Below, piece by piece: positions 1 through 64,000 of a stretch of DNA of 64,000 bases. This DNA is from Hexactinellida sp. DTS-2022 (Eukaryota; Porifera; Hexactinellida). The notes below the pieces were generated by a model. It searched no databases. It saw only the letters and a list, made by a program, of their open reading frames with translations, and was not told where the DNA came from. Both the position numbers and the translations under genes were made by a program. The DNA is taken from positions 4,650,001 to 4,714,000 of the forward strand of contig JAPNXP010000005.1 of the NCBI GenBank assembly GCA_028753945.1, read 5' to 3'. Each line of letters begins with the position of its first letter. Position 1 is the stretch's first letter.

Positions 1-929
1 TATTAATCTCCATTCTTAATTAATTACATTATTGTTTACTTTAAAATTAATAATTAACGTCTTCCAGTCTAAATAACCCAACAGAGCTCCTTTTATACTT
101 TTCTAGTCTCGATATTAGCCATAGACAGTGTTTTTTTAAGGCAAATTAGAGGCCCAAAATGGACCTCTAATTTTTCTCAATGGGCCTCTAATTTTTAACG
201 TGCTAAGTACTCAATATCATGAGAGTGTGGGCCTCTAATTGTTGGCAGGGCCCTCTAAGCAAATCCTAAAAGAAAACACTGGCCATAGACATCCGTTTTC
301 GTTGTGAAAAGACACATATCTGGTGGCAGTATTGTAACTAGGAGTTAATAAATATCATAAATAGAGTGTATATTCAGACTCTATTTATGATATTGTAATT
401 GTATTCTCAAATATACGTAGTTGTATTCAGGATATACTATAATATTAAATTAGATGTTTGTAAACTCATAATTGATAATATTATTACATAATTGTCCCTT
501 TGTTGTATTTTATGCATTAATTCACAAGTTTTGTTCTTATTATCAGTGCTAAACCAGATTAAATTCCTAATCTTTAGAAATTAATTGAAGCTAGAAATAT
601 AGAACTACAATAATATTTGTGGTTCTGGGAATGCGAGAAGAATCCTGAGCAATCTAAATTTGTTGTAGCTCTACGGGACACTTATCTACAATCGAATGGA
701 TTAATAATGGAATTATAATTGAATCCTATGAAATTTGCATGCATATGATACGAAGCAACCATTTCCATGAAACCCTAAATTATGGAGAGATGCTTTGTGT
801 TGTATCGGTTACGTAGAGGAATATATTATTTAAATTCCATTGTAATTATTTGAACTAGATTATAAATGGTTGCAAACAATCCTTGCTGGATAAGTACGTA
901 CCCCCTCGGAGATAAAAATTACTACTAGT

Positions 930-1100
930 GTCATGAGGTGAGGTCACGTCCTGTATGACGACTAGACGATCGTTATGACTTCATCTCATGAGACTACGTG
1001 TTATCCAAGTGTACGTACTGTAGTGAGCCTACGGTCTCCGACTCACACTACAAGTAGCTTCCGTGGGTCGGAGACAGTAACGTCTATGGCTCACTATATA
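930..1100. repeat. two adjacent imperfect hairpins
   Basis: A left hairpin (about 934-1000) pairs GTCATGAGGTGAGGTCACG with GACTTCATCTCATGAGAC. A right one (1020-1097) pairs TAGTGAGCCTACGGTCTCCG with the inverse of GGTCGGAGAC...GGCTCACTA. It is probably a transposon remnant; I do not recognise the family. Confidence 0.4.
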
Positions 1101-1159
1101 ATTAGTACCCGGCCAAAAGCGTAGAATTCGGGGGGGGGGGGGGGCGAGGGGGGCGAGTA

Positions 1160-1229
1160 CTGTATAGGAGAAGATCCAAAAATCATGCTCCAAAAAGGAG
1201 CGTCTTGCGCTCCTGGATAAATCCTTGGG
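1160..1229 (+). repeat. hAT-like MITE fragment (3' half)
   Basis: Matches the right half of the complete copies at 9123-9308 and 60495-60678, from the TATAGGAGAAGAT segment through the terminal CTCCTGGATAA..CCTTGG. The left half is missing and is replaced by poly-G. Confidence 0.6.
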
Positions 1230-1897
1230 CGGTCCATACTACCGCCCCCCCCCCACTATTTGGTACTTTTTTCTCCAATGTGTAGTAAATATTAACACGA
1301 TCGAATCCTCAGTATTTGAAGGAAATTAAAATAATCAAAAAAGTAATTGATGCCAATCCATTAAGAATAACCCAATTAAGTGAAACATTTTGAACGAAGG
1401 TCTTTTTGGTATTACCTAACTGGTTCTTTGTGAATTGTATATTATCCGGAACATTTTAACAGGTTACAACGAGTTCGGATAATCGAGGTTGTACTGCATA
1501 AACATTAGGTATCTCAGCTTTGTAGAAGTTAATGGAAAATCGTTGTTTGAGATTTCTTTTCTCCCCCCCCAGATTTTTGCGATTTTAAGATAAATTATAC
1601 GCCCATTAGTACCCCTCTAATACGGGGGACTAATCATGTAGTGGTCCGAGCTACGCTTGGACTGCTCGAGGCCGTAGGGTCCGAATGGAACGAAACCACT
1701 CACACTATTAGAGATACTTATTAATTGACAAACTTTGTTTATGCAAGTTAGTACTTACTAAACCAGGTGCTACTAACTATGTTATAGTAGTGTCGTAAGA
1801 ATTAAAATAATTTAATTAAACTACATAATTGGTTTAGGAACTGGATTTGCTATTATAATAACAGTGGGTATTAGCAATTCGACTAATAGCAATACAT

Positions 1898-2390
1898 ACC
1901 TGCCAACCTACTTGAGTCATATTCCTGTACGGGGCTCCAATTTCCCCTGTACATTAATCAAAATCCCTGGACACTTATACAAATTTTTTTAAATCTCTTG
2001 CTACGCTCGCTCGTCAACGAAATCCCTGTACTGCTGTACACTTATAAATATAAGGAATTACATAACCAAGCATTGCATTTGGTTAATGCTGGCAAGATAT
2101 ACTATCATTATATTTATATTTATTAAGGTTGACATAAATCAGATTAATCACTTTGGAAAGGAGAAAACATTGAATTATATAGACTGTACAGGGAATCCCT
2201 GTACGCTTGAATAGGAACTGTTAATTTACACGAAACAAAAATGCTACATTTTGAAGGTGTAAACATTTATTAGGTATTATTGGACTCACAATCAGTAATT
2301 TTGTCCCAACTAAAAATCCCTGTGCAAATTGAATAAATCCTTGTACTTTACAGGGAATCCATCATCCATGTATGGTTGGTAGATATGGCA
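1898..2390. repeat. candidate MITE with reiterated TCCCTGTAC motif
   Basis: About seven copies of TCCCTGTAC-like motifs in both orientations occur here (near 1925, 1947, 1963, 2023, 2200, 2320 and 2345). The ends form an imperfect inverted repeat (CCAACCTACTTGAGTCAT at about 1908 against the inverse of ATCCATGTATGGTTGG at about 2368). The internally reiterated motif resembles the pogo-like MITE families elsewhere in the window. Confidence 0.4.
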
Positions 2391-2724
2391 ATATCGCCTA
2401 TTTGCTAGTATATTTTAATTCCCAATAGAGCATTTATTGTTAATTATGTTCCTCTAATAGCAATATTCTCTTGTTAATTAATTAACAGGAAAATTTCATG
2501 CAAATCCGACTTGCTATCTCGCACTATACTCTAGTGTTGCATTTAAATGGTTGAAATTGAATTCTGAGGTTATATAGTATAGTATTTGGACCATGGATGT
2601 GCTGAACTATTAGCTATTAATTATTATACAATTCAAATTACAAATGAGATCGTATACAGCTGCAGTGTTCGCTTCGCGTTTGATTGATTTGAAATTGGCG
2701 CAATATTTATGAAATGAGGATATG

Positions 2725-2812
2725 TGTAATATACAGCCATTTGTAAATACGCTCCTAATCCTGGTCTGATTCAATTTTTATACGCCTAAATCACAAATTA
2801 ATGTTACGGAGA
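2725..2812 (+). repeat. hAT-like MITE fragment (5' half)
   Basis: Starts TAATATACAGCCATTTGTAA and runs to AATTAATGTTAC, matching the left half of the complete copies. It is followed directly by half of a pogo-like MITE. Confidence 0.65.
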
Positions 2813-2905
2813 ACCTCGTTAGTACGAACACCGTAATATGGTTAAAACGATTTCCGGATAGGGCGAACACATTTTGACTGTCCAATGGTGTACGTACTAC
2901 TTTTC
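2813..2905 (+). repeat. partial pogo-like MITE, AGAACCTCGTTAGTACGAAC family
   Basis: Contains GAGAACCTCGTTAGTACGAA and the internal CGGATAGGGCGAACACATTTTGAC segment shared with copies at 14663-14852 and 48076-48261. The right inverted repeat is lost. Confidence 0.55.
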
Positions 2906-3062
2906 CTCAGAACGAGTTTTCGATTGGGACTGTTTTGAATACCAAAAGTGATCCCATATCAAATAATGTAAAGTCTCTTAGACGATTCTAATTCTTATGT
3001 TTTTTTACTTTTTATTATCGTGTCACGACTGATTTCTTGTGATAGATTTATTTAGTAGCAAA

Positions 3063-4940
3063 ATGTTCAGTCAACTCACCGAACTTTTTGAAAGCAAGCC
3101 TTCTGAAAAGAACAAAGAAATGCATCGTCTCTTCAAGGATCTTCCTGACACAGAAAAAATTATCGACGATTATTCCTGCGCTTTGGCAAAGGAAATATTG
3201 ATTCAAGGCAGATTGTATGTGACTCAAAATTGGCTGTGTTTCTACTCTAACATATTCACTATTGAGAATAAGCTGGTAATACCATTCGCACATGTTACAG
3301 CGCTTACAAAGGAGCGGACCGCTCTTGTAATACCAAACGCTATCACTATTTCAGTGAACAGTGCTAAGTATGGATTCAGTTCATTCGTCGCACGCGATAT
3401 TGTGCACACCGTTCTAATGCTGATTTGGCAGAATTCGCGTTCCTCCTCCCCGCTTAGTACACTGGAGCTATTCAACTCGGTTCGGAAGGCTTGGGGCGTG
3501 CATTTGCAGCCAGTTAATAGCGAGGAAGAGGTTTGGGGCAACTGGAAGAAAGCCAAAACAGGTTCTAACCAACAGCGTGAGAACTTCCTGCTTCCTTCGA
3601 CTGCTGAGGGGAAATCTGATCAGTTACAGAGCTCTCCCGATATAATCCCATTGATCAGCTCAACCACTGTGCTACCTGCTAGTGAGTCTGAAGCGGTCAG
3701 TTTGTCAGACCAGGTGTTCCACACTCCCGAAGAGCGCTCTCTCTCCTCCACTGAGCTGAGCTACTCGCTAGACCGAGGCTCCACCACGTCAGGGGACAGC
3801 AGACAGTCTGAAATAGACGTTTCTGAGTTCTACAGTGATCTAGAGACTACACAGCTGGAGAAAAAATACCCATATCCATGTGGGAAAATATTCAATCTTA
3901 TCTTCCAAGAAGGAGAATTTATGAATGGGATAATGGCTAAAAGGAAAGCTTCCGAATATGAGTATACTTCTTGGGAACCTAATGCTACTGGTGGGAAGCA
4001 GAGAAATATTCGCTTCAGATTAGCTCTGAATTACGCGATCGGGCCGAGCAGCTGTATTAACACAGAAGAGCAGGTGTTGTCAGCCGCCACTCAACAGAAT
4101 ACTGTCTACCTAATAGATGTTATTGTCAAGACTTTCAATGTCCCGTTTGCGGATAATTTCCATGTGATTGCACGCTATCTTTTGGTCCGAACTGGGAAAA
4201 ATGAAACATTCGTGAAAGTAACTGCTAAGATTATCTTCACAAAGGTTTCACTTTTGACTCCCAAATCATTTATCCAGAAGAGCGTGCTAGATGGCTTGAG
4301 TGTATATTTCGCAACATTACAAACAGCTCTCGCTAACTGGATAGAAACGTACCCTTGTGAGACACAGCGGTCTAACGGCCGTTCTCGCCGTAGAAAGCGC
4401 GATAATAAGGTCACGCCGCTCACTCCCATCACAAGCGAGCCCGAAGAAACAACTGTAGCAACTGTACCTACACCTGTTAAAGCACCAACCGCTTTCCCGT
4501 CTACACAAAGCAAGTTACAGGAAACTTGTAATGCTAGCACGAATACAAACATCACATATACTGAAAAGTATAAATACTACATACTAACTACTGGAGTTGT
4601 CTTATTTTCAATTCTAATTATCTACCTTTTGTTATTCAGAGGGACAACTCCTTCGAAAGAACTTAACCAAGCTTCATTCAACTGGCCAACCAACCAAAAG
4701 GAATGGATTACCCTTGTACTCAAACAACAACGAGTTTACGAACATAACTTTGCCGCAATCAAACAGTACTTCAAAATAGTGCAATCTAAACTCGAGGATA
4801 CAGTAAAGTCTATTGAGCTCCTCAATACTATGACGGATGGTGCTATTATGAATGATGCGATTAGTTGCATTACAAATCCGTCATGTAGTGAAGAAGAACT
4901 AAAGGCTATAGCTAGTCTAGAGCCGCCAGGAAATGAGTGA
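3063..4940 (+). CDS. GRAMD1: GRAM/ASTER-domain sterol transfer protein (GRAMD1-like)
   Basis: Intronless gene of 625 aa. An N-terminal GRAM domain (about residues 20-125, including GRLYVTQNWLCFYSNIF and IPFAHVTAL) is followed by a Ser/Thr-rich linker, an ASTER/VASt domain (about 267-425, starting near KYPYPCGKIFNLIFQ), a basic linker (RSRRRKRDNK) and one C-terminal transmembrane helix (about 501-526). This is the order of GRAMD1/Aster proteins, which sit in the ER membrane at contacts with the plasma membrane, sense accessible cholesterol and phosphatidylserine through GRAM, and carry sterol in the ASTER domain. The frame is open upstream to a GTG at 3039, but the first ATG (3063, context AAAATG) is the better start. 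Length is close to vertebrate GRAMD1 proteins. I cannot tell which vertebrate paralogue is closest. Confidence 0.88.
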   Translation: MFSQLTELFESKPSEKNKEMHRLFKDLPDTEKIIDDYSCALAKEILIQGRLYVTQNWLCFYSNIFTIENKLVIPFAHVTALTKERTALVIPNAITISVNSAKYGFSSFVARDIVHTVLMLIWQNSRSSSPLSTLELFNSVRKAWGVHLQPVNSEEEVWGNWKKAKTGSNQQRENFLLPSTAEGKSDQLQSSPDIIPLISSTTVLPASESEAVSLSDQVFHTPEERSLSSTELSYSLDRGSTTSGDSRQSEIDVSEFYSDLETTQLEKKYPYPCGKIFNLIFQEGEFMNGIMAKRKASEYEYTSWEPNATGGKQRNIRFRLALNYAIGPSSCINTEEQVLSAATQQNTVYLIDVIVKTFNVPFADNFHVIARYLLVRTGKNETFVKVTAKIIFTKVSLLTPKSFIQKSVLDGLSVYFATLQTALANWIETYPCETQRSNGRSRRRKRDNKVTPLTPITSEPEETTVATVPTPVKAPTAFPSTQSKLQETCNASTNTNITYTEKYKYYILTTGVVLFSILIIYLLLFRGTTPSKELNQASFNWPTNQKEWITLVLKQQRVYEHNFAAIKQYFKIVQSKLEDTVKSIELLNTMTDGAIMNDAISCITNPSCSEEELKAIASLEPPGNE

Positions 4941-5078
4941 TAATGGAGACATTAAATAACCAACTTTGTTATTGTGTATCACATGATTGGATTGCAACCA
5001 TTTGGTATGTACTTTGTTATATATTTCTTACTTTATTCTGAGACTGTATTCTTAGATATTATTTAATCATATTCCGGC

Positions 5079-5702
5079 TAGGGTGTCCCAAAAAAATCGA
5101 ATTTTTGAAATGTTTATGGGGGACCCCTAGGAAGTTTCTATGTGTCATAAATGATTGTGGAAAAATTTTCAGGTTTTTATGAACTGATTTAGGGGTCCCG
5201 CAATGGCTTCGTAAATTATATTTTTTCACCTGTTTTTTGACACTTTCAAATTTAATTTTTTGCTAGAAACTTGCTTTAAAAGGCTAACCTGGGTGAATCG
5301 ACCATGCAGATTTCAGATTTACCATCGGAAATTTGTTATCTTGTGTACATTCGGAACTGAATTTTCTGAATTCTCAACAACCGTAATATGGAGGAAACCT
5401 TGCTATTGAAACACAATTTTTAAAAATATGAATTGTACAGATAACAATTTCTGATAGTGAATCTGAAATCTACGTGGTCGATTCACCCAGGTTAGCCTTT
5501 TAAAGCAAGTTTCTAGCAAAAAATTAAATTTGAAATTGTCAAAAAACAGGTGTAAAAATATAATTTACGAAGCCATTGCGGGACCCCTAAATCAGTTCAT
5601 AAAAACCTGAAATTTTTTCCACAATCATTTTATGACACATAGAAACTTCCTAGGGGGTCCCCCATAAACATTTCAAAAATTCAATTTTTTTGGGACACCC
5701 TA
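5079..5702. mobile_element. foldback MITE with GGGTGTCCC ends
   Basis: Two long inverted arms (about 5080-5345 and 5445-5701) match almost throughout, for example GGGTGTCCCAAAAAAAT at the left and its inverse at the right, and AAAGGCTAACCTGGGTGAAT near the inner edges. TA flanks both ends, as expected for Tc1/mariner-type target duplication. The loop is about 100 bp with no coding potential, so this is a non-autonomous element. Confidence 0.85.
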
Positions 5703-5713
5703 TATAATTATTA

Positions 5714-5894
5714 GGGAATCCTTATATAGAGCTGAGCTTTGTAGAGTTCAGATTTTTTCCCATACTAAAAGCCCAGGCTTACTTTCTAAAGGTCAATTTC
5801 AAACTCTGGAAAAAAACTGACCTTTCTCAGTGCATGAATACACATAGTGAAAAACTGAACTCTACAAAGCTCAGCTCTATATAAGTAATTTCTA
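5714..5894. mobile_element. 180-bp MITE, copy 1 of 2
   Basis: Ends in inverted repeats TATATAGAGCTGAGCTTTGT / ACAAAGCTCAGCTCTATATA. It is nearly identical over its whole length to 21515-21692; I see about one base difference. That implies recent movement. Confidence 0.85.
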
Positions 5895-6012
5895 ATTATT
5901 ATTATTCCCACATAATTCCCAATGGGATTTTCATTGGAGAAATTCACTCATTCCAATTCCCATTTTTGGTAACCATGCTACATTCACCATGAATTTATTT
6001 TCAATTTGAATA

Positions 6013-6127
6013 TATATCAGTCAACGCCTTTTGAATATAAAACCCGGCTTCGCAAAGGTGATTTTTAATGTTAAAAACGACCTTGCCAGTGCCTGAAAAT
6101 TACATTAGAAAAGGTGTCAAGTGTCAT
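6013..6127 (+). repeat. TATCGGCCAACACC-family MITE
   Basis: Diverged copy (TATATCAGTCAACGCCTTTT at the start) with the diagnostic core AAAACCCGGCTTCGCAAAGG and CCTTGCCAGTGCCTGAAAAT. It lies within the probable promoter of HYKK. Confidence 0.75.
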
Positions 6128-6250
6128 AAAATATAGAATTCACTTCTTGTGAAGCGATTCAAATTAGTCTCAAAACTGAACCGAAGAGGTTGTCACTTAC
6201 CAATTTACTTTCCTAGTTTGTTTTATACACATTGCATTGAGTACGGTGTG

Positions 6251-7324
6251 ATGGCAGTTGTAGACAGTGTCGAGGTCGCTACACGTTCTGCTGTGTCGAT
6301 AGAAGATGCTAAGAAAATATATTCTGATTTGTATGACCTCTCACAACCAATTGAGGTAAAGGAATTTGATTCTTATGCAGACAGTAATTTCTATATCAAG
6401 GTAGATACAGGTACAGAGTATGTACTGAAAATAATGTGTGAGCTAGATAGTAACTTGCCTTACATAACTGCAATAGCAAATCTCCTAACATTAATCGATT
6501 CAAAGAAATTAACTTTTCAGTGTTCCAAACCGATTTTGTCAAAGAATGGGAATAAAGTTGAAACGGTAACATTCGCGACAGATGTTAAACATTGCGTAAT
6601 TCTTCTGTCATACATACCCGGTTTTCTATTAAAAGATATTTTCAAAGGGAATAACATAGAACTAATGCTGTTGTATGAAATTGGTAAGAATATCGGTCAA
6701 TTCGAGAGTGTTATTATGAGCTATTATGACCCAGGTTTAGAGTTCCGTAAAGGGTACATATGGGATACTGCAATGTTAAAAAAGGTAAGAAAATATATTC
6801 CCAAAATAAAGGATTTTGTTCAACCGAAAGAACTCGAATTATTGGAGGGATACTTAGAATGTTTTATTCAACAAATCGAACCAAATTTAGAGAAATTTCA
6901 CAAAAATTTTATACATAGTGATCTCAATGAGATGAATTTAATAGTCAACTCTACTGGCAAGCTTTTGGGTATAATAGATTTTACAGATTCAGTCTATTCA
7001 TATAGACTTTTCGAAATAGGCAATTCAGTCGCTTATTTAATGATGCATTGTTTTTCAGAAGGAAACGATCCATTTCAAGTAGGACGGCATTTGATACAAG
7101 GTTTTATTAGCGAGCTAGAATTGTCTGAAATAGAACGTGCCCACTTATTAACAGCTGTGACGAGTAGATTGGTAATGACTAGTGTAATGGGTTATTACAG
7201 TTACAGTCTTGAACCTACTAACGAGTATGTTCTTAATACACCCAAGCCGGCTATTAACCTGCTACGTCATATATCGGATTATGAACCATCTGCTGTAGAA
7301 GAGATTCTATTCAAACCTTTGTAG
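6251..7324 (+). CDS. HYKK: hydroxylysine kinase-like phosphotransferase
   Basis: Intronless, 357 aa from ATG 6251. Member of the aminoglycoside phosphotransferase / choline kinase-like fold. Residues 222-229 read HSDLNEMN, the catalytic loop (Asp224 as base, Asn229 for metal), and DFTD at about 243-246 is the metal-binding DFG equivalent. The glycine usual after the catalytic-loop His is Ser here. The N-terminal part (ADSNFYIKV...EYVLKI) fits the glycine-rich loop and lysine region. Overall length and order match HYKK (AGPHD1, about 373 aa in human), which phosphorylates 5-hydroxy-L-lysine with GTP in lysine/collagen breakdown. The frame is open upstream to GTG 6149, but the ATG at 6251 gives the normal N-terminus. 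A MITE ends about 120 bp upstream. Confidence 0.85.
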   Translation: MAVVDSVEVATRSAVSIEDAKKIYSDLYDLSQPIEVKEFDSYADSNFYIKVDTGTEYVLKIMCELDSNLPYITAIANLLTLIDSKKLTFQCSKPILSKNGNKVETVTFATDVKHCVILLSYIPGFLLKDIFKGNNIELMLLYEIGKNIGQFESVIMSYYDPGLEFRKGYIWDTAMLKKVRKYIPKIKDFVQPKELELLEGYLECFIQQIEPNLEKFHKNFIHSDLNEMNLIVNSTGKLLGIIDFTDSVYSYRLFEIGNSVAYLMMHCFSEGNDPFQVGRHLIQGFISELELSEIERAHLLTAVTSRLVMTSVMGYYSYSLEPTNEYVLNTPKPAINLLRHISDYEPSAVEEILFKPL

Positions 7325-8287
7325 CAGTGTTTGTAATATTATTGATTAGGTTAGGAATAGTATTTTATGTTTATATTCATATTAGGCAACTCCTGCATTT
7401 AATATTATCCATATAAGCTATTTACATTAAGACTATCGTTGAACACGAATACGAATAAGGCGAACTATCGGCTAAGGAGTATGTACTACGTACAAGGTTT
7501 AATTGCCCTAGCTTTTACAAATACATGCAATTGACTCCGGTTAATGTGAATTTCAGGATAATACGAACAAATTTCGACGAACGACGATCTACTTTATATG
7601 GAAATATAGTGGTATACGGTCAAATTCACTTAACCGTAATAATCTATTGAGACTATCCTTATACAGTCAGCTGTGCTCAATATAAACTATTTTATGGTAT
7701 GCTTGATATGAAAAAACTTTTATTATTAATAGTGTAATGGGTTGTGTTATAATTTCTGTTGATCCGATTTAATAATTCTACTAAAAGACAACTTGCCCAA
7801 CACCTCCATTACTTTCCATATCTGTTCAACTAGAATCTATCATCCTATGTGCTAATATACATTCTAGCCACAATTTAATTATGTTTCTCAAATTACAATT
7901 ATCTTTGTACGACAGTTTTCCTTATTTGAAAATACCTTCATGTCTAGCTGACATAAATATCACCACATTTATCCATGCAAAGAGGAATTTAATTGCAGTA
8001 GATTTAGCTAATACATGACAACTAAGGAATTGCTGACACAATACAACAGCATAAAATTTGAAGTTTAAATTGTTATCCAATCTAATTAGCATTTAAGGGT
8101 GATTTTTTTTTTACATTTTTCGAAATTTGGTCAATTAATTACCAATATTTTCTATATACAGGAAATAATGAATATTTTAACATGAATAGATCGAGATTTC
8201 AATAAACACGTTCGATGCACATTTTGATAAGAAACAAATTTGCAATTTAGTTTGAATGTTTAATTACCATACACACTGCCTGATGGC
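7325..8287. other. intergenic with decayed pogo-like MITE
   Basis: A decayed copy of the ATACGAATAAGGCGAA / GGATAATACGAACAAATTTC MITE subfamily spans about 7440-7640; its best relatives are 36432-36600 and 51196-51325. I see nothing else recognisable. Confidence 0.5.
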
Positions 8288-8575
8288 ATGGCTACCAAAC
8301 TTAAGAAGCCCAGTATGGAGAAGAGAGACCAGACAGACATCAATGGGGTCTTAGGAATACTCCCACTTATGAGTGACGTGTACATGCAAATTATAAACCT
8401 CGGATATCCTGTCAGCTTACAGGCGAGTAGCTTCCACAGTGACCTCTGGAGGCTCTACATTGTAGAGCCTCCAGATGTCTCTGTGGAAGACCTACTCACC
8501 TGTGAGCCTGACAGGATATTAGAGGTTTATAATTACTTCCTGCTAAGTATTGCTCTAATCAGTGCAGAGATCTAG
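8288..8575 (+). CDS. hypothetical 95-aa ORF containing an inverted duplication
   Basis: I do not recognise this protein. The central half (about residues 36-82) is encoded by a 140-bp imperfect palindrome (8387-8535), so the second half of that stretch is the reverse complement of the first. Right after the stop, another frame reads on through CRDLAIPIAHKSAIFNKHL...KQCRFCGE before stopping at about 8697, which suggests a frameshifted older reading frame or exons. It could be a chance ORF in a foldback element or a decaying gene fragment. Confidence 0.25.
   Translation: MATKLKKPSMEKRDQTDINGVLGILPLMSDVYMQIINLGYPVSLQASSFHSDLWRLYIVEPPDVSVEDLLTCEPDRILEVYNYFLLSIALISAEI
8387..8535. repeat. imperfect palindrome, arms about 70 bp
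   Basis: The left arm (ATTATAAACCTCGGATATCC to CTCTGGAGGCTCTAC) and the right arm are reverse complements with about 85% identity by eye. The centre lies near 8460, where CTCTACATTGTAGAG is perfect. The palindrome stays open in one reading frame. Confidence 0.8.
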
Positions 8576-8897
8576 CTATCCCTATAGCTCATAAGTCTGC
8601 TATATTTAACAAGCACCTGGCCTACTACAGCTATAGACTGGGTTCTTCAAAGCAGTGCAGGTTCTGCGGTGAGACCTCACAGCCAGGACATCGGTAGAAC
8701 AATTCTATTCTTAAAGAACCTTAAAGCACATAATACGCTTCATGCCTTCTACAGCGACGAGTTTCTGAGTGCGATGCCTCTGTTCTGTTCAGGAGGCTCT
8801 TGTAATAACTTGTTTCGCTTGTTATGTACATTTTACGTATTATCAAGATAATTTGGTTCTTTGAATGTTCTTAATAAACGAACTCTAATCTTATAAT

Positions 8898-9056
8898 ACA
8901 GTCAACTCTCGTTATAACGAAGTGCTTGGGACCTGTATTTTCCTTCGTTATATCCGGATATTCGTTATAAACGGATAATAATTAATGCATTTAGTGTTCT
9001 GGGGGAAAATATCCATTTCGTTATATCCGACTTCTTTATAACGCGAGTTCACTGTA
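8898..9056. mobile_element. pogo-like MITE, CTCGTTATAACGAAG family
   Basis: Left end ACAGTCAACTCTCGTTATAA, right end TTATAACGCGAGTTCACTGT. Inside are several TCGTTATA(T/A) motifs in both orientations and the shared segment AAGTGCTTGGGACCTGTA. Related copies lie at 31736-31830, 35944-35999, 43096-43262 and 61850-62050. Confidence 0.85.
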
Positions 9057-9342
9057 GTAGTTGTCACCTCGGGACCAGGTTACTTTGACCCGATTAAACG
9101 GATAAATCTATTGACCGGTGGCTCCAGTGTATTATACAGCCATTTGTAAATACGCTCCTAATCCTGGTCTGATCCAATTTTCATACGCCTAAATCACAAA
9201 TTAATGTTACTATATAGGAGAAGATTCCAAATTTTCGCGCTCCTAAATTACAATTTTCCAAAAATCATACTCCAAAAGGAACGTCTCGCGCTCCTGGATA
9301 ATTCCTTGGGTGGCTTTATTAAGCGGAGTGGAGTCAGTGGAC
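9057..9342. mobile_element. pogo-like MITE (GCTTAATAGAGCC family) split by insertion
   Basis: The halves TCACCTCGGGACCAGGTTAC..ACCGGTGGCTC (9060-9122) and GGTGGCTTTATTAAGCGGAG..GACTGTA (about 9309-9342) belong to the family at 29986-30175. A hAT-like MITE at 9123-9308 lies between them, flanked by GGTGGCTC and GGTGGCTT. Confidence 0.7.
9123..9308 (+). mobile_element. hAT-like MITE, complete copy
   Basis: Begins CAGTGTATTATACAGCCATT and ends CTCCTGGATAATTCCTTG. The flanking 8 bp are GGTGGCTC on the left and GGTGGCTT on the right, a near-perfect 8-bp target duplication typical of hAT transposons. No coding capacity. Confidence 0.8.
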
Positions 9343-9388
9343 TGTATCATAATATATTACGGCATAGTAATTAGCTACCACAGGTGCG

Positions 9389-12300
9389 ATGCCTGTAAAG
9401 ACGTACGACATGCCACTGATAAGTTCAGGGCTGCGACAAGAAGAGTTCATTCGACAAATGGTAGACTCTCTCGAGTATCTGGAAGCTGTGTCGAGTGACA
9501 TATTCAATCTCATATCGATATCTGTTGCGGAACAGAAGAATAAGCTAATTGTTATAAACACGCGTATCAATAAGGCAGAGGCTAAAGTGGAGAAACTCAA
9601 GACTAGCAGCTCTAGGGGTAAACATAGTTATTGAAATAATGGTCCAGCGATAATTGATATTCTGGCCTTACTTATTTCCTATATACTTTCTAGCAGAGTT
9701 ATTTTCTGTGTTTATATTTATTTTGCAGGTTGGACATTTTCTTAGAAGGGCTTGCTTATGCTATAAGTTATATATCGGCCAACACATTTCGATCTAAAAG
9801 GTCAACAAAGGCGAATTTTTGATGTTAAAAAATAACCTTTCAGTGCTTGAAGTTGGCCAATATATGAATAGCTAGTATGTAAAATTTATTATTTAACAAC
9901 TAGTTTGCACTTTGTAAGTTACATTCCTTTATCAATCCCAATACTTAATTGCTACAAATTATACACTTACCAGTGCCCCCCTTTAGGCACCGTTGTATAC
10001 TCACTACCGAAATACCCCGCGCCCCCAGTGCTCGAGGACCAGAGGCCGATATTCTCGAAAGTAGAAGAAGGCATTTGTAGGGCGCATCGCAGCAAAGGTG
10101 AGATATTATCAAAGCTAGAACCTGCTACTGACCAGCACTTGAGAGAGTCCACTGCCTACTACATCCTGCCTGCAGACGTGTGGCCCTCTGAGTCTCAGCT
10201 GATGGAGGGGGGCTTCAAGAAGAGGCGGGGCCGAACTCTGGAGGAGAGCGAGGGCCTGGGGAGTCTCCCGAGGTACCTGCCTTCCGTGTCCTCTCTGATG
10301 CTATTCAACACCTCTGAGAACCCCTATCTCAAGTACATTATCATGTGAGTTGTATTCAGGCTTTCATCCAGACTAATTTTCCCGCGCGCCTAGATTTAGA
10401 TTGAACTCGCTCACACGCGCCTAAATTACTCATTTTGTATTAAGTCTATGAGACTAATGAGAGCACCTCACAATTTTCGCGCGCCTAGAAAAATTTCCTT
10501 CAAAATTTACGCGCTTCCAGGCGTGTTGCATACGCCTGAATGAAACCCTGGTTGTATTCAGTATAATATTATTGCTTAGCAGCACCGTACCACTTTTTCA
10601 ATTGATTTCCAAATATCGGGGCTGGAATTATGGACTAGGGATACGATGTACAATAATTTAAAATAATAGGTTATAGTAAATAAGAAATCAACATACTTTA
10701 TTGGTGTTTTGTTTTTTAAGCTAATTTTTTCATTTCGAACGCATCCCTAGTCCCAATATCCAAGTATAATGACGCCTCTGTATAGCATTCTCGTGATGGT
10801 TTATTATCTAATGGGTAGTTAGACAGACTCTCGTTAGTACGGATTATACGCAAGTCCGCTGACATAATCAATAAGCACATTCTTTCTACTTAAATTCTAT
10901 CAAGTTTAGGCATAAATTATGTATATCATACTGACGGAAGATAAAATGCTAATTTAAACTTAACTTAGTGATGAATATGGACTAAGTTATGCTTAAATCA
11001 TCATATTAACCTTATAATTATATATTTTATATTAAATATACTATGCGAGACATTTGTAAGTATAATAAAAGTAATTAATTTTCATTATTTCATTAAATAT
11101 TTTCTTTAATTATGTATACTGAAATCATAACCACTATTTTAGTACAAACTAAATACAGAAAATGTGTAATAAAATTATAATCAAAAAGAGCTTATCTATA
11201 TCTGCCAACACCTTTTCAATATAAAACCCGAAAGGTGATTTTTTGTGTTAAAATGACCTTTACAATGCCTGAGAATTACATTGGAAAACGTGTTTGACCG
11301 ATATTCCTAATAATACTAATACATTATAACAATTAGAAGAACTGTACACACGCATTACTCTTCTGACACACGACTATAACTCTCCCTGCGTTATCTAACA
11401 CAATACCAGCTGGTCGATCGAACTCTCCTATGCCCTGACCGCTTCTACCAATCTTATGTACATACTCTCCATTCTGTGTGAATATGTATATACAATTGCT
11501 TTTAGAATCAGTCAGGATTATATTATAATCTCTGTCGATATCGAAAAAGCGCGGGCTGCATGTTTGTTTGCCATAACCGCGAGTTAATATTCGGTTGGTT
11601 AACACGTGATTTGAGGTAAACACAAACATACACTGTTCACTCTCATCTAGTACCAATACTCTGTCTCGTGTAACTTTAACATCTATCGGACAGTATAACA
11701 TCCCTATACCTAGCATGGAATGGAATTTGAGGTTTTCAGTTAGTATCTGTACTCTATGGTTACTTGTATCACACACGTATATATTGTTTGTTCTGCTGGA
11801 GAAATCGAGACAGTGCGGTTTATTGAACTGTCCCTCCTCACTGCCCTTCGTACCTGCGGTTTTTAACAGAGTCCCGTCTAGATTGTACTTGTTAACGCAG
11901 TTCCCATTAAGTTGTGTTACGAACACGCTCTCGTTAAATATACAAATTCCGCGAGGTTGGAACATGTTATCGCTAAACATAAACATATAATCCCCATTAC
12001 AGCTCAATACCTGTACTCTGTGATTCCCCCTATCTGCAATATATATATTCCCTGTTAAGTAGTGCAGTGCTATTCCTCTCGCACAGTTAAACTCCCCTGG
12101 AGCTCTCTGTTCATTGGATTTCTTGCAGCAGTAAGCAGTAGGCAACTGTTTAGCCATATAGTTAGGTACTATAGGCTTAACTAGATGAGAAAACGTGCGG
12201 ACGGGATATATATTAATCTGACCGTTAAGCTTAATATTCCCTAACTGTTCAATATCAGTATGGAATAGGTTGTCCCATTCGAACTCAATACTACTGTTTG

Positions 12301-15217
12301 TATCAGCTGTTAGCTCTGCTATCTTCCGATCTATAGACTGGTGTACTTCTGTACGAGTGTCCATTAGTGTGTTTGATGTTAGCGTATCTGCGTTAAGGGA
12401 TTTAGCTTTGGTTAGCGATTCTAATTCTCTCTGGATTTCCTCCCTTCTAGCTGTGTATTCTCTCTCAATCGCATCCACGCGGTTTATGAGAGTATCTTCC
12501 CTCGCGGTTAATGTCGCATGCGATCTCTTGAAGCAATCTCTAATCCTGTCTCGTGTGCTTAGAATCTGTTTCATGAATTCAGTATTCATTTGTATGTCGG
12601 CCATTATTGTAGTGTCTCCGTTTAATTACTGGTTATTTTATACGTCCCTATGCTATGTATTGGTAATATTAATTAATTAAGCCTATTGTAACTGAATAAT
12701 GTTATATTCCTAATTAATGGTTTATTTATTTAATTAATTAACACTCAGTTAATAGGTAAGGAGAATCTTATCGATTCTCTAAGACAATAATTGATGGTAA
12801 AATAAATATATTAGTTTGGGCTATTTGTAAAGTGTAGGGATAATTATGTTGTTATAATAAATATTTTCACACCTTTTATTACAATAATTCACATGCTAAA
12901 ATTAATTTGATATTATCTATTAGTAATTCTACTTTAGCATAATTGTATTATACAGCCATTTATAAATACGCTCCTAATCCTTGTCTGATCCAATTTTCAT
13001 ACGCCTAAATCACAAATTAATGTTACAGTATAGGAGAAGATTCAAATTTTCGCGCTCCTAAATTAAAATTTTCTAAAAATCATACCCTAAAATCAGGGTC
13101 TCCCGCTTCTGGATAATTCCTTGATTCCAATCTACCAGTACTGTTGCTATGTAGTGACCCTCTCTCGGGTGTCATCAACAAGACCCGAGAGCAGCACGAG
13201 GAGCGGGAGGGTCCCAGCGAGGCTCCGAACTCTATTCTGACGCGGGAAGACCTCACTCGCTACGCCCCCGGTAGCTTCGGGTATCGGCCCGTGATGAGTG
13301 TAATCTCAGAGATAGACGTACCAAACATCCTCCCAGACCTGCCTAATGTAGCCGAGAATATTATGTACGATGCGGACCTGGGTCCCTCTATAGCCCCCTC
13401 TCTGGCTAATGTGCTACTGCCTACACTTACAGGTAATGCGGAGTGTGCCACTTTTTATAATTGGAAACCCTTTTTTTTCTATTGTCACCGGGTTTTTTCT
13501 ATTCTAAATGTGTAAGAAATTCCAATATGTTGTATTTTCAATCGGTTTATTCTAACTATCGTATTTTCTTACTTTATTTCCATGCAAATAATCGGTTAGA
13601 AAAAACCGGTTTTGACTATAGTACGACTTTCCTTTCAGTATTGTTGGACCACGGATTCAAGCCGGGTTTTCTCATATCCATGGTCTAGCAACACTAAATT
13701 TCGACTACAGTAAACCTGCGTAATCCGACCCCATTTAAACCGAATTCGCCTTAATCCGACAGATTTTTCTTGACCCAACGAGTGTCGGATTAGGCAGGTT
13801 CTAGTATATTCCTAATTTGGTTATTCGAACTATTTCCGAATTCTTATCCCGAACTATTTCCACCAAATACAGTCGAAACCGGGTTTTTCTGAACAATTCT
13901 TTGCTGGAAATAAAGTAAGAAAAATCCGTTAGTTAGAATAAACCGATTGAAAATGAAACAAAATTGAAAATTTACGCATTAAGAATAAATAATTCGACTG
14001 TAATCTACCCTATTTGGTTTCCTAATTTCTTTTTTCGAACTACGTAGTTCGAATTAGTTATAACGAAAGTTCAATGTACACGTATTTCCTAATTTCCTTA
14101 TTCTAACAATTCCCCCCCCTTCTAGAGGTGGACACCAGCTCTACGCTCTCCTCCGCTGCCCCCAGCCTATCCGAGCTGCCGCCCCCAACCCCCCTCCCGC
14201 TGGAGCCCCTCGAGACAGAGCCCCCGCCCCCGGACCAGGAGGAGCTACATTTCGCAGATTCCTCCTCTGAGGAGTCCGAGGAGTCCACACCCGCAGGCAG
14301 CCCCGACCCTGGAGACGATAGGGGCGCCTTGCTACGCCAGATCGAGGGCTTCAAGATGAAAGGTTCGTACACTGGTGTTCGTATAATAGCAATTGCTCTA
14401 ATAGCAAATTAGAACGATATTTTCAGTCCACAAGCGAGCATTTAATAATGTTAATTCTGTTCCTCTAATAGCTAGTATATCTATAAGGACGCTAATTATA
14501 TTACTACTATAGCCTAACTACTATTACTCGTATGCGGTCGTTAAAACGTTACGTAACGCAAAATTCCCGAAAATTAAACACCGTCTCCCTATGTATATAA
14601 TTTGAGGCTTAATTTGGTTCCAAAAACAATATACGCCCGGGCGCTAATTCGTGTATATACTATAGTATAGTAGAATCTCGTTAGTACGAACACGGTTAAT
14701 ACAAATTTCCGGATGAGACGAACAGATATTTACACAAAATCAGGTCCTACAATGGCTATTCAATGGGTATTACTCCGATTAATACGAACTCCGGATAAAG
14801 CGAACACATTTTACCGTCCGTTGGTGTTCGTATTAACGAGCTTCTACTGTATAAGTATACAGTAGAACCTCGTTAATACGAACACCACACACATACGAAT
14901 AGCATTGGAATAGGATGCTTATACTGTATATAAATTCAGGTGCCTTGAAGCCAATGCAGCAGCGCATGGTTAGAAAAGCTCAGAAACAGAAACAGAAAGA
15001 CGAAACGGGAGGCGGAGAAGGTGACGTCATGTCCGATTTGAAGAAAAGATTGCTTCTGAGACGAACTGGCATTTCCGGACACAAACAGGAGGGAGGGGCT
15101 CATATGGAGAAGCGAGAGTCTATGTTAGAACAAATGTCTTATATAATACCGCCCCCACGAAGTGAAGATATGCCTGAAACAGTGGTAGAAGATACTAATG
15201 AAGATTGGTCGAGTTGA
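9389..15217 (+). CDS. WASHC1: WASH complex subunit 1 (five exons)
   Basis: Reconstructed from splice signals and family similarity: exons 9389-9617, 9987-10344, 13155-13432, 14126-14362 and 14940-15217, giving 459 aa (human about 465) with all phases compatible. Exon 1 is the N-terminal homology region (MPLISSGLRQEEFIRQMVDS). Exons 2-3 carry the conserved KYPAP, LFNTSENPYLKYI, EIDVPNILPDLP and MYDADLGPSIAPS stretches. Exon 4 is the proline-rich segment. Exon 5 is the VCA module with a WH2-like MSDLKKRLLLRRTGISG and the acidic EDW end that activates Arp2/3. WASH nucleates branched actin on endosomes during retromer-dependent sorting. Intron 2 (2.8 kb) contains an NHL-repeat gene on the opposite strand. 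MITEs crowd the promoter and introns 3 and 4. Confidence 0.92.
9769..9875 (+). repeat. TATCGGCCAACACC-family MITE in WASHC1 intron 1
   Basis: Starts TATATCGGCCAACACATTTC and ends TTGGCCAATATATGAA, with the core GATGTTAAAAAATAACCTTT. The middle is diverged. Confidence 0.65.
10357..10550 (+). mobile_element. hAT-like MITE with 8-bp duplication, WASHC1 intron 2
   Basis: Inverted ends CAGGCTTTCATCCAG / CTGAATGAAACCCTG; GTTGTATT flanks both sides (10349-10356 and 10551-10558) as an exact 8-bp target duplication. The body contains repeated CGCGCGCCTAGA/GCGCCTAAAT motifs shared with 27466-27576. It lies 12 bp inside the 5' splice site of intron 2. Confidence 0.8.
11197..11312 (+). repeat. TATCGGCCAACACC-family MITE, WASHC1 intron 2
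   Basis: TATATCTGCCAACACCTTTT..GTGTTTGACCGATAT with the family core. It ends 20 bp from the 3' end of the nested NHL gene. Confidence 0.75.
11333..12604 (-). CDS. coiled-coil plus NHL-repeat protein, nested in WASHC1
   Basis: Intronless, 423 aa. Residues 1 to about 110 are charged and helical (coiled coil). From about 160 the protein has NHL-type beta-propeller blades with the usual signature, e.g. GIALHYLTGNIYIADRGNHRVQVL, FNKPHCLDFSSRTNNIYVCDTSNHRVQIL and GEFDRPAGIVLDNAGRVIVV. The arrangement resembles the C-terminal half of TRIM-NHL proteins, but no RING or B-box precedes it. Such propellers bind protein or RNA; the partner cannot be told from sequence. The gene lies entirely within WASHC1 intron 2 on the opposite strand. 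Confidence 0.82.
   Translation of the reverse strand: MADIQMNTEFMKQILSTRDRIRDCFKRSHATLTAREDTLINRVDAIEREYTARREEIQRELESLTKAKSLNADTLTSNTLMDTRTEVHQSIDRKIAELTADTNSSIEFEWDNLFHTDIEQLGNIKLNGQINIYPVRTFSHLVKPIVPNYMAKQLPTAYCCKKSNEQRAPGEFNCARGIALHYLTGNIYIADRGNHRVQVLSCNGDYMFMFSDNMFQPRGICIFNESVFVTQLNGNCVNKYNLDGTLLKTAGTKGSEEGQFNKPHCLDFSSRTNNIYVCDTSNHRVQILTENLKFHSMLGIGMLYCPIDVKVTRDRVLVLDESEQCMFVFTSNHVLTNRILTRGYGKQTCSPRFFDIDRDYNIILTDSKSNCIYIFTQNGEYVHKIGRSGQGIGEFDRPAGIVLDNAGRVIVVCQKSNACVQFF
12945..13123 (+). mobile_element. hAT-like MITE, WASHC1 intron 2
   Basis: GTATTATACAGCCATTTATA to CTGGATAATTCCTTG, full length and diverged. No clear target duplication. It ends about 30 bp before the exon 3 splice acceptor. 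Confidence 0.75.
13461..13624. repeat. pogo-like MITE, CGAAACCGGG family, inverted copy
   Basis: Resembles the reverse complement of 13868-14003, sharing CAATCGGTTTATTCTAACTA and TTCTTACTTTATTTCCA. It ends AAAACCGGTTTTGACTATAG. Located in WASHC1 intron 3. Confidence 0.6.
13707..13806. mobile_element. pogo-like MITE, CCTGCGTAATCCGAC family
   Basis: Ends ACAGTAAACCTGCGTAATCC and GGATTAGGCAGGTTCTAGTA, about 100 bp. Internal AATCCGAC motifs are repeated. Single copy in this window. Confidence 0.7.
13868..14003. mobile_element. pogo-like MITE, CGAAACCGGG family
   Basis: Starts ACAGTCGAAACCGGGTTTTT and ends AATAATTCGACTGTA. Sits in WASHC1 intron 3, opposite in orientation to the copy at 13461-13624. 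Confidence 0.65.
14663..14852. mobile_element. pogo-like MITE, CTCGTTAGTACGAAC family
   Basis: Ends AGTAGAATCTCGTTAGTACG and TATTAACGAGCTTCTACTGT in WASHC1 intron 4. Internal CGGATNANGCGAACA motifs are repeated. A lone extra left end (ACAGTAGAACCTCGTTAATA) follows at about 14860-14888. Confidence 0.85.
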
Positions 15218-15718
15218 GTTGTATTGTATTAGTGCATGCAGTTTGTATATTGAGAATGAATGGTTATTCATAAGATACCTTGTTGTCTTAACGACAGTCT
15301 GGTGTAGTTCTATATTTCATTAATTTCATTTTCGAGGATTCTTGTTTGAAAGTTGTTGAATTTCATTCTGTGTTCGTAGGCTTCAAATTTCGAGGAATTT
15401 CATGCAGTTACTAAGGTTAATTAAATAGTTGTTACATGTAGTATTAGTTGTTGGATTTCGCATAACCCGAATCAATATACGTATACCAATTCTGAGACAA
15501 TCTGAGACAACCAATTTGTAGAAACATGCGAAATATTATATTTTCAAGGTTACAGTTCGATTAATTTATTATGTTATGTTGGTTGCATTATTTCATTTGA
15601 ATTTGATTCACTATTTCGTACTAGGGATGAGTTACACAACCCTGCATATAAATAAGCTTATCTGTCCTATCTATAATAGGTATTCCCTAATTACGTAATA
15701 CAAAGCTAGGATAACAAA
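15218..15718. other. intergenic, nothing recognised
   Basis: Short AT-rich spacer between WASHC1 and the endophilin gene, in the same orientation. I see no repeat family or RNA gene. The promoter of the next gene is presumably here. Confidence 0.5.
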
Positions 15719-16753
15719 ATGGCCGCGAAAGATCCCAGTATTACCACCTCTACTGAGCAAGCTAACGGCACTAATGGAAACTCAAAACTCGAATCTGTTC
15801 GTCGCGCTTTTGCTCGCACGCGGCAATTCACACTCGAGAAATTCGGGAAAGGCGAAGTGACAGAATACGGTCCCGAGTACACTCGACTCTGTGATAAGGT
15901 TGATACCATACGCTCCCATACAGAACGAATAGCACTGGAGGTAGGCTACCTTCTACAGCCTAATCCTACACTTCGTATGGAGGAATACTTTATGAAGAGA
16001 ATGAGTCCCACTCACGGGATTAATCTGCCACATATCTCGCTAGGAGATAGCCTACATAGTTATGGGAATTCCCAGGAAGGAATGTTAGGCGCATACCTTG
16101 TGAATTGTGGTAGTGCACATAAGAACGTGGGAGAAAGTAGAAGGAAATTCATGGAGGAAACAAGTGCGTATTTGCTCACCCCTCTCAGGGCATTTCTCGA
16201 CGTAGACGTACGTAATGCAATGAATGAACGCAAGAAGCTTAGTTTACTCCGACTGGATTTGGACGCCGCGAAAGCCGAGTATAGGAAGTGTACGAAAACG
16301 GATAAACTTAAGCAGCTGGAAGAGCGAACTGCCGCGGAGGAAGAAGCGTACTCCGACCAGTACCAGCGAACTGTGGACTGCTATAAGAGGATTATAGAGG
16401 TGCACGAGCGACACCTAGGGTATTTCCGAAAGTACATTGCGAGCTATTGCAAGTACATGCAGGATTCTGCTGCGTACTTGGGTGGGATAACGGCCGAACC
16501 ACGGATAAGAGAGAAAGACGAAAAGCTTGAAAATGTGAGCGAAAGTAAGCCAGGTAACCTGTTTACTATCATGAGCGAACCGAGAAAAGCTAAAGCTAAG
16601 TTCGATTATACAGCCAGCACTGATGACGAAATTGCAATCCTAAAAGACGAGGTTGTCATGGTAACGCAGGAGAATGATGCAGGATTCGCGACAATTGAAA
16701 AGATTAACGGCGAAATTGGGAAAGTTCCCTCTGCCTATTTAGAGTTCCTCTAG
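15719..16753 (+). CDS. SH3GLB: endophilin-B (BAR plus SH3)
   Basis: Intronless, 344 aa; start context ACAAAATGG is strong. An N-BAR domain spans about residues 20-260 (ARTRQFTLEKFGKGEVTEY, then the long helices with LRLDLDAAKAEYRKC). The C-terminal SH3 domain (about 289-344) has KAKFDYTASTDDEIAILKDEVV and ends KVPSAYLEFL with the conserved ALYDY-like and PxxY motifs. Sequence and length fit endophilin-B / Bif-1 (human about 365 aa) rather than endophilin-A. These proteins bend membranes in endosomal traffic, autophagy and mitochondrial dynamics and bind proline-rich partners through SH3. Confidence 0.9.
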   Translation: MAAKDPSITTSTEQANGTNGNSKLESVRRAFARTRQFTLEKFGKGEVTEYGPEYTRLCDKVDTIRSHTERIALEVGYLLQPNPTLRMEEYFMKRMSPTHGINLPHISLGDSLHSYGNSQEGMLGAYLVNCGSAHKNVGESRRKFMEETSAYLLTPLRAFLDVDVRNAMNERKKLSLLRLDLDAAKAEYRKCTKTDKLKQLEERTAAEEEAYSDQYQRTVDCYKRIIEVHERHLGYFRKYIASYCKYMQDSAAYLGGITAEPRIREKDEKLENVSESKPGNLFTIMSEPRKAKAKFDYTASTDDEIAILKDEVVMVTQENDAGFATIEKINGEIGKVPSAYLEFL

Positions 16754-17942
16754 TCAGTGATTATTCTGTGACTTGTATATTTCTGTTGCATGATAGCTAG
16801 CTAATTCAGTATTACAGAGATTAGAAATATACTGAAATAACTATATTACCTGTGTCCGTGTTGATTCGTTATTTGTAAGTGTATTTAATATTATAATGAC
16901 CTACCCCATTATTTGATTTAAATTTCGTAGATTAAATTGGGTTCCTTTATATGATTAGAGCGACATAAGACATTTCCTATATGTACTTTTAAAGAAATGC
17001 AAATTTGCATTCGTTATACTTGTAAGCAATTAGTTCTTTTTCGATTAACCAACTGAAAATTTTCTAATATAATTTTCTAATATAATTTTCATGTACTTTT
17101 AACATTCATCATTGTGAAGCCGGATTTTATATTGAAAAGGTATTGAGTAAGCAATTCGTTCTTTTTCGATTAACCATCTCAATCAAATCAATTTAAAAAA
17201 TGAAGAATTTTAAGATAAAAATTAATTGACCCAAACTTGCTTGAAAGTTGTCACTAATTTGGCATAAATATAACATTATTTGCCGATCATATAAATACAG
17301 CCATAATGTATTGGAATATATCGTCACATCACACATTATTATGCTAATGCTAAGAGACAGTAAAATAACTTTCATATACAAGTATTTTAACATTCATCAT
17401 TGTGATTGAGAAGGTATTAGTCGATATATATACACTACCCGGACAAAAGTATTCGACCACCCAACATTTTCTCATTGAAAATAGTACTTTTGTTGGATGA
17501 ACAATGAAGATTGTGTTTGGAAATTACATGAGATATTGATTTTTCGATTACAAATTCGTATTCTGCGCATTCGAATTAACACTTGTAGAAGCTTTCAATT
17601 CATTCCCTTTTTGATTTGGTTAAAAATTATCATCCTGTGCCACTATATACCACTTTTCCCAAATTGCCACTATGGGAGAGATGGGAACTGGTAGCACATG
17701 TTGCCACTTGATGATAATTTCAACCCAATTAATATGTAACCAATTTGAAAGCATCTAAAATGGGTAATTCGAGTGCGTAGAATACGAATCTGAAATAAAA
17801 ATAGCAGTATGTCATAAAGTTTTATTACATTGAACAATATTATTAGACTTACTATAGTACTATTTTCAATGGGAAAATGTTGGGTGGTCGAATACTTTTG
17901 TCCGGGTACTGTAAGTCCTTAATGTATCGCATTAATTAAGCT
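16754..17942. other. intergenic with Tc1-like element
   Basis: Contains fragments of the TATCGGCCAACACC-family MITE (about 17108-17150 and 17395-17430, each with AAAAGGTATTGAG- or GAGAAGGTATTAG-like ends) and one Tc1-like MITE at 17431-17912 that stops about 30 bp before the next start codon. No gene. Confidence 0.6.
17431..17912. mobile_element. Tc1-like MITE, CCCGGACAAAAGTATTCGAC ends
   Basis: Terminal inverted repeats of about 40 bp, starting TACACTACCCGGACAAAAGT on the left and matching ACTTTTGTCCGGGTACTGTA on the right. The form (CCGGACAAAAGTATTcGACC) is classic for Tc1/mariner ends. The interior (about 400 bp) has only a chance ORF (17497-17694), so the element is non-autonomous. Confidence 0.85.
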
Positions 17943-19493
17943 ATGATATTCCATCTATTAAACACCATCAATCCCATACAGAGACTAAGGTTATGCAATA
18001 TTGTTCGTACTTTTCGTTTCTTCTCCAACCTATCTCGAATGCAAGATGATTATAATACTTTAAAACTTAATATTAATTCAAATTTCCGACTCACAACTCA
18101 AAACCCTCATTCAGTATACGCTAACACACTTGTTAACCTAAGCGAAATACATGTATACGGATTGGATTATGATTATACAATGGTTCGCTACACACCAGCA
18201 TTAATTGAGGAAATATACAACAGTTCTAAGGAAGCACTTATTGCTAAGCTTAATTACCCCACGGGATTAAATGATATACCGTTTAACATTAAATTTTCAA
18301 CCCGAGGATTGCATTATGATATCGTAGAAGGTATTTTAATGAAAATAGACGGAACACATCGTATACAACTAGGTGCCGCTTATATCGGACACAGACCTAT
18401 TAAAGATGATGAAATCATTCGCATTTACGGTAGTACTCATATCCCGATTAGTTTTATGAATGATACCTACGGTAATGCACCCAGGCATAAGAGATTAGTT
18501 CATTTTATCGATAATTTTTCAAGCGCGGAAATCAACTTACTTACTGATGTTGCAGAATATTTCTTACATCACAACATTCCTTATGACCCGGTTAATCTCT
18601 ATACAGATGTGCACGATGCTGTGAGAGAGGTACATGTTAAGCATCAGTTACACAATGCTATTATTAGTAACGTAGAAAAGTTCATTGAAAAACCTTCAAA
18701 AGTTACGCTTCTCCTTGAAAGGCTTAAAAATGCTGGAAAAAAGACTTTTCTTGTAACAAACAGTCCATTTTATTTCATCGACGCAGGCTTAAAATATCTG
18801 ACTGGGTATACGGATTGGAAAGATTTGTTTGATTTGATTATCGTGGAAGCTGGAAAGCCTGCTTTCTACACAGCCCATAGACCATTCCGTCTGCTAGAGG
18901 CTGACGGTAAGTTTAGGAAATGGGTTACCGTGTCCGAATTGCAACCTGGCAACGTATATTGCCAAGGGAATGTGGTTGATCTCATGAAGTACACTGGTTG
19001 GGTTGGCCCTGAAGTGTTATATTTCGGTGATCATATGTACAGCGATTTAGTTGATCCTGTGCTTAAATTTGGATGGCGTTCTGGTGCAATTATTCCTGAT
19101 TTAGAACGCGAAATAAACCGCATGAACACCAAACAATACCAAATAACTCTTTCAACAGCGATTCGGTTAGAGCTATTAATCGCGAAATACACACCTCTGA
19201 TTAATTCTACCGCAGAATTGGATATTGTAAATGAATGGCGAAACGAATTGACTAACGAATTCAGGAATTTAAAAGATTTTTTTAATAAACAGTTTGGAAG
19301 TTTATTTCGCACGATCCACGGTACTTCTTATTTTTCGCGGCGATTGTCACGTTTCGCAGATCTCTACACCGCGCGTGTTGATAACCTATTGAACTACAGT
19401 CTCTCTCAGATATTCTACACGCGAAGGGTGTCACTGCCACACGAACCTGCGGTTTCTGTGAATAACGATGAGTTTAAAAAAGAAACTACTTAA
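17943..19493 (+). CDS. NT5DC: HAD-family 5'-nucleotidase domain protein (NT5DC2/3-like)
   Basis: Intronless, 516 aa. Residues 1-33 are rich in Arg and lack acidic residues (IQRLRLCNIVRTFRFFSNLSR), a likely mitochondrial presequence. The HAD nucleotidase core follows: motif I DYDYT at 75-79 (nucleophile Asp75), motif II in FLVTNSPFYF, and the acidic motif in LYFGDHMYSDL. This matches the cN-II-like NT5DC2/NT5DC3 group, whose substrate is not firmly known. The C-terminal third (RTIHGTSYFSRRLSRFADLYTA) is also typical of the group. Confidence 0.85.
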   Translation: MIFHLLNTINPIQRLRLCNIVRTFRFFSNLSRMQDDYNTLKLNINSNFRLTTQNPHSVYANTLVNLSEIHVYGLDYDYTMVRYTPALIEEIYNSSKEALIAKLNYPTGLNDIPFNIKFSTRGLHYDIVEGILMKIDGTHRIQLGAAYIGHRPIKDDEIIRIYGSTHIPISFMNDTYGNAPRHKRLVHFIDNFSSAEINLLTDVAEYFLHHNIPYDPVNLYTDVHDAVREVHVKHQLHNAIISNVEKFIEKPSKVTLLLERLKNAGKKTFLVTNSPFYFIDAGLKYLTGYTDWKDLFDLIIVEAGKPAFYTAHRPFRLLEADGKFRKWVTVSELQPGNVYCQGNVVDLMKYTGWVGPEVLYFGDHMYSDLVDPVLKFGWRSGAIIPDLEREINRMNTKQYQITLSTAIRLELLIAKYTPLINSTAELDIVNEWRNELTNEFRNLKDFFNKQFGSLFRTIHGTSYFSRRLSRFADLYTARVDNLLNYSLSQIFYTRRVSLPHEPAVSVNNDEFKKETT

Positions 19494-19667
19494 CTAATTA
19501 CGGCTTTTATTCACTCTACGATTATATTATTTGATTGTAAGATTAATCTCGAATTAAATTCTATTCATTATTTACTATAATAAATGAAAACACATTTTAT
19601 TGTGCTACACACGATTTATACAAAAAATAACCAATCAATTTAATACTCAATTAATTAATTGCTAACT

Positions 19668-19845
19668 TATATCGGCCAACACCTTTCAGTAAAAACCCGG
19701 CTTCGCAAAGCTAAATTATTGTTGTTAATAAAGGCAGTGAGATTAGAACTGGGCCACTATACTATAGTATAGTCGGCACAGTAAAAATGACATTACCAGT
19801 GCTTGAAAATTACTAATGGAAGGTGTTAGCCGGCAAATTAATAAT
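19668..19845 (+). repeat. TATCGGCCAACACC-family MITE with internal insertion
   Basis: Starts TATATCGGCCAACACCTTTC and ends AAGGTGTTAGCCGGCAAA. About 50 bp of foreign sequence, including the palindrome ACTATACTATAGTATAGT, interrupts the core near 19736-19790. Confidence 0.75.
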
Positions 19846-19866
19846 TCCTTAATAATATTGAAATAA

Positions 19867-19892
19867 CTTATATGTAGACCGTCTACATATAA
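19867..19892. repeat. minimal palindrome of GTAGACCGTCTAC family
   Basis: TTATATGTAGACCGTCTACATATAA-type perfect palindrome. It equals the two terminal repeats of the family at 62785-62926 joined with no interior. Confidence 0.7.
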
Positions 19893-20048
19893 GGAAGCTC
19901 AATAAAATTATGCAAAAATACTGACATCATTATGCCATTACTCTCAAGTAATTAAATACTGTGACTAATATAATAGTCTTATTAATACGAATATAAATTG
20001 GGTACAATTACAAAATATTTGATAATTATTACAATAAAATAATCAAAA

Positions 20049-21470
20049 ATGCAACTTATCTTCAAATACCGCAAATACCTCCCACCTGAGATTCTATTAT
20101 TTTTCTTCATGCTGTGTACTACTTACCTATACGTAATGCAGCAACAGTTCATTTATTTTCGCACCTGTATATTGATTGCAGGTAATCATTGTAACTATAG
20201 CCTGTCACATAATGATACTTCTTCCTGTGTTGAGAATAAGAAAGTAGATCAGATACAGTCTCTTGCCTCGTATCTATTATTAGCTACCAATTTAGTTATC
20301 ACAATTCCATCTATTTTCACGAGTCTTATACTCGGTCCACTCTCTGATTTAATCGGGCGAAAAATCGCGATTTATCTCCCAATCATATCCAATATTTGTT
20401 ATATGTTATGCATGCTATGTATTAATTACCTTGGTTTGCATCCGTATTACATGTTAATAGGTTCTGCTATACTGGGATTTGGTGGTAACTTTTCTATTAT
20501 GATAATGTCGTTGAGTGCGTATACTGTTGATAACGCATCAGAAAGGTACCGGGTGGTACGAATTGGAATTTTGGAGGCCGCTATTACTTTGGCAACTTTC
20601 ACTGGTAACATGTCTGGAGGGAAAATTCTTGAAGCGATCGGTTTCAACTATTTCTTTATCTTAAATATTTTAATTTTGTTATCAATACTTATATATGCTG
20701 TTGTATTGAAAGAGTCTAATACGAGAGAAAAAGCATCTATCCATCGTGTCGAGTTATCAAAGTGTATCGTATTAATAGTTAAACCATTTCGATTATTTTA
20801 TAAGAATAAAAAACCGGTGAAATTCTTTGCGTTAATTTTCGCATTCTCATTCTCTCTTACTGCGATTTTTGGTAACTTTGATCTTTTCACGTTGTACGCC
20901 TTAGGGCCTCCAATGTGTTGGCTGCCGCATTTGATCGGTTACTACTTCGGATTCAGCTATTTAGCCTCGGCTATTGGTTTAATCTTATTCTTACCTATCG
21001 TCATTAAGTTGAGAATATCTGATTATATTCTCATTATTATCGCCTCGCTTGACGTTATGTTGATATACATTCTAATCGGTAGTTTTGAGGATAAATCTGT
21101 TTTGCTCATTGCTGTGCCGTTAATCGGGTCATTGCGATTATTAGCAGCGCCCAGTATTAAATCTGCTTTATCTGGTCTCATTTCGCGAGAAGATCATGGT
21201 AGTCTTTTCTCGATATTCTCTGTGCAGTCTACGTTGATACAGTTAATCGCTTCTGCGGTTTTTAACGCTATCTACCCTACTCTAAGACTAGTTTATAACG
21301 GGTTATCATTTTACATTGTGTCAGCAGGTAGTATTGTTCCTATTGGTTTGTGTGTTACTCTCTACTTGTATGAAAAGTACTGTGAGAAAAAAGTGAATAT
21401 TTCTTCGGATCCATGTACAGAAGGAAATCGGGAAATTGATGAAAATAAACCTTTAATTAATCAACAGTAG
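20049..21470 (+). CDS. SLC46: major facilitator transporter, SLC46-like
   Basis: Intronless, 473 aa, with about 12 predicted membrane helices. The MFS signature between helices 2 and 3 reads LGPLSDLIGRK. After helix 1 there is a long outer loop with Asn-X-Ser/Thr sites and paired Cys (CILIAGNHCNYSLSHNDTSSC), as in the SLC46 (proton-coupled folate transporter/SLC46A3) family. The motif SLSAYTVDNASERYRVVRIG after helix 5 is also SLC46-like. Substrate cannot be predicted. The last ~100 bp of the gene are repeated, diverged, 330 bp downstream beyond a MITE. Confidence 0.78.
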   Translation: MQLIFKYRKYLPPEILLFFFMLCTTYLYVMQQQFIYFRTCILIAGNHCNYSLSHNDTSSCVENKKVDQIQSLASYLLLATNLVITIPSIFTSLILGPLSDLIGRKIAIYLPIISNICYMLCMLCINYLGLHPYYMLIGSAILGFGGNFSIMIMSLSAYTVDNASERYRVVRIGILEAAITLATFTGNMSGGKILEAIGFNYFFILNILILLSILIYAVVLKESNTREKASIHRVELSKCIVLIVKPFRLFYKNKKPVKFFALIFAFSFSLTAIFGNFDLFTLYALGPPMCWLPHLIGYYFGFSYLASAIGLILFLPIVIKLRISDYILIIIASLDVMLIYILIGSFEDKSVLLIAVPLIGSLRLLAAPSIKSALSGLISREDHGSLFSIFSVQSTLIQLIASAVFNAIYPTLRLVYNGLSFYIVSAGSIVPIGLCVTLYLYEKYCEKKVNISSDPCTEGNREIDENKPLINQQ

Positions 21471-21514
21471 ATTTTAATGTTTTTGTATCAATTGTTGTTT
21501 ATGTTATTCTCTAT

Positions 21515-21692
21515 GGGAATCCTTATATAGAGCTGAGCTTTGTAGAGTTCAGATTTTTTCCCATACTAAAAGCCCAGGCTTACTTTCTAAAGGTCAATTT
21601 CAAACTCTGAAAAAAAACTGACCTTTCTCAGTGCATGAATACACATAGTGAAAAACTGAACTCTACAAAGCTCAGCTCTATATAAGTAATTT
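21515..21692. mobile_element. 180-bp MITE, copy 2 of 2
   Basis: Nearly identical to 5714-5894, with the same inverted ends TATATAGAGCTGAGCTTTGT / ACAAAGCTCAGCTCTATATA. It sits between the SLC46-like gene and a diverged duplicate of that gene's 3' end. Confidence 0.85.
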
Positions 21693-21705
21693 CATTCTCT
21701 ATTTA

Positions 21706-21835
21706 TATGAATTGTACTGAGAAAAATGTGAATATTTCTTCGGATCATTCCCCAGTCATCGGAAATTGACCTCTAATTAATAATCAACAGTAGATTACAG
21801 TGTGTTTTTATCTTAACTATTGTTTAGGTTATCAG
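21706..21835 (+). pseudogene. diverged duplicate of the SLC46-like gene's 3' end
   Basis: TATGAATTGTACTGAGAAAA, GTGAATATTTCTTCGGATC and AATTAATAATCAACAGTAGA repeat the last codons and the start of the 3' UTR of the transporter (about 21368-21510), with indels that break the frame. Only the tail is present. It is probably the remnant of a tandem copy. Confidence 0.7.
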
Positions 21836-22075
21836 CATTTGAATTAATGTATTAATATTCTTGAATTCTAGTAACTTAAAACTGTTTATAGTTAAAATGT
21901 GTTTTCTACAAAAAAATTGATTAATATAAATATAAATATTAATTATTAACGGTATAGTAATTTATTAATAATATCACATCAACGAAAATTTACATCCTAC
22001 ACTATTACATAATCCGTAATATTATTATAAAATATTTCCCTGGAACCTACGTAGACTTAACAAGAAAATAATTAT
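21836..22075. other. short intergenic, nothing seen
   Basis: AT-rich spacer (240 bp) holding the 3' side of the minus-strand CD225 gene; no repeat family recognised. Confidence 0.4.
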
Positions 22076-22504
22076 TTAAGCATAGCCAGGTAGAACCGTT
22101 GGAAAATTATCGATTTGCCTGCTCAGCTCGTACAGGGCGTAGATAAAGGAAAAGAATCCTCCAACACAGCAACAAAAGATACACAAGTTGAATATCATCA
22201 GGAACGCCCATATTACATTGAATACCTTAGCATGATACGCGTGTGATTTGGCAGCCTCCACATCGCGGCGCTTGTCGGCTTCTTGTCCTAGAATCGCGAA
22301 AATAAGCGCAGGAATTCCAAGCCTTGGGCAGCAGAGATAGTTGAATATTGAGCAACACATACAGAATAACCCAACTTGAGTGCGTGACGTATCAAAAGTC
22401 TGTATTAATAATCGCTGCTGTGGCGCTGCTGTTTCCAGTCGAATGTTTTCTGGGTACGCGGAATAAGGCGCTGTGTCCAAAGGTTCATACTTCCCACTTT
22501 CCAT
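22076..22504 (-). CDS. CD225/dispanin family small membrane protein
   Basis: Intronless, 142 aa. The N-terminal 45 residues are polar and Pro/Tyr-rich. A CD225 domain follows: a Cys-rich intramembrane segment (about 48-72, LCCPRLGIPALIFAILG), the conserved basic/Ala loop (ADKRRDVEAAKSHAYHAK) and a second hydrophobic helix (about 94-125). The double Cys before the helix is a plausible palmitoylation site. The family includes IFITM and many other dispanins that sit in endosomal or plasma membranes and affect membrane fusion or traffic; no specific role can be assigned here. Confidence 0.8.
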   Translation of the reverse strand: MESGKYEPLDTAPYSAYPENIRLETAAPQQRLLIQTFDTSRTQVGLFCMCCSIFNYLCCPRLGIPALIFAILGQEADKRRDVEAAKSHAYHAKVFNVIWAFLMIFNLCIFCCCVGGFFSFIYALYELSRQIDNFPTVLPGYA

Positions 22505-23404
22505 TTCTCAATTCGTGTCCCTATAGAGCTATACAAGCAATTCCCATTGCAACATATATATACATATTCATAAATATGTTTTCTGGATAAGAGAGTACCG
22601 CCCTCGGTTATAAGGTTACAGTACCGCCCTCAGTTATAGGAGCTGTTTGTATCAATATCTCCAACAATTTATAGGTGAGGATAATTTCTCATTATTTCTG
22701 TCTTTAATAGCAACCGTTGTGCTTCTAAGAATTCTTATAATTATTAAGTTTCGAGTTTATTTTTAATGTCCTGATCATAACACTTTATTATTTATCATCC
22801 TGCAATGAAATTATAATATATTATACTCTAATTTGATACTAATCGATTTCAATTAACATAATTAATATCATAATTCTTAACAGAAGACATTTTTTACAAT
22901 AGTTTATTTTTACTTCGCACCCTTCTTTCAATCATCTTCCTTACCTAAAATTTAGTTCTAAGTATTTATTACCTATGAAATAGGAATTGAAATTGCAGCC
23001 ATTCATTATCATAATTTCAACATCATTGTTTTCATTACGTGGTTAAAATTTCTGTAAAGAAAGCTGAATTTATATACTGTATCCTATTTTGTCATCCCAA
23101 AATTGCAATTTGTTGAATCCTGTCAACAGTTACCACTTAGGCTTCATCATGGATAAATTAGAATATTTCAACATCATAATTCTGATAATATTAATATTAT
23201 TCACCTTGATTGCCATCAGCTTGTTCATACTGACGTTTCTTTTCTGAAAGGTTCCTTGATATGTTGCAAGATAGTGCCTATTAGACATTGTAGTGATTAC
23301 ACATGCCTAAAAAACTTTATATAAATGACCCCAAATTTGAATAGAAGTAAATCTACTCAAAACTATTTATTTGACTCTGATTTATTATCATCAACTGTAG
23401 AATA
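22505..23404. other. intergenic between divergent genes
   Basis: Spacer between the CD225 gene (minus) and SLC4 (plus). It includes a short direct repeat of ACAGTACCGCCCTC(G/A)GTTATA at about 22597-22640, which may be a pogo-like MITE remnant. The rest is AT-rich with no recognised feature. Confidence 0.5.
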
Positions 23405-26400
23405 ATGGCTTTACATGCAAATCAAAAAAAGCGCGATGAAGCTATCAATCGTCCTTTACGTGCAATGGAACATCATGGCCATTATCACAGAAAATTTTTG
23501 TTTGGAAAATACCGAAGGAATCAAATTCCAATCGTAGAGGAGCGTAGCCCAAACGACTCCGATTCGAGTTCCCAACGAATCGATGAGGTTGACAGTATTG
23601 ATATTGAGCGGGGAATACCTACCGTTTCAAAGACAACAAATTCTAAAATGACACGAATAGATCGCGGTAATAACGCGACAACCCACCATAAAGTATTCAT
23701 TGAGTTGGAAGAGTTAGATGAAGATGCTACGCATGACATGGAATGGAAAGAGACAGCCAGATGGATCAAGTTTGAGGAAGATGTCAATAAAGTGAAAGGT
23801 GGTTTTGACAAGCCACGAGTCGCAACCCTCTCGTTCCACTCACTCTCCGATGTAAAGAAGGGTATTCAAACGGGCTGTGTTATCCTGGACCTAGAGGCAA
23901 CTTCACTCCCAGAAGTTTCATTTAAAGTAGTGGAAAAACTAATTGATGCGGGCAAACTTGACGCTAGTCATCGAGAGGATGTATTAAAAGCTCTATTATT
24001 ACGTCATCATCACGAATATCATCATAGCTTATGGGAAGACATCAAAAATACATTTCATTTGCACCATCACCATCATCATCACCATCACCATCAAAATCAC
24101 CATCAAAATCACAATCAAAACAGAGCTCATTCATTGACTAGGCAAGCGAGTTTAGATATACCATCTCCATTTGATCAATCACGGGCTATTTCCAGTTTTC
24201 TAACTCGCTCTAGAACAATGAGTCTTGATGAAATGTCGGAAATAAATTTACCAGTTGAATTTGCTCGAGCAATGAGTGTAGCAGATGAAGATACACAATC
24301 GCACCACACTCTAGTGTTAGAAGATGATATCGAAGCAACCGCTGTGCTAGTAGGTCCCCTGCAAAGTCTTGAGGAGCCATTGCTGGCATTCGTGCGTTTG
24401 AGAGAGGCAACTAAACTTGGGAACCTACTTGAGGTAAATTTACCAGTTCGATTTCTATTTCTCTTGCTCGGGCCATTGAACTGTTCACTTAATTACCATG
24501 AGATTGGTCGGTCAATTGCTACATTAATGTCGAACCAGGATTTTCTTGATTCTTTGTACACCATGAAAAGTGAAAGCGAGCTAGTTGGGGCCATTGATGC
24601 ATTCCTTGATGAGAGCATAGTAGTTCCACCGGGAGATTGGAATTTCCATGATGCACAGAAACCATTACTTGACAACTACGAACACCCAGAGTGCATCAAT
24701 GCTGAATACTACTTGAAAAAACCAAATTTAATTCCATTCTGTGGCTTGCTATCGGATATTAGGAATGTATTTAACCCCTATCGATACTGGAGTGATTTTC
24801 GTGATGGATTTAACTTCCAATGTCTGATGGTCGTATGTTTTGTGTTTTTCGCGTGTCTCGGGCCAACTCTGGTATTTGGCGGGTTGTATGGTGAGAAAAC
24901 CGAGCAACAAATCGGTGAAATTGAATCGCTTCTCGCTAGCTTGGTGTTTGGAGTTATTTTCTCTCTTTTCTCGGGACAACCTATTTTGATTCTCGGGGCA
25001 TCTGGTCCTTTGCTGATTTTTGATGAAATTATTTTTTCTTTTTCTGACCAATTTCTTGGGGGACAATTTTTAGTATTTCGCACTTGGATTGGTGTATGGC
25101 TGGCCCTATTTTTGCTAATGGTAGTTGCTCTACAAGGAAGCTTCTTAGTGCGATATTTCACACGTTTTTCAGAAGAAATAATTGCATCCCTCACAGTATG
25201 GATATTTTTCGTTGAAGCAATTCTTTACGTAAAACGTTTGATTGTTTGCTATCCAATCGCAGATTATTGCAATGAAGATCTCCATAATATATCCATTAAA
25301 TCTAACCACAGTTATGGCCATTTACAAAATAACACCTCACTCCACACAACTCATCGAATCGGTGTTGACTCTTGCCATTATTACGACATTATACCTTGTG
25401 AGCAAAAACTTTTGGTCTCAAACACGGTATTATTCTCTATACTCCTCATATTTGGTACATTCGGATTTCTTCTTGCCTTACGTCATTTCAGACACAGCAA
25501 ATTCTTCCGTCGTATTGTACGCAATCGACTGAGTGACTTCAACATCTTGATTTCTCTTACTGTATTCACTATTATTTATCTTGCGTTGAAGAATACGATT
25601 TATGTCGAGACTGTAAGCTTCTCGGATCAACTTGTACAGCCAAGTAGAAACCGTAGTTGGTTAGTGAATCCATTTTGGTCTGGCGATCAACTGTTTCCAC
25701 TTTGGGGCCGCATGGTAGCATTTATTCCAGCTTTTTTTCTGTGTATCATAATTGTGATGGAAACTCAATTAACGAATATTTTAATCGCCAAAAAACGTCA
25801 TTGCCTTCAAAAACCATTAGGTTTTCATTTGGATCTGTTACTAGTTGCTTTGTTCTCAGCGATTTCAGGTTTTTTCGGCCTACCTTGGTTTTGCGGAGCA
25901 GCTGTTCGCTCCTTACAGCACGTACAGGCTCTAGCTGTGTACCCCCGTCGCAACACGCATGGTGTAGTGCCACATATAATCGGGATTCGAGAGCAACGAA
26001 TCACCAGTCTATGTATACACATTTTAATCGGTGTTTGTATACCATTGCTTTGGGCAGCTAAATTTTATTTGAAGATATCTTTACCGGTCCCTGTACTATT
26101 TGGTGGTTTGATATACTTAGGGTTTATTTCGTGGAAAAGTTTGCAATTTGCAGTTCGACTCAAACTCTTGTTTATGCGTTCGAAACATCATCCCAACACT
26201 TGCTATGTAAAGAATGTAAATCCTTTTCATATGCACATGTTTACTGTGATCCAATTTGTTTGTTTCATTATAATTCTCGCTTTCAAACTAACCCCACAGA
26301 AATATTTTACACCATTGCTTTTTCCTATTCTTTGTGTACTCTTAGTTCCATTTCGTAAAATATTTCTCAGGTTTTTCTCAGCAGCTGAACTTGAGGCCCT

Positions 26401-26485
26401 AGACCATGAGGATGATAATCCTAAGGATTTAGGCGAGACAGACGAGAGTCTATCTGAATACGAGACGACACACATCCCAATTTGA
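23405..26485 (+). CDS. SLC4: SLC4-family bicarbonate transporter
   Basis: A 1026-aa protein in a single uninterrupted exon. The cytoplasmic band-3-like domain shows FIELEELDEDATHDMEWKET, ARWIKFEEDVN, PRVATLSFHSLSDVKKGI and ILDLEA, as in SLC4. A histidine run (about 219-228, then QN/H repeats to 237) interrupts the cytoplasmic domain. The membrane domain starts about 465 and has the conserved SGQPILILGASGPLLIF (near 523), the large outer loop with several N-X-S/T sites and Cys (about 615-665), METQLTNILIAKKR, and GFHLDLLLVALFSAISGFFGLPWFCGA. The tail is acidic. SLC4 proteins exchange or cotransport bicarbonate/carbonate with Cl or Na. The motifs look closest to the Na-coupled branch, but I cannot fix the mode. 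Confidence 0.92.
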   Translation: MALHANQKKRDEAINRPLRAMEHHGHYHRKFLFGKYRRNQIPIVEERSPNDSDSSSQRIDEVDSIDIERGIPTVSKTTNSKMTRIDRGNNATTHHKVFIELEELDEDATHDMEWKETARWIKFEEDVNKVKGGFDKPRVATLSFHSLSDVKKGIQTGCVILDLEATSLPEVSFKVVEKLIDAGKLDASHREDVLKALLLRHHHEYHHSLWEDIKNTFHLHHHHHHHHHHQNHHQNHNQNRAHSLTRQASLDIPSPFDQSRAISSFLTRSRTMSLDEMSEINLPVEFARAMSVADEDTQSHHTLVLEDDIEATAVLVGPLQSLEEPLLAFVRLREATKLGNLLEVNLPVRFLFLLLGPLNCSLNYHEIGRSIATLMSNQDFLDSLYTMKSESELVGAIDAFLDESIVVPPGDWNFHDAQKPLLDNYEHPECINAEYYLKKPNLIPFCGLLSDIRNVFNPYRYWSDFRDGFNFQCLMVVCFVFFACLGPTLVFGGLYGEKTEQQIGEIESLLASLVFGVIFSLFSGQPILILGASGPLLIFDEIIFSFSDQFLGGQFLVFRTWIGVWLALFLLMVVALQGSFLVRYFTRFSEEIIASLTVWIFFVEAILYVKRLIVCYPIADYCNEDLHNISIKSNHSYGHLQNNTSLHTTHRIGVDSCHYYDIIPCEQKLLVSNTVLFSILLIFGTFGFLLALRHFRHSKFFRRIVRNRLSDFNILISLTVFTIIYLALKNTIYVETVSFSDQLVQPSRNRSWLVNPFWSGDQLFPLWGRMVAFIPAFFLCIIIVMETQLTNILIAKKRHCLQKPLGFHLDLLLVALFSAISGFFGLPWFCGAAVRSLQHVQALAVYPRRNTHGVVPHIIGIREQRITSLCIHILIGVCIPLLWAAKFYLKISLPVPVLFGGLIYLGFISWKSLQFAVRLKLLFMRSKHHPNTCYVKNVNPFHMHMFTVIQFVCFIIILAFKLTPQKYFTPLLFPILCVLLVPFRKIFLRFFSAAELEALDHEDDNPKDLGETDESLSEYETTHIPI

Positions 26486-26827
26486 ATAGCAAAACTTTAT
26501 ATTGATACATGAGAATAGTTCAAGCAATCACTCTGACTTATATTTGTTTACATTTATTATATCGTTTTGTTGGGTAATGGTTATTAAACCTTTTGAGTTT
26601 GTATTGGTAATTCGTATTCATTAATAAATATTTTCTCCTTATTACCTTCATTAGTTATAGCATTTGGTTTACGACAAATTAATAACAGTTATAACTTATA
26701 GGAACTGTTTGGGATCTTTGGATTTGTTAATGGTTAATGAATGTTCTAATCATTACAGTAAATTCCGTTTTATTGGTACACATCTACAGGTATATTAATA
26801 ATTAATCATAATATTCATTAGTCATTT

Positions 26828-26988
26828 ACAGTGGATGTCGGTTATAAGCACATCGTCGGGAACTGCACTTAGTGTTCTTATAACCGGCATGTTCTTATAA
26901 GCGACATAAATTATACAGGGTATATGGCAACTGTTTTCCAACATAGTGTTCTTATAACCGGTGTGCTTATATCCGACATCTATCTGTA
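26828..26988. mobile_element. pogo-like MITE, GGATGTCGGTTATAAGCAC family
   Basis: Left end ACAGTGGATGTCGGTTATAA, right end TTATATCCGACATCTATCTGTA. TTCTTATAACCGG motifs recur four times inside. Other copies: 30822-30981 and 59087-59246. Confidence 0.85.
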
Positions 26989-27465
26989 TTATTCAAAGTT
27001 CAAATTATCTGATGGAAGAGCTATAATAGAGCATAATTGACTCTTATGTTAGGAAATGGCTAATAAGTACTTATAATTCCCTGTCTATTGTAATAGTATG
27101 ACTAATAGCAGTTATTGTGTCCTCTATGACATGTAGATATTTTGAATGCCTTATGAACTTACAAACTCTAGTAAGTTAAACAATATTATCTATGAATATT
27201 GTAATTAGTAGGATACTTTCATTAGGTGTTGTAATATATATTAGTACTTACACAATAACAGGTGTACTTAGACAAATATTCCTGATTTAAAGACACAATG
27301 ACACATTTGCAAAGCTGTACAATAACATAAATTATTAATTATCAAGATAAGCGTCTGTTTGCAATTTTTATGAGATTTAGTATACAGAATACTAGTTGGC
27401 AATTATTTTGTCAGTTGCAACTTTTTGTCCATTGATATTTATATTAATTAATTTAAGATAAAAAA

Positions 27466-27576
27466 TTTCTGTGCGCCTAGATTTAGTTTGAGCTCGCTCA
27501 TACGTGCCTACAAAATTATATTACGTCTATGGGAACATTCCTCGATTTTCGCGCGCCTAGATGAAACCCTGATCAT
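27466..27576 (+). repeat. hAT-like MITE fragment, GCGCGCCTAGA type
   Basis: GTGCGCCTAGATTTAGTTTG to CGCGCGCCTAGATGAAACCC, sharing body motifs with 10357-10550. The left end is diverged. Confidence 0.6.
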
Positions 27577-27950
27577 AGGTACTGTATTATTATTCCCTAG
27601 CTACTTAGTACGATGGTTCTCCTCTGTTTTATAACTAATATTATCAATATATAAGGGAGATTTAATAGTAACGAATATCGAGGTATAGATAATTTAATAA
27701 CAAAAAAACCTAATTGGGCAGAAAGGAAATGCTAGTAGTATAAACCTGCGTGGTCTGTGGATTTTATGTTTGTGTTTTAACTTTTATGGATCAATTTATT
27801 TATTTTGTTATTGTGCTTGTGGTACCTAATTTAAACAGAATAGTAGATGTAGACACATATCAACTCATATAAAATCATAATTCTACCTACATTTGTGCAT
27901 AATTTGCTTTTAATAGCTCAACAACAATTCATTTAGTTAGCATCCATAGT

Positions 27951-28139
27951 ATACAGTGCTTATTGTGAACTATTTTTCTTCTGCTTAATATGAAAAACTT
28001 TTTGTATTATGAACAACCCTATGGTCCCAATTTTACTAACATAGGGTTTGTATTAAGTTGGGTTCGCTTATTATGGAGTCTCTATTATGAACACAAATTT
28101 AGTTCCTTGAATCTTCATAATAAAAGAACCTGACTGTAA
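27951..28139. repeat. pogo-like MITE, TTCATAATAAAAGAACCTGACTG family
   Basis: Right end TAATAAAAGAACCTGACTGT; left end ACAGTGCTTATTGTGAACTA. Inside are repeated TTATTATG(A/G) motifs and CCCTATGGTCCCAATTT, shared inverted with 56251-56464. Confidence 0.6.
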
Positions 28140-28481
28140 CTATGCAATAGTGTAGATAGTTTGGAGCATAAATTATAATTACAATACTTGCTTGATTAAT
28201 AATCAATTCAAATTATATTATCAAATTTGACCATCTACATAGACATTCTATAAAGTGGTCACAAATGCTTTAACTAACCAAGATACTATAATTACATTCT
28301 TTAAAAGGTATTATCTCAATCTTCCAATCTCATTTCTTTGGCACAGATTATAATTAGTTATAACATTTCTTAAAATATATGCATTATATAAATTGACAAT
28401 CCAAGTATCATAGCTCAAAAGTAATATACGGACTAAATTCATAAATCTTTCATTATCGATTGTTCATGCTACAAGGATAAA

Positions 28482-31400
28482 ATGATTCCTTTGACCAGAA
28501 GAAGTTCGCATGAGTATATAAGCAGACCGAAATCAGCTCAGGGCATTCTCAAGTGCCCTTCTCCATTGAGTATTTACTGTTCCGAAGCAGAATTTCAAAC
28601 TCCGAAACAATCTGAATTGAGTCCACTCGTAGATTTTCAATATTTCGCATCCGATCAAGTAATTCGTTCTAACTCGGTTTCGACTGGAATACTTCGTCCC
28701 CGTAGATACACCAGCTCTGGAATTTCTCCCTCACAGAACCTACAAACCGTTAAAAACACCCGACCCTTACAGTCCGCATTTCGCACGCGTAGTTTGAGCA
28801 CACAACACAATATGTTTACACGCACTTACGAAAAGGAGTTTATAAGCCCACGTGCCTCATGTCCGTCACAGCCCAATTTAAGACTTCGCACCTACAACTC
28901 CCTTGTAGGTGCCCCCCTTATAACACAGTACAAACACAGTATTTCTTTGTCAGACAACGATATATCACTCCTATGGTCACGTAATAAGGTCCCTGGAGAA
29001 AACACAGATATAACAAAGGTGTATTCTCTCATGGTGAAGCATTGGTTTTCATCGCAAGCTGAGAGATTGAATGCTACCATGGCACCTAAATCTAATCTCT
29101 TCTCCTTTCTCCGTTGTTTCAGTTATGTGGAGATATCTTGGTACCCTGATGCATGCTACAGTAGGTTAGTTGATTACAATTCTATATACGGGCGTTAGGC
29201 GGGAATTCTACGAAATAATTTAGTGTAAATATTGGCTTCATGTTATTCTACTTTTTTAATTAAAAAATTCGTTAAGAAGGTTTCGCTATAAATTTCCCAA
29301 TTAATTAATTAAAGATCAATTAAATTTGTGTTTGGCATATCTAGTGACATACTCTGTTGGCAGGAAGACAGTCTGAATAACAACTTGAATCTAATTACGC
29401 CTTAGTCTCCCGGTCGCGAATATTATTATCATTTTACCACTCAGGTTATTTATTACAATTCCCATAGGATTTGTATCAAAGCCTTATTCTCTATCAGGAA
29501 TAAATTTTTATTCCCTAACGTCCATGTGTGAAAGTAATTTGCAAAATTTTATATACAGTAGAACCTGTTAATACGCCGCCCAAGGGACTGTCACTGGCCA
29601 AAAATGTCCGTAATACACAAGTTGATTATCCGTTATACACAAATTGATTATCCGCTATACACAAATTGATTATCCGTTATTTACAAGTTGATTATCCGTT
29701 ATATACAAGTTGATTAGCCGTTATACACAGGTTGATTATAATATGTGAAGTCATGTGGGGACCTATTAAGTGGCCGTTATAGACAGGGTATTATACAGGA
29801 CTAGATTTGAACACTCCTAAGTTCAATATATCAATAAATAATTAAATTTGTACGCCTAAAAGGTTAATTTTGTATTATTCTATGGGGACTTTCGTCAGTT
29901 TTCGCGCTCCTAAACGCAATCATATGTCAATTTATACGCTTCTAGGCGTATGCGCGCTCCTGGATAAAACCCTGGTTATAGACATACAGTCAACTCCGCT
30001 TAATAGAGCCACCGGTTAATCAGTTTCTCCGCTTAATCGGGTCAAAATTCACAGGTTTTATAGGACAGAATTACAGTTTGGCTAACAATATTTTCGGTTA
30101 ATCGGGTTCTCCGCTTAATCGGGTCAAAACAACCTGGTTCCGAAGTGGCTCTATTAATTAAGCTGAGTTAACTGTATTCTACTGTATTCAGTAGACATTA
30201 TTATGGATTGTTATTGCAGGTCAGCTGACAAATGCCGCGGGTGTGAGGGCGACTTCTTCCAACAAGAACCGTGTCTGCTACACGACAACCGACTCTGGCA
30301 CTACGGCTGTCTCAGATGCTCTCTCTGCAACCACGAAATTAAGGCTAACACCCCCTACCTCTGTCCAACCGATACAGAGTCTAAATTCAGAGAAGTTAAG
30401 CATTCCATGGTGGGCACCCAGTCGCTAGGCCGGAAGCGTAGCTTCTCCTTCTCGCCCGAGTATTGGAAGGGAGTGCATCAAATAGTTTGTATGAACTGTG
30501 TGCCGACATGCAGCGGGTGCATTCATCCCGTCCTGCACAACCACGCTATGGCCATAGGCAGACACTGGCATCACGACTGTTTCAGATGCTCCTCTTGTGG
30601 AGAGGTTAGTGTGGTAGTTTAAGAATACAGTCAACTCCGCTTAATAGAGCCACCGGTTAATCGGTTTCTCCGCTTAATCGGGTCAAAATTTCACAGGATT
30701 TATAGGACAGAATTACAGTTTGGCCTACAATATTTTCGGTTAATCGGTTTCTCCGCTTAATCGGGTCAAAACAACCTGGTCCCGAGGTGGCTCTATTAAG
30801 CGGAGTTGACTGTACGTAATATACAGTGGATGCCGGTTATATGCACATCGTCGGGAACTGCATATAGTGTTCTTATTACCGGCATAAATTATACAGGGTA
30901 TATGAAAACCGTTTTCCAATATAATGTTCTTATATCCGATAATTCTTATAACCGGTGTTCTTATACCCGGTATCTACTGTAGTAAATATATATATCGTTA
31001 ATACAGTCGAAATCGGGGTTTTTTGCCCCCCAAAATGCACGACAAAAGGAGGCAAAAAAACCCAATAAGCAAAAAAACCCGATGGAAAACACATTAAGAT
31101 ATCACATTTTTGCACGACAAAAGGAGGCAAAAAAACCCGTGGCAAAAAACCCCGATTTCGACTGTAGTTGACATCCTCTATACAGTAAACATTGGATTTA
31201 ACGACAAATAGCTAATAACAACTTATTCTCTTGCCCAGAGGTCCGTAGTAGTATTTGAATCTACTTTGGATTTATTCAAATAAAATACAAACTGATCTCT
31301 ATTTGGTACTATTCACTAATTAAATTGATTTACTGTCACCATTCTTATTTAATGGTTGTTGAATTAAGCAAATTAATTATTTCACATTCCTATGAAACGG

Positions 31401-34400
31401 ATGGTTTTCTAGTTAATTTGGCTGGTCTTATGATTAACACGTGCTAACAGCTAAATTAGTGCTAGTGCTGTACCATTACATAACATTACATAAATCTAGC
31501 TTGTACAGAGAGTCGATTGTAATCTATTAATTTTGTCAAAGAGCAATTTCTATGTAATATGATGATCTCATTAGATTCCATATATGATAATTCAATATTT
31601 AACCTTATTTAGTATACGACATTATGTTCTAACTGAATTTGGTGCAAGATTATAACATCTAGTGATTAATTTTAAGCTCTTTGAATATTCTATATCTGTA
31701 GGCCCGTTTAAACGTTACGTAACGCTTACAAGGGGTGATTGAACTCCCGTTATAACCAAGTCGGATATTCGGATATAACGAAATACCTGATCCTGCTTAT
31801 AACGAATATCCGGATATAACGAAGGAATTTACCGTCTATTTCTAGACCAGGTTTTTACTTAAATACTATTACGGTATTACCCATAGACGGCAGGGCTTTT
31901 GGTCTACAGACTTTATAGACAGTTTACTTTTGCTTATTTGTATGGTCTTTTATTTACCGTCAATAAATAGACCATCTACACTCTTAATATATTTACTAAT
32001 TTAGCATTTGGGAGAGAACACAAAGGTCTACGGGAAATCCGGAGAGGTGTCTTGTTCGCGATGTGTCCGTCCTCTGTTCGTCCTCGCTAATCCCAAGCTA
32101 CTGCGCAGCGCTCTCAGCCTAGAAGAGTCAGAAGATGATATAGATACTCCTCTTGATAACTACGGAGCCAAGCTAGGTAGCAATAAGATCTGTAGAGAGA
32201 ATAGTCAGCTATTCTCGAGTGTTACAGAGATGGCATCTGCTTTCGCCTATGCACTATCAGTAAGTTTATAATTTATACTTTATTACAGTCGACTCCGCTT
32301 AATAGAGCCACCGGTTAATAGATTTCTCCGCTTATTCGGGGTCAAAATTTCACAGGATTTATAGGACGGAATTACATTTTGGCTTAAACTATTTTCAGTT
32401 AATAAATTTCTCCGCTTAATCGGGTCAAAGTTACCTGGTCCCGAGGTGACTCTATTAAGCGGAGTCAACTGTATTTTTAGAAAAATTCTTCTAAGTATCC
32501 AAATTGGGCATTATATCTTACAGCGTGGATCAAATAACTTTCACCATATTACAAAGTCCACATTTCTAATTTATTAAATCCCAGGTGCTTTCTAACCACA
32601 CCATTTCTGAAAGGATTTCCAAGGATTAATTTTACTTTTGATATAGATATCACGGATAATATTATACATATACGATAGAGAATATTTCTTATGGCACGTT
32701 GATTCCTGGAGATACATTTATGTACAAATTATTGTGGCTAACTAGTTAATTAGTTGTTAATCTATCCACCTACAGATGAATAGTTTTAGCATGATAAATA
32801 TTTGTATTTTTTGTCTGTATTGTTTTAAAATTTAGACAACCTAAAATAGAGATTTAACTTTGGTTTGTAGCAAAACGTGTAAAACGTTGAAACAAACAAT
32901 CTCGATTATTCGAACAAGGCTGATCCAAAAGTTGTTGCTAAAGTAGTTCAGTGTTAACTTATCCGAATTTGTCTCAACGAGTTCTGATTACCAAGGTTGC
33001 ACTGTAATTTGGCATTTTGGGTTATGTCACCACATTATACGTATATTAGAATTTGCTTTAAATCTTGAGTTGCAAGAATCTATAATTTATTCAGAGTTTA
33101 TTTTTATCATCGCCAGATAGTAAGCTATAAAACCTGTATAATGAAATAATAAGTGTCTGGTATTCAACAATATACGTTTTATCTAGAATACACATTGTAA
33201 TCAAAAATTACCAACTTTAAATCCAATTATTTTATCACCTTAACCTTAACGTCAAATATGGTAAGTTTGGTAACATATGTCTTGTTACTAAACTCGATTA
33301 TCTGTTATTTGACTTCATATTTTCCATACAAATTCTATTTTGCTAGTATACTAACATACGGTTTGTTCTTCAGTATATTAATGATTATTTATGCAACCAA
33401 TTCAAGCGTGTAAATAAGTTACCAGTAAATAGAACAAAGGAATATTTAATAGTTTGAGTAGATTTGATAATAAATAATTGCGAAAATATATGTGTTAAAA
33501 CAAATAATTGAAAAGGTTAAATGGTACTCTCTGCTCTAAAATCTAAAATTTCTTCTTTTTCATTCAATTCCTTTTCCCTCAAATCGACCTCATCTAATTC
33601 CTCTTTGAATTTGAGAGAATTTAATTTATTTGAATTTAAGTTGTGTAGCCATCTCAAATACGACATTTTAGAGTTCATTTCTCGATCTCTTTTCTGTCGG
33701 GCCTTAACCTGCTCTTCTTTGTCCGTCTGCTGTTTTATTTGCATTCTCATTTCTTCTTCAAGTTTCATTTTATCTTCCAACCATTTTGAGAAACTAGTTT
33801 GTTTATTTTCCTCTCTCTTCTTCAATATAATATGCTGTAAGCTATCTATATTTGTTGAATGGGACTTTGACATTTTCAACTGAGCAACTGGATCAGAGAA
33901 AGTTAACATAACTTGGGTGCCTGGGATGAATTCTTTTGCTCTTTGTGGATCGAACCAACTATAATCAAACTTCTCTCCAGGAGAGGAGACCTGCTCTGTT
34001 TCATCACAGCTGTGAGAAATCGCATTTCTCTTTGTTTTGAGTTTTTCCCATTTCTTGCATTCCTAACAACAGAATGGGTACTTAGGTATTATTGTTAGAT
34101 CGTCACCCAATACTAATATCGTCAAATAATAATAATACTGCCAAATAATGTACGTATTATGTGAAATTTAATTAAGATCTAAGTATATGTGTCATGATTA
34201 CTAGCTTACAAAGATAAGTTTTTGAAGTGTAAGCATTTGCCATCGTTCTATACCATAACTTTTCTGGTTAATTACGTACCAAAATTATATCCGTTAGTAT
34301 TTACGTACCTGAATTGGAATCTGGTTTTCATATACAGCAATGTACCTAGTCTGTAATTTCCCTTTAAGCACAGCTGAATTTCTCGAGTCCATCGCTTGGT

Positions 34401-37400
34401 GTGCTAATCTATAGCAGAGATCTCTCGTCTTATAAGGACTGTAATCTTTTTTCCAGCGATCCACCTGGTTATACTTCTGCAAATTCCATGAACAGAAATT
34501 CAAGCTCTGCTCGCATTTCTTTGCACAATGAATTCTACTTAGATCCAGTGCAGTCTTACCCTGGTTGTCAGTCAGCATAATGTCGGCTCCCTTATCTATA
34601 AGAATACACAAACAGCGCCATTGGTTAGCGCGAGCTGCCGCGTGTAGCGCGCTCCAATTCGTCCTGGTGACTGCGTTAATGTCGACTTGTGTCAGCCGTA
34701 GTATCCGCTCTAAAAGCCGCGAATGGCCGCGATGCGCTGCGATGAATAGCGCCATGAAAGCCCTGAATTTACTTTGTTCGTCCGCCTCTGAAATATTGTA
34801 CTCTTCCATCTCTGGCATGAGGCCCGCGAAAGCATGCGTTAACACAGATTCCCACATCTTCCATGGACGTAGATTAACCCGTGCCCTGGGCACTATTTCG
34901 TGCTGTGCTACTGTACAGTGGTCTAGGAGATCAGCTTTGTCCAGATAACTGAGTCGGTATAGTTCTGTTGGTATACCGAGATCGTGTTCGATCATGGCTT
35001 TAACCTCGTTTACCTTGAGGCTGTTGTGTACATTGTTTAGCTCTATGACTTCTCCCTGTGGTAGGACTATCCTTATGCTGTAGGTGTGGGGCTTTCTTAC
35101 GCTGGGTAACATCTAACTTGTGTTTTACAAATTACAATATATTCTCGTTAATACGAATACCACCGTTGAAATTTGTTTGTATTGCCTGGAGTTCGTGTTA
35201 ACCGGAGTAATTAGCATGCATTTGTATAAATTAGGGGAATAATACCTTGTACTCCTTAAAGGATATTTCGCCATATTGGTGGTATTCGTATTCAACGAGA
35301 ATCTATTGTAGTTTTGCAACACTAATTAATTCACTATTTCTATGTAGACAATTATGAACTTTAGCACACTAACAGCTCCTTGTAAATCTTATGTTCTAGT
35401 TAAACTATTTTAATTGCAAGGAAAAATACTTGAATGTGGTTTAATTAATAAACTGCTCTAATGACCAGACGAGTTTCACTTTTTTTTTAAATTCCAATTT
35501 AAGCATATTTCGTTTAAATCTCAGCTGTCTTCTATATCTTTATTAATAACTGTTTACATTTCACTCTTTAATGTTAAAATATTCAATTGTTGTAATGGAA
35601 TAACACTGAATAATAGGTTTGTACTATAATTGACTGTACTTAATTAGGAACATACCGAGAAGAATGAAGAAATTCAGCTGCCAGAAACACACAGGAATTA
35701 CAGCGAAAACTTGAATGCGTTTCTAACTTATAACAGTCTGGATAGGAGGTTAGTCTTTAGTTATTAATTATTAGTCCTCGAAAGCAGATTTTAATTAATA
35801 TTGTCGAATTTTGCAAAAGAATATTCACAAATTTGTGCCACAAGGTATTTTATATTAATTAAGCAATAAAAATATTTTGTTCCAAATTTCAACAGATAAT
35901 CTTTTCAGTTTTCTTATCATTTTGTCAATTACAGATTTACAAATACAGTCAACTCCCGTTATAACGATCCGACTTGTTTATAACGGGAGTTGACTGTATA
36001 TTTTATACAATAGACAACTCAAGGAGCGGAAGCGGCAAAAAGGCGCGATGATTAATCTCACGAGCAGTTTCAAGAGTGAGAAGGGAGTGGTTGCTTCTCC
36101 TATCGTTTGTAAAACAGTGCCCACATCCCTCGCGTCTTATAACACAATTATCAACAGCCATGAGGGGAGATCCTTGGTAATAGTTAGATCTAGTGTAAAG
36201 TAATGTAGAAACACAGTATACTCTCGTTAATTAAATAGAATAAAACTTCAAAAAATGAACACCTTCAAAAAATGAACTACTGTACTCCAAAATATGAACA
36301 CTTTTTCTCGGTTATTTTCTGATTGCTTTAGACACAGATTATGATAAATCATGAAAATGAACACCTCTCAAAAGTGAACATTTTGGCTGGTCCCTAAGGT
36401 GTTCACTTTCTGATGGTTTTACTGTAAATAATTAGCACATGGATAAGGCGAAATATCGGTTTAGGGGTATAAAGTTTAATTCCCCTACCCTATACAATGT
36501 ATGCAAGTATCTCCAGTTAATATGAATTCCTGATAATACGAACAAATATCAACATTCCCCTGGTATTCGTACTATCGAGAGTCTACTGTATATAATTTTT
36601 AGTCGACTCCATTCAATTGAGACAAACCTCAAACAACTAATTGGAGTCCACAGTAGAGTATACACATTTATTATCAATCTTTTAGCTGATAGAGTACTGT
36701 ATCGAGAAATACGAGATAGACAAGGTATACTTCATAAGCGACGTTGAGGGAATCAAAGATTACGATACAGAGGCGTTGGACTGGCTAGTGCTAGTTCGTA
36801 AAATGTACAAAATGTATATTTCTCCTGATGGACAGCCTGATATGTATCTGAACTTACCTAAAGATATTGTGGATGAAATCAAAGAGAAGATAAAAGCACA
36901 AAATTGCCCAATGGGTGGGTAATAAGATTAGGATTTCCAAGCGGGGTTTACTAATATGTACAGGCCATCCTTTTGTATTACAAAATCGTTAAAAAAGGGC
37001 GAGATAATTTTCGGGAATTTGTGTTACATAACGTTTGAACGACCCAAAGCTACCATATTACAAATCATTAATTTTTAAAGGATTATTTAAATAACTACAT
37101 TGTTTGGCGAGTGTATAAAAGTATCGGTCGCCAATAAGTAAACCGTTTATTATGTGGAGTCTATTGTATCTATTGAGATAAATGTCTCTTGTTTAGAAAT
37201 ATTCCACAGAGCACGTGATTTCGTGTTGAACCAAGTGGAGAAGAATATCGTCAAACATTTCCTGAAGAGTTCTAACGGCTCTCAATATCTGAAAGCGTTG
37301 GTGTCATTCGATAACGTATCGCGACAAGTAATCAGGTAAATAAATGTTCTAAGTCCTTACTTATTTATCGGTCAACACCTTTTCAATAGACACCCAAATT

Positions 37401-40400
37401 CGCAAGGGTGAACTTTTTTATTTTTAGAAAAAGTGTTGCCCGATATATAAGTACAGTAGAACCTCGTTAATACGAAATTCAGGTTAATACGAACACTATT
37501 TCAGTCCCCTTCAAAGCCTTTTCAATACAAATGATATTTGTAATACGAATTCTGGATAAGGCGAAATCATTTTTGACGTTCCCTTGGTGTTCGTACTAAC
37601 GAGATTTTATTATAAATACTACTCATTTAAAATACACTGTACATGTTTATTTATTGTTTATTAGGTCTATCAGTCGCAACGTAAACAAGTTGGAGATAGC
37701 TTTGAGTGTCATTGGATTTGATAAGAGACATGATACTGACAGACCGAAAGGGAAATCAAAGTATTATGTAAGTAAAGTCAATAAAAACACGATTATATTT
37801 AATCCTGGTCTGATCCCCTTGAAATCCTTTTTTATATACATTTTGGATGAGGCGAACAAAATTTGATTGTCCCATCATGGTGTCCGTAATAACGAAAATC
37901 GACTGTAAGTACTAAAAAGTAAACAAAATAAGACTTTAATAGTTATCCAAGTTAATTCAACATTTTTACAATAAACTTAGACTGATTAGGGCTTACTAAT
38001 TTATCGGCCAACATGCAACACCTTTTGAATATAAAACCCGGCTTCACAAAAGTGATTTTTGTTGTAAAAAAATAACCTTGCCAGGACCTGAAAATTACAT
38101 TAGAAAGGTGTTGGTCGAAATATAAGTAATTACATATTTAGTTAATTGTATTTACTTATACAAAAGGGGTTCGTTTAAGCTTGTAGTTCCTCCAAATCTC
38201 CATTGTCTCTTCTTTTCTCTTCTTATTAACAATATAGCCAAGTGTATGTAGAATGGATTCATCAATAAGAAAAATATACACAGACATAGCTCTTGTATAA
38301 TAAAAACTGCGAATTCGTATTGATCAAAAATTAAATTTAGAATATTTTCAATGCATGCTGGAATCTCCACTCCGTATACTACTTTATAGTAGCAACTGTT
38401 CAAGGCAATATTCTGAATAAAGTAGAATGGCATTTGAATTATCAAACAATTCGATATTTGTAACTGAAAAGCTGCGATTAAATTTAAGAGAAAAACTTTA
38501 TCTGTAAATTTGTTATTTCGATAGCTGGTTGTAATTCCCAATTATCCAGAGCTAAATATTGAATCCTCAATTCTCTCAACAGTTTTCTTGTTTGCTTAAT
38601 TAATATAACAATGAATATCTGAGAAGATATCATAATAACTGCATACCCCATTGATACCGTCCACGGTACCATGTAAAGTATCAGTGTTGCAACCCAATAG
38701 ACTGTTGAAATAATCGCGAGTTTTATTAACTTTCTATAATCTATTCTCTCTTTTAACCACATCCTGGAATACAGCAGTAGAATACACAGAATTTCCAGAT
38801 AATACACGTTCAGTTATGTATGTAGTGAGCTTACCAAATTAGATGCTAATGTGATTGAGTCTGTACTGAACGATTCACTTAAGAATGTGCCTTGTTCCAT
38901 TCTACAGTTAGTACGGATTGTAATGTTACTGTTTGAGCTCACAAACTGTTCTATAAAACTCCCTATATTGTATGTTAAGAAATACAACACTTCCACTAAT
39001 AGGAGCCATAATAAGAGCTCTCTTTATAAATAGCGAATATCTTTATTTGAAATCCATCTTTGTAAGGTATTCTCCTTAAATTATTGAATGATACGATTAT
39101 AGCTGATATGAATAATATTAGTAACACGATTGTGTCGATTCCACCCAGAATATTGCTTATCAGGATAAGTATGTTAAAAACAGAAACCTCTGTATTATTA
39201 CTGTAGATTATCTGCATTGTGTAAGTATTCTTAACTATTCAACCTAACAATTCTTATATTTTATACTAAGAGGATTGTTGCACTATAATTATGTAATATA
39301 TTACCATTTATATTATGTTTACTGTTATTTCTAGCATTTTTATGGAAATTTATTTTTGCTTGTAATAATATGATGTAATAGTTGTGAGAATTTTGATCAA
39401 TTTTTTGTTGATTAATATTTCACAAAAAATACACAGTTCTCTTTATGAACTGCACACAAAATTTTAGTTATTTTATTTTATTCCAAAATTACTTACATTT
39501 ATTTATGTTGCAATAATTAAAATTACCTATCCTATACACAGGTCTATGAAATTCAAGTTCAGATAGGAGATTATCAGTTCACAGTATTCAGAGCTTACAA
39601 ACAATTCTACAATCTACACGAGAACTTAAAGAAAGAATTCCCTAAACAGTTACCACAATTTCCTCACAAAATATATTTGAGAAAGAGTGAAGTAAAGAGT
39701 ATTGCGAAACAACGTGCATCTGACCTCAGTGACTATTTGCAGGTATGTTTTTATAACAAATAATTGAGCTTAATAAAATTTATACTAATTAGCTAAATAT
39801 CATAAATATCAGACATGATACAAGATAGAAACAAACTTCCAATATATCAATTGATAATTATGCCACGTAATACCTAAAGTCCTAAACATATTGGTCTTAA
39901 GGGTAATCTGTATTGATATTCGGGCGTTCACGGTGAATCTCAGAATTGCATAATTTACTACTAGGAATACTCTAGATGAGATAGAGATTGACTTCTATGA
40001 TTTTTTTTTTCTTAATTTTCAATCAAGATGGTGTTTTTTAATAAAATAAGACGTCGACTTCCTTATATGGGCATGACATTTTTTCAAAAATTGTTGAATC
40101 TTTTTGAATTTTTGAACATATTATTATGAGACTATTTCCTCTCAGTAATAATTTTTATTTTATTTATTTTTGCAGAAGAAACGATGCTAAAGGGCATTTT
40201 TTCAAAATAATCATAAAACGCAGTCGTGCACTAAAGTATCGTTATAAAATGTTAGAAGAAAAAATTTTCAATTCTAGTTCAAGGGTCTGAGGATGTATCA
40301 TGTATTACCCCAGAGAAATTTTTTGACTTTCTGATAATTATTTTTGGTTTTATAAGCATTCTAAGGCTTCGGCCCACGAATTTTTCCGAATTTCAACATC

Positions 40401-42746
40401 AAAAGAGGTGATAAAATTCTACACTGCCATATATTGTTCCCAAAATTAAAAAATTCGGATTCTACAGGTCAAAATATACAGGTTCACGTCAAAAAGTTCA
40501 GGAATATGTCAAAAATTAGGAAATTAGGGGCATAAAAGAATATGAAGGGTATGCAAGTACCCGGTGATCATATATTACTGTGGGAAATTGGACAGCAGAA
40601 TAATTCTGTTATTCTTCATAATAATGCGCCAGCTTCTTATCTATGCGTGGCATTTGTTTTCAACACTTTTACAATAATATATCATGAGTTATGACCAATT
40701 TATGACTATGGTTTTGTCTGTTTTGTCATATTTTCACACCTCAAGGCCCTCAAATATACAATAATGTATTATATAAAACACCAATTTGGTAATACAAATA
40801 TGGAAATAGCATTTGCGCACAAAATGAGACGTTACACAACACGATCCAATCATTATTCGATAAGTTATGGACTTTTGGGCCACAGAAGGGGGCAAAAAAT
40901 CTGACATTTCACACCTGTTGATATTTCAGAAACGCTTTGAGATAAAATGATAATAGGCATTAGAAAATACTGTAAATACCTGACTTTCTATACGTTGATA
41001 ATACATTTTAGGACTCTAGGTGTCACACTTTTTAACATGACCATATATGGTAATTTGATGTTCCCAATTTTGATGACGAAGCAAATTTTGTAACTCTTGA
41101 TCTCTGGACAGCAGAGACTAGCTCTAAAATTCTAGTCACATCATGATACTATTTCTTACTCATTGGATAACTTTTGGGATTATATTATAATTCGAATGAT
41201 GTGTTCTGATTTCAAATGCCAAATATGGTGGTGTCAAAGTGGCAATATGTTAAAAGGGTGACAAAAATCCAACTTCTGATCCAAATGAGATAGAGCTTTG
41301 CTCTAAATTGCTAAAAATAGTATAATTCAATTTCAAATGTCATTATCTATTTTATGCAGTTTAGGAACTCCTTTTCTTCGCACTTTCATATTCTGGACTC
41401 AGCCACTTCGACACAAATTAATTAAATGCTAATTATGAAGGTGTAAAAAAAGACCATTTGGGCATATGGATGTAAAAAAGAGAATTTTTATTCTAGAAAG
41501 TCAAACTTTTTTTTAAAATGCTCAGTATAAGTAGGCGCATGTTTTAAAAGACCTGAGTTTAGGCATTATAATACAAAAAAATTGAATTAGTATACATTTA
41601 ATGAAAAATAGTGGTTTTTTTTGACCAATTTCACAAAAATGACAATAACATAGAGTAGATTAAAGAAAAAGCATATTTCGAGATCTTTTAAAACATTGAG
41701 TATTGACTCAGGTATATTTTATAATTGACATGTTTCGGGCTAAAAACTAACATAAATTTTTTTTTTAATTCTTTGGCTAGTATGGATTAGGCCTATATTG
41801 ACATTGTCTAGTTCATAACTAAGGATATATACATAGTAGAACTCTAATATTTTCAGGGATATCTTAGATATATTAGTACTATCCAAAAACGCAATAAAAA
41901 CATTAGGTCGTCGGGTGTCAAAATATCAGTACTGAGCACCCTTAACACTTTGAGGTGATGATTTTGTGAATTCGATATTTCGTATGTTGGTTGGCGTTGG
42001 GCAAAGACCCAACATCCACAGAAAAAATGCTGACTCATCATCTATTATATTCTGCTGGAACTTGAATATCTATGTAATGAATTGAGCTAAAATGAAACTC
42101 CAACACTCTAAAAGGGTCGTTTCCTTCGAAACACCTTTCTGAAATGGTTTAACACCTTTATAGTGGCGATGACATTACAAAAAATCTAAAATTATAGCTG
42201 TGCCGATAGTATGTTCTTTTGGAATTTGGAGGCACTATCAAACCACCAAAAGAAAGTGCTTCAAAGGAATATGCTCTCGGCACTGCTATAATTTTAGATT
42301 TTTTTCTATATAATAAACACTTCTTTACTATGAATCGAATTTAAAATTTGACTGAACTGTAATATGTTGTGAATTTATATAAAGTGCTAGGTAGACCGTT
42401 TTAATTCTAACTCTAATTTAGGATATAAGCAGTTATTGTAACTAATAAGATTATAATACTTAGGAGTTCGTACTATTTTGAAACGAGCAAATCCAATTAC
42501 ACTCCACTTAATTGGGTCACTTTGTTCCGAGGGTATTTTGACCCAGTTTAAACCCAATTAATAAATTAAAATGAATTCTATAAATATTATAAAATGTCTC
42601 TTTAGGAATTGGTTACTAAAAAGCCCGAAATTTCCAAACACCAAGAACTGCTAACCTTCATAAAACAAACCGAAATTGATGTAAAGGACGAGGAATTCAA
42701 CAATTTCTTAACACTACACGGAGTGAGAAGTAATAAGAATTTCTGA
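28482..42746 (+). CDS. LIM-LIM-RGS-PX protein (ten exons, reconstructed)
   Basis: Exons 28482-29164, 30220-30604, 32005-32259, 35648-35748, 36014-36176, 36686-36914, 37197-37335, 37665-37767, 39542-39742 and 42606-42746; all phases fit and no internal stop appears, giving 799 aa. Residues 1-228 are polar and unrecognised (LKCPSPLSIY, LLWSRNKVPG). LIM1 runs from CRGC (233) with about 50 residues between its last two Cys pairs; LIM2 is 325-376 (CSGC...HWHHDCFRCSSC...CSRC). An RGS domain follows (about 505-650, SLASYNTIINSHEGRSLLIEY...FHRARDFVLNQVEKNIVKHFLKSS), then a PX domain (about 680-790, YEIQVQIGDYQFTVFRAYKQF). RGS domains act on G-alpha; PX domains bind phosphoinositides. I know no family with this order. 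The joins exon 1 to LIM and LIM to RGS are the least certain. Confidence 0.6.
29555..29782. repeat. pogo-like MITE with expanded 22-bp tandem array
   Basis: Begins ACAGTAGAACCTGTTAATAC. Positions 29606-29738 hold six tandem units of about 22 bp, of the form TCCGTTATACACAAGTTGAT, differing by one to three bases. The element continues to about 29782, where a hAT-like MITE is inserted. In intron 1 of the LIM-RGS-PX gene. Confidence 0.75.
29783..29974 (+). mobile_element. hAT-like MITE with exact 8-bp duplication
   Basis: Starts CAGGGTATTATACAGGACTA and ends CTCCTGGATAAAACCCTG. GTTATAGA flanks both sides (29775-29782 and 29975-29982). It is inserted at the end of the preceding pogo-like MITE. 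Confidence 0.85.
29986..30175. mobile_element. pogo-like MITE, CTCCGCTTAATAGAGCC family
   Basis: ACAGTCAACTCCGCTTAATA at the left and TTAAGCTGAGTTAACTGTA at the right. (C/G)GTTAATCGG and GCTTAATCGGGTCAAAA motifs alternate four times inside. It ends 44 bp before the LIM exon acceptor. Confidence 0.88.
30627..30814. mobile_element. pogo-like MITE, CTCCGCTTAATAGAGCC family
   Basis: Close copy of 29986-30175, with ends ACAGTCAACTCCGCTTAATA / TATTAAGCGGAGTTGACTGT. It starts 22 bp after the 5' splice site of the LIM exon. Confidence 0.9.
30822..30981. mobile_element. pogo-like MITE, GGATGCCGGTTATATGCAC family
   Basis: ACAGTGGATGCCGGTTATAT to TTATACCCGGTATCTACTGT. It follows the previous MITE by only 7 bp. 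Confidence 0.85.
31001..31167. mobile_element. pogo-like MITE, CGAAATCGGGGTTTTTTGCC family
   Basis: ACAGTCGAAATCGGGGTTTT and its inverse at the right end (CCCCGATTTCGACTGTA). GGAGGCAAAAAAACCC is repeated inside. Third pogo-like element in a row within one intron. Confidence 0.85.
31736..31830. repeat. pogo-like MITE, GTTATAACCAAG family, partial
   Basis: TGAACTCCCGTTATAACCAA with five TATCCGGATATAACGAA-type motifs. The left ACAG end is missing and the right end runs into another MITE. Confidence 0.6.
31831..31982. repeat. GTAGACCGTCTA-family MITE
   Basis: Contains CCATAGACGGCAGGGCTTTTGG and several (T)AGACNGT / ACCGTC motifs. Relatives are at 53908-54045 and 62785-62926. It ends about 20 bp before the third exon of the LIM-RGS-PX gene. 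Confidence 0.6.
32285..32473. mobile_element. pogo-like MITE, CTCCGCTTAATAGAGCC family
   Basis: ACAGTCGACTCCGCTTAATA to TAAGCGGAGTCAACTGTA. It starts 24 bp after a splice donor. Confidence 0.88.
32474..33516. other. intron DNA, nothing recognised
   Basis: Inside intron 3 of the LIM-RGS-PX gene, before the 3' end of ANKRD60. AT-rich, with no repeat family or exon that I can support. Confidence 0.4.
33517..35112 (-). CDS. ANKRD60: ankyrin repeat protein ANKRD60-like (two exons, nested)
   Basis: Exons on the minus strand 35112-34309 and 34062-33517 join in phase 0 (donor GTACGT, acceptor TTGTTAG), giving 449 aa. The N-terminus (about 10-90) looks ubiquitin-like (TYSIRIVLPQGEVIELNN...YRLSYLDKADLLD). 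Two to three ankyrin repeats follow (about 115-195: LFIAAHRGHSRLLERILRL, NWSALHAAARANQW, QGKTALDLSRIH). Exon 2 adds a WFDPQRAKEF stretch and a long charged coiled coil (MKLEEEMRMQIKQQ...DLREKELNEKEE). This order is that of ANKRD60, a poorly studied protein; no function is established. The whole gene lies in an intron of the LIM-RGS-PX gene on the opposite strand. Confidence 0.82.
35133..35313. repeat. pogo-like MITE, CTCGTTAATACGAATACC family
   Basis: TTCTCGTTAATACGAATACC at the left and GGTATTCGTATTCAACGAGA at the right. It lies about 20 bp upstream of the ANKRD60 start codon, in its promoter region. Confidence 0.75.
35944..35999. mobile_element. 56-bp minimal pogo-like MITE
   Basis: ACAGTCAACTCCCGTTATAA, a few bases, then TTATAACGGGAGTTGACTGT: almost only the two inverted ends of the 8898-9056 family. 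It lies 14 bp before a splice acceptor of the LIM-RGS-PX gene. Confidence 0.85.
36213..36427. repeat. pogo-like MITE with AAATGAACACCT motifs
   Basis: Starts ACAGTATACTCTCGTTAATT and ends GTTTTACTGTA. Six (A)AA(A/G)TGAACA motifs recur in both orientations (GTGTTCACTTT near the end). Confidence 0.65.
36432..36600. repeat. pogo-like MITE, decayed, TACGAACAAAT subfamily
   Basis: GGATAAGGCGAAATATCGGT to ATTCGTACTATCGAGAGTCTACTGTA. Best relatives: 7440-7640, 51196-51325 and 56868-57013. Confidence 0.6.
37362..37452 (+). repeat. TATCGGCCAACACC-family MITE, short copy
   Basis: TTATCGGTCAACACCTTTTC to GTGTTGCCCGATATATAA; it abuts the pogo-like MITE at 37453. Confidence 0.65.
37453..37615. mobile_element. 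pogo-like MITE, CTCGTTAATACGAA family
   Basis: ACAGTAGAACCTCGTTAATA to TTCGTACTAACGAGATTTTA. Shares GAAAAGGCTTTGAAAGGGAC (inverse) with 48076-48261. Confidence 0.85.
37843..37907. repeat. pogo-like MITE fragment
   Basis: GGATGAGGCGAACAAAATTT to CGAAAATCGACTGTAAG; right half only. Confidence 0.5.
38000..38130 (+). repeat. TATCGGCCAACACC-family MITE
   Basis: TTTATCGGCCAACATGCAACACC to GGTGTTGGTCGAAATATAAG, with the core AAAACCCGGCTTCACAAAAG. Confidence 0.8.
38152..39217 (-). pseudogene. 7TM-like membrane protein, broken frame, nested in intron
   Basis: On the minus strand, open segments 39217-38996, about 39016-38814, 38807-38484 and 38541-38152 lie in shifting frames but are consistently hydrophobic. 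In order they supply about seven membrane helices: ILILISNILGGIDTIVLLILF, LLLWLLLVEVLYFLTY, LEILCILLLYSRMW, LAIISTVYWVATLILYMV, GYAVIMISSQIFIVILI, LLNLIAAFQLQISNCLI and FAVFIIQELCLCIFFLLM. A basic tail (RREKKRQW) follows, as in a receptor. One frame change could be explained by a roughly 80-bp intron (GTATCA...AAAGAGAG); the others need frameshifts, and one stop is in frame. It is either a decaying receptor gene or one with tiny introns I could not place. The family is not recognised. It lies within a LIM-RGS-PX intron. Confidence 0.45.
39743..42605. other. 2.9-kb intron, mostly unidentified DNA
   Basis: Last intron of the LIM-RGS-PX gene. About 39960-42060 has no inverted ends that I can see, no ORF of note and no match to the other families; it differs from the rest of the window in being free of recognisable MITEs. 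A CTGTGCCGA-family MITE occupies 42150-42306. A possible pogo-like remnant lies at about 42490-42560 (ACTCCACTTAATTGGGTCAC). Confidence 0.45.
42150..42306. repeat. CTGTGCCGAC-family MITE, copy 1 of 3
   Basis: Shares AACACCTTTATAGTG, AAATCTAAAATTATAGCTGTG and GGAGGCACTAT with 47027-47190 and 55787-55931. The subterminal repeats are inverted (ATAGCTGTGCCGAT..CTCGGCACTGCTAT). Confidence 0.8.
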
Positions 42747-43455
42747 GCCAAAAACAGAATTTTAATGTTGTACCTTTTTATTATTCCTTGTAATGTTGAT
42801 GTCGCCTTTTAATTACTTTATTTTATATCGTTGTACTTTATTTTTAAAATTTCATTTTAACTTATTAAGTAGTTTGTTAATCTGCTTTTGAAAATGTTTT
42901 ATTCCAGTCAATGTTTTCTTTTAGAATGCTTATTTTAAGTACATCTCTATTTACTGTTTCTGTTAGTTTGATTTATTACTTACTTGCATTGAAAATTAGA
43001 AATTCAGTATACACAGTCGGCCAAAGTACGTTAAATATAATTTGAATAATTTAATATCCAAACATATGGATAACGAACTGTAAACTATACATAGTGCAGT
43101 GAACTCTCGTTATAACTAAGTGCTTGGGACCTGTAAATTCCTTCGTTATATCCGGATATTCGTTATAAGGGGATATTAATTAATGCATTTAGTACTCTGG
43201 GAGAAATATCCATTTTGTTATAAATGGTTATTTCGTTATATCCGACTTGGTTATAACGGTATCCCAATATGCTAAATTGGGCATAACCTTCTGAAATATT
43301 TTGTAGTAATATTCAGAAAACTAATTTCGCAGTTATTTTCTTATTTTAATACGTATAGTATACCTAATTATCTACAAATCTCAATACTCGACATTACTCT
43401 ATATAATATCCGTAATATACACACTCGTATAATCAGCTGTCCACTGTACATGTAC
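42747..43455. other. intergenic between convergent genes
   Basis: Spacer between the 3' ends of the LIM-RGS-PX gene and DMC1. It contains a pogo-like MITE at 43096-43262; the rest is unremarkable AT-rich DNA. Confidence 0.6.
43096..43262. mobile_element. pogo-like MITE, CTCGTTATAACTAAG family
   Basis: GCAGTGAACTCTCGTTATAA on the left, CCGACTTGGTTATAACGG on the right; the last bases of the right end are changed. Very similar to 8898-9056 and 61850-62050. Confidence 0.8.
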
Positions 43456-44463
43456 TCAGCACTCTTTAGCGTCTGCGACTCCCCCCAATGTAATAGCGTA
43501 GCTTGCCTCGTTCTCTGGCATGTCGGGACTGTCGTATATCTTCGCTATTCTAATCTCGCCTCTCCCTTTTCGTAAGCTTAGACGCGTGGTGGACGCGTGA
43601 GCTAAAATGTGTCCTCCAATGGGTTTCTTTGGGTCGGCCTGAAATGACATGGTAGCGCCTGGATCAGCTGTCATTTGGTTTGTGATGAAAATCGCGACAT
43701 TGTATTCCTCAGATATTTTCTGTAGGCGTGAGAGCATTTGAGCTAACTTCTGCTGTCTGTCTGCTAGCTCGCCTCTCCCACTGAAATCCACACGGAACAG
43801 TGCCATTACCGAGTCTATGATGAGCAGCTTGAATATCCCTGGTTCATCATGGAATTTGGAAGCCACATTATCAATGAGCTCCATTTGGTGCTCACTAGTA
43901 TATGCCCGGGCGTATAATACGTTATCTAGCATTGCGCTGTGGTCAAGACTGAATCTGTCTGCGATGTCTTTAAGTCGATCGGGTCGAAATGTGTTTTCTG
44001 TGTCGATAAACACTACTTTCCCGCCTCCATACCCTTTGGCTCCTGGCAGCTGAGCTGTGACACACAGTGTGTGGGAAATCTGCGTTTTGCCAGTTCGGAA
44101 TTCCCCGAACGCTTCAGTTATTCCCATACTCTCGATTCCACCCCCACAGAGCTTATCTAGCTCGATAGACCCTGTGGTTATACGGAAAACTTGTTTCCTT
44201 TTGTCGCAGTAGACTAGAGCAGTCAGGAAATCTTCGCTGCATATCTTAGAAACTGCTTCTTTGATTTTGTCAACTTTTGCATCTGATAAACCTTTGATAT
44301 TCGCTAGTTTTTTGCGAGTTGTCATTTGTACTCCTTTCACAGTGCAAATGCCAGCTGTTTTTAGCTTCTTCAGGTCTGCGAGGTTCACTCCGTAATTCTG
44401 TAGCATTTCTACATCTTGATAATCCACATCGTTTCCTTCGTCACTACGTATAGACTGTTCCAT
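43456..44463 (-). CDS. DMC1: meiotic recombinase DMC1
   Basis: Intronless, 335 aa (human 340). The N-terminal HhH domain ([40 protein letters not shown]) is followed by the RecA core with Walker A GEFRTGKT (about 118-125), ATPase stretches [15 protein letters not shown] and [16 protein letters not shown], loop L1 [17 protein letters not shown] and loop L2 region [25 protein letters not shown]. The conserved [11 protein letters not shown]...DPKKPIGGH and the YSEKR-like segment distinguish DMC1 from RAD51. It forms the filament for strand exchange between homologues in meiosis. RAD51D lies 4 kb away. I see no break, so it is probably functional. Confidence 0.95.
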
Positions 44464-44746
44464 TGATAATGTATCTAGTTTGATTTTTCTGAGATTATGC
44501 AGAGTTTGCTATTTATTATAACCAGGACCATTCAGATTCATCCTAACTCAAATGCAGCTGAATTTCACAATGTTCTATTTTAAAGTTTGAAATAATTCAA
44601 GATTATGTGCAAGTTTATTCATTTACATATAAATCTGACTTAGTTAGAAGGGAAATCACTATAAATACTAATAATCGTGTTTTTTTTACAAAATACATAA
44701 TCTAGATTCTAGAGTTATACAATACGTATATTTCCTGTGTGTGGTA

Positions 44747-46132
44747 TTACTCTTCAGAAGTCCAATTGAACCCGTGTGCAGGGGACCGTATCTGGTTGTG
44801 TTTGACATAAAACGAGAATATCCATTTGAAATAGTTGACTCGATTGTGGACATTTCTCGAACTAAGCGCGCCATAGATTAGATTTACAGGGAATAGATTG
44901 TATATCGGGTCTCTGCCCAAATAGAATTGGCTCCCTTCTAAAACAGATCTTGCTACAACACTCTGTCCCAACTCCGTTATCATATCTTCTCTGCAAACAC
45001 GTAATCGTATAGGAATACCAATGTGTCTCCATCTAATGCTAAACAGTGGAATCGCCTTTGGAAACCCGACTGCATCATCTTTCTCATCAAATTCAATACG
45101 AATACATTGCACCCTTCTGTCATTCATTATTTGTACGAACCGATCGCCCCCTGCTCTAGGCGATGCGAACAGAACTAGCTTTACTTTATCAGAATCTGTT
45201 CTTACACACAAATCTAAAGCAGCACACTGTGCTAATGCACCACCCAAACTAACGCCTGTTATAATAATCTTGTTGTATTGGGAAATACCATTTGTATGTA
45301 CAAACTCTAAGAGTTGATTGCGAATAGAACTCCTATTACTCACTCTGTTGTTAGAGCAATACGCACCATACCATAGACCTCTTATTACATTAACACCAGG
45401 TGTATAATCAGTGCTGTCTCGACTGTTCACATACCTATTCAACACATGGTTACCAGGGTACATCTCAACTCTCTCCCAGCAGCAGAAATTCCAAATGGCG
45501 GATTCCACAATCCCAGTTGTTTCTCTGAATGCAATATAAAGCACTTTGCCAGCTGGCCCATCCGGGTTGTCTGTGCCGTTTGTGAGTATTATCCCCGTGT
45601 TAACCATTCTACCGCCATCTCCCTTAAACCCAAATGTTGCATAGCAACGAGTCTGATCCAAGCGCTGCAAAAGAATGTATTTATTCGCGGGGAAAAAATA
45701 TGATGGAATTGAGTAGTTTTGTTTCCAGTGTCCATGGTGTTTCATACTCCATTGGAAGAGAGGATTTGAGGCTGGGTGTCCTAACCCCATAGCGGGGTCC
45801 TTCTTATAATATCCCCAATCAGTACGAGTATTGTTAAACAGCCATGGATAGTTAAAGTGTGTCCAACTACGTATCTCCCAGTAGCGTAGAATATCTCTAG
45901 TGAATGCAGGTAGGTTGTTTTTGATGTTATGAATAACTGGCATGTACATAGCAGTAATATTCTCACCCGTCTCGTCAATTATCGGCTGATTTATTTCCTG
46001 TAGAGATTCCAAATACTCTCTATTTTCTATTGTTTCATAGCGAGCTTCAGCCATTTGTTTCCTTTTATGAGAATTAATAAAACTAATATGACACATTTGG
46101 AAACGCTTATTTATCCCATCCCTCCATACCAT
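44747..46132 (-). CDS. class-3 lipase-like alpha/beta hydrolase
   Basis: Intronless, 461 aa, or 435 aa if the better-placed ATG at 46054 (context ACAAATGG, MAEARYE) is used. The centre resembles the fungal-lipase-type (class 3) domain: YIAFRET near the oxyanion region, IIITGVSLGGALAQCAAL with the nucleophile elbow GVSLG (about 291-295), then LVLFASPRAGGDRF, and FDEKDDAVGFP as a candidate Asp region; a likely His is in the RWRHIG stretch. No signal peptide is evident. Substrate is probably an acylglycerol or phospholipid, inferred from fold only. The same orientation as DMC1 (280 bp downstream) and FAHD1 (81 bp upstream) means it is closely packed. Confidence 0.75.
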   Translation of the reverse strand: MVWRDGINKRFQMCHISFINSHKRKQMAEARYETIENREYLESLQEINQPIIDETGENITAMYMPVIHNIKNNLPAFTRDILRYWEIRSWTHFNYPWLFNNTRTDWGYYKKDPAMGLGHPASNPLFQWSMKHHGHWKQNYSIPSYFFPANKYILLQRLDQTRCYATFGFKGDGGRMVNTGIILTNGTDNPDGPAGKVLYIAFRETTGIVESAIWNFCCWERVEMYPGNHVLNRYVNSRDSTDYTPGVNVIRGLWYGAYCSNNRVSNRSSIRNQLLEFVHTNGISQYNKIIITGVSLGGALAQCAALDLCVRTDSDKVKLVLFASPRAGGDRFVQIMNDRRVQCIRIEFDEKDDAVGFPKAIPLFSIRWRHIGIPIRLRVCREDMITELGQSVVARSVLEGSQFYLGRDPIYNLFPVNLIYGALSSRNVHNRVNYFKWIFSFYVKHNQIRSPAHGFNWTSEE

Positions 46133-46213
46133 AAATGCGAATAATACTACATATTAATAAATACGTATTATAGTAAATAGGCAGATAGATTGTACATTGA
46201 TTTTAGTTTATTT

Positions 46214-46876
46214 CTATTTTTCTCCGACAACCTCGAATCCCATTTCGAACGAGTCCCCGATCCCAGCAGTGATCCTCTGTCCCACTTTAACAGGTCCCAC
46301 CCCTTCAGGTGTCCCCGTTAGAATTACGTCACACGCCTCTAGTGTGAATCTATCACTCACATAACTTATCACATAAGGGATAGGAAATATCATATCTTTC
46401 GTGCACCCACTCTGTACTAAAGTATCATCCACTTTAAGCCAGATTGCAGCATTATGTGGGTCGGGTATAATAGCATCGGTTAGTAGAGGGCTAACGGGAC
46501 AGAATGTGTCCATTCCTTTCGCAACAGACCACGGATTACCCTCTGTTTTAGCTGCGCTCTGCAAATCTCTAGCAGTCATATCAATAGCTAACACAAACCC
46601 GCCGATATACTGCATTGCCTCTGCAACAGGAATGTTCTTACCGCTGCGTCCTATTACAATGCCTAGCTCTATTTCGTGATGCAGGTTGCTACTCAGTTTG
46701 GGGTACACTATAGGGCTCCCTTGTGTGACGTAGGAGGTAGTGGGCTTGAGGAATAGGATGGGCTCAGTGGGGGCTGAAATGCCCATCTCCGCAGCGTGAG
46801 CTTTGTAATTGCGTCCCACACATATTATCTTTCTGCCTAGCGATACAAACTTGCTAATATCCACTGTTGATTTCAT
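46214..46876 (-). CDS. FAHD1: FAHD1 acylpyruvase / oxaloacetate decarboxylase
   Basis: Intronless, 220 aa (human 221). Fumarylacetoacetase-fold enzyme of mitochondria. The catalytic lid pair His27/Glu30 lies in GRNYKAHAAEMG. The metal ligands Glu68 and Glu70 lie in HHEIELG and Asp99 in LAIDMTARD, all shifted by three from human FAHD1. LTGTPEGVGPV near the end is also conserved. It hydrolyses acylpyruvates and decarboxylates oxaloacetate. It lies head-to-head with TIMMDC1, with 488 bp between, so the two may share a promoter region. Confidence 0.93.
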   Translation of the reverse strand: MKSTVDISKFVSLGRKIICVGRNYKAHAAEMGISAPTEPILFLKPTTSYVTQGSPIVYPKLSSNLHHEIELGIVIGRSGKNIPVAEAMQYIGGFVLAIDMTARDLQSAAKTEGNPWSVAKGMDTFCPVSPLLTDAIIPDPHNAAIWLKVDDTLVQSGCTKDMIFPIPYVISYVSDRFTLEACDVILTGTPEGVGPVKVGQRITAGIGDSFEMGFEVVGEK

Positions 46877-47364
46877 TTGAGTCTAGTTATTATTGGAAAG
46901 CAGTATGTTATTTTAATGTTGCATCATGCAGTGACAAATACAGTTGTTAGACTATAACTTTTTTCATATATATCATGGTTTTATTGCTTTTGTGCGTATT
47001 TGCATTTGAGTCGACTGTACGTAGTGAAAAATCTAAAATTACAGCTGTGCCGACAGCATGTTCCTTTGGAGCACTATACTATTTGGTGGTTGGTGGATTC
47101 ATAGTGCCTCCAAAAGAAAATATTATCGGCACAGCTTAAATTTTAGATTTTTGTTATGTCATCATCACTATAAAGGTGTTAAATAGGTTAATCTTATCTG
47201 TATTGATTTATTTTATCTTATCTGTATATTTTTGTTTAAATATTAAGTTGGCATTCCACTGTAACGCTAATAGGAACTAGTCTCTATAATTTGCCTCGAT
47301 TATATTTATATTATACGCTACTACTAATTAGCCGCATAGCGAAATATGTATAATCTACAATGAA
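46877..47364. other. divergent promoter region with a MITE
   Basis: Between FAHD1 (minus) and TIMMDC1 (plus), both mitochondrial genes. A CTGTGCCGAC-family MITE takes up 47027-47190, about a third of it. Confidence 0.6.
47027..47190. repeat. CTGTGCCGAC-family MITE, copy 2 of 3
   Basis: AAAATCTAAAATTACAGCTG..ATCGGCACAGC..TTTAGATTTTTGTTATGTCA..CTATAAAGGTGTTAAAT. Inserted between two divergent genes. Confidence 0.8.
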
Positions 47365-47931
47365 ATGGAAACAGAGGTAAAACCAGAGAACCCCAATTGG
47401 GAGCGTGTTAAATCTCGGCTCTCCCCTTACCGCAACAAATATCCAACCCGTGAAATGACACAGTGGTCTCTCAATGTCCTATGCACTACTGTTGTAGTCG
47501 GTTTGCTAGGCGGTAGGATTGGTGGGAGATTCCTGAAAGATAGGTTTATACACTACAGCAAAGCCCAGGTGTACCATACGGCGGTGGACGCACACCGAAG
47601 AATGCATTCGTACTCAGTTAGAGGCGCAGTGAACCTAGGTTCTAAATGGGCCTGGAAAGTAGGCGTGTTCACTGCAGTGTATTCCGGTGTAGAGATCTCC
47701 CTTAGTGTGTATCGAGATAGGAGAGACATTCTGAACTATATGTGTGCCGGCGCCGTGGCTGGCCCACTGTTCTACGTGGTGAGAGGAGTACGGCCTATGA
47801 TAGGAGGGGCGTTTATGGGTATCGTACTGTCGGTACCCCTGGGCATGGTAGCGTGGGTGCTAGAGTCTATTATTGACTGGACGCAGGGAGGGAAAGATAA
47901 GGCTATGGAAGATACAGAGATCTCAGATTGA
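47365..47931 (+). CDS. TIMMDC1: TIMMDC1-like complex I assembly factor
   Basis: Intronless, 188 aa. Tim17/Tim22/Tim23-type protein with about four membrane helices, each Gly-rich (VVVGLLGGRIGGRFL, GVFTAVYSGVEISLSVYRDRRDILNYMCAGAVAGPLFYVVRGVRPMIGGAFMGIVL). YRDRRDILNYMCAGAVAGPL is the signature loop. TIMMDC1 sits in the mitochondrial inner membrane and helps assemble the membrane arm of complex I. It is shorter than human TIMMDC1 (285 aa), mainly at the ends. Confidence 0.82.
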   Translation: METEVKPENPNWERVKSRLSPYRNKYPTREMTQWSLNVLCTTVVVGLLGGRIGGRFLKDRFIHYSKAQVYHTAVDAHRRMHSYSVRGAVNLGSKWAWKVGVFTAVYSGVEISLSVYRDRRDILNYMCAGAVAGPLFYVVRGVRPMIGGAFMGIVLSVPLGMVAWVLESIIDWTQGGKDKAMEDTEISD

Positions 47932-48297
47932 TATTGTCAATATTATCACTTCGGGTTTTGGGATGCAAGATGTATTGAAGATATGCTATGGTGTTACTAG
48001 TTAGTAATATTAATAATTCGATTTTAATTAAAACTACTTTCTACTTTGATCCTAGAAAAATAATTTTATATACGTACAGTAGAACCTCGTTAGTACGACT
48101 TACGAACACCAGGGGACCGTCAAAATTCGTTCGCCTTATCCGGAATTCATATTTTTAACAAATATCGTTTGTATTGAAAAGGCTTTGAAAGGGACTGAAA
48201 TAGTATTCGTATAACCGGAATTTCGTACTAACCATGTTCGTATTAACGAGGTTCTACTGTATTATCAATGAAGTTATATCATAATAGATATTGATAG
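47932..48297. other. spacer, half of it a MITE
   Basis: 366 bp between TIMMDC1 and RAD51D. A pogo-like MITE covers 48076-48261 and stops 36 bp before the RAD51D start codon, so the RAD51D promoter or leader lies largely in the element. Confidence 0.65.
48076..48261. mobile_element. pogo-like MITE, CTCGTTAGTACGAC family, at RAD51D promoter
   Basis: Ends ACAGTAGAACCTCGTTAGTA and TATTAACGAGGTTCTACTGTA, well conserved. It shares the internal GAAAAGGCTTTGAAAGGGAC with the inverse of 37453-37615. Confidence 0.9.
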
Positions 48298-49296
48298 ATG
48301 GATGGGCTACGTGATCTCAATAAACAAATTGAAGCGAAGAACGAAGAGGAAACTGGCAAGACAAAGGGCCGCATTCCTTTGGTCCGATCTCTGGAAGAGT
48401 TCATAACAACCGACTTACAAAAAGACATAAACTATAACAGTTTCACGACCCCATCAATAATACAATGTCAAGAAGAGCTATTACTCGAGCACTCCACATT
48501 ACCAACACAAGCCTCTGTGCTCTTAGATTTCGCATTAGACAAGTGCCATCCTATTCCCACTGGTCTACCGAGTGTGGACATGCTCTTACAAGGGGGCGTG
48601 TACCCTGGTGAGGTCACTGAAGTTCTAGGCGCAATTTCAACAGGAAAAACACAGCTGTTACACCTGCTGGCTATTAATTGCGCACATTCACTCAGCACTG
48701 TGCTTTATATCGATAATAACTGTAGTTTTAGTGCTAGAAGAGCTCTGAGACTTTGGTCTAAAATAAATTCGCACACAGATGAAACACAGAGTACTACGGG
48801 AGAAAATATGCTCAAGAGTATACGGGTTCTCTCCTTATACGATCCATTGCTATTGCTTCCAATGCTGAGAAACTTGCTTACAAATATTCAAGAGAAAACC
48901 AACGATTTCTACTCAACTATAAGATTAGTTATTTTTGATAATTTCTCATTTCTACTCTCCCCTATTTTAGAAGGATTTACAATACATGGATTAATACTAT
49001 ACTCACAAATAGAGAAAACGATTAATTATATCGCGAATGTTCACAACATTGCTGTTGTAATCGCGAATAGAAGTTCACCGCTTTTTCACACCCCAGACAC
49101 TAACCTTATAAACACATTCAAATACAATCGTTTAGGATACCAGTGGAATAACGTAGCTTCGACCAGAATTCTATTAGACCGTGATATTACACAGACAGAC
49201 ACACCCTCGAGATCTAAAGTTAAGATATTCTTGCTAAGATCCAACTTAGCTCAGGAGAGATACGAGTCTGAATTCAAAATACCAATCACAAAATAG
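48298..49296 (+). CDS. RAD51D: RAD51 paralogue RAD51D
   Basis: Intronless, 332 aa (human 328). The RecA core has Walker A GAISTGKTQ after GEVTEVLG, Walker B LVIFDNFSF, AVVIANRSS, and the RAD51D-typical STRILLDRD before the end. The start of the core, PTGLPSVDMLLQGGVYPGEVTEV, matches the human order [22 protein letters not shown]. The N-terminal domain is poorly conserved. RAD51D works in the BCDX2 complex with RAD51B, RAD51C and XRCC2 to load and stabilise RAD51. It lies 4 kb from DMC1. Confidence 0.87.
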   Translation: MDGLRDLNKQIEAKNEEETGKTKGRIPLVRSLEEFITTDLQKDINYNSFTTPSIIQCQEELLLEHSTLPTQASVLLDFALDKCHPIPTGLPSVDMLLQGGVYPGEVTEVLGAISTGKTQLLHLLAINCAHSLSTVLYIDNNCSFSARRALRLWSKINSHTDETQSTTGENMLKSIRVLSLYDPLLLLPMLRNLLTNIQEKTNDFYSTIRLVIFDNFSFLLSPILEGFTIHGLILYSQIEKTINYIANVHNIAVVIANRSSPLFHTPDTNLINTFKYNRLGYQWNNVASTRILLDRDITQTDTPSRSKVKIFLLRSNLAQERYESEFKIPITK

Positions 49297-49332
49297 TAAG
49301 TTGGGTCACAATATTAAACAGGGCTTACTTTG

Positions 49333-49453
49333 TTATCGCCCAACATTTTAGTATAAAAACCCGGCTTCGAAAAAGTGTAGTATTTTTGATGTTAAAAATT
49401 AACCTTGTCAGTGCCTGAAATTATACTCGAAAAGGTTTTGCCTGATATATACT
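49333..49453 (+). repeat. TATCGGCCAACACC-family MITE
   Basis: TTATCGCCCAACATTTTAGT to AAAAGGTTTTGCCTGATATA, filling nearly half of the gap between the convergent RAD51D and ZMYND10 genes. Confidence 0.8.
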
Positions 49454-49569
49454 AAGTAGTTCTTTATAAATACGATTGAATTTGTCTTAACACTTGTTAG
49501 TTGTATAATGGAGTTATATAATAAGCATAACACGGCCTATAATCTACACTAAAGTACACAAATAAATAG

Positions 49570-50976
49570 CTACTCAGTGCTCTTGCTATCAGCAATGAGA
49601 CTACAGATCTCTTTGTGTTTATCCCAATTCTGCACTTGGCATTGTCTACTGCAATACCACTCGTTCTTACAGCGACTGCATCTATGTTCTGCCTCGCTCC
49701 CACACGCAGCACACTTGGGCCTACCCTCAGATAAAGTGTGTACCACATCCAAATCGTAAGTACCTACAAACTTACTGGCTTGGTATTTCAAATCTTCTTG
49801 TGAAGGGTAAAATATATCTTTTTTCCGCTCCGCTCCTATTTCTTCAAACCTTCCCTTATACTGCGTAAGCATTGCCTCTCGCATGTTACGATCTGGTTCT
49901 ATTATAAGTTCCTTCTTTGCTGTGGGGGGGTCCATGATTGAGAGGTTGTGTAAGTATCGCTGTAGGTCGAGAAGAATGGGTAGTTGGTCTATGAGGTATT
50001 CAGGGATGTGCGCTCTTAAACGTAGAATAGAATTCTTCTTGAAATCATTGTATTCGTATCTACTCTGGCAACTTGGTTCTAATAAGAGTTGTATTATTAT
50101 TATCCAGACTTGAGTTTCAGTTTTTGTGAGTTTTATACGTTCTTCGTTTGGAATCAAATGCCATTTGCCATCCCAATATTTGAAGAGTTTGTCTTTCTCC
50201 TTGCGTGTCCATGGTTGTTTCTCGATAATTTCCACCATATGCATCGGTAAATCTATCGTGTTTAGAATCATACGAGAAGCGCTTAGCGGCAAACAATCTA
50301 AGTTACCCACTAGATGACGTAATATTGTGACACAATGTGTCATAATCTGAAAGTTCAAACTCTTCCTTTGCTCTTCTAATTCTGCCATCAGGTTCTGTTC
50401 CTTCTCAATCAGCTGTTTGATAGATTCGCTCTGTTCTAAATCGCTATTCTCCACACACACCTCTTGTTGGTGAACATTTGTTAGTAAAATAAGCAGTTTC
50501 CTATTACAGAATGCGATCAAATCTATACTTGTATCTTCTAATACTTCACAAGTTTCTTTATAGAATAAAATAGTTTCCAGTAAGTTTACGATTGTCGCTT
50601 CATGATATAGAATCAGGTAGCAAGGAAAGCTTGCGTTTGGATCAATCTTTTCTTTGATGTATAAAGAGAAAATATTTTCTTTCCAAATCTCAACTAACAA
50701 TAGTTCGTGCACTAATAAATGTATTTTATCATGTGTGATCAGAAATTCTTTAACATACTCATCTGTTTCAAGTCTAGAGTTCACTAAAGCCTGTATATTT
50801 AGCTTCTCAATATGTTCGTGTTGTTGGTACCATGAACGTGTACCGATTTCATCTAGTGACGTCACTTTCAAGCTTTCTACTATTGCCTCTGCTTCGACTG
50901 GCAGCAGTACGTGTTCTAGAAACTTATCCGTGGGATTAGTTGGCTTTTCAATTGATGAGGTTGCCATGTTATTCAA
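49570..50976 (-). CDS. ZMYND10: ZMYND10, dynein arm preassembly factor
   Basis: Intronless, 468 aa (human 440). A long helical N-terminal region (EHVLLPVEAEAIVESLKV, GTRSWYQQHEHIEKLNIQA) matches ZMYND10. The C-terminal MYND zinc finger (about 422-458) shows CAACGSEAEHRCSRCKNEWYC...CQVQNWDKHKEIC with all metal Cys/His. ZMYND10 is a cytoplasmic cochaperone-type factor required to assemble outer and inner dynein arms; its presence implies motile cilia or flagella. The N-terminal MNNMATSS gives two possible starts 9 bp apart. Confidence 0.92.
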   Translation of the reverse strand: MNNMATSSIEKPTNPTDKFLEHVLLPVEAEAIVESLKVTSLDEIGTRSWYQQHEHIEKLNIQALVNSRLETDEYVKEFLITHDKIHLLVHELLLVEIWKENIFSLYIKEKIDPNASFPCYLILYHEATIVNLLETILFYKETCEVLEDTSIDLIAFCNRKLLILLTNVHQQEVCVENSDLEQSESIKQLIEKEQNLMAELEEQRKSLNFQIMTHCVTILRHLVGNLDCLPLSASRMILNTIDLPMHMVEIIEKQPWTRKEKDKLFKYWDGKWHLIPNEERIKLTKTETQVWIIIIQLLLEPSCQSRYEYNDFKKNSILRLRAHIPEYLIDQLPILLDLQRYLHNLSIMDPPTAKKELIIEPDRNMREAMLTQYKGRFEEIGAERKKDIFYPSQEDLKYQASKFVGTYDLDVVHTLSEGRPKCAACGSEAEHRCSRCKNEWYCSRQCQVQNWDKHKEICSLIADSKSTE

Positions 50977-51554
50977 TACCTGTAAAGCTAGAAGGAATTC
51001 GGTTCATTTCATCTTTTGTACTAGATATGTCATGATAGAATGCTATTGTATTAGGGTAATAGGAAATCCAGTTCGGTATATAATTATGATTCTTAGGAGT
51101 TCGTATGTTTACTACATTTATAAGGTAGATTTCTCAGTTACTCATATCTAGTATATGTTAAAACACAATTGTTGTTTGTTTATTCCAATTTAGCATACAG
51201 TAGACTCTCGTTAGTACAAAGGAAAATTTATCTGTGAGGATTACAAGGTTAGTTAATATGAATTTCCGGATAATACGAATAAATTTCGACGGTCCCCTGG
51301 AGTAATAACGAGAGTCTAATGTAGTTTAGAAACTGTATGTACTGATTTAATATACAGTCGGTTTGCTTTTCGTGGCCAAACAATGAGTTTTTGTCTAACT
51401 ATGTAGTAATCCAATATTATGTTATTGACTTAATTAACCTTGTAGTCATTTAAAATACTATTACGCCCCATTAGTATCATATTTCTATACCAAACCTATA
51501 TATAATATCCTATCAATCTATTCAATACGTAGTTGTTCTGATTAGTATAGTAGC
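50977..51554. other. divergent spacer with a pogo-like MITE
   Basis: Between ZMYND10 (minus) and ACSL (plus). A decayed pogo-like MITE lies at 51196-51325. Otherwise AT-rich; promoters of both genes are expected here. Confidence 0.55.
51196..51325. mobile_element. pogo-like MITE, CTCTCGTTAGTAC subfamily
   Basis: ACAGTAGACTCTCGTTAGTA on the left, AATAACGAGAGTCTAATGTA on the right. The interior is related to 36432-36600. Confidence 0.75.
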
Positions 51555-53603
51555 ATGTCTGTTATCGCAGCACTGTTGGTGTCAGGGGCAGTCAGTGTAA
51601 TTGGGATTGTGTACCTGATCCTCTCTCGCAGGCCGCCGCCCATACGAATGATTGTGGATAAAAACAGACAATCGAAACCGTACAAAGGCGGTGAGGAGAG
51701 TATTCGCGTTAGCTCTATACTAGGGGAAGATTGCGAGTTGCTTGTAAGTGTTTATGATGACGTCAAGACGTTGTATGATGGATTCCAGCGTGGGCTTAGG
51801 TTGGCAAGGAACCGTTCTTGTTTCGGTATAAGACAGCCGGATCAACCTTTCCAGTTTAGTACCTATGGGCAAATAGCTGAGAGAATTAATAACTTCGGTA
51901 GCGGACTAATTAACCGGGGCCACATAGCAGGACAGGGTACCTTTATAGGCATAGCGAGTAAGAACTGTCCCGAGTGGGTTATTGTGGAGCAATCTTGTAA
52001 CGCGTACGGACAGGTGTTGGTGCCACTCTACGACACACTGGGACCAGAGGCCATAGAGCACATCATCACACAGGCTAGAACAGAGGTAGTGGTGCTGTCA
52101 GCTGATCGCTTCGCTGAGCGTATGAGCACAGTCGCTGCGACCAAAGTACCGAAATTAATTGTAAAAATAGGCAAAATCACAGCTGATGAAGAGAAGTTGG
52201 GTAGCGAGCTAGGTGTTACATTGGTTGCCATGGAAACGTTAGAGGAAGAGGGCAAGAATGCACCTGTAGCTCATGTCCCGCCCAAACCGGATGATCTCGC
52301 CACGGTCTGCTACACCTCGGGCACCACTGGGAAGCCAAAAGGTGTAATGTTAACTCACAGGAATATAATAACTGATGCATCGGGCGCATTAGCTATTCTC
52401 AACATACAATGTCCTGTCACAAACGAGGACTGCTATATTTCCTATTTGCCGCTTGCCCACATGTTTGAGAGGATAATGCATGTAACTCTGTTGATGCACG
52501 GCGCGACCATATGTTTCTTCCAGGGAGACGTTAAGCTATTGCTATCGGACATTGCAGCCTGTAGGCCGACCATATTCGCTTCCGTCCCGCGACTCCTCAA
52601 CAGGATTTATGATAAAACTATGGCAGCAGTAAGCGCCAGCCCGATTAAGCAGAAACTGTTCGACATGGCCATGCGAAGCAAGCAGGCAGATATTGAGAAG
52701 GGGATCATATGTCGCAGTACGATTTGGGATAAACTAGTCTTCAAGAAGATACAGGCAGGTCTGGGGGGGCGTGTGCGCATGGCTGTAACAGGAGCTGCCC
52801 CGTTGAGTCTCGAGGTGCTCACCTTCCTACGGTGTGCATTGGGCTGTGTTATATTCGAGGGCTACGGACAAACCGAGTCCACTGCTGGGGCTACGTTCAC
52901 TCTGCCCGGGGAGTCAATCGCGGGGCACGTGGGGCCGCCCCTCCCCTGTAACATTGTGAAGGTGGTAGACGTCCCAGAGATGGAGTACTACGCTAGGAAC
53001 GGAGAGGGCGAGGTGTGCTTCAAAGGCCCGAATGTGTTCAAAGGGTATCTGCACGACGAGGCTAAGACGAAGGAGACAATCGACTCGGATGGCTGGCTGC
53101 ACTCGGGAGACATAGGAAAGTGGTTGGATAACGGGTGTCTCAAGATAATCGACAGAAAGAAGCACATCGTGAAGCTGTCGAACGGCGAGTACATTGCGCC
53201 GGAGAAAATAGAGAACTGCTACACCCGACATCCGGCCATAATGCAGGCATTCGTGCACGCTAACTCTCTCTACCCCTTCCCAGTGGCCATCCTGGTGCCA
53301 GACCCAGATACCTTCGTGGGATGGGCAGAGAAGAAGGGCATGAAGGGTTCCATAGAGGAACTGTGTAGGAACAAAGAGGTGATGAAAATAATCGTAGCAG
53401 ACTTAGACGCAGATGGGAAAGAACACGGTTTGAACCCTTTCGAGAGGATCAAACAAATCTGTCTAATTCCGGATCAATTCACTGTGGAGAATGAGATGCT
53501 TACTCCGACATTCAAATTGAAACGCACTGAAGTTGTTAAGATTTACCAGACTAACATTGATGGGCTGCTGGATAACATGAAACTTAGCGGAGCCACTAAA
53601 TAA
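51555..53603 (+). CDS. ACSL: long-chain acyl-CoA synthetase
   Basis: A 682-aa protein in a single exon, with visibly higher GC than its neighbours in the second half. A membrane anchor lies at about 5-24 (AALLVSGAVSVIGIVYLIL). The AMP-binding signature YTSGTTGKPKG is at about 253-263, followed by YLPLAHMFER, GYGQTES and GWLHSGDIGKW; KIIDRKKHIVKLSNGEYIAPEKIE is the ACSL fatty-acid-binding/hinge motif. Length and motifs fit the ACSL1/5/6 branch. It activates long-chain fatty acids to acyl-CoA with ATP at the ER, mitochondrial outer membrane or plasma membrane. Confidence 0.94.
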   Translation: MSVIAALLVSGAVSVIGIVYLILSRRPPPIRMIVDKNRQSKPYKGGEESIRVSSILGEDCELLVSVYDDVKTLYDGFQRGLRLARNRSCFGIRQPDQPFQFSTYGQIAERINNFGSGLINRGHIAGQGTFIGIASKNCPEWVIVEQSCNAYGQVLVPLYDTLGPEAIEHIITQARTEVVVLSADRFAERMSTVAATKVPKLIVKIGKITADEEKLGSELGVTLVAMETLEEEGKNAPVAHVPPKPDDLATVCYTSGTTGKPKGVMLTHRNIITDASGALAILNIQCPVTNEDCYISYLPLAHMFERIMHVTLLMHGATICFFQGDVKLLLSDIAACRPTIFASVPRLLNRIYDKTMAAVSASPIKQKLFDMAMRSKQADIEKGIICRSTIWDKLVFKKIQAGLGGRVRMAVTGAAPLSLEVLTFLRCALGCVIFEGYGQTESTAGATFTLPGESIAGHVGPPLPCNIVKVVDVPEMEYYARNGEGEVCFKGPNVFKGYLHDEAKTKETIDSDGWLHSGDIGKWLDNGCLKIIDRKKHIVKLSNGEYIAPEKIENCYTRHPAIMQAFVHANSLYPFPVAILVPDPDTFVGWAEKKGMKGSIEELCRNKEVMKIIVADLDADGKEHGLNPFERIKQICLIPDQFTVENEMLTPTFKLKRTEVVKIYQTNIDGLLDNMKLSGATK

Positions 53604-53907
53604 GAAACTTCCCTATATATATATTTAACTTGAGACAATTTATAGATTATTTTCGTGTATTAGTTCGTCCCTTAGCTCTAGATTTGGAGATTTAGTGTTC
53701 CTTTATATTTCTATACTTTGTTAATTATTCTTATACTATATTCGACTGTTTGTTTTCAGGAAGTAATATTTTATTCATTCATATATTTCTATCGTTGTTA
53801 CGTACATATATTGATATACAAGTAGTACAAAAATAATATGTAAAACTTTTTAGATACGATAAATAATGTTTGTTGATTAGTATTTTCACATATCATATTC
53901 AATTCTT

Positions 53908-54045
53908 GACTTAAATAGTATTACCCATATATGGCAGGGGCTTGTGGTATACAAAATTTATAGACGGTCTACAAATTTTTAGCTTAGTTTGTATGGGATT
54001 TTATAAATCGAATAGAAACAGGCCATCTTCATATAAAGAAGCTCT
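53908..54045. repeat. GTAGACCGTCTA-family MITE, diverged
   Basis: AGTATTACCCATATATGGCA, TTTATAGACGGTCTACAAAT and CTTCATATAAAG, in the order of 31831-31982. Confidence 0.55.
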
Positions 54046-54113
54046 AAAAGAACAAAGTAGTTTCCTTTAATTATAGATTCGCGTATAGCTAATATTCTTG
54101 TACAACTTTGCTA

Positions 54114-54247
54114 GTCTGTTCTCTCTAATAGTCCACTTATTTACTTGTCCAAATCAACTATTTATATACTATCTGTAATAGTCCATATTCTCTAATAGTC
54201 CACTTTGGGCCAATTGCCCACTGGTGGACTATTAGAGAGAACAGTGT
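54114..54247. mobile_element. pogo-like MITE, CTCTAATAGTCCAC family
   Basis: CTGTTCTCTCTAATAGTCCA on the left is inverted at the right (TGGACTATTAGAGAGAACAG). (T/G)TAATAGTCCA recurs four times. Single copy in the window. Confidence 0.8.
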
Positions 54248-54748
54248 GTATTAGGCAAAATAATTAACGATATACATGAGCGTAGCTAGCACTATAATAC
54301 GGTGACACCATGAGCTTTGACTTCTACGTTCTACATTATCTTTACTTTTCCATTAGGAATTTAGCCTTCTTATTATGTTAATATTGTTTCTAAACATTAT
54401 TATGTATAGTAAGTAGCTGGCGCCATCTAGTTGTAAGCCCAAATGAGTTAACAGTAGAAAAATGTAATTTTTCCTAAAAGGAAAATCTATCCATTAGAGC
54501 ATTGTAATATTTGCTGATCAGATCGACAGGATGGTTAGCTTGTGAATAGAACTAGCTTGTGTGGAGACACGTGACTGTAATCATTCTTAAATAATTTAAT
54601 ACATATTAATTTCACAGTTAGATCCAGTGAACTGCTACAAGTTGATGTACTGAATATATAATAGTGATAATAGGCTATAGATACTTTATGAGCTGAAATT
54701 TAATATAAATAGTATTTAGAGCGTGTTGTATTGGATTTTATTAATAAA

Positions 54749-55402
54749 ATGGCAACTCAAATATCGAAAAGCGCGTCTGTACCCTCTGATAGTGAGCTCA
54801 GAGAGAAACTTGACGCGGAGAGGAATGCGCTAGAAAAGTTACTCACAAGCAGAGATTGGGTTCTGTTTCGCGAGGGAGAAACGTACGTTGCGGAGAACGC
54901 GCTTGTGGCACCTAAAGATGGGACGATTGTGTTTAAGTTTACAGCTAATTATCAGTCAACAAAGCCTGGAGGAGATGCTAAACAACAAGTGCATGAAATA
55001 CTTTGGAATTCTACTTACGAAGAATCAGATCCAGATGTGGAAGAGAAGACTTTTGTTTACACGAGCAAGGATGAAACCCTAAGGGTTAAATATCTACGCG
55101 AAAAGTTCCCTTGGCCTTGCGAAAAGCGCGAATACGTCACCGCATTTGCGAGAGAATTCACAGATGGAGGCTCTATAGTATGGGGCACCCCCATTGAATA
55201 CGGGATACCACCCCAGAAGAAAGTTGTACGAGGCCGAGAGAGTTTTATGTGTATTGTTGAGGGGTTGAGTAGCGATCAGACCAAATGCAAAATGACCAGC
55301 GTGTATACGTACAATGGAGGCGGTTGGATTCCACAGTGGATGATAAAGTTGGGTATTACAGATATGCTGAATACATTTGTTGGTATTCAAGAATTGTTAT
55401 AA
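54749..55402 (+). CDS. START-domain lipid-binding protein
   Basis: Intronless, 217 aa from ATG 54749 (context AAAATGG); the frame is open for six codons upstream to a TTG. The whole protein is one START-like domain: ILWNSTYEESDPDVEEKTFVYT, REKFPWPCEKREYV, GSIVWGTPIEYGIPPQKKVV, and the C-terminal helix after GGGWIPQWMIKLGITDMLNTF that caps the lipid pocket. Small single-domain START proteins of the PCTP/STARD type carry phospholipid or sterol between membranes; the ligand cannot be told. I did not identify a specific orthologue. Confidence 0.78.
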   Translation: MATQISKSASVPSDSELREKLDAERNALEKLLTSRDWVLFREGETYVAENALVAPKDGTIVFKFTANYQSTKPGGDAKQQVHEILWNSTYEESDPDVEEKTFVYTSKDETLRVKYLREKFPWPCEKREYVTAFAREFTDGGSIVWGTPIEYGIPPQKKVVRGRESFMCIVEGLSSDQTKCKMTSVYTYNGGGWIPQWMIKLGITDMLNTFVGIQELL

Positions 55403-56103
55403 ATATTATTTCAACTTTTAGTAGACAGTACTTTTGTTGAGTTCATTATTACTCGTTCATTATAAGACACTTTGTATTCATTCCTTTATGTACAGTAAAC
55501 ACTAATAATCGTTTCATATAAATGTTACAATAATTGTAGTAACAGAGTCCGTAATCGATTATTGATAAATATACAAAAATATTATATAAAATAATCACAT
55601 TTCGGATAAATGGCCGTTAATTAACGATATTTGGACAAATTATAGCAAACATACAAATTTTATCAATGCAGCTCTGCCAAATGGTTAAACTAATAAACTT
55701 GTTCATATCCATGGTTCAGTAAATACAATTTCTAACTCAGTTAATGTATCAAATTAATTTGTTTTACAAATACTACGTACATAATTAAAAATCTAAAATT
55801 ACAGCTGTGCCGACAATATGTTCCTTTGGAGGCACTATATTTGGTGGTTGGTGGATAAGAAAATGAGATCGGCACAGCTGCAATTTTAGATTTTTGTAAT
55901 GCCATCATCACTATAAAGGTGTTAACAGTAAATGAGTTCATATCCTTAAATATTAAATATTATTTAATTAAATATTGAATAAAATAATAATTGAATGTAA
56001 AAATTATTAACTAACAGATATAGAGTAAATGCAACTAGTGAGTGTTTATATATATATTATCCATTATGAGTATCCATGTGTATATAGAAGTGTGTAAGCG
56101 AAT
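55403..56103. other. intergenic between convergent genes, one MITE
   Basis: Between the 3' ends of the START gene and laminin gamma. A CTGTGCCGAC-family MITE lies at 55787-55931; the rest is AT-rich. Confidence 0.6.
55787..55931. repeat. CTGTGCCGAC-family MITE, copy 3 of 3
   Basis: AAATCTAAAATTACAGCTGT..GATCGGCACAGCTGCAATTT..CACTATAAAGGTGTTAA; the best-preserved palindromic copy. Confidence 0.82.
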
Positions 56104-59100
56104 TCAGGAACCGATGTTACAGGATTTAGGGAGAGTACGCTCTAGGATTTGTAGCTCATAATAATCTTTTTTCAATTTAGAGAGAGTAGCGGCGATTTCC
56201 AATTTAGTCTTAATCTGTTTATTTAGCCTAGAAAATAAATACGATTATAATACAGTCAGGTTCATTATAAAGAAAATCCAAGGGATGAGAATTTGTTCAT
56301 AATATAGAAACATCGTAATAAGCGAACTTAACTTAATACAAAGTTATATATCCTATGTAAGTTGTTAAATTGGTACCATAGGGCTTGTTCATTATTTAAA
56401 AAATTCAATAAGCAGGAAAAAATTCACAATAAGCAGACTTGATTGTTATTAGGGTCTACTGTTACATATTTGTTGTTGTTTACTATATATAATATAACAA
56501 CATGTATGTTATTGGGTCTCACCTCTGTCTCAATATGAATACAGTTTGATTGAGTTGCGCATTGGATATAGTTTCATTGAGTAACTCCACTGATGCAGCA
56601 AACTCGTCAATATTGAATTGCGGAGGCTGTAGGGTTTGGAAAGCTGCGTTTAATTTCTCACTAAGACTGTTTATCTCGTTAATTGTTGTTTGTGTGAGGT
56701 TAGCTATCTCTTGAGCCTAGAGCATCATAAATATTCAAATTAGAAATACAGTCGACTTCGCTTAATAAAGTCACCTCGGGACCAGGTTGCTTTGATGCGA
56801 TTAAGCGGAGAAATCTATTAACCGGTGGCTCTTAAGCGGAATCGACTGTATATACAAGTGCAATAGACTCTCGTTAGTAGGACACCAGTGGACCGTCGAA
56901 ATTGGTTCTTATTATCCGGAAATTCGTATTAATCGGAGTCGCTTACATGCATTTGTTAAGTTAGGGGAATTAAACCTTATACTCCTTATCCTTGCTCGTA
57001 TTAACGAGAATTTAATGAATAGTGTACAATGTATTGGTTGGAGTAATTTAACTCGTTTTGTGGAAGTACTGACTTTACACACAAGCTTTGCTTACCTTCT
57101 GTATACAAATATCCGCTTGTACGCTCGCTTCTGCTCTCAGCCCATCCATTATCTCATCATGAGCAACAGCTCTTATAACAATACTCTGTACTATAAATAG
57201 GGTCCTATTGAATGATGCTGTGTAGTGATACAGCTGTTCTGTCAGCTGTGAGAGCTGACCTCTGAACTTGTCTAATACGTCATTAGCGTTGTTGGCGATA
57301 TCACCGGCTTGTATAGAGTTGGTGTGACTCTCTCGAGACTTGCGAGACGCAATAGAGAATTCTCTCAAAACCTAAATATATATACAGTAGCATTATATAC
57401 AGACACCTTGTGATAGGTAACGGGTTTTAAGTCCCAAATTTCCAAACAGTACTTCACATTGGACCTAGATTTAGACAGTTTTCAGTTGCATGGATGATTC
57501 TTTAGAGAAGTTTCATTGTTTAAAAACTTGATTTACATAAATTAGATTTTTTTATAATGGATAACAAAATCAAAATTAACACTTTTATACTAATATTGTT
57601 GTTGGTGACATTTACAGTATGTGGGAGCTCCCCAACTCTTCCTACAGAATTCACCAGCTACATTCGACCCTGGTTATTCGGGCGACAGCTTAAACACCAA
57701 TTGTCCGCGTTAGTTTTCGCGAATCTAACGAATTCGTCGTATCCACTTATAGCAGAAATGGACTGTAACTACAACACAACAGATCCTGTGTACATATTCC
57801 AAGTGTATATAAATTCTGTTTACAATACAAACTATTTTGTTGACGGCCTGCGATGTACGATCAGAAAATCTTCAAACAGTTTTTTACCCTTCGTAGTCCC
57901 TAGTTTAATAGCAGCGGAATACATACAAGCTTTCAATAGAGACTCAAATAGAAAGTATATTACAGAACACACAAAATGCCCAGGCCATAATGACAAACCG
58001 TGTTACGAATGGGAATCTGTGCTTAAAGATGGTACACCACTTAATGTGTACTTCTACAATAATACACTGTACAGAATAACGGTGGATAAAGTACAGACAT
58101 TTGCTTTGGATTTTGATTACTACGAACCAGATAATCCACTTGTGCCTGAACAGTTCCGACCGCCTGGTATTGTTATAGAGAATTGTGTGACACCTAATTA
58201 GCATAGTGTATATGACGTCAGGATATACTTTTCGAATGCTAGTTATTTTTAGTTGTTTAATTTTATATTGTTGTTGATTTTAAGATTATATTCTATTTAG
58301 TCATGTTAATTACACTCTTAGTTTAATTAGGGGCATACCTACATACTAATGTGGTTTCCTGTTTCTATGGTGTGTTAGTTATAACAAACCTGAGATACAT
58401 TCATTTCGGCCTGTCTGCTAATGTCTTGAATAAATCTGACTTTCTGTAGAGACTCTCTCGCTTCTCTCTGCGCTATATTCGAACTCGCGTTAAAATCCGC
58501 GATTAATACCAGAGTTTCGTTCAGCAGACCCACTAGCCTATTCCCACGATCCCTAGCCTGTATCGACTTGTAATTAGCCGCGAGTGCCCTATCGCGGTAA
58601 CTAGCATCAGTATCCGTCAGCTCAGTAATTTCACTCGAATATTCGACCAGATTATCAAACAGAACCTGTATCCTATCTCTTAGAGCTACAATCTTAATAC
58701 TCAGCTCGTTAGACTGTATTATGACGTCACCAGCTTGCATCTGAAAACTGCTTAGCTTATACTGAATGCCTGTTGTGTTGAATCCGTCATTTCTATTAGG
58801 ACTCTGTGCTTGTACTAACAACTGAGTTGCTTCATTCATTTGTAGCATCGCTTTATTGAGCTGGTTAGCAGATGCGGTGTGTAGCAGGTTAGATCGCGAG
58901 TGTATGGAGTCGAGTAAGAGAGTTAGCGTTTGTATCGAGGAAACTAGGGAGGTTACGAGCCGCTGGTAAGTGTGCATTACACTGGTACTGGCCCGAGAGG
59001 AAAGGAGACTAGCTTCTGTTACGAACTCTTCGATTTGATCAGCCTACATATTATTTAATTAAATACTTAACTAAGGAATTACTTATACAGTGGATGCCGG

Positions 59101-62100
59101 GTATAAGCACATCGTCGGGAACTGCACTTGATGTGCTTATAACCAGCATGTTCTTATAACCGACATAAATTATATAGGGTATATGGCAACCGTTTTCCAA
59201 CATAGTGTTCTTATAACCGGTGTGCTTATATCCGACATCTACTGTATTACCAAATACCTTTTCTAATGTAATTTTCAGACACTGGCAAGGTTATTTTTAA
59301 CATCAAATACACCATTGCGAAGCCGGGTTATATTTATTTTGAAAAGGTGTTGACCGATATATAAGTAAGCCCATTGATTAATTAATTAATTCTTAAAACT
59401 TGATAAATTTTGGTTGGGACCGAAAAGTCAATTTCTAATTTACTAAATTTAGTGACAAGAAACTGTTTATTAAATGGAAAGAGATCACACCTCATTATTA
59501 GCATATAGCTAATATTCTCACCTGCTGCTTATGCAGATTCGATATAACCGTTATCTGTACAGCTACATCTTTCATCCCCTCTAACACATTGACTATCTCC
59601 TGTGCCAGGTCTAAATACACTCTCGGATCTGTTCTCAGATACTCACTGATCTCCAGCATGTTGAGAATAGTCTCGTTAGCTAGCACCGCTGCGCCGATAG
59701 CTTGCGAGCCGATTAAGCTAACTTGATTCTCCATTGTATTAATCGTGTTTAGCGTATCAGCTACGAAATTCCGCAGATAAACAGCTGTGTACTCCAACTG
59801 TTTCGTAAGCAGCAAACTCAGCTGTTCCATTTGTTTCAATTCTCTCGCTTCACTGACCAGTGTATTTACGTCCATAGTTGCATCATCTAATCTTGTCGTG
59901 AATGGTAATACATTCTGTGTTGATTCTAACTGAGTAACAACAGCACTCGCATTGGCTATTTCGCTTCTGAAGCTATTTATACCCTCCTGCAGTTCCTGGT
60001 AACACTCTGGACAGGCGATACAGCCCTGAGTGACGTTATAAAAGTTCTCACTGCATTTGTTGCATTTGTCACCAAACACTCCTTCTCTACACACACAAAT
60101 GCCATTCGAATTACACTGGTTTGTAATAGAGCCAGGCTGGAAACAATCGCATGGCGCACATCCCTGTTCTGAGAATCCGTAGAAATCCTGTTGACACGTG
60201 TCACAAGTCACTCCAGTGACACCAGCCTGGCACCTACACTGTCCACTTGTCACATTGCATTCAATGTCCACTGCTCCTGTGGGGCTACAGCCACACTCGC
60301 GACACCCTGTGCCACTTGATATGTCGAAATATCCTAAGAGGCATTCTGCACACTCTCTGCCAGTTGTGTTAGGCAGACACACGCACTGCCCGCTTCTGGC
60401 GTCGCAATATTGGTTGTCAGCACCTGTGGAGGGAATTCAAAAGTTACATTCTATAAACAACTGTATTATAATACTGTAGAACTCGGGTATAACGCAGTGT
60501 ATTATACAGCAATTTGTAAATGCGCTCCTAATCCTGGTCTTATCCAATTTTCATACAACTAAATTACAAATTAATGTTACGGTATAAGAGAGGATTCTAA
60601 ATTTTCGCGCTCCTAAATTCAAATTTTCCAAAAATCATGCTCCAAAAGGAGCGTCTCGCGCTCCTGGATAATTCCTTGGTATACCGTCGTATTATCCGAG
60701 ATTACATGAAATAACATACTGCTTTATAAACTTCGTTAAAATTTTGTTGTATTAAGCCAAAACCTACACCTTAGAAATGGAATTAAGTACGTATTTTCCG
60801 AGTGTACATGCTTTATAAAATGTGTTGCATTTAATCCAAGTACGTTATAACTTATACCCAAGGAATTATCCAGGAGCGAGAGACGCTCCTTTTGGAGCCT
60901 GATTTTTGGAAAATTTGAATTTAGGAGCGCGAAAATTTGGAATCCTCTCCTATACCGTAACACTAATTTGTGTTTTAGCCGTATGAAAATTGGATCAGAC
61001 CAGGATTAGGAGCGTATTTACAAATGGCTATATAATACACTGCTTATACCCGAGTTCTACTGTACATGTATATACTCGCCTTGCTGGTCGCACAGACATC
61101 TGCTGCAGTTCTTAGCTAGTACAGCGTCTCCGTAGAACCCGGGAGCGCATACCTCGCAGCTGTCTCCCGCTGTGTTGCCCACACACTTGAGACACACCCC
61201 ACTGGTGTTGTCACAGCTACCCGGGACTCCCAGCGCTATGTTACCACTACAGGCACATGGAATGCATCCGACAGCATTACCCGGATCTCCGTAGTAGTTC
61301 TGACTACAGAACTCGCAGCGCAGCCCCTCGTGTCCCAGCGTACACTCAGTGCACTCTATGTCCAGGCCCTGGGGGGTGTCAGCCGGCAGGAATGCAGAAG
61401 GGATCAGCTCGCAGAGGGGGGAGAATGATCCGCTCCCCTGTCCGGGGCAGACACAGGGGAGACAGCTGATCGCTTCAGAAGGGGACCCGTAATACCCGGG
61501 GACACAGGACTCACAAGAGGCACCGGTGGTAGAGGGGGGACACACGACACACGCCCCCGTGTTAGGATCACAGCTGAGCTGAGAGCTGTTGCCAAAGCAG
61601 TCGCACTGAACACAGTCAGTAGTGCCTGTCAGTCTGTAGTACCCAGGCGCACACCTGGAGCAGGAGGGGCCCGAGTAGTTAGCGTTACAGACACATGACT
61701 CCACCCAGCTAGCGGTAGTGCCGGAGCTGCTGCGAACCGCTATGGGCAGGGATACCTATAGGGTGATATGAGATCGTAGTACTGATACAGTGGGGACCCC
61801 GGTATTAGGATCACCCTAGGGACCCGTAAAATGGCCGTAATTGTGAAATACAGTGAAATCTCGTTATAACGAAGTGCTTGGGACCTGTAAATTATTTGGT
61901 TGTATCCGGATATACGTTATAATCGGATAATAAATAATGCATTTAGTGCTCTGGGGGAAAATTTCTATTTCGTTATAAGCGGTTATTATTTCGTTATAAG
62001 CGGTTATTATTTCGTTATATCCGACTTCGTTATATCGGAAGTTCACTGTAATTTAATGTTACTATCTACTACGTATATGAAGTCAAACGGGACTTTAAAA

Positions 62101-64000
62101 AGTGCCCGGAATATCGGAGTGGCCGCTATCCACTGTACTAACAGGGCTATATGTTGTTGTGTTACCTGATGGAAGTACGTGTTCGTATCAGGCACGTAGG
62201 TACCTCTTATAAACAGGTGAGTTAAACTCGATAGCACTTGTAAGAACTCCAGCTCGCTAACAGCTGATCCTGTGTCTGTTATAACCCAGTCAGCTGTCTC
62301 GTGCAGGAGAATATCAATAGACACAAACCCGTTAGCCCCTACCATGCTTAACTGAGTGCAAGTAGCAATCTCCATTGAGAATCCCCTGAGCAACAGAGTG
62401 TATGGGGGACACGAGAATGAGGGGAGCGTCTCAGGGATTGGATTTATCGTAAATTGTACTGACAGGGATTGTGTGTAAGAACTTAGCTTGAAACTGAGAT
62501 ATTTCGCAGGTGCGCTAAAGTAGTGGACTGTTGGGAATGTGGCTATACTCGACATGTTGTTGATAGTGAATGGAAAGTAACCGATGAATGCATTCCCGTT
62601 GTCGTCTAGTGTTGTCCAGCTGTCTAGAATGTCTGATTCATTCGTGTTGAACTGTGTTGAAACCTAGAGACATAGGAGTAAATATCAGAACATTATTATG
62701 TGCCATTCAAATGTTACGTAACATAAAAATTCCTGAAAACTATGTCATGTTCTTGGCTATTTTGTAATATAAATATGAGCATCCTTATATGTAGACGGTC
62801 TATAAAGCCCGCAAAAATTTGTAGACCGTCTATAAATTATGTAGACCAAAAGCCCTGCCGTCTATGGGTAATACTAATGTATGTGTAAGAAAACCTGGTT
62901 TAGAAATAGACGGTCTACATACAAGTTATTTCTATAAATATTATGGTCTGTCACACATTGGTTACCTCCCTTTGGAAGCGTTACATAACGTTTGTATGCT
63001 CCTTATTAGTGTTGTAAAATTTCCAAAAATTTTGTTTTCCATGGAAATTTCTGGAAAGATTACATATTGATATTTCAAATTATGCTCAGGAACTTTATTT
63101 GAAATTGCCAAAATTTTTGTGCTACTTAAGTTAATTAATTCCGAGGAAAAATAACAAGCGCACAGTAACAACTCTATATTATAGATATGGTTTATCAAAA
63201 TTTAAAAACAAGGTATATATAACAATTTTTCTATGTAAAATTTCCGGAAAATTGGGAATTTGTTGGAAATTTCCTGAGCTTACAACACTACTCCTAACAA
63301 CCTAACTCACCCTGCCCTGTACATATCCCGTGGCAGCATAACACACTGTATCCCCCTGACCGCTGCAATAACAAGCCCTGCATCCGGTGGGATTAGCCCC
63401 GTCCAGGCTATAATACCCCTCTCTGCATTCTCTGCACATCCTACCGACCACGTTAGTCCTGCATTGACACTCTCCTGTATCGGAGTCACAGGTTGAGCTG
63501 TCTGCCGTTACACCGTTAACATTACAGTCACATGACGTACATCCGTTAATCCCTAGTCCGTAGTACCCGTCAATGCATCTGTCGCACTTCTCTCCCTCCA
63601 CACCGGGTCTGCACAAACACTCTCCGCCCTCCGAGCATTGGAAGTTAGCCGAACCAAGGATACTACATTCACAAGAGGCACAGCCCAAACCGGATGTGAA
63701 GTTATACGCCCCTATCTCACACTCGCTACACTTATCTCCATCCACCAAGCTAAGACAATCGCACTGCCCATTCGCGAAATCACACACCCTCGAGAGAGAC
63801 CCACTCACTATACACCCACAAGCACTACAACCGATCCCAGTCTCGAGACTATAGTGCCCCGGCGTACACACTGAGCATACCCTGTCAGTTCCCACTCCAG
63901 CTAAACACGAACATTCTCCCTCAAACGTACAGTTATCCCCTATAGACCCAGCTGTATAGCAGTTACATAGCAGGAGCCCACTGTATAACTCGGCTGAGAG
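56104..64000 (-). CDS. LAMC: laminin gamma chain, 3' part (eight exons, cut by window edge)
   Basis: Exons from 5' to 3' on the minus strand: beyond 64000-63311, 62663-62166, 61755-61080, 60423-59522, 59043-58390, 57371-57096, 56716-56523 and 56227-56104; 1338 aa are visible and all phases fit. In order: laminin EGF-like repeats (GYYSLDG, CSECEIGAYNF), a laminin IV/B domain (FIGYFPFTINN...YFSAPAKYLSFKLSSYTQSL), more EGF-like repeats (GYYGSPSEA, FYGFSEQGC), then coiled coil with CPECYQELQEGINSF and the end ERTLPKSCNIGS. The single late Cys and the absence of LG domains mark a gamma chain. It pairs with alpha and beta chains in basement membranes. The third intron shown here uses a GC donor (AAG/GCGAGT). 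The N-terminal LN domain must lie beyond the right edge. Confidence 0.9.
56251..56464. repeat. pogo-like MITE, ACAGTCAGGTTCATTATAAAG family
   Basis: ACAGTCAGGTTCATTATAAA at the left, GTTATTAGGGTCTACTGT at the right. CATTAT/CAATAAGC motifs recur. Inverted relative of 27951-28139. In the last laminin intron. Confidence 0.7.
56748..56850. mobile_element. pogo-like MITE, CTTCGCTTAATAAAGTC family, short form
   Basis: ACAGTCGACTTCGCTTAATA to CTTAAGCGGAATCGACTGTA, 103 bp; a deleted version of the 190-bp family at 29986-30175. Confidence 0.85.
56868..57013. repeat. pogo-like MITE, CTCTCGTTAGTAGGACACC subfamily
   Basis: CAATAGACTCTCGTTAGTAG to CTCGTATTAACGAGAATTTA, with the outermost bases changed. 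Confidence 0.7.
57557..58201 (+). CDS. small secreted protein nested in laminin gamma intron
   Basis: Intronless, 214 aa. Residues 1-23 form a clear signal peptide (KINTFILILLLVTFTVCGS). The mature part has six Cys (in EMDCNYN, GLRCTIRK, HTKCPGH, KPCYEW and VIENCVT) and several N-glycosylation sites, as expected for a secreted disulphide-bonded domain. I do not recognise the family; the C-terminal FALDFDYYEPDNPLVPEQFRPP is distinctive. It lies entirely between two laminin exons on the opposite strand. Confidence 0.7.
   Translation: MDNKIKINTFILILLLVTFTVCGSSPTLPTEFTSYIRPWLFGRQLKHQLSALVFANLTNSSYPLIAEMDCNYNTTDPVYIFQVYINSVYNTNYFVDGLRCTIRKSSNSFLPFVVPSLIAAEYIQAFNRDSNRKYITEHTKCPGHNDKPCYEWESVLKDGTPLNVYFYNNTLYRITVDKVQTFALDFDYYEPDNPLVPEQFRPPGIVIENCVTPN
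59087..59246. mobile_element. pogo-like MITE, GGATGCCGGGTATAAGCAC family
   Basis: ACAGTGGATGCCGGGTATAA to TATATCCGACATCTACTGTA, close to 26828-26988. In a laminin intron. Confidence 0.88.
59252..59366 (-). repeat. TATCGGCCAACACC-family MITE, inverted
   Basis: ACCTTTTCTAATGTAATTTT to AAAAGGTGTTGACCGATATA, reverse orientation, with the core ATTGCGAAGCCGGGTTATAT. Confidence 0.8.
60495..60678 (+). mobile_element. hAT-like MITE, left arm copy
   Basis: CAGTGTATTATACAGCAATT to CTGGATAATTCCTTG, flanked by GTATAACG and GTATACCG, a 7/8 target duplication. Confidence 0.82.
60859..61042 (-). mobile_element. hAT-like MITE, right arm copy
   Basis: Inverse of the 60495 copy. On the minus strand it is flanked by GGTATAAG on both sides, an exact 8-bp target duplication. 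Confidence 0.85.
61850..62050. mobile_element. pogo-like MITE, CTCGTTATAACGAAG family, expanded
   Basis: ACAGTGAAATCTCGTTATAA to GGAAGTTCACTGTA. The 21-bp unit TTTCGTTATAAGCGGTTATT is present twice and a third time in altered form, making this copy longer than its relatives. Confidence 0.85.
62785..62926. mobile_element. GTAGACCGTCTA-family MITE
   Basis: TATATGTAGACGGTCTATAA at the left and TAGAAATAGACGGTCTACAT at the right, with extra AGACCGTCTA motifs inside. In a laminin intron. Confidence 0.75.

What the first reader, a model, noticed from the sequence alone, without database searches (positions are those of the whole stretch)
28482..42746. A LIM-LIM-RGS-PX protein: domain order I do not know from any family
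Seen: ten segments with consensus donors and acceptors join without a stop, with matching phases at all nine junctions (2400 nt). They encode two LIM domains, an RGS domain and a PX domain. Known: RGS and PX occur together in SNX13/14/25-type nexins, but those also have PXA and nexin-C domains and no LIM. Inference: a new G-protein/phosphoinositide adaptor architecture, possibly lineage-specific. Main risk: two neighbouring genes wrongly joined.
Basis: partly seen in the sequence, partly recalled or inferred. Interest (0 to 1): 0.85.

Follow-up and report, generated by a model that had tools for sequence, protein, structure and literature searches.

The report
Unusual LIM-LIM-RGS-PX animal gene
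What looks like an animal gene appears to join two zinc-binding LIM domains, an altered G-protein-regulator domain and an altered membrane-lipid-binding domain in one protein; it looks like a membrane-docked adaptor rather than a working G-protein off-switch, but no transcript has been seen.

Summary
The ten exons at 28482-42746 join without a stop (2400 nt, 799 aa) and Pfam finds LIM x2, RGS and PX above the curated cut-offs. LIM2, RGS and PX are each split by introns, so the LIM block (exons 2-3) and the RGS-PX block (exons 5-10) are firm. The weak joints are exons 1/2 and 3/4. For 3/4: exon 4 has no ATG, an in-frame TAG stands right before it, and its frame has coding-like codon use, so it needs an upstream coding exon; exon 3 ends in a perfect phase-0 GTAAGT donor; alternatives inside the intron are poor but not absent, and poly(A) signals lean the other way. 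I put one gene at about 0.8. It is not an RGS nexin: no PXA or Nexin_C; this genome holds two separate nexins. The RGS box keeps one of three contacts reported as critical for GAP action; the PX domain has Ala for the 3-phosphate Arg but keeps a secondary-site His and Lys. Prediction: a non-catalytic RGS scaffold docked on PIP2/PIP3 membranes. Transcripts and orthologues in other animals could not be tested.

The parts
28482..29164 (+). Exon 1: Ser/Thr/Arg-rich, no domain above cut-off; its join to exon 2 is the least certain
   Evidence: Open 253-codon ORF; codon score 0.069 per codon; donor GTTAGT. Could be a separate ORF ending at 29198, with a LIM start at an in-frame ATG at 30203
30220..30604 (+). 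Exon 2: LIM1 (with insertion) and first half of LIM2
   Evidence: Pfam LIM, ligand pattern, paxillin/CRP1/LMO2 matches
32005..32259 (+). Exon 3: second half of LIM2 and acidic linker; ends TCA|GTAAGT, phase 0
   Evidence: the part after LIM2 scores 0.359 per codon
35648..35748 (+). Exon 4: linker, no ATG in frame, in-frame TAG just before it
   Evidence: open in this frame; codon score 0.178, reached by 3.2% of open noncoding windows
36014..36176 (+). Exon 5: linker and start of RGS
36686..36914 (+). Exon 6: RGS core
37197..37335 (+). Exon 7: end of RGS
37665..37767 (+). Exon 8: spacer and start of PX
   Evidence: the match to SGK3-type PX begins in this exon
39542..39742 (+). Exon 9: PX core, FRAY motif and LPQFPHK loop
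42606..42746 (+). Exon 10: end of PX, C-terminus, stop
33517..35112 (-). Opposite-strand gene inside intron 3: ankyrin repeats with a possible ubiquitin-like N-terminus, two ORFs/exons (context, not part of the protein)
   Evidence: Ank_2 5e-17; ubiquitin E 0.0053, below its cut-off; codon scores 0.238 and 0.117; second ORF has no Pfam match above cut-off

Best explanation
A single ten-exon gene encodes a 799-residue LIM-LIM-RGS-PX protein. Shown: the domains, the open spliced frame, residue changes in RGS and PX. Inferred: exon 3 is spliced to exon 4 across the nested ankyrin gene; the PX domain docks on di-/tri-phosphorylated phosphoinositides (plasma membrane) rather than on endosomal PtdIns3P; the RGS box no longer speeds GTP hydrolysis but binds G-alpha or another partner; the LIM pair holds a protein partner, probably of the cytoskeleton or adhesion sites. 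It would work as a membrane-docked scaffold.
For: Domains above cut-offs. Exon 4 plus the start of exon 5 (45 codons): only 3.0% of noncoding windows stay open so long, and of those 0.29% score as high. Exon 3 ends in GTAAGT, present 0.29 times per kb per strand in this window, so by my arithmetic about 0.06 expected in the 207 nt between LIM2 and the stop. Of 50 alternative 3' exons of 15 or more codons in intron 3, the nine that score 0.15 or more all lie opposite the ankyrin gene. PX: the p40phox-like protein at L020 keeps FRRY, this one has FRAY; SGK3 LYNTLKK aligns with LHENLKK (third alignment); the rule for the two sites is from PMC6449406 (passages). RGS: Asn128, Asn88 and Asp163 are named as critical in PMC8252600 (passages); the residues aligned with them are N585, K542 and N622.
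Against: No transcript. Intron 3 is 3388 nt and holds another gene. An AATAAA lies 129 nt after the stop that follows exon 3, and no AATAAA or ATTAAA within 300 nt after the exon 10 stop; 12 of 16 other gene ends that I picked in the window have one within 300 nt, against 41% of 2000 random stretches. A one-codon first exon ATG|GTAAGT at 33258 could serve a separate RGS-PX gene. Function is read from residues alone, and the RGS is divergent.
Confidence: 0.55

Rival explanations
1. Two neighbouring genes: a tandem-LIM protein ending at the stop after exon 3 (32271), and an RGS-PX protein with its own start between 32270 and 36048, possibly sharing a promoter region with the divergent ankyrin gene that starts at 35112.
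For: Ankyrin ORF starts with an ATG at 35112, about 535 nt from exon 4; AATAAA at 32401; ATG|GTAAGT at 33258; the first in-frame Met of the RGS block (M487) lies in exon 5, before the RGS domain; no AATAAA/ATTAAA within 300 nt of the exon 10 stop.
Against: Exon 4 and the start of exon 5 look coding but have no ATG and an in-frame TAG upstream; perfect GTAAGT at the end of exon 3; of 32 ATG..GT phase-0 first exons in intron 3 only 3 have a donor-like hexamer, of 1, 4 and 7 codons; the AATAAA lies in a repeat copy also found in introns 1 and 2.
Confidence: 0.2
2. Exon 1 is a separate single-exon gene (or the LIM gene starts at ATG 30203); the protein is then about 575-580 residues, still LIM-LIM-RGS-PX. 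This can be true together with either of the other readings.
For: Exon 1 ORF runs on to a stop at 29198; an in-frame ATG at 30203 precedes LIM1; exon 1 codon score, 0.069, is the second lowest of ten.
Against: Donor GTTAGT at 29164, as at exons 2 and 4, and a TTGTTATTGCAG acceptor at 30220 in matching phase.
Confidence: 0.3
3. A diverged SNX13/14/25-type RGS nexin that lost PXA and Nexin_C.
For: RGS followed by PX, as in those nexins.
Against: No PXA or Nexin_C; best PX match in this genome is p40phox-like at 37% identity, and the nexin PX loci are not among the 17 matches at E up to 0.1; best of 27 PDB matches are CISK/SGK3 and PI3K-C2-alpha PX, and SNX13, 14 and 25 are not among the 27; two separate nexins exist here. 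No tree was built.
Confidence: 0.05

Closest known systems
SNX-RGS sorting nexins (SNX13, SNX14, SNX25; yeast Mdm1; fly Snz)
   Same: RGS followed by PX in one protein; SNX14 RGS is reported to bind G-alpha-s without GAP activity (PMC7956473, passages)
   Different: No PXA, no Nexin_C/PXC found; two LIM domains in front; PX nearer p40phox/SGK3
p40phox (NCF4) and SGK3, PX domain only
   Same: Best PX matches (37% to the PX-SH3-PB1 protein at L020, domains: SGK3)
   Different: No SH3, PB1 or kinase match; the 3-phosphate Arg is Ala
Tandem-LIM adaptors (paxillin, CRP1, LMO2)
   Same: Adjacent LIM pair with full ligand set
   Different: Insertion in LIM1; joined to RGS and PX

Membership tests
SNX-RGS sorting nexins | RGS then PX | tested here: met
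SNX-RGS sorting nexins | PXA domain | tested here: not met
   No PXA up to E 10; found in L004 of the same genome at 2e-25
SNX-RGS sorting nexins | Nexin_C / PXC domain | tested here: not met
   found in L004 and L018
SNX-RGS sorting nexins | N-terminal membrane anchor | not tested
   No transmembrane prediction was run
Catalytic RGS GAP proteins | Asn88, Asn128, Asp163 (RGS4 numbering) | tested here: not met
   1 of 3 kept (N585); K542 and N622 at the others. The C13 and C1 RGS domains keep 3 of 3 in the alignment; L003 too, read by eye from the printed translation. The other RGS of the alignment (L004-L007) were not scored. Positions of RGS4 residues in the RGS motif are recalled
PtdIns3P-binding PX domains (groups II and IV of PMC6449406) | Arg-Tyr pair, Lys of the PPK loop, Arg of helix 2 | tested here: not met
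   A704 (Arg lost); Y705, K729, R744 kept: 3 of 4
Group III PX domains | Canonical site broken; His/Tyr in helix 1 with nearby Lys/Arg | tested here: met
   A704; H712, K716, K717. By sequence only
Group III PX domains | Binds PIP2/PIP3 but not PtdIns3P | not testable with these tools
   needs a lipid-binding assay
LIM proteins | C-x2-C..H-x2-C-x2-C-x2-C..C-x2-[CHD] | tested here: met
   both domains; LIM1 only with an enlarged second finger

The most novel reading that the evidence does not exclude
A previously undescribed family of animal signalling scaffolds with fixed order LIM-LIM-RGS-PX, in which a GAP-dead RGS box is docked by a PIP2/PIP3-reading PX domain and tied to the cytoskeleton by a LIM pair, made by joining a LIM adaptor to a p40phox/SGK3-type PX rather than derived from RGS nexins.
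Probability: 0.4. Interest if true: 0.6.

Novelty: new variant of a known kind. Interest (0 to 1): 0.42.

Why it matters
In the two reviews whose passages I saw (PMC7956473; PMC8864675) the proteins with both RGS and PX are nexins flanked by PXA and PXC. A second, independent RGS-PX combination with LIM domains would show another way in which animals wired G-protein signalling to membranes and the cytoskeleton, and it gives clean, testable predictions (no PtdIns3P binding, no GAP activity).

Tried and rejected
Relatives: two scans of bacterial/archaeal genomes and one of viral contigs found none, as expected for an animal gene; these scans reach close relatives only, so nothing is known here about other animals. 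Searches of the window's own genome: 10 RGS, 42 LIM and 22 PX matches at E up to 0.001, lower bounds by the tool's own note; the RGS list does not contain this gene, the LIM and PX lists contain one exon of it each. A protein search gave 17 matches at E up to 0.1: 9 are this gene's own exons, 8 lie elsewhere (7 match the PX part, 1 the LIM part), none is an RGS. By position I saw no other place where LIM, RGS and PX come together as one gene; on C18 such matches lie within about 70 kb and on C13 a LIM and an RGS lie 5.6 kb apart, and whether these are separate genes was judged from distance and open frames only. RGS alone against the PDB gave 4 matches, none an RGS. Hydrophobic minus-strand ORFs in intron 8 were considered as a second nested gene; 4 of 4 codon scores are negative (-0.06 to -0.21) and 3 of the 4 were scanned with Pfam, without a match above cut-off, so they are not used as support. 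Literature, open PMC text only: the one paper holding the phrases LIM domain, RGS domain and PX domain (PMC6639074) has them in the methods and reference list (passages); searches listed 1, 9, 15 of 31, 0 and 30 of 35 papers. Of all listed papers I opened seven, passages only (PMC6449406, PMC7956473, PMC12716839, PMC8252600, PMC7572916, PMC8864675, PMC6639074); none of those passages describes LIM with RGS and PX in one protein. PMC12716839 (choanoflagellate GPCR pathways) treats RGS but showed no LIM or PX domain. Searches served the organism, PX and RGS questions.

Full report
What was checked.

Gene model. The ten exons join in phase into 2400 nt with one terminal stop. Pfam-A gives LIM (two stretches), RGS (516-631) and PX (697-774), all above the curated cut-offs, and no PXA or Nexin_C. 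Introns cut through LIM2 (exons 2/3), RGS (5/6, 6/7) and PX (8/9, 9/10), so within each block the exons belong together. Exon 7 to exon 8 is a 329-nt intron. The open joints are 1/2 and 3/4.

Joint 3/4. Intron 3 is 3388 nt and contains, on the other strand, an ankyrin gene in two ORFs with a possible ubiquitin-like start (33517-35112). I trained a codon-use score on 41 ORFs, 21,457 codons, from the window and fetched loci, against 28,932 nt of noncoding window sequence (rebuilt). Exon 4 alone is open in this frame (8.0% of noncoding windows of 33 codons are) and 3.2% of the open windows score as high. With the stretch of exon 5 before its Met the numbers are 3.0% open and 0.29%. The region from LIM2 to RGS (139 codons) scores 0.333 per codon; windows of 50 codons average 0.210 in coding and -0.149 in open noncoding sequence. 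Exon 4 has no ATG in frame and an in-frame TAG immediately upstream, so if it is coding, another coding exon must precede it in phase 0. Exon 3 offers exactly that with TCA|GTAAGT. Of 32 ATG..GT phase-0 stretches in intron 3, three have a donor-like hexamer, of 1, 4 and 7 codons; the first, ATG|GTAAGT at 33258, cannot be excluded as a one-codon first exon. On the other side, 50 alternative last exons of 15 or more codons exist for exon 3; the nine that score 0.15 or more lie opposite the ankyrin gene.

Results against. An AATAAA lies 129 nt after the stop that follows exon 3, and no AATAAA or ATTAAA lies within 300 nt of the exon 10 stop, while 12 of 16 other gene ends that I picked in the window have one (random stretches 41%). 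The first AATAAA is inside a repeat copy of about 190 nt that also sits in introns 1 and 2. Taken together I judge one gene at about 0.8 and two genes at about 0.2; these odds are mine, not computed.

Is it a nexin? The same genome has a PXA-RGS-PX-Nexin_C ORF (L004) and an RGS-PX-Nexin_C ORF (L018) on C18; for L018 only the single ORF was scanned, so a PXA in other exons is not excluded. The window protein lacks both flanking domains. Its best PX match elsewhere in the genome is a PX-SH3-PB1 protein of p40phox type on C6 (37%, E 2.7e-13), and in the PDB a designed CISK PX and SGK3 PX (1.7e-12 to 7.5e-11, the top four of 27). So it is not filed as a nexin.

How it may work. [quoted passage not shown] and that His/Tyr in helix 1 with nearby basic residues makes a second site for di- and tri-phosphorylated lipids. 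Here the pair is Ala704-Tyr705; Lys729 and Arg744 are kept; His712 with Lys716 and Lys717 match the SGK3 Tyr and Lys-Lys. That predicts the paper's group III. PMC8252600 (passages) names RGS4 Asn128, Asn88 and Asp163 as critical contacts; the aligned residues are Asn585, Lys542 and Asn622, while the RGS domains at C13 and C1 in the same genome keep all three (L003 does too, read by eye from the printed translation since it was left out of the alignment for a terminal stop). PMC7956473 (passages) gives SNX14 as a precedent for an RGS box that binds G-alpha-s without GAP activity. The LIM pair has a complete ligand set, LIM1 with an insertion in its second finger, and resembles paxillin, CRP1 and LMO2 LIMs. 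I infer a membrane-docked, non-catalytic scaffold. That step rests on residues only, and the RGS domain is divergent enough that a single-sequence PDB search missed the RGS family.

Novelty. None of the passages that I opened in seven papers describes these three domains in one protein, and the search for six phrases joining LIM and RGS had 0 papers, in open PMC text only; most listed papers were not opened and no animal proteome could be searched. It is a new combination of known domains, hence a new variant of a known kind.

Noticed in passing
window 29984-30172, 30625-30814, 32283-32473 (approximate ends): Three copies of one repeat of about 190 nt (CAGTCAACTCCGCTTAATAGAGCC...), one in each of introns 1, 2 and 3, within about 20-50 nt of a splice site; ends look like those of a small DNA transposon (recalled). 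A further end-like match at 9309.
   Followed up: partly
window 29585-29760: 22-nt tandem array in intron 1.
   Followed up: no
window 33517-35112, minus strand: Two-ORF gene with a possible ubiquitin-like start and ankyrin repeats inside intron 3; reminds of ANKUB1/ANKRD60 (recalled).
   Followed up: partly
window 38152-39217, minus strand: Run of hydrophobic overlapping ORFs in intron 8, like a multi-pass membrane protein, but with noncoding-like codon use; perhaps a decayed or fast-evolving gene.
   Followed up: partly
window 43456-44508 minus and 48298-49296 plus: A Rad51/DMC1-type recombinase (Pfam Rad51 1.9e-113) and about 4 kb away an ORF that looks like a Rad51 paralogue (recalled, not scanned).
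   Followed up: no
window, whole: Many genes look like single long ORFs without introns, among them a 1034-codon transporter; this gene with nine introns stands out.
   Followed up: no
G000:C18:5930000-6000000 (L004, L007, L018, L019): Two RGS nexin ORFs, an ORF with two RGS stretches and LIM matches lie within about 70 kb on C18; whether this is chance was not tested.
   Followed up: no
G000:C13:288262-294409 (L001): A LIM match (603-codon ORF) lies 5.6 kb before the RGS/GoLoco ORF of L001 on the same strand; whether they belong to one gene was not checked.
   Followed up: no
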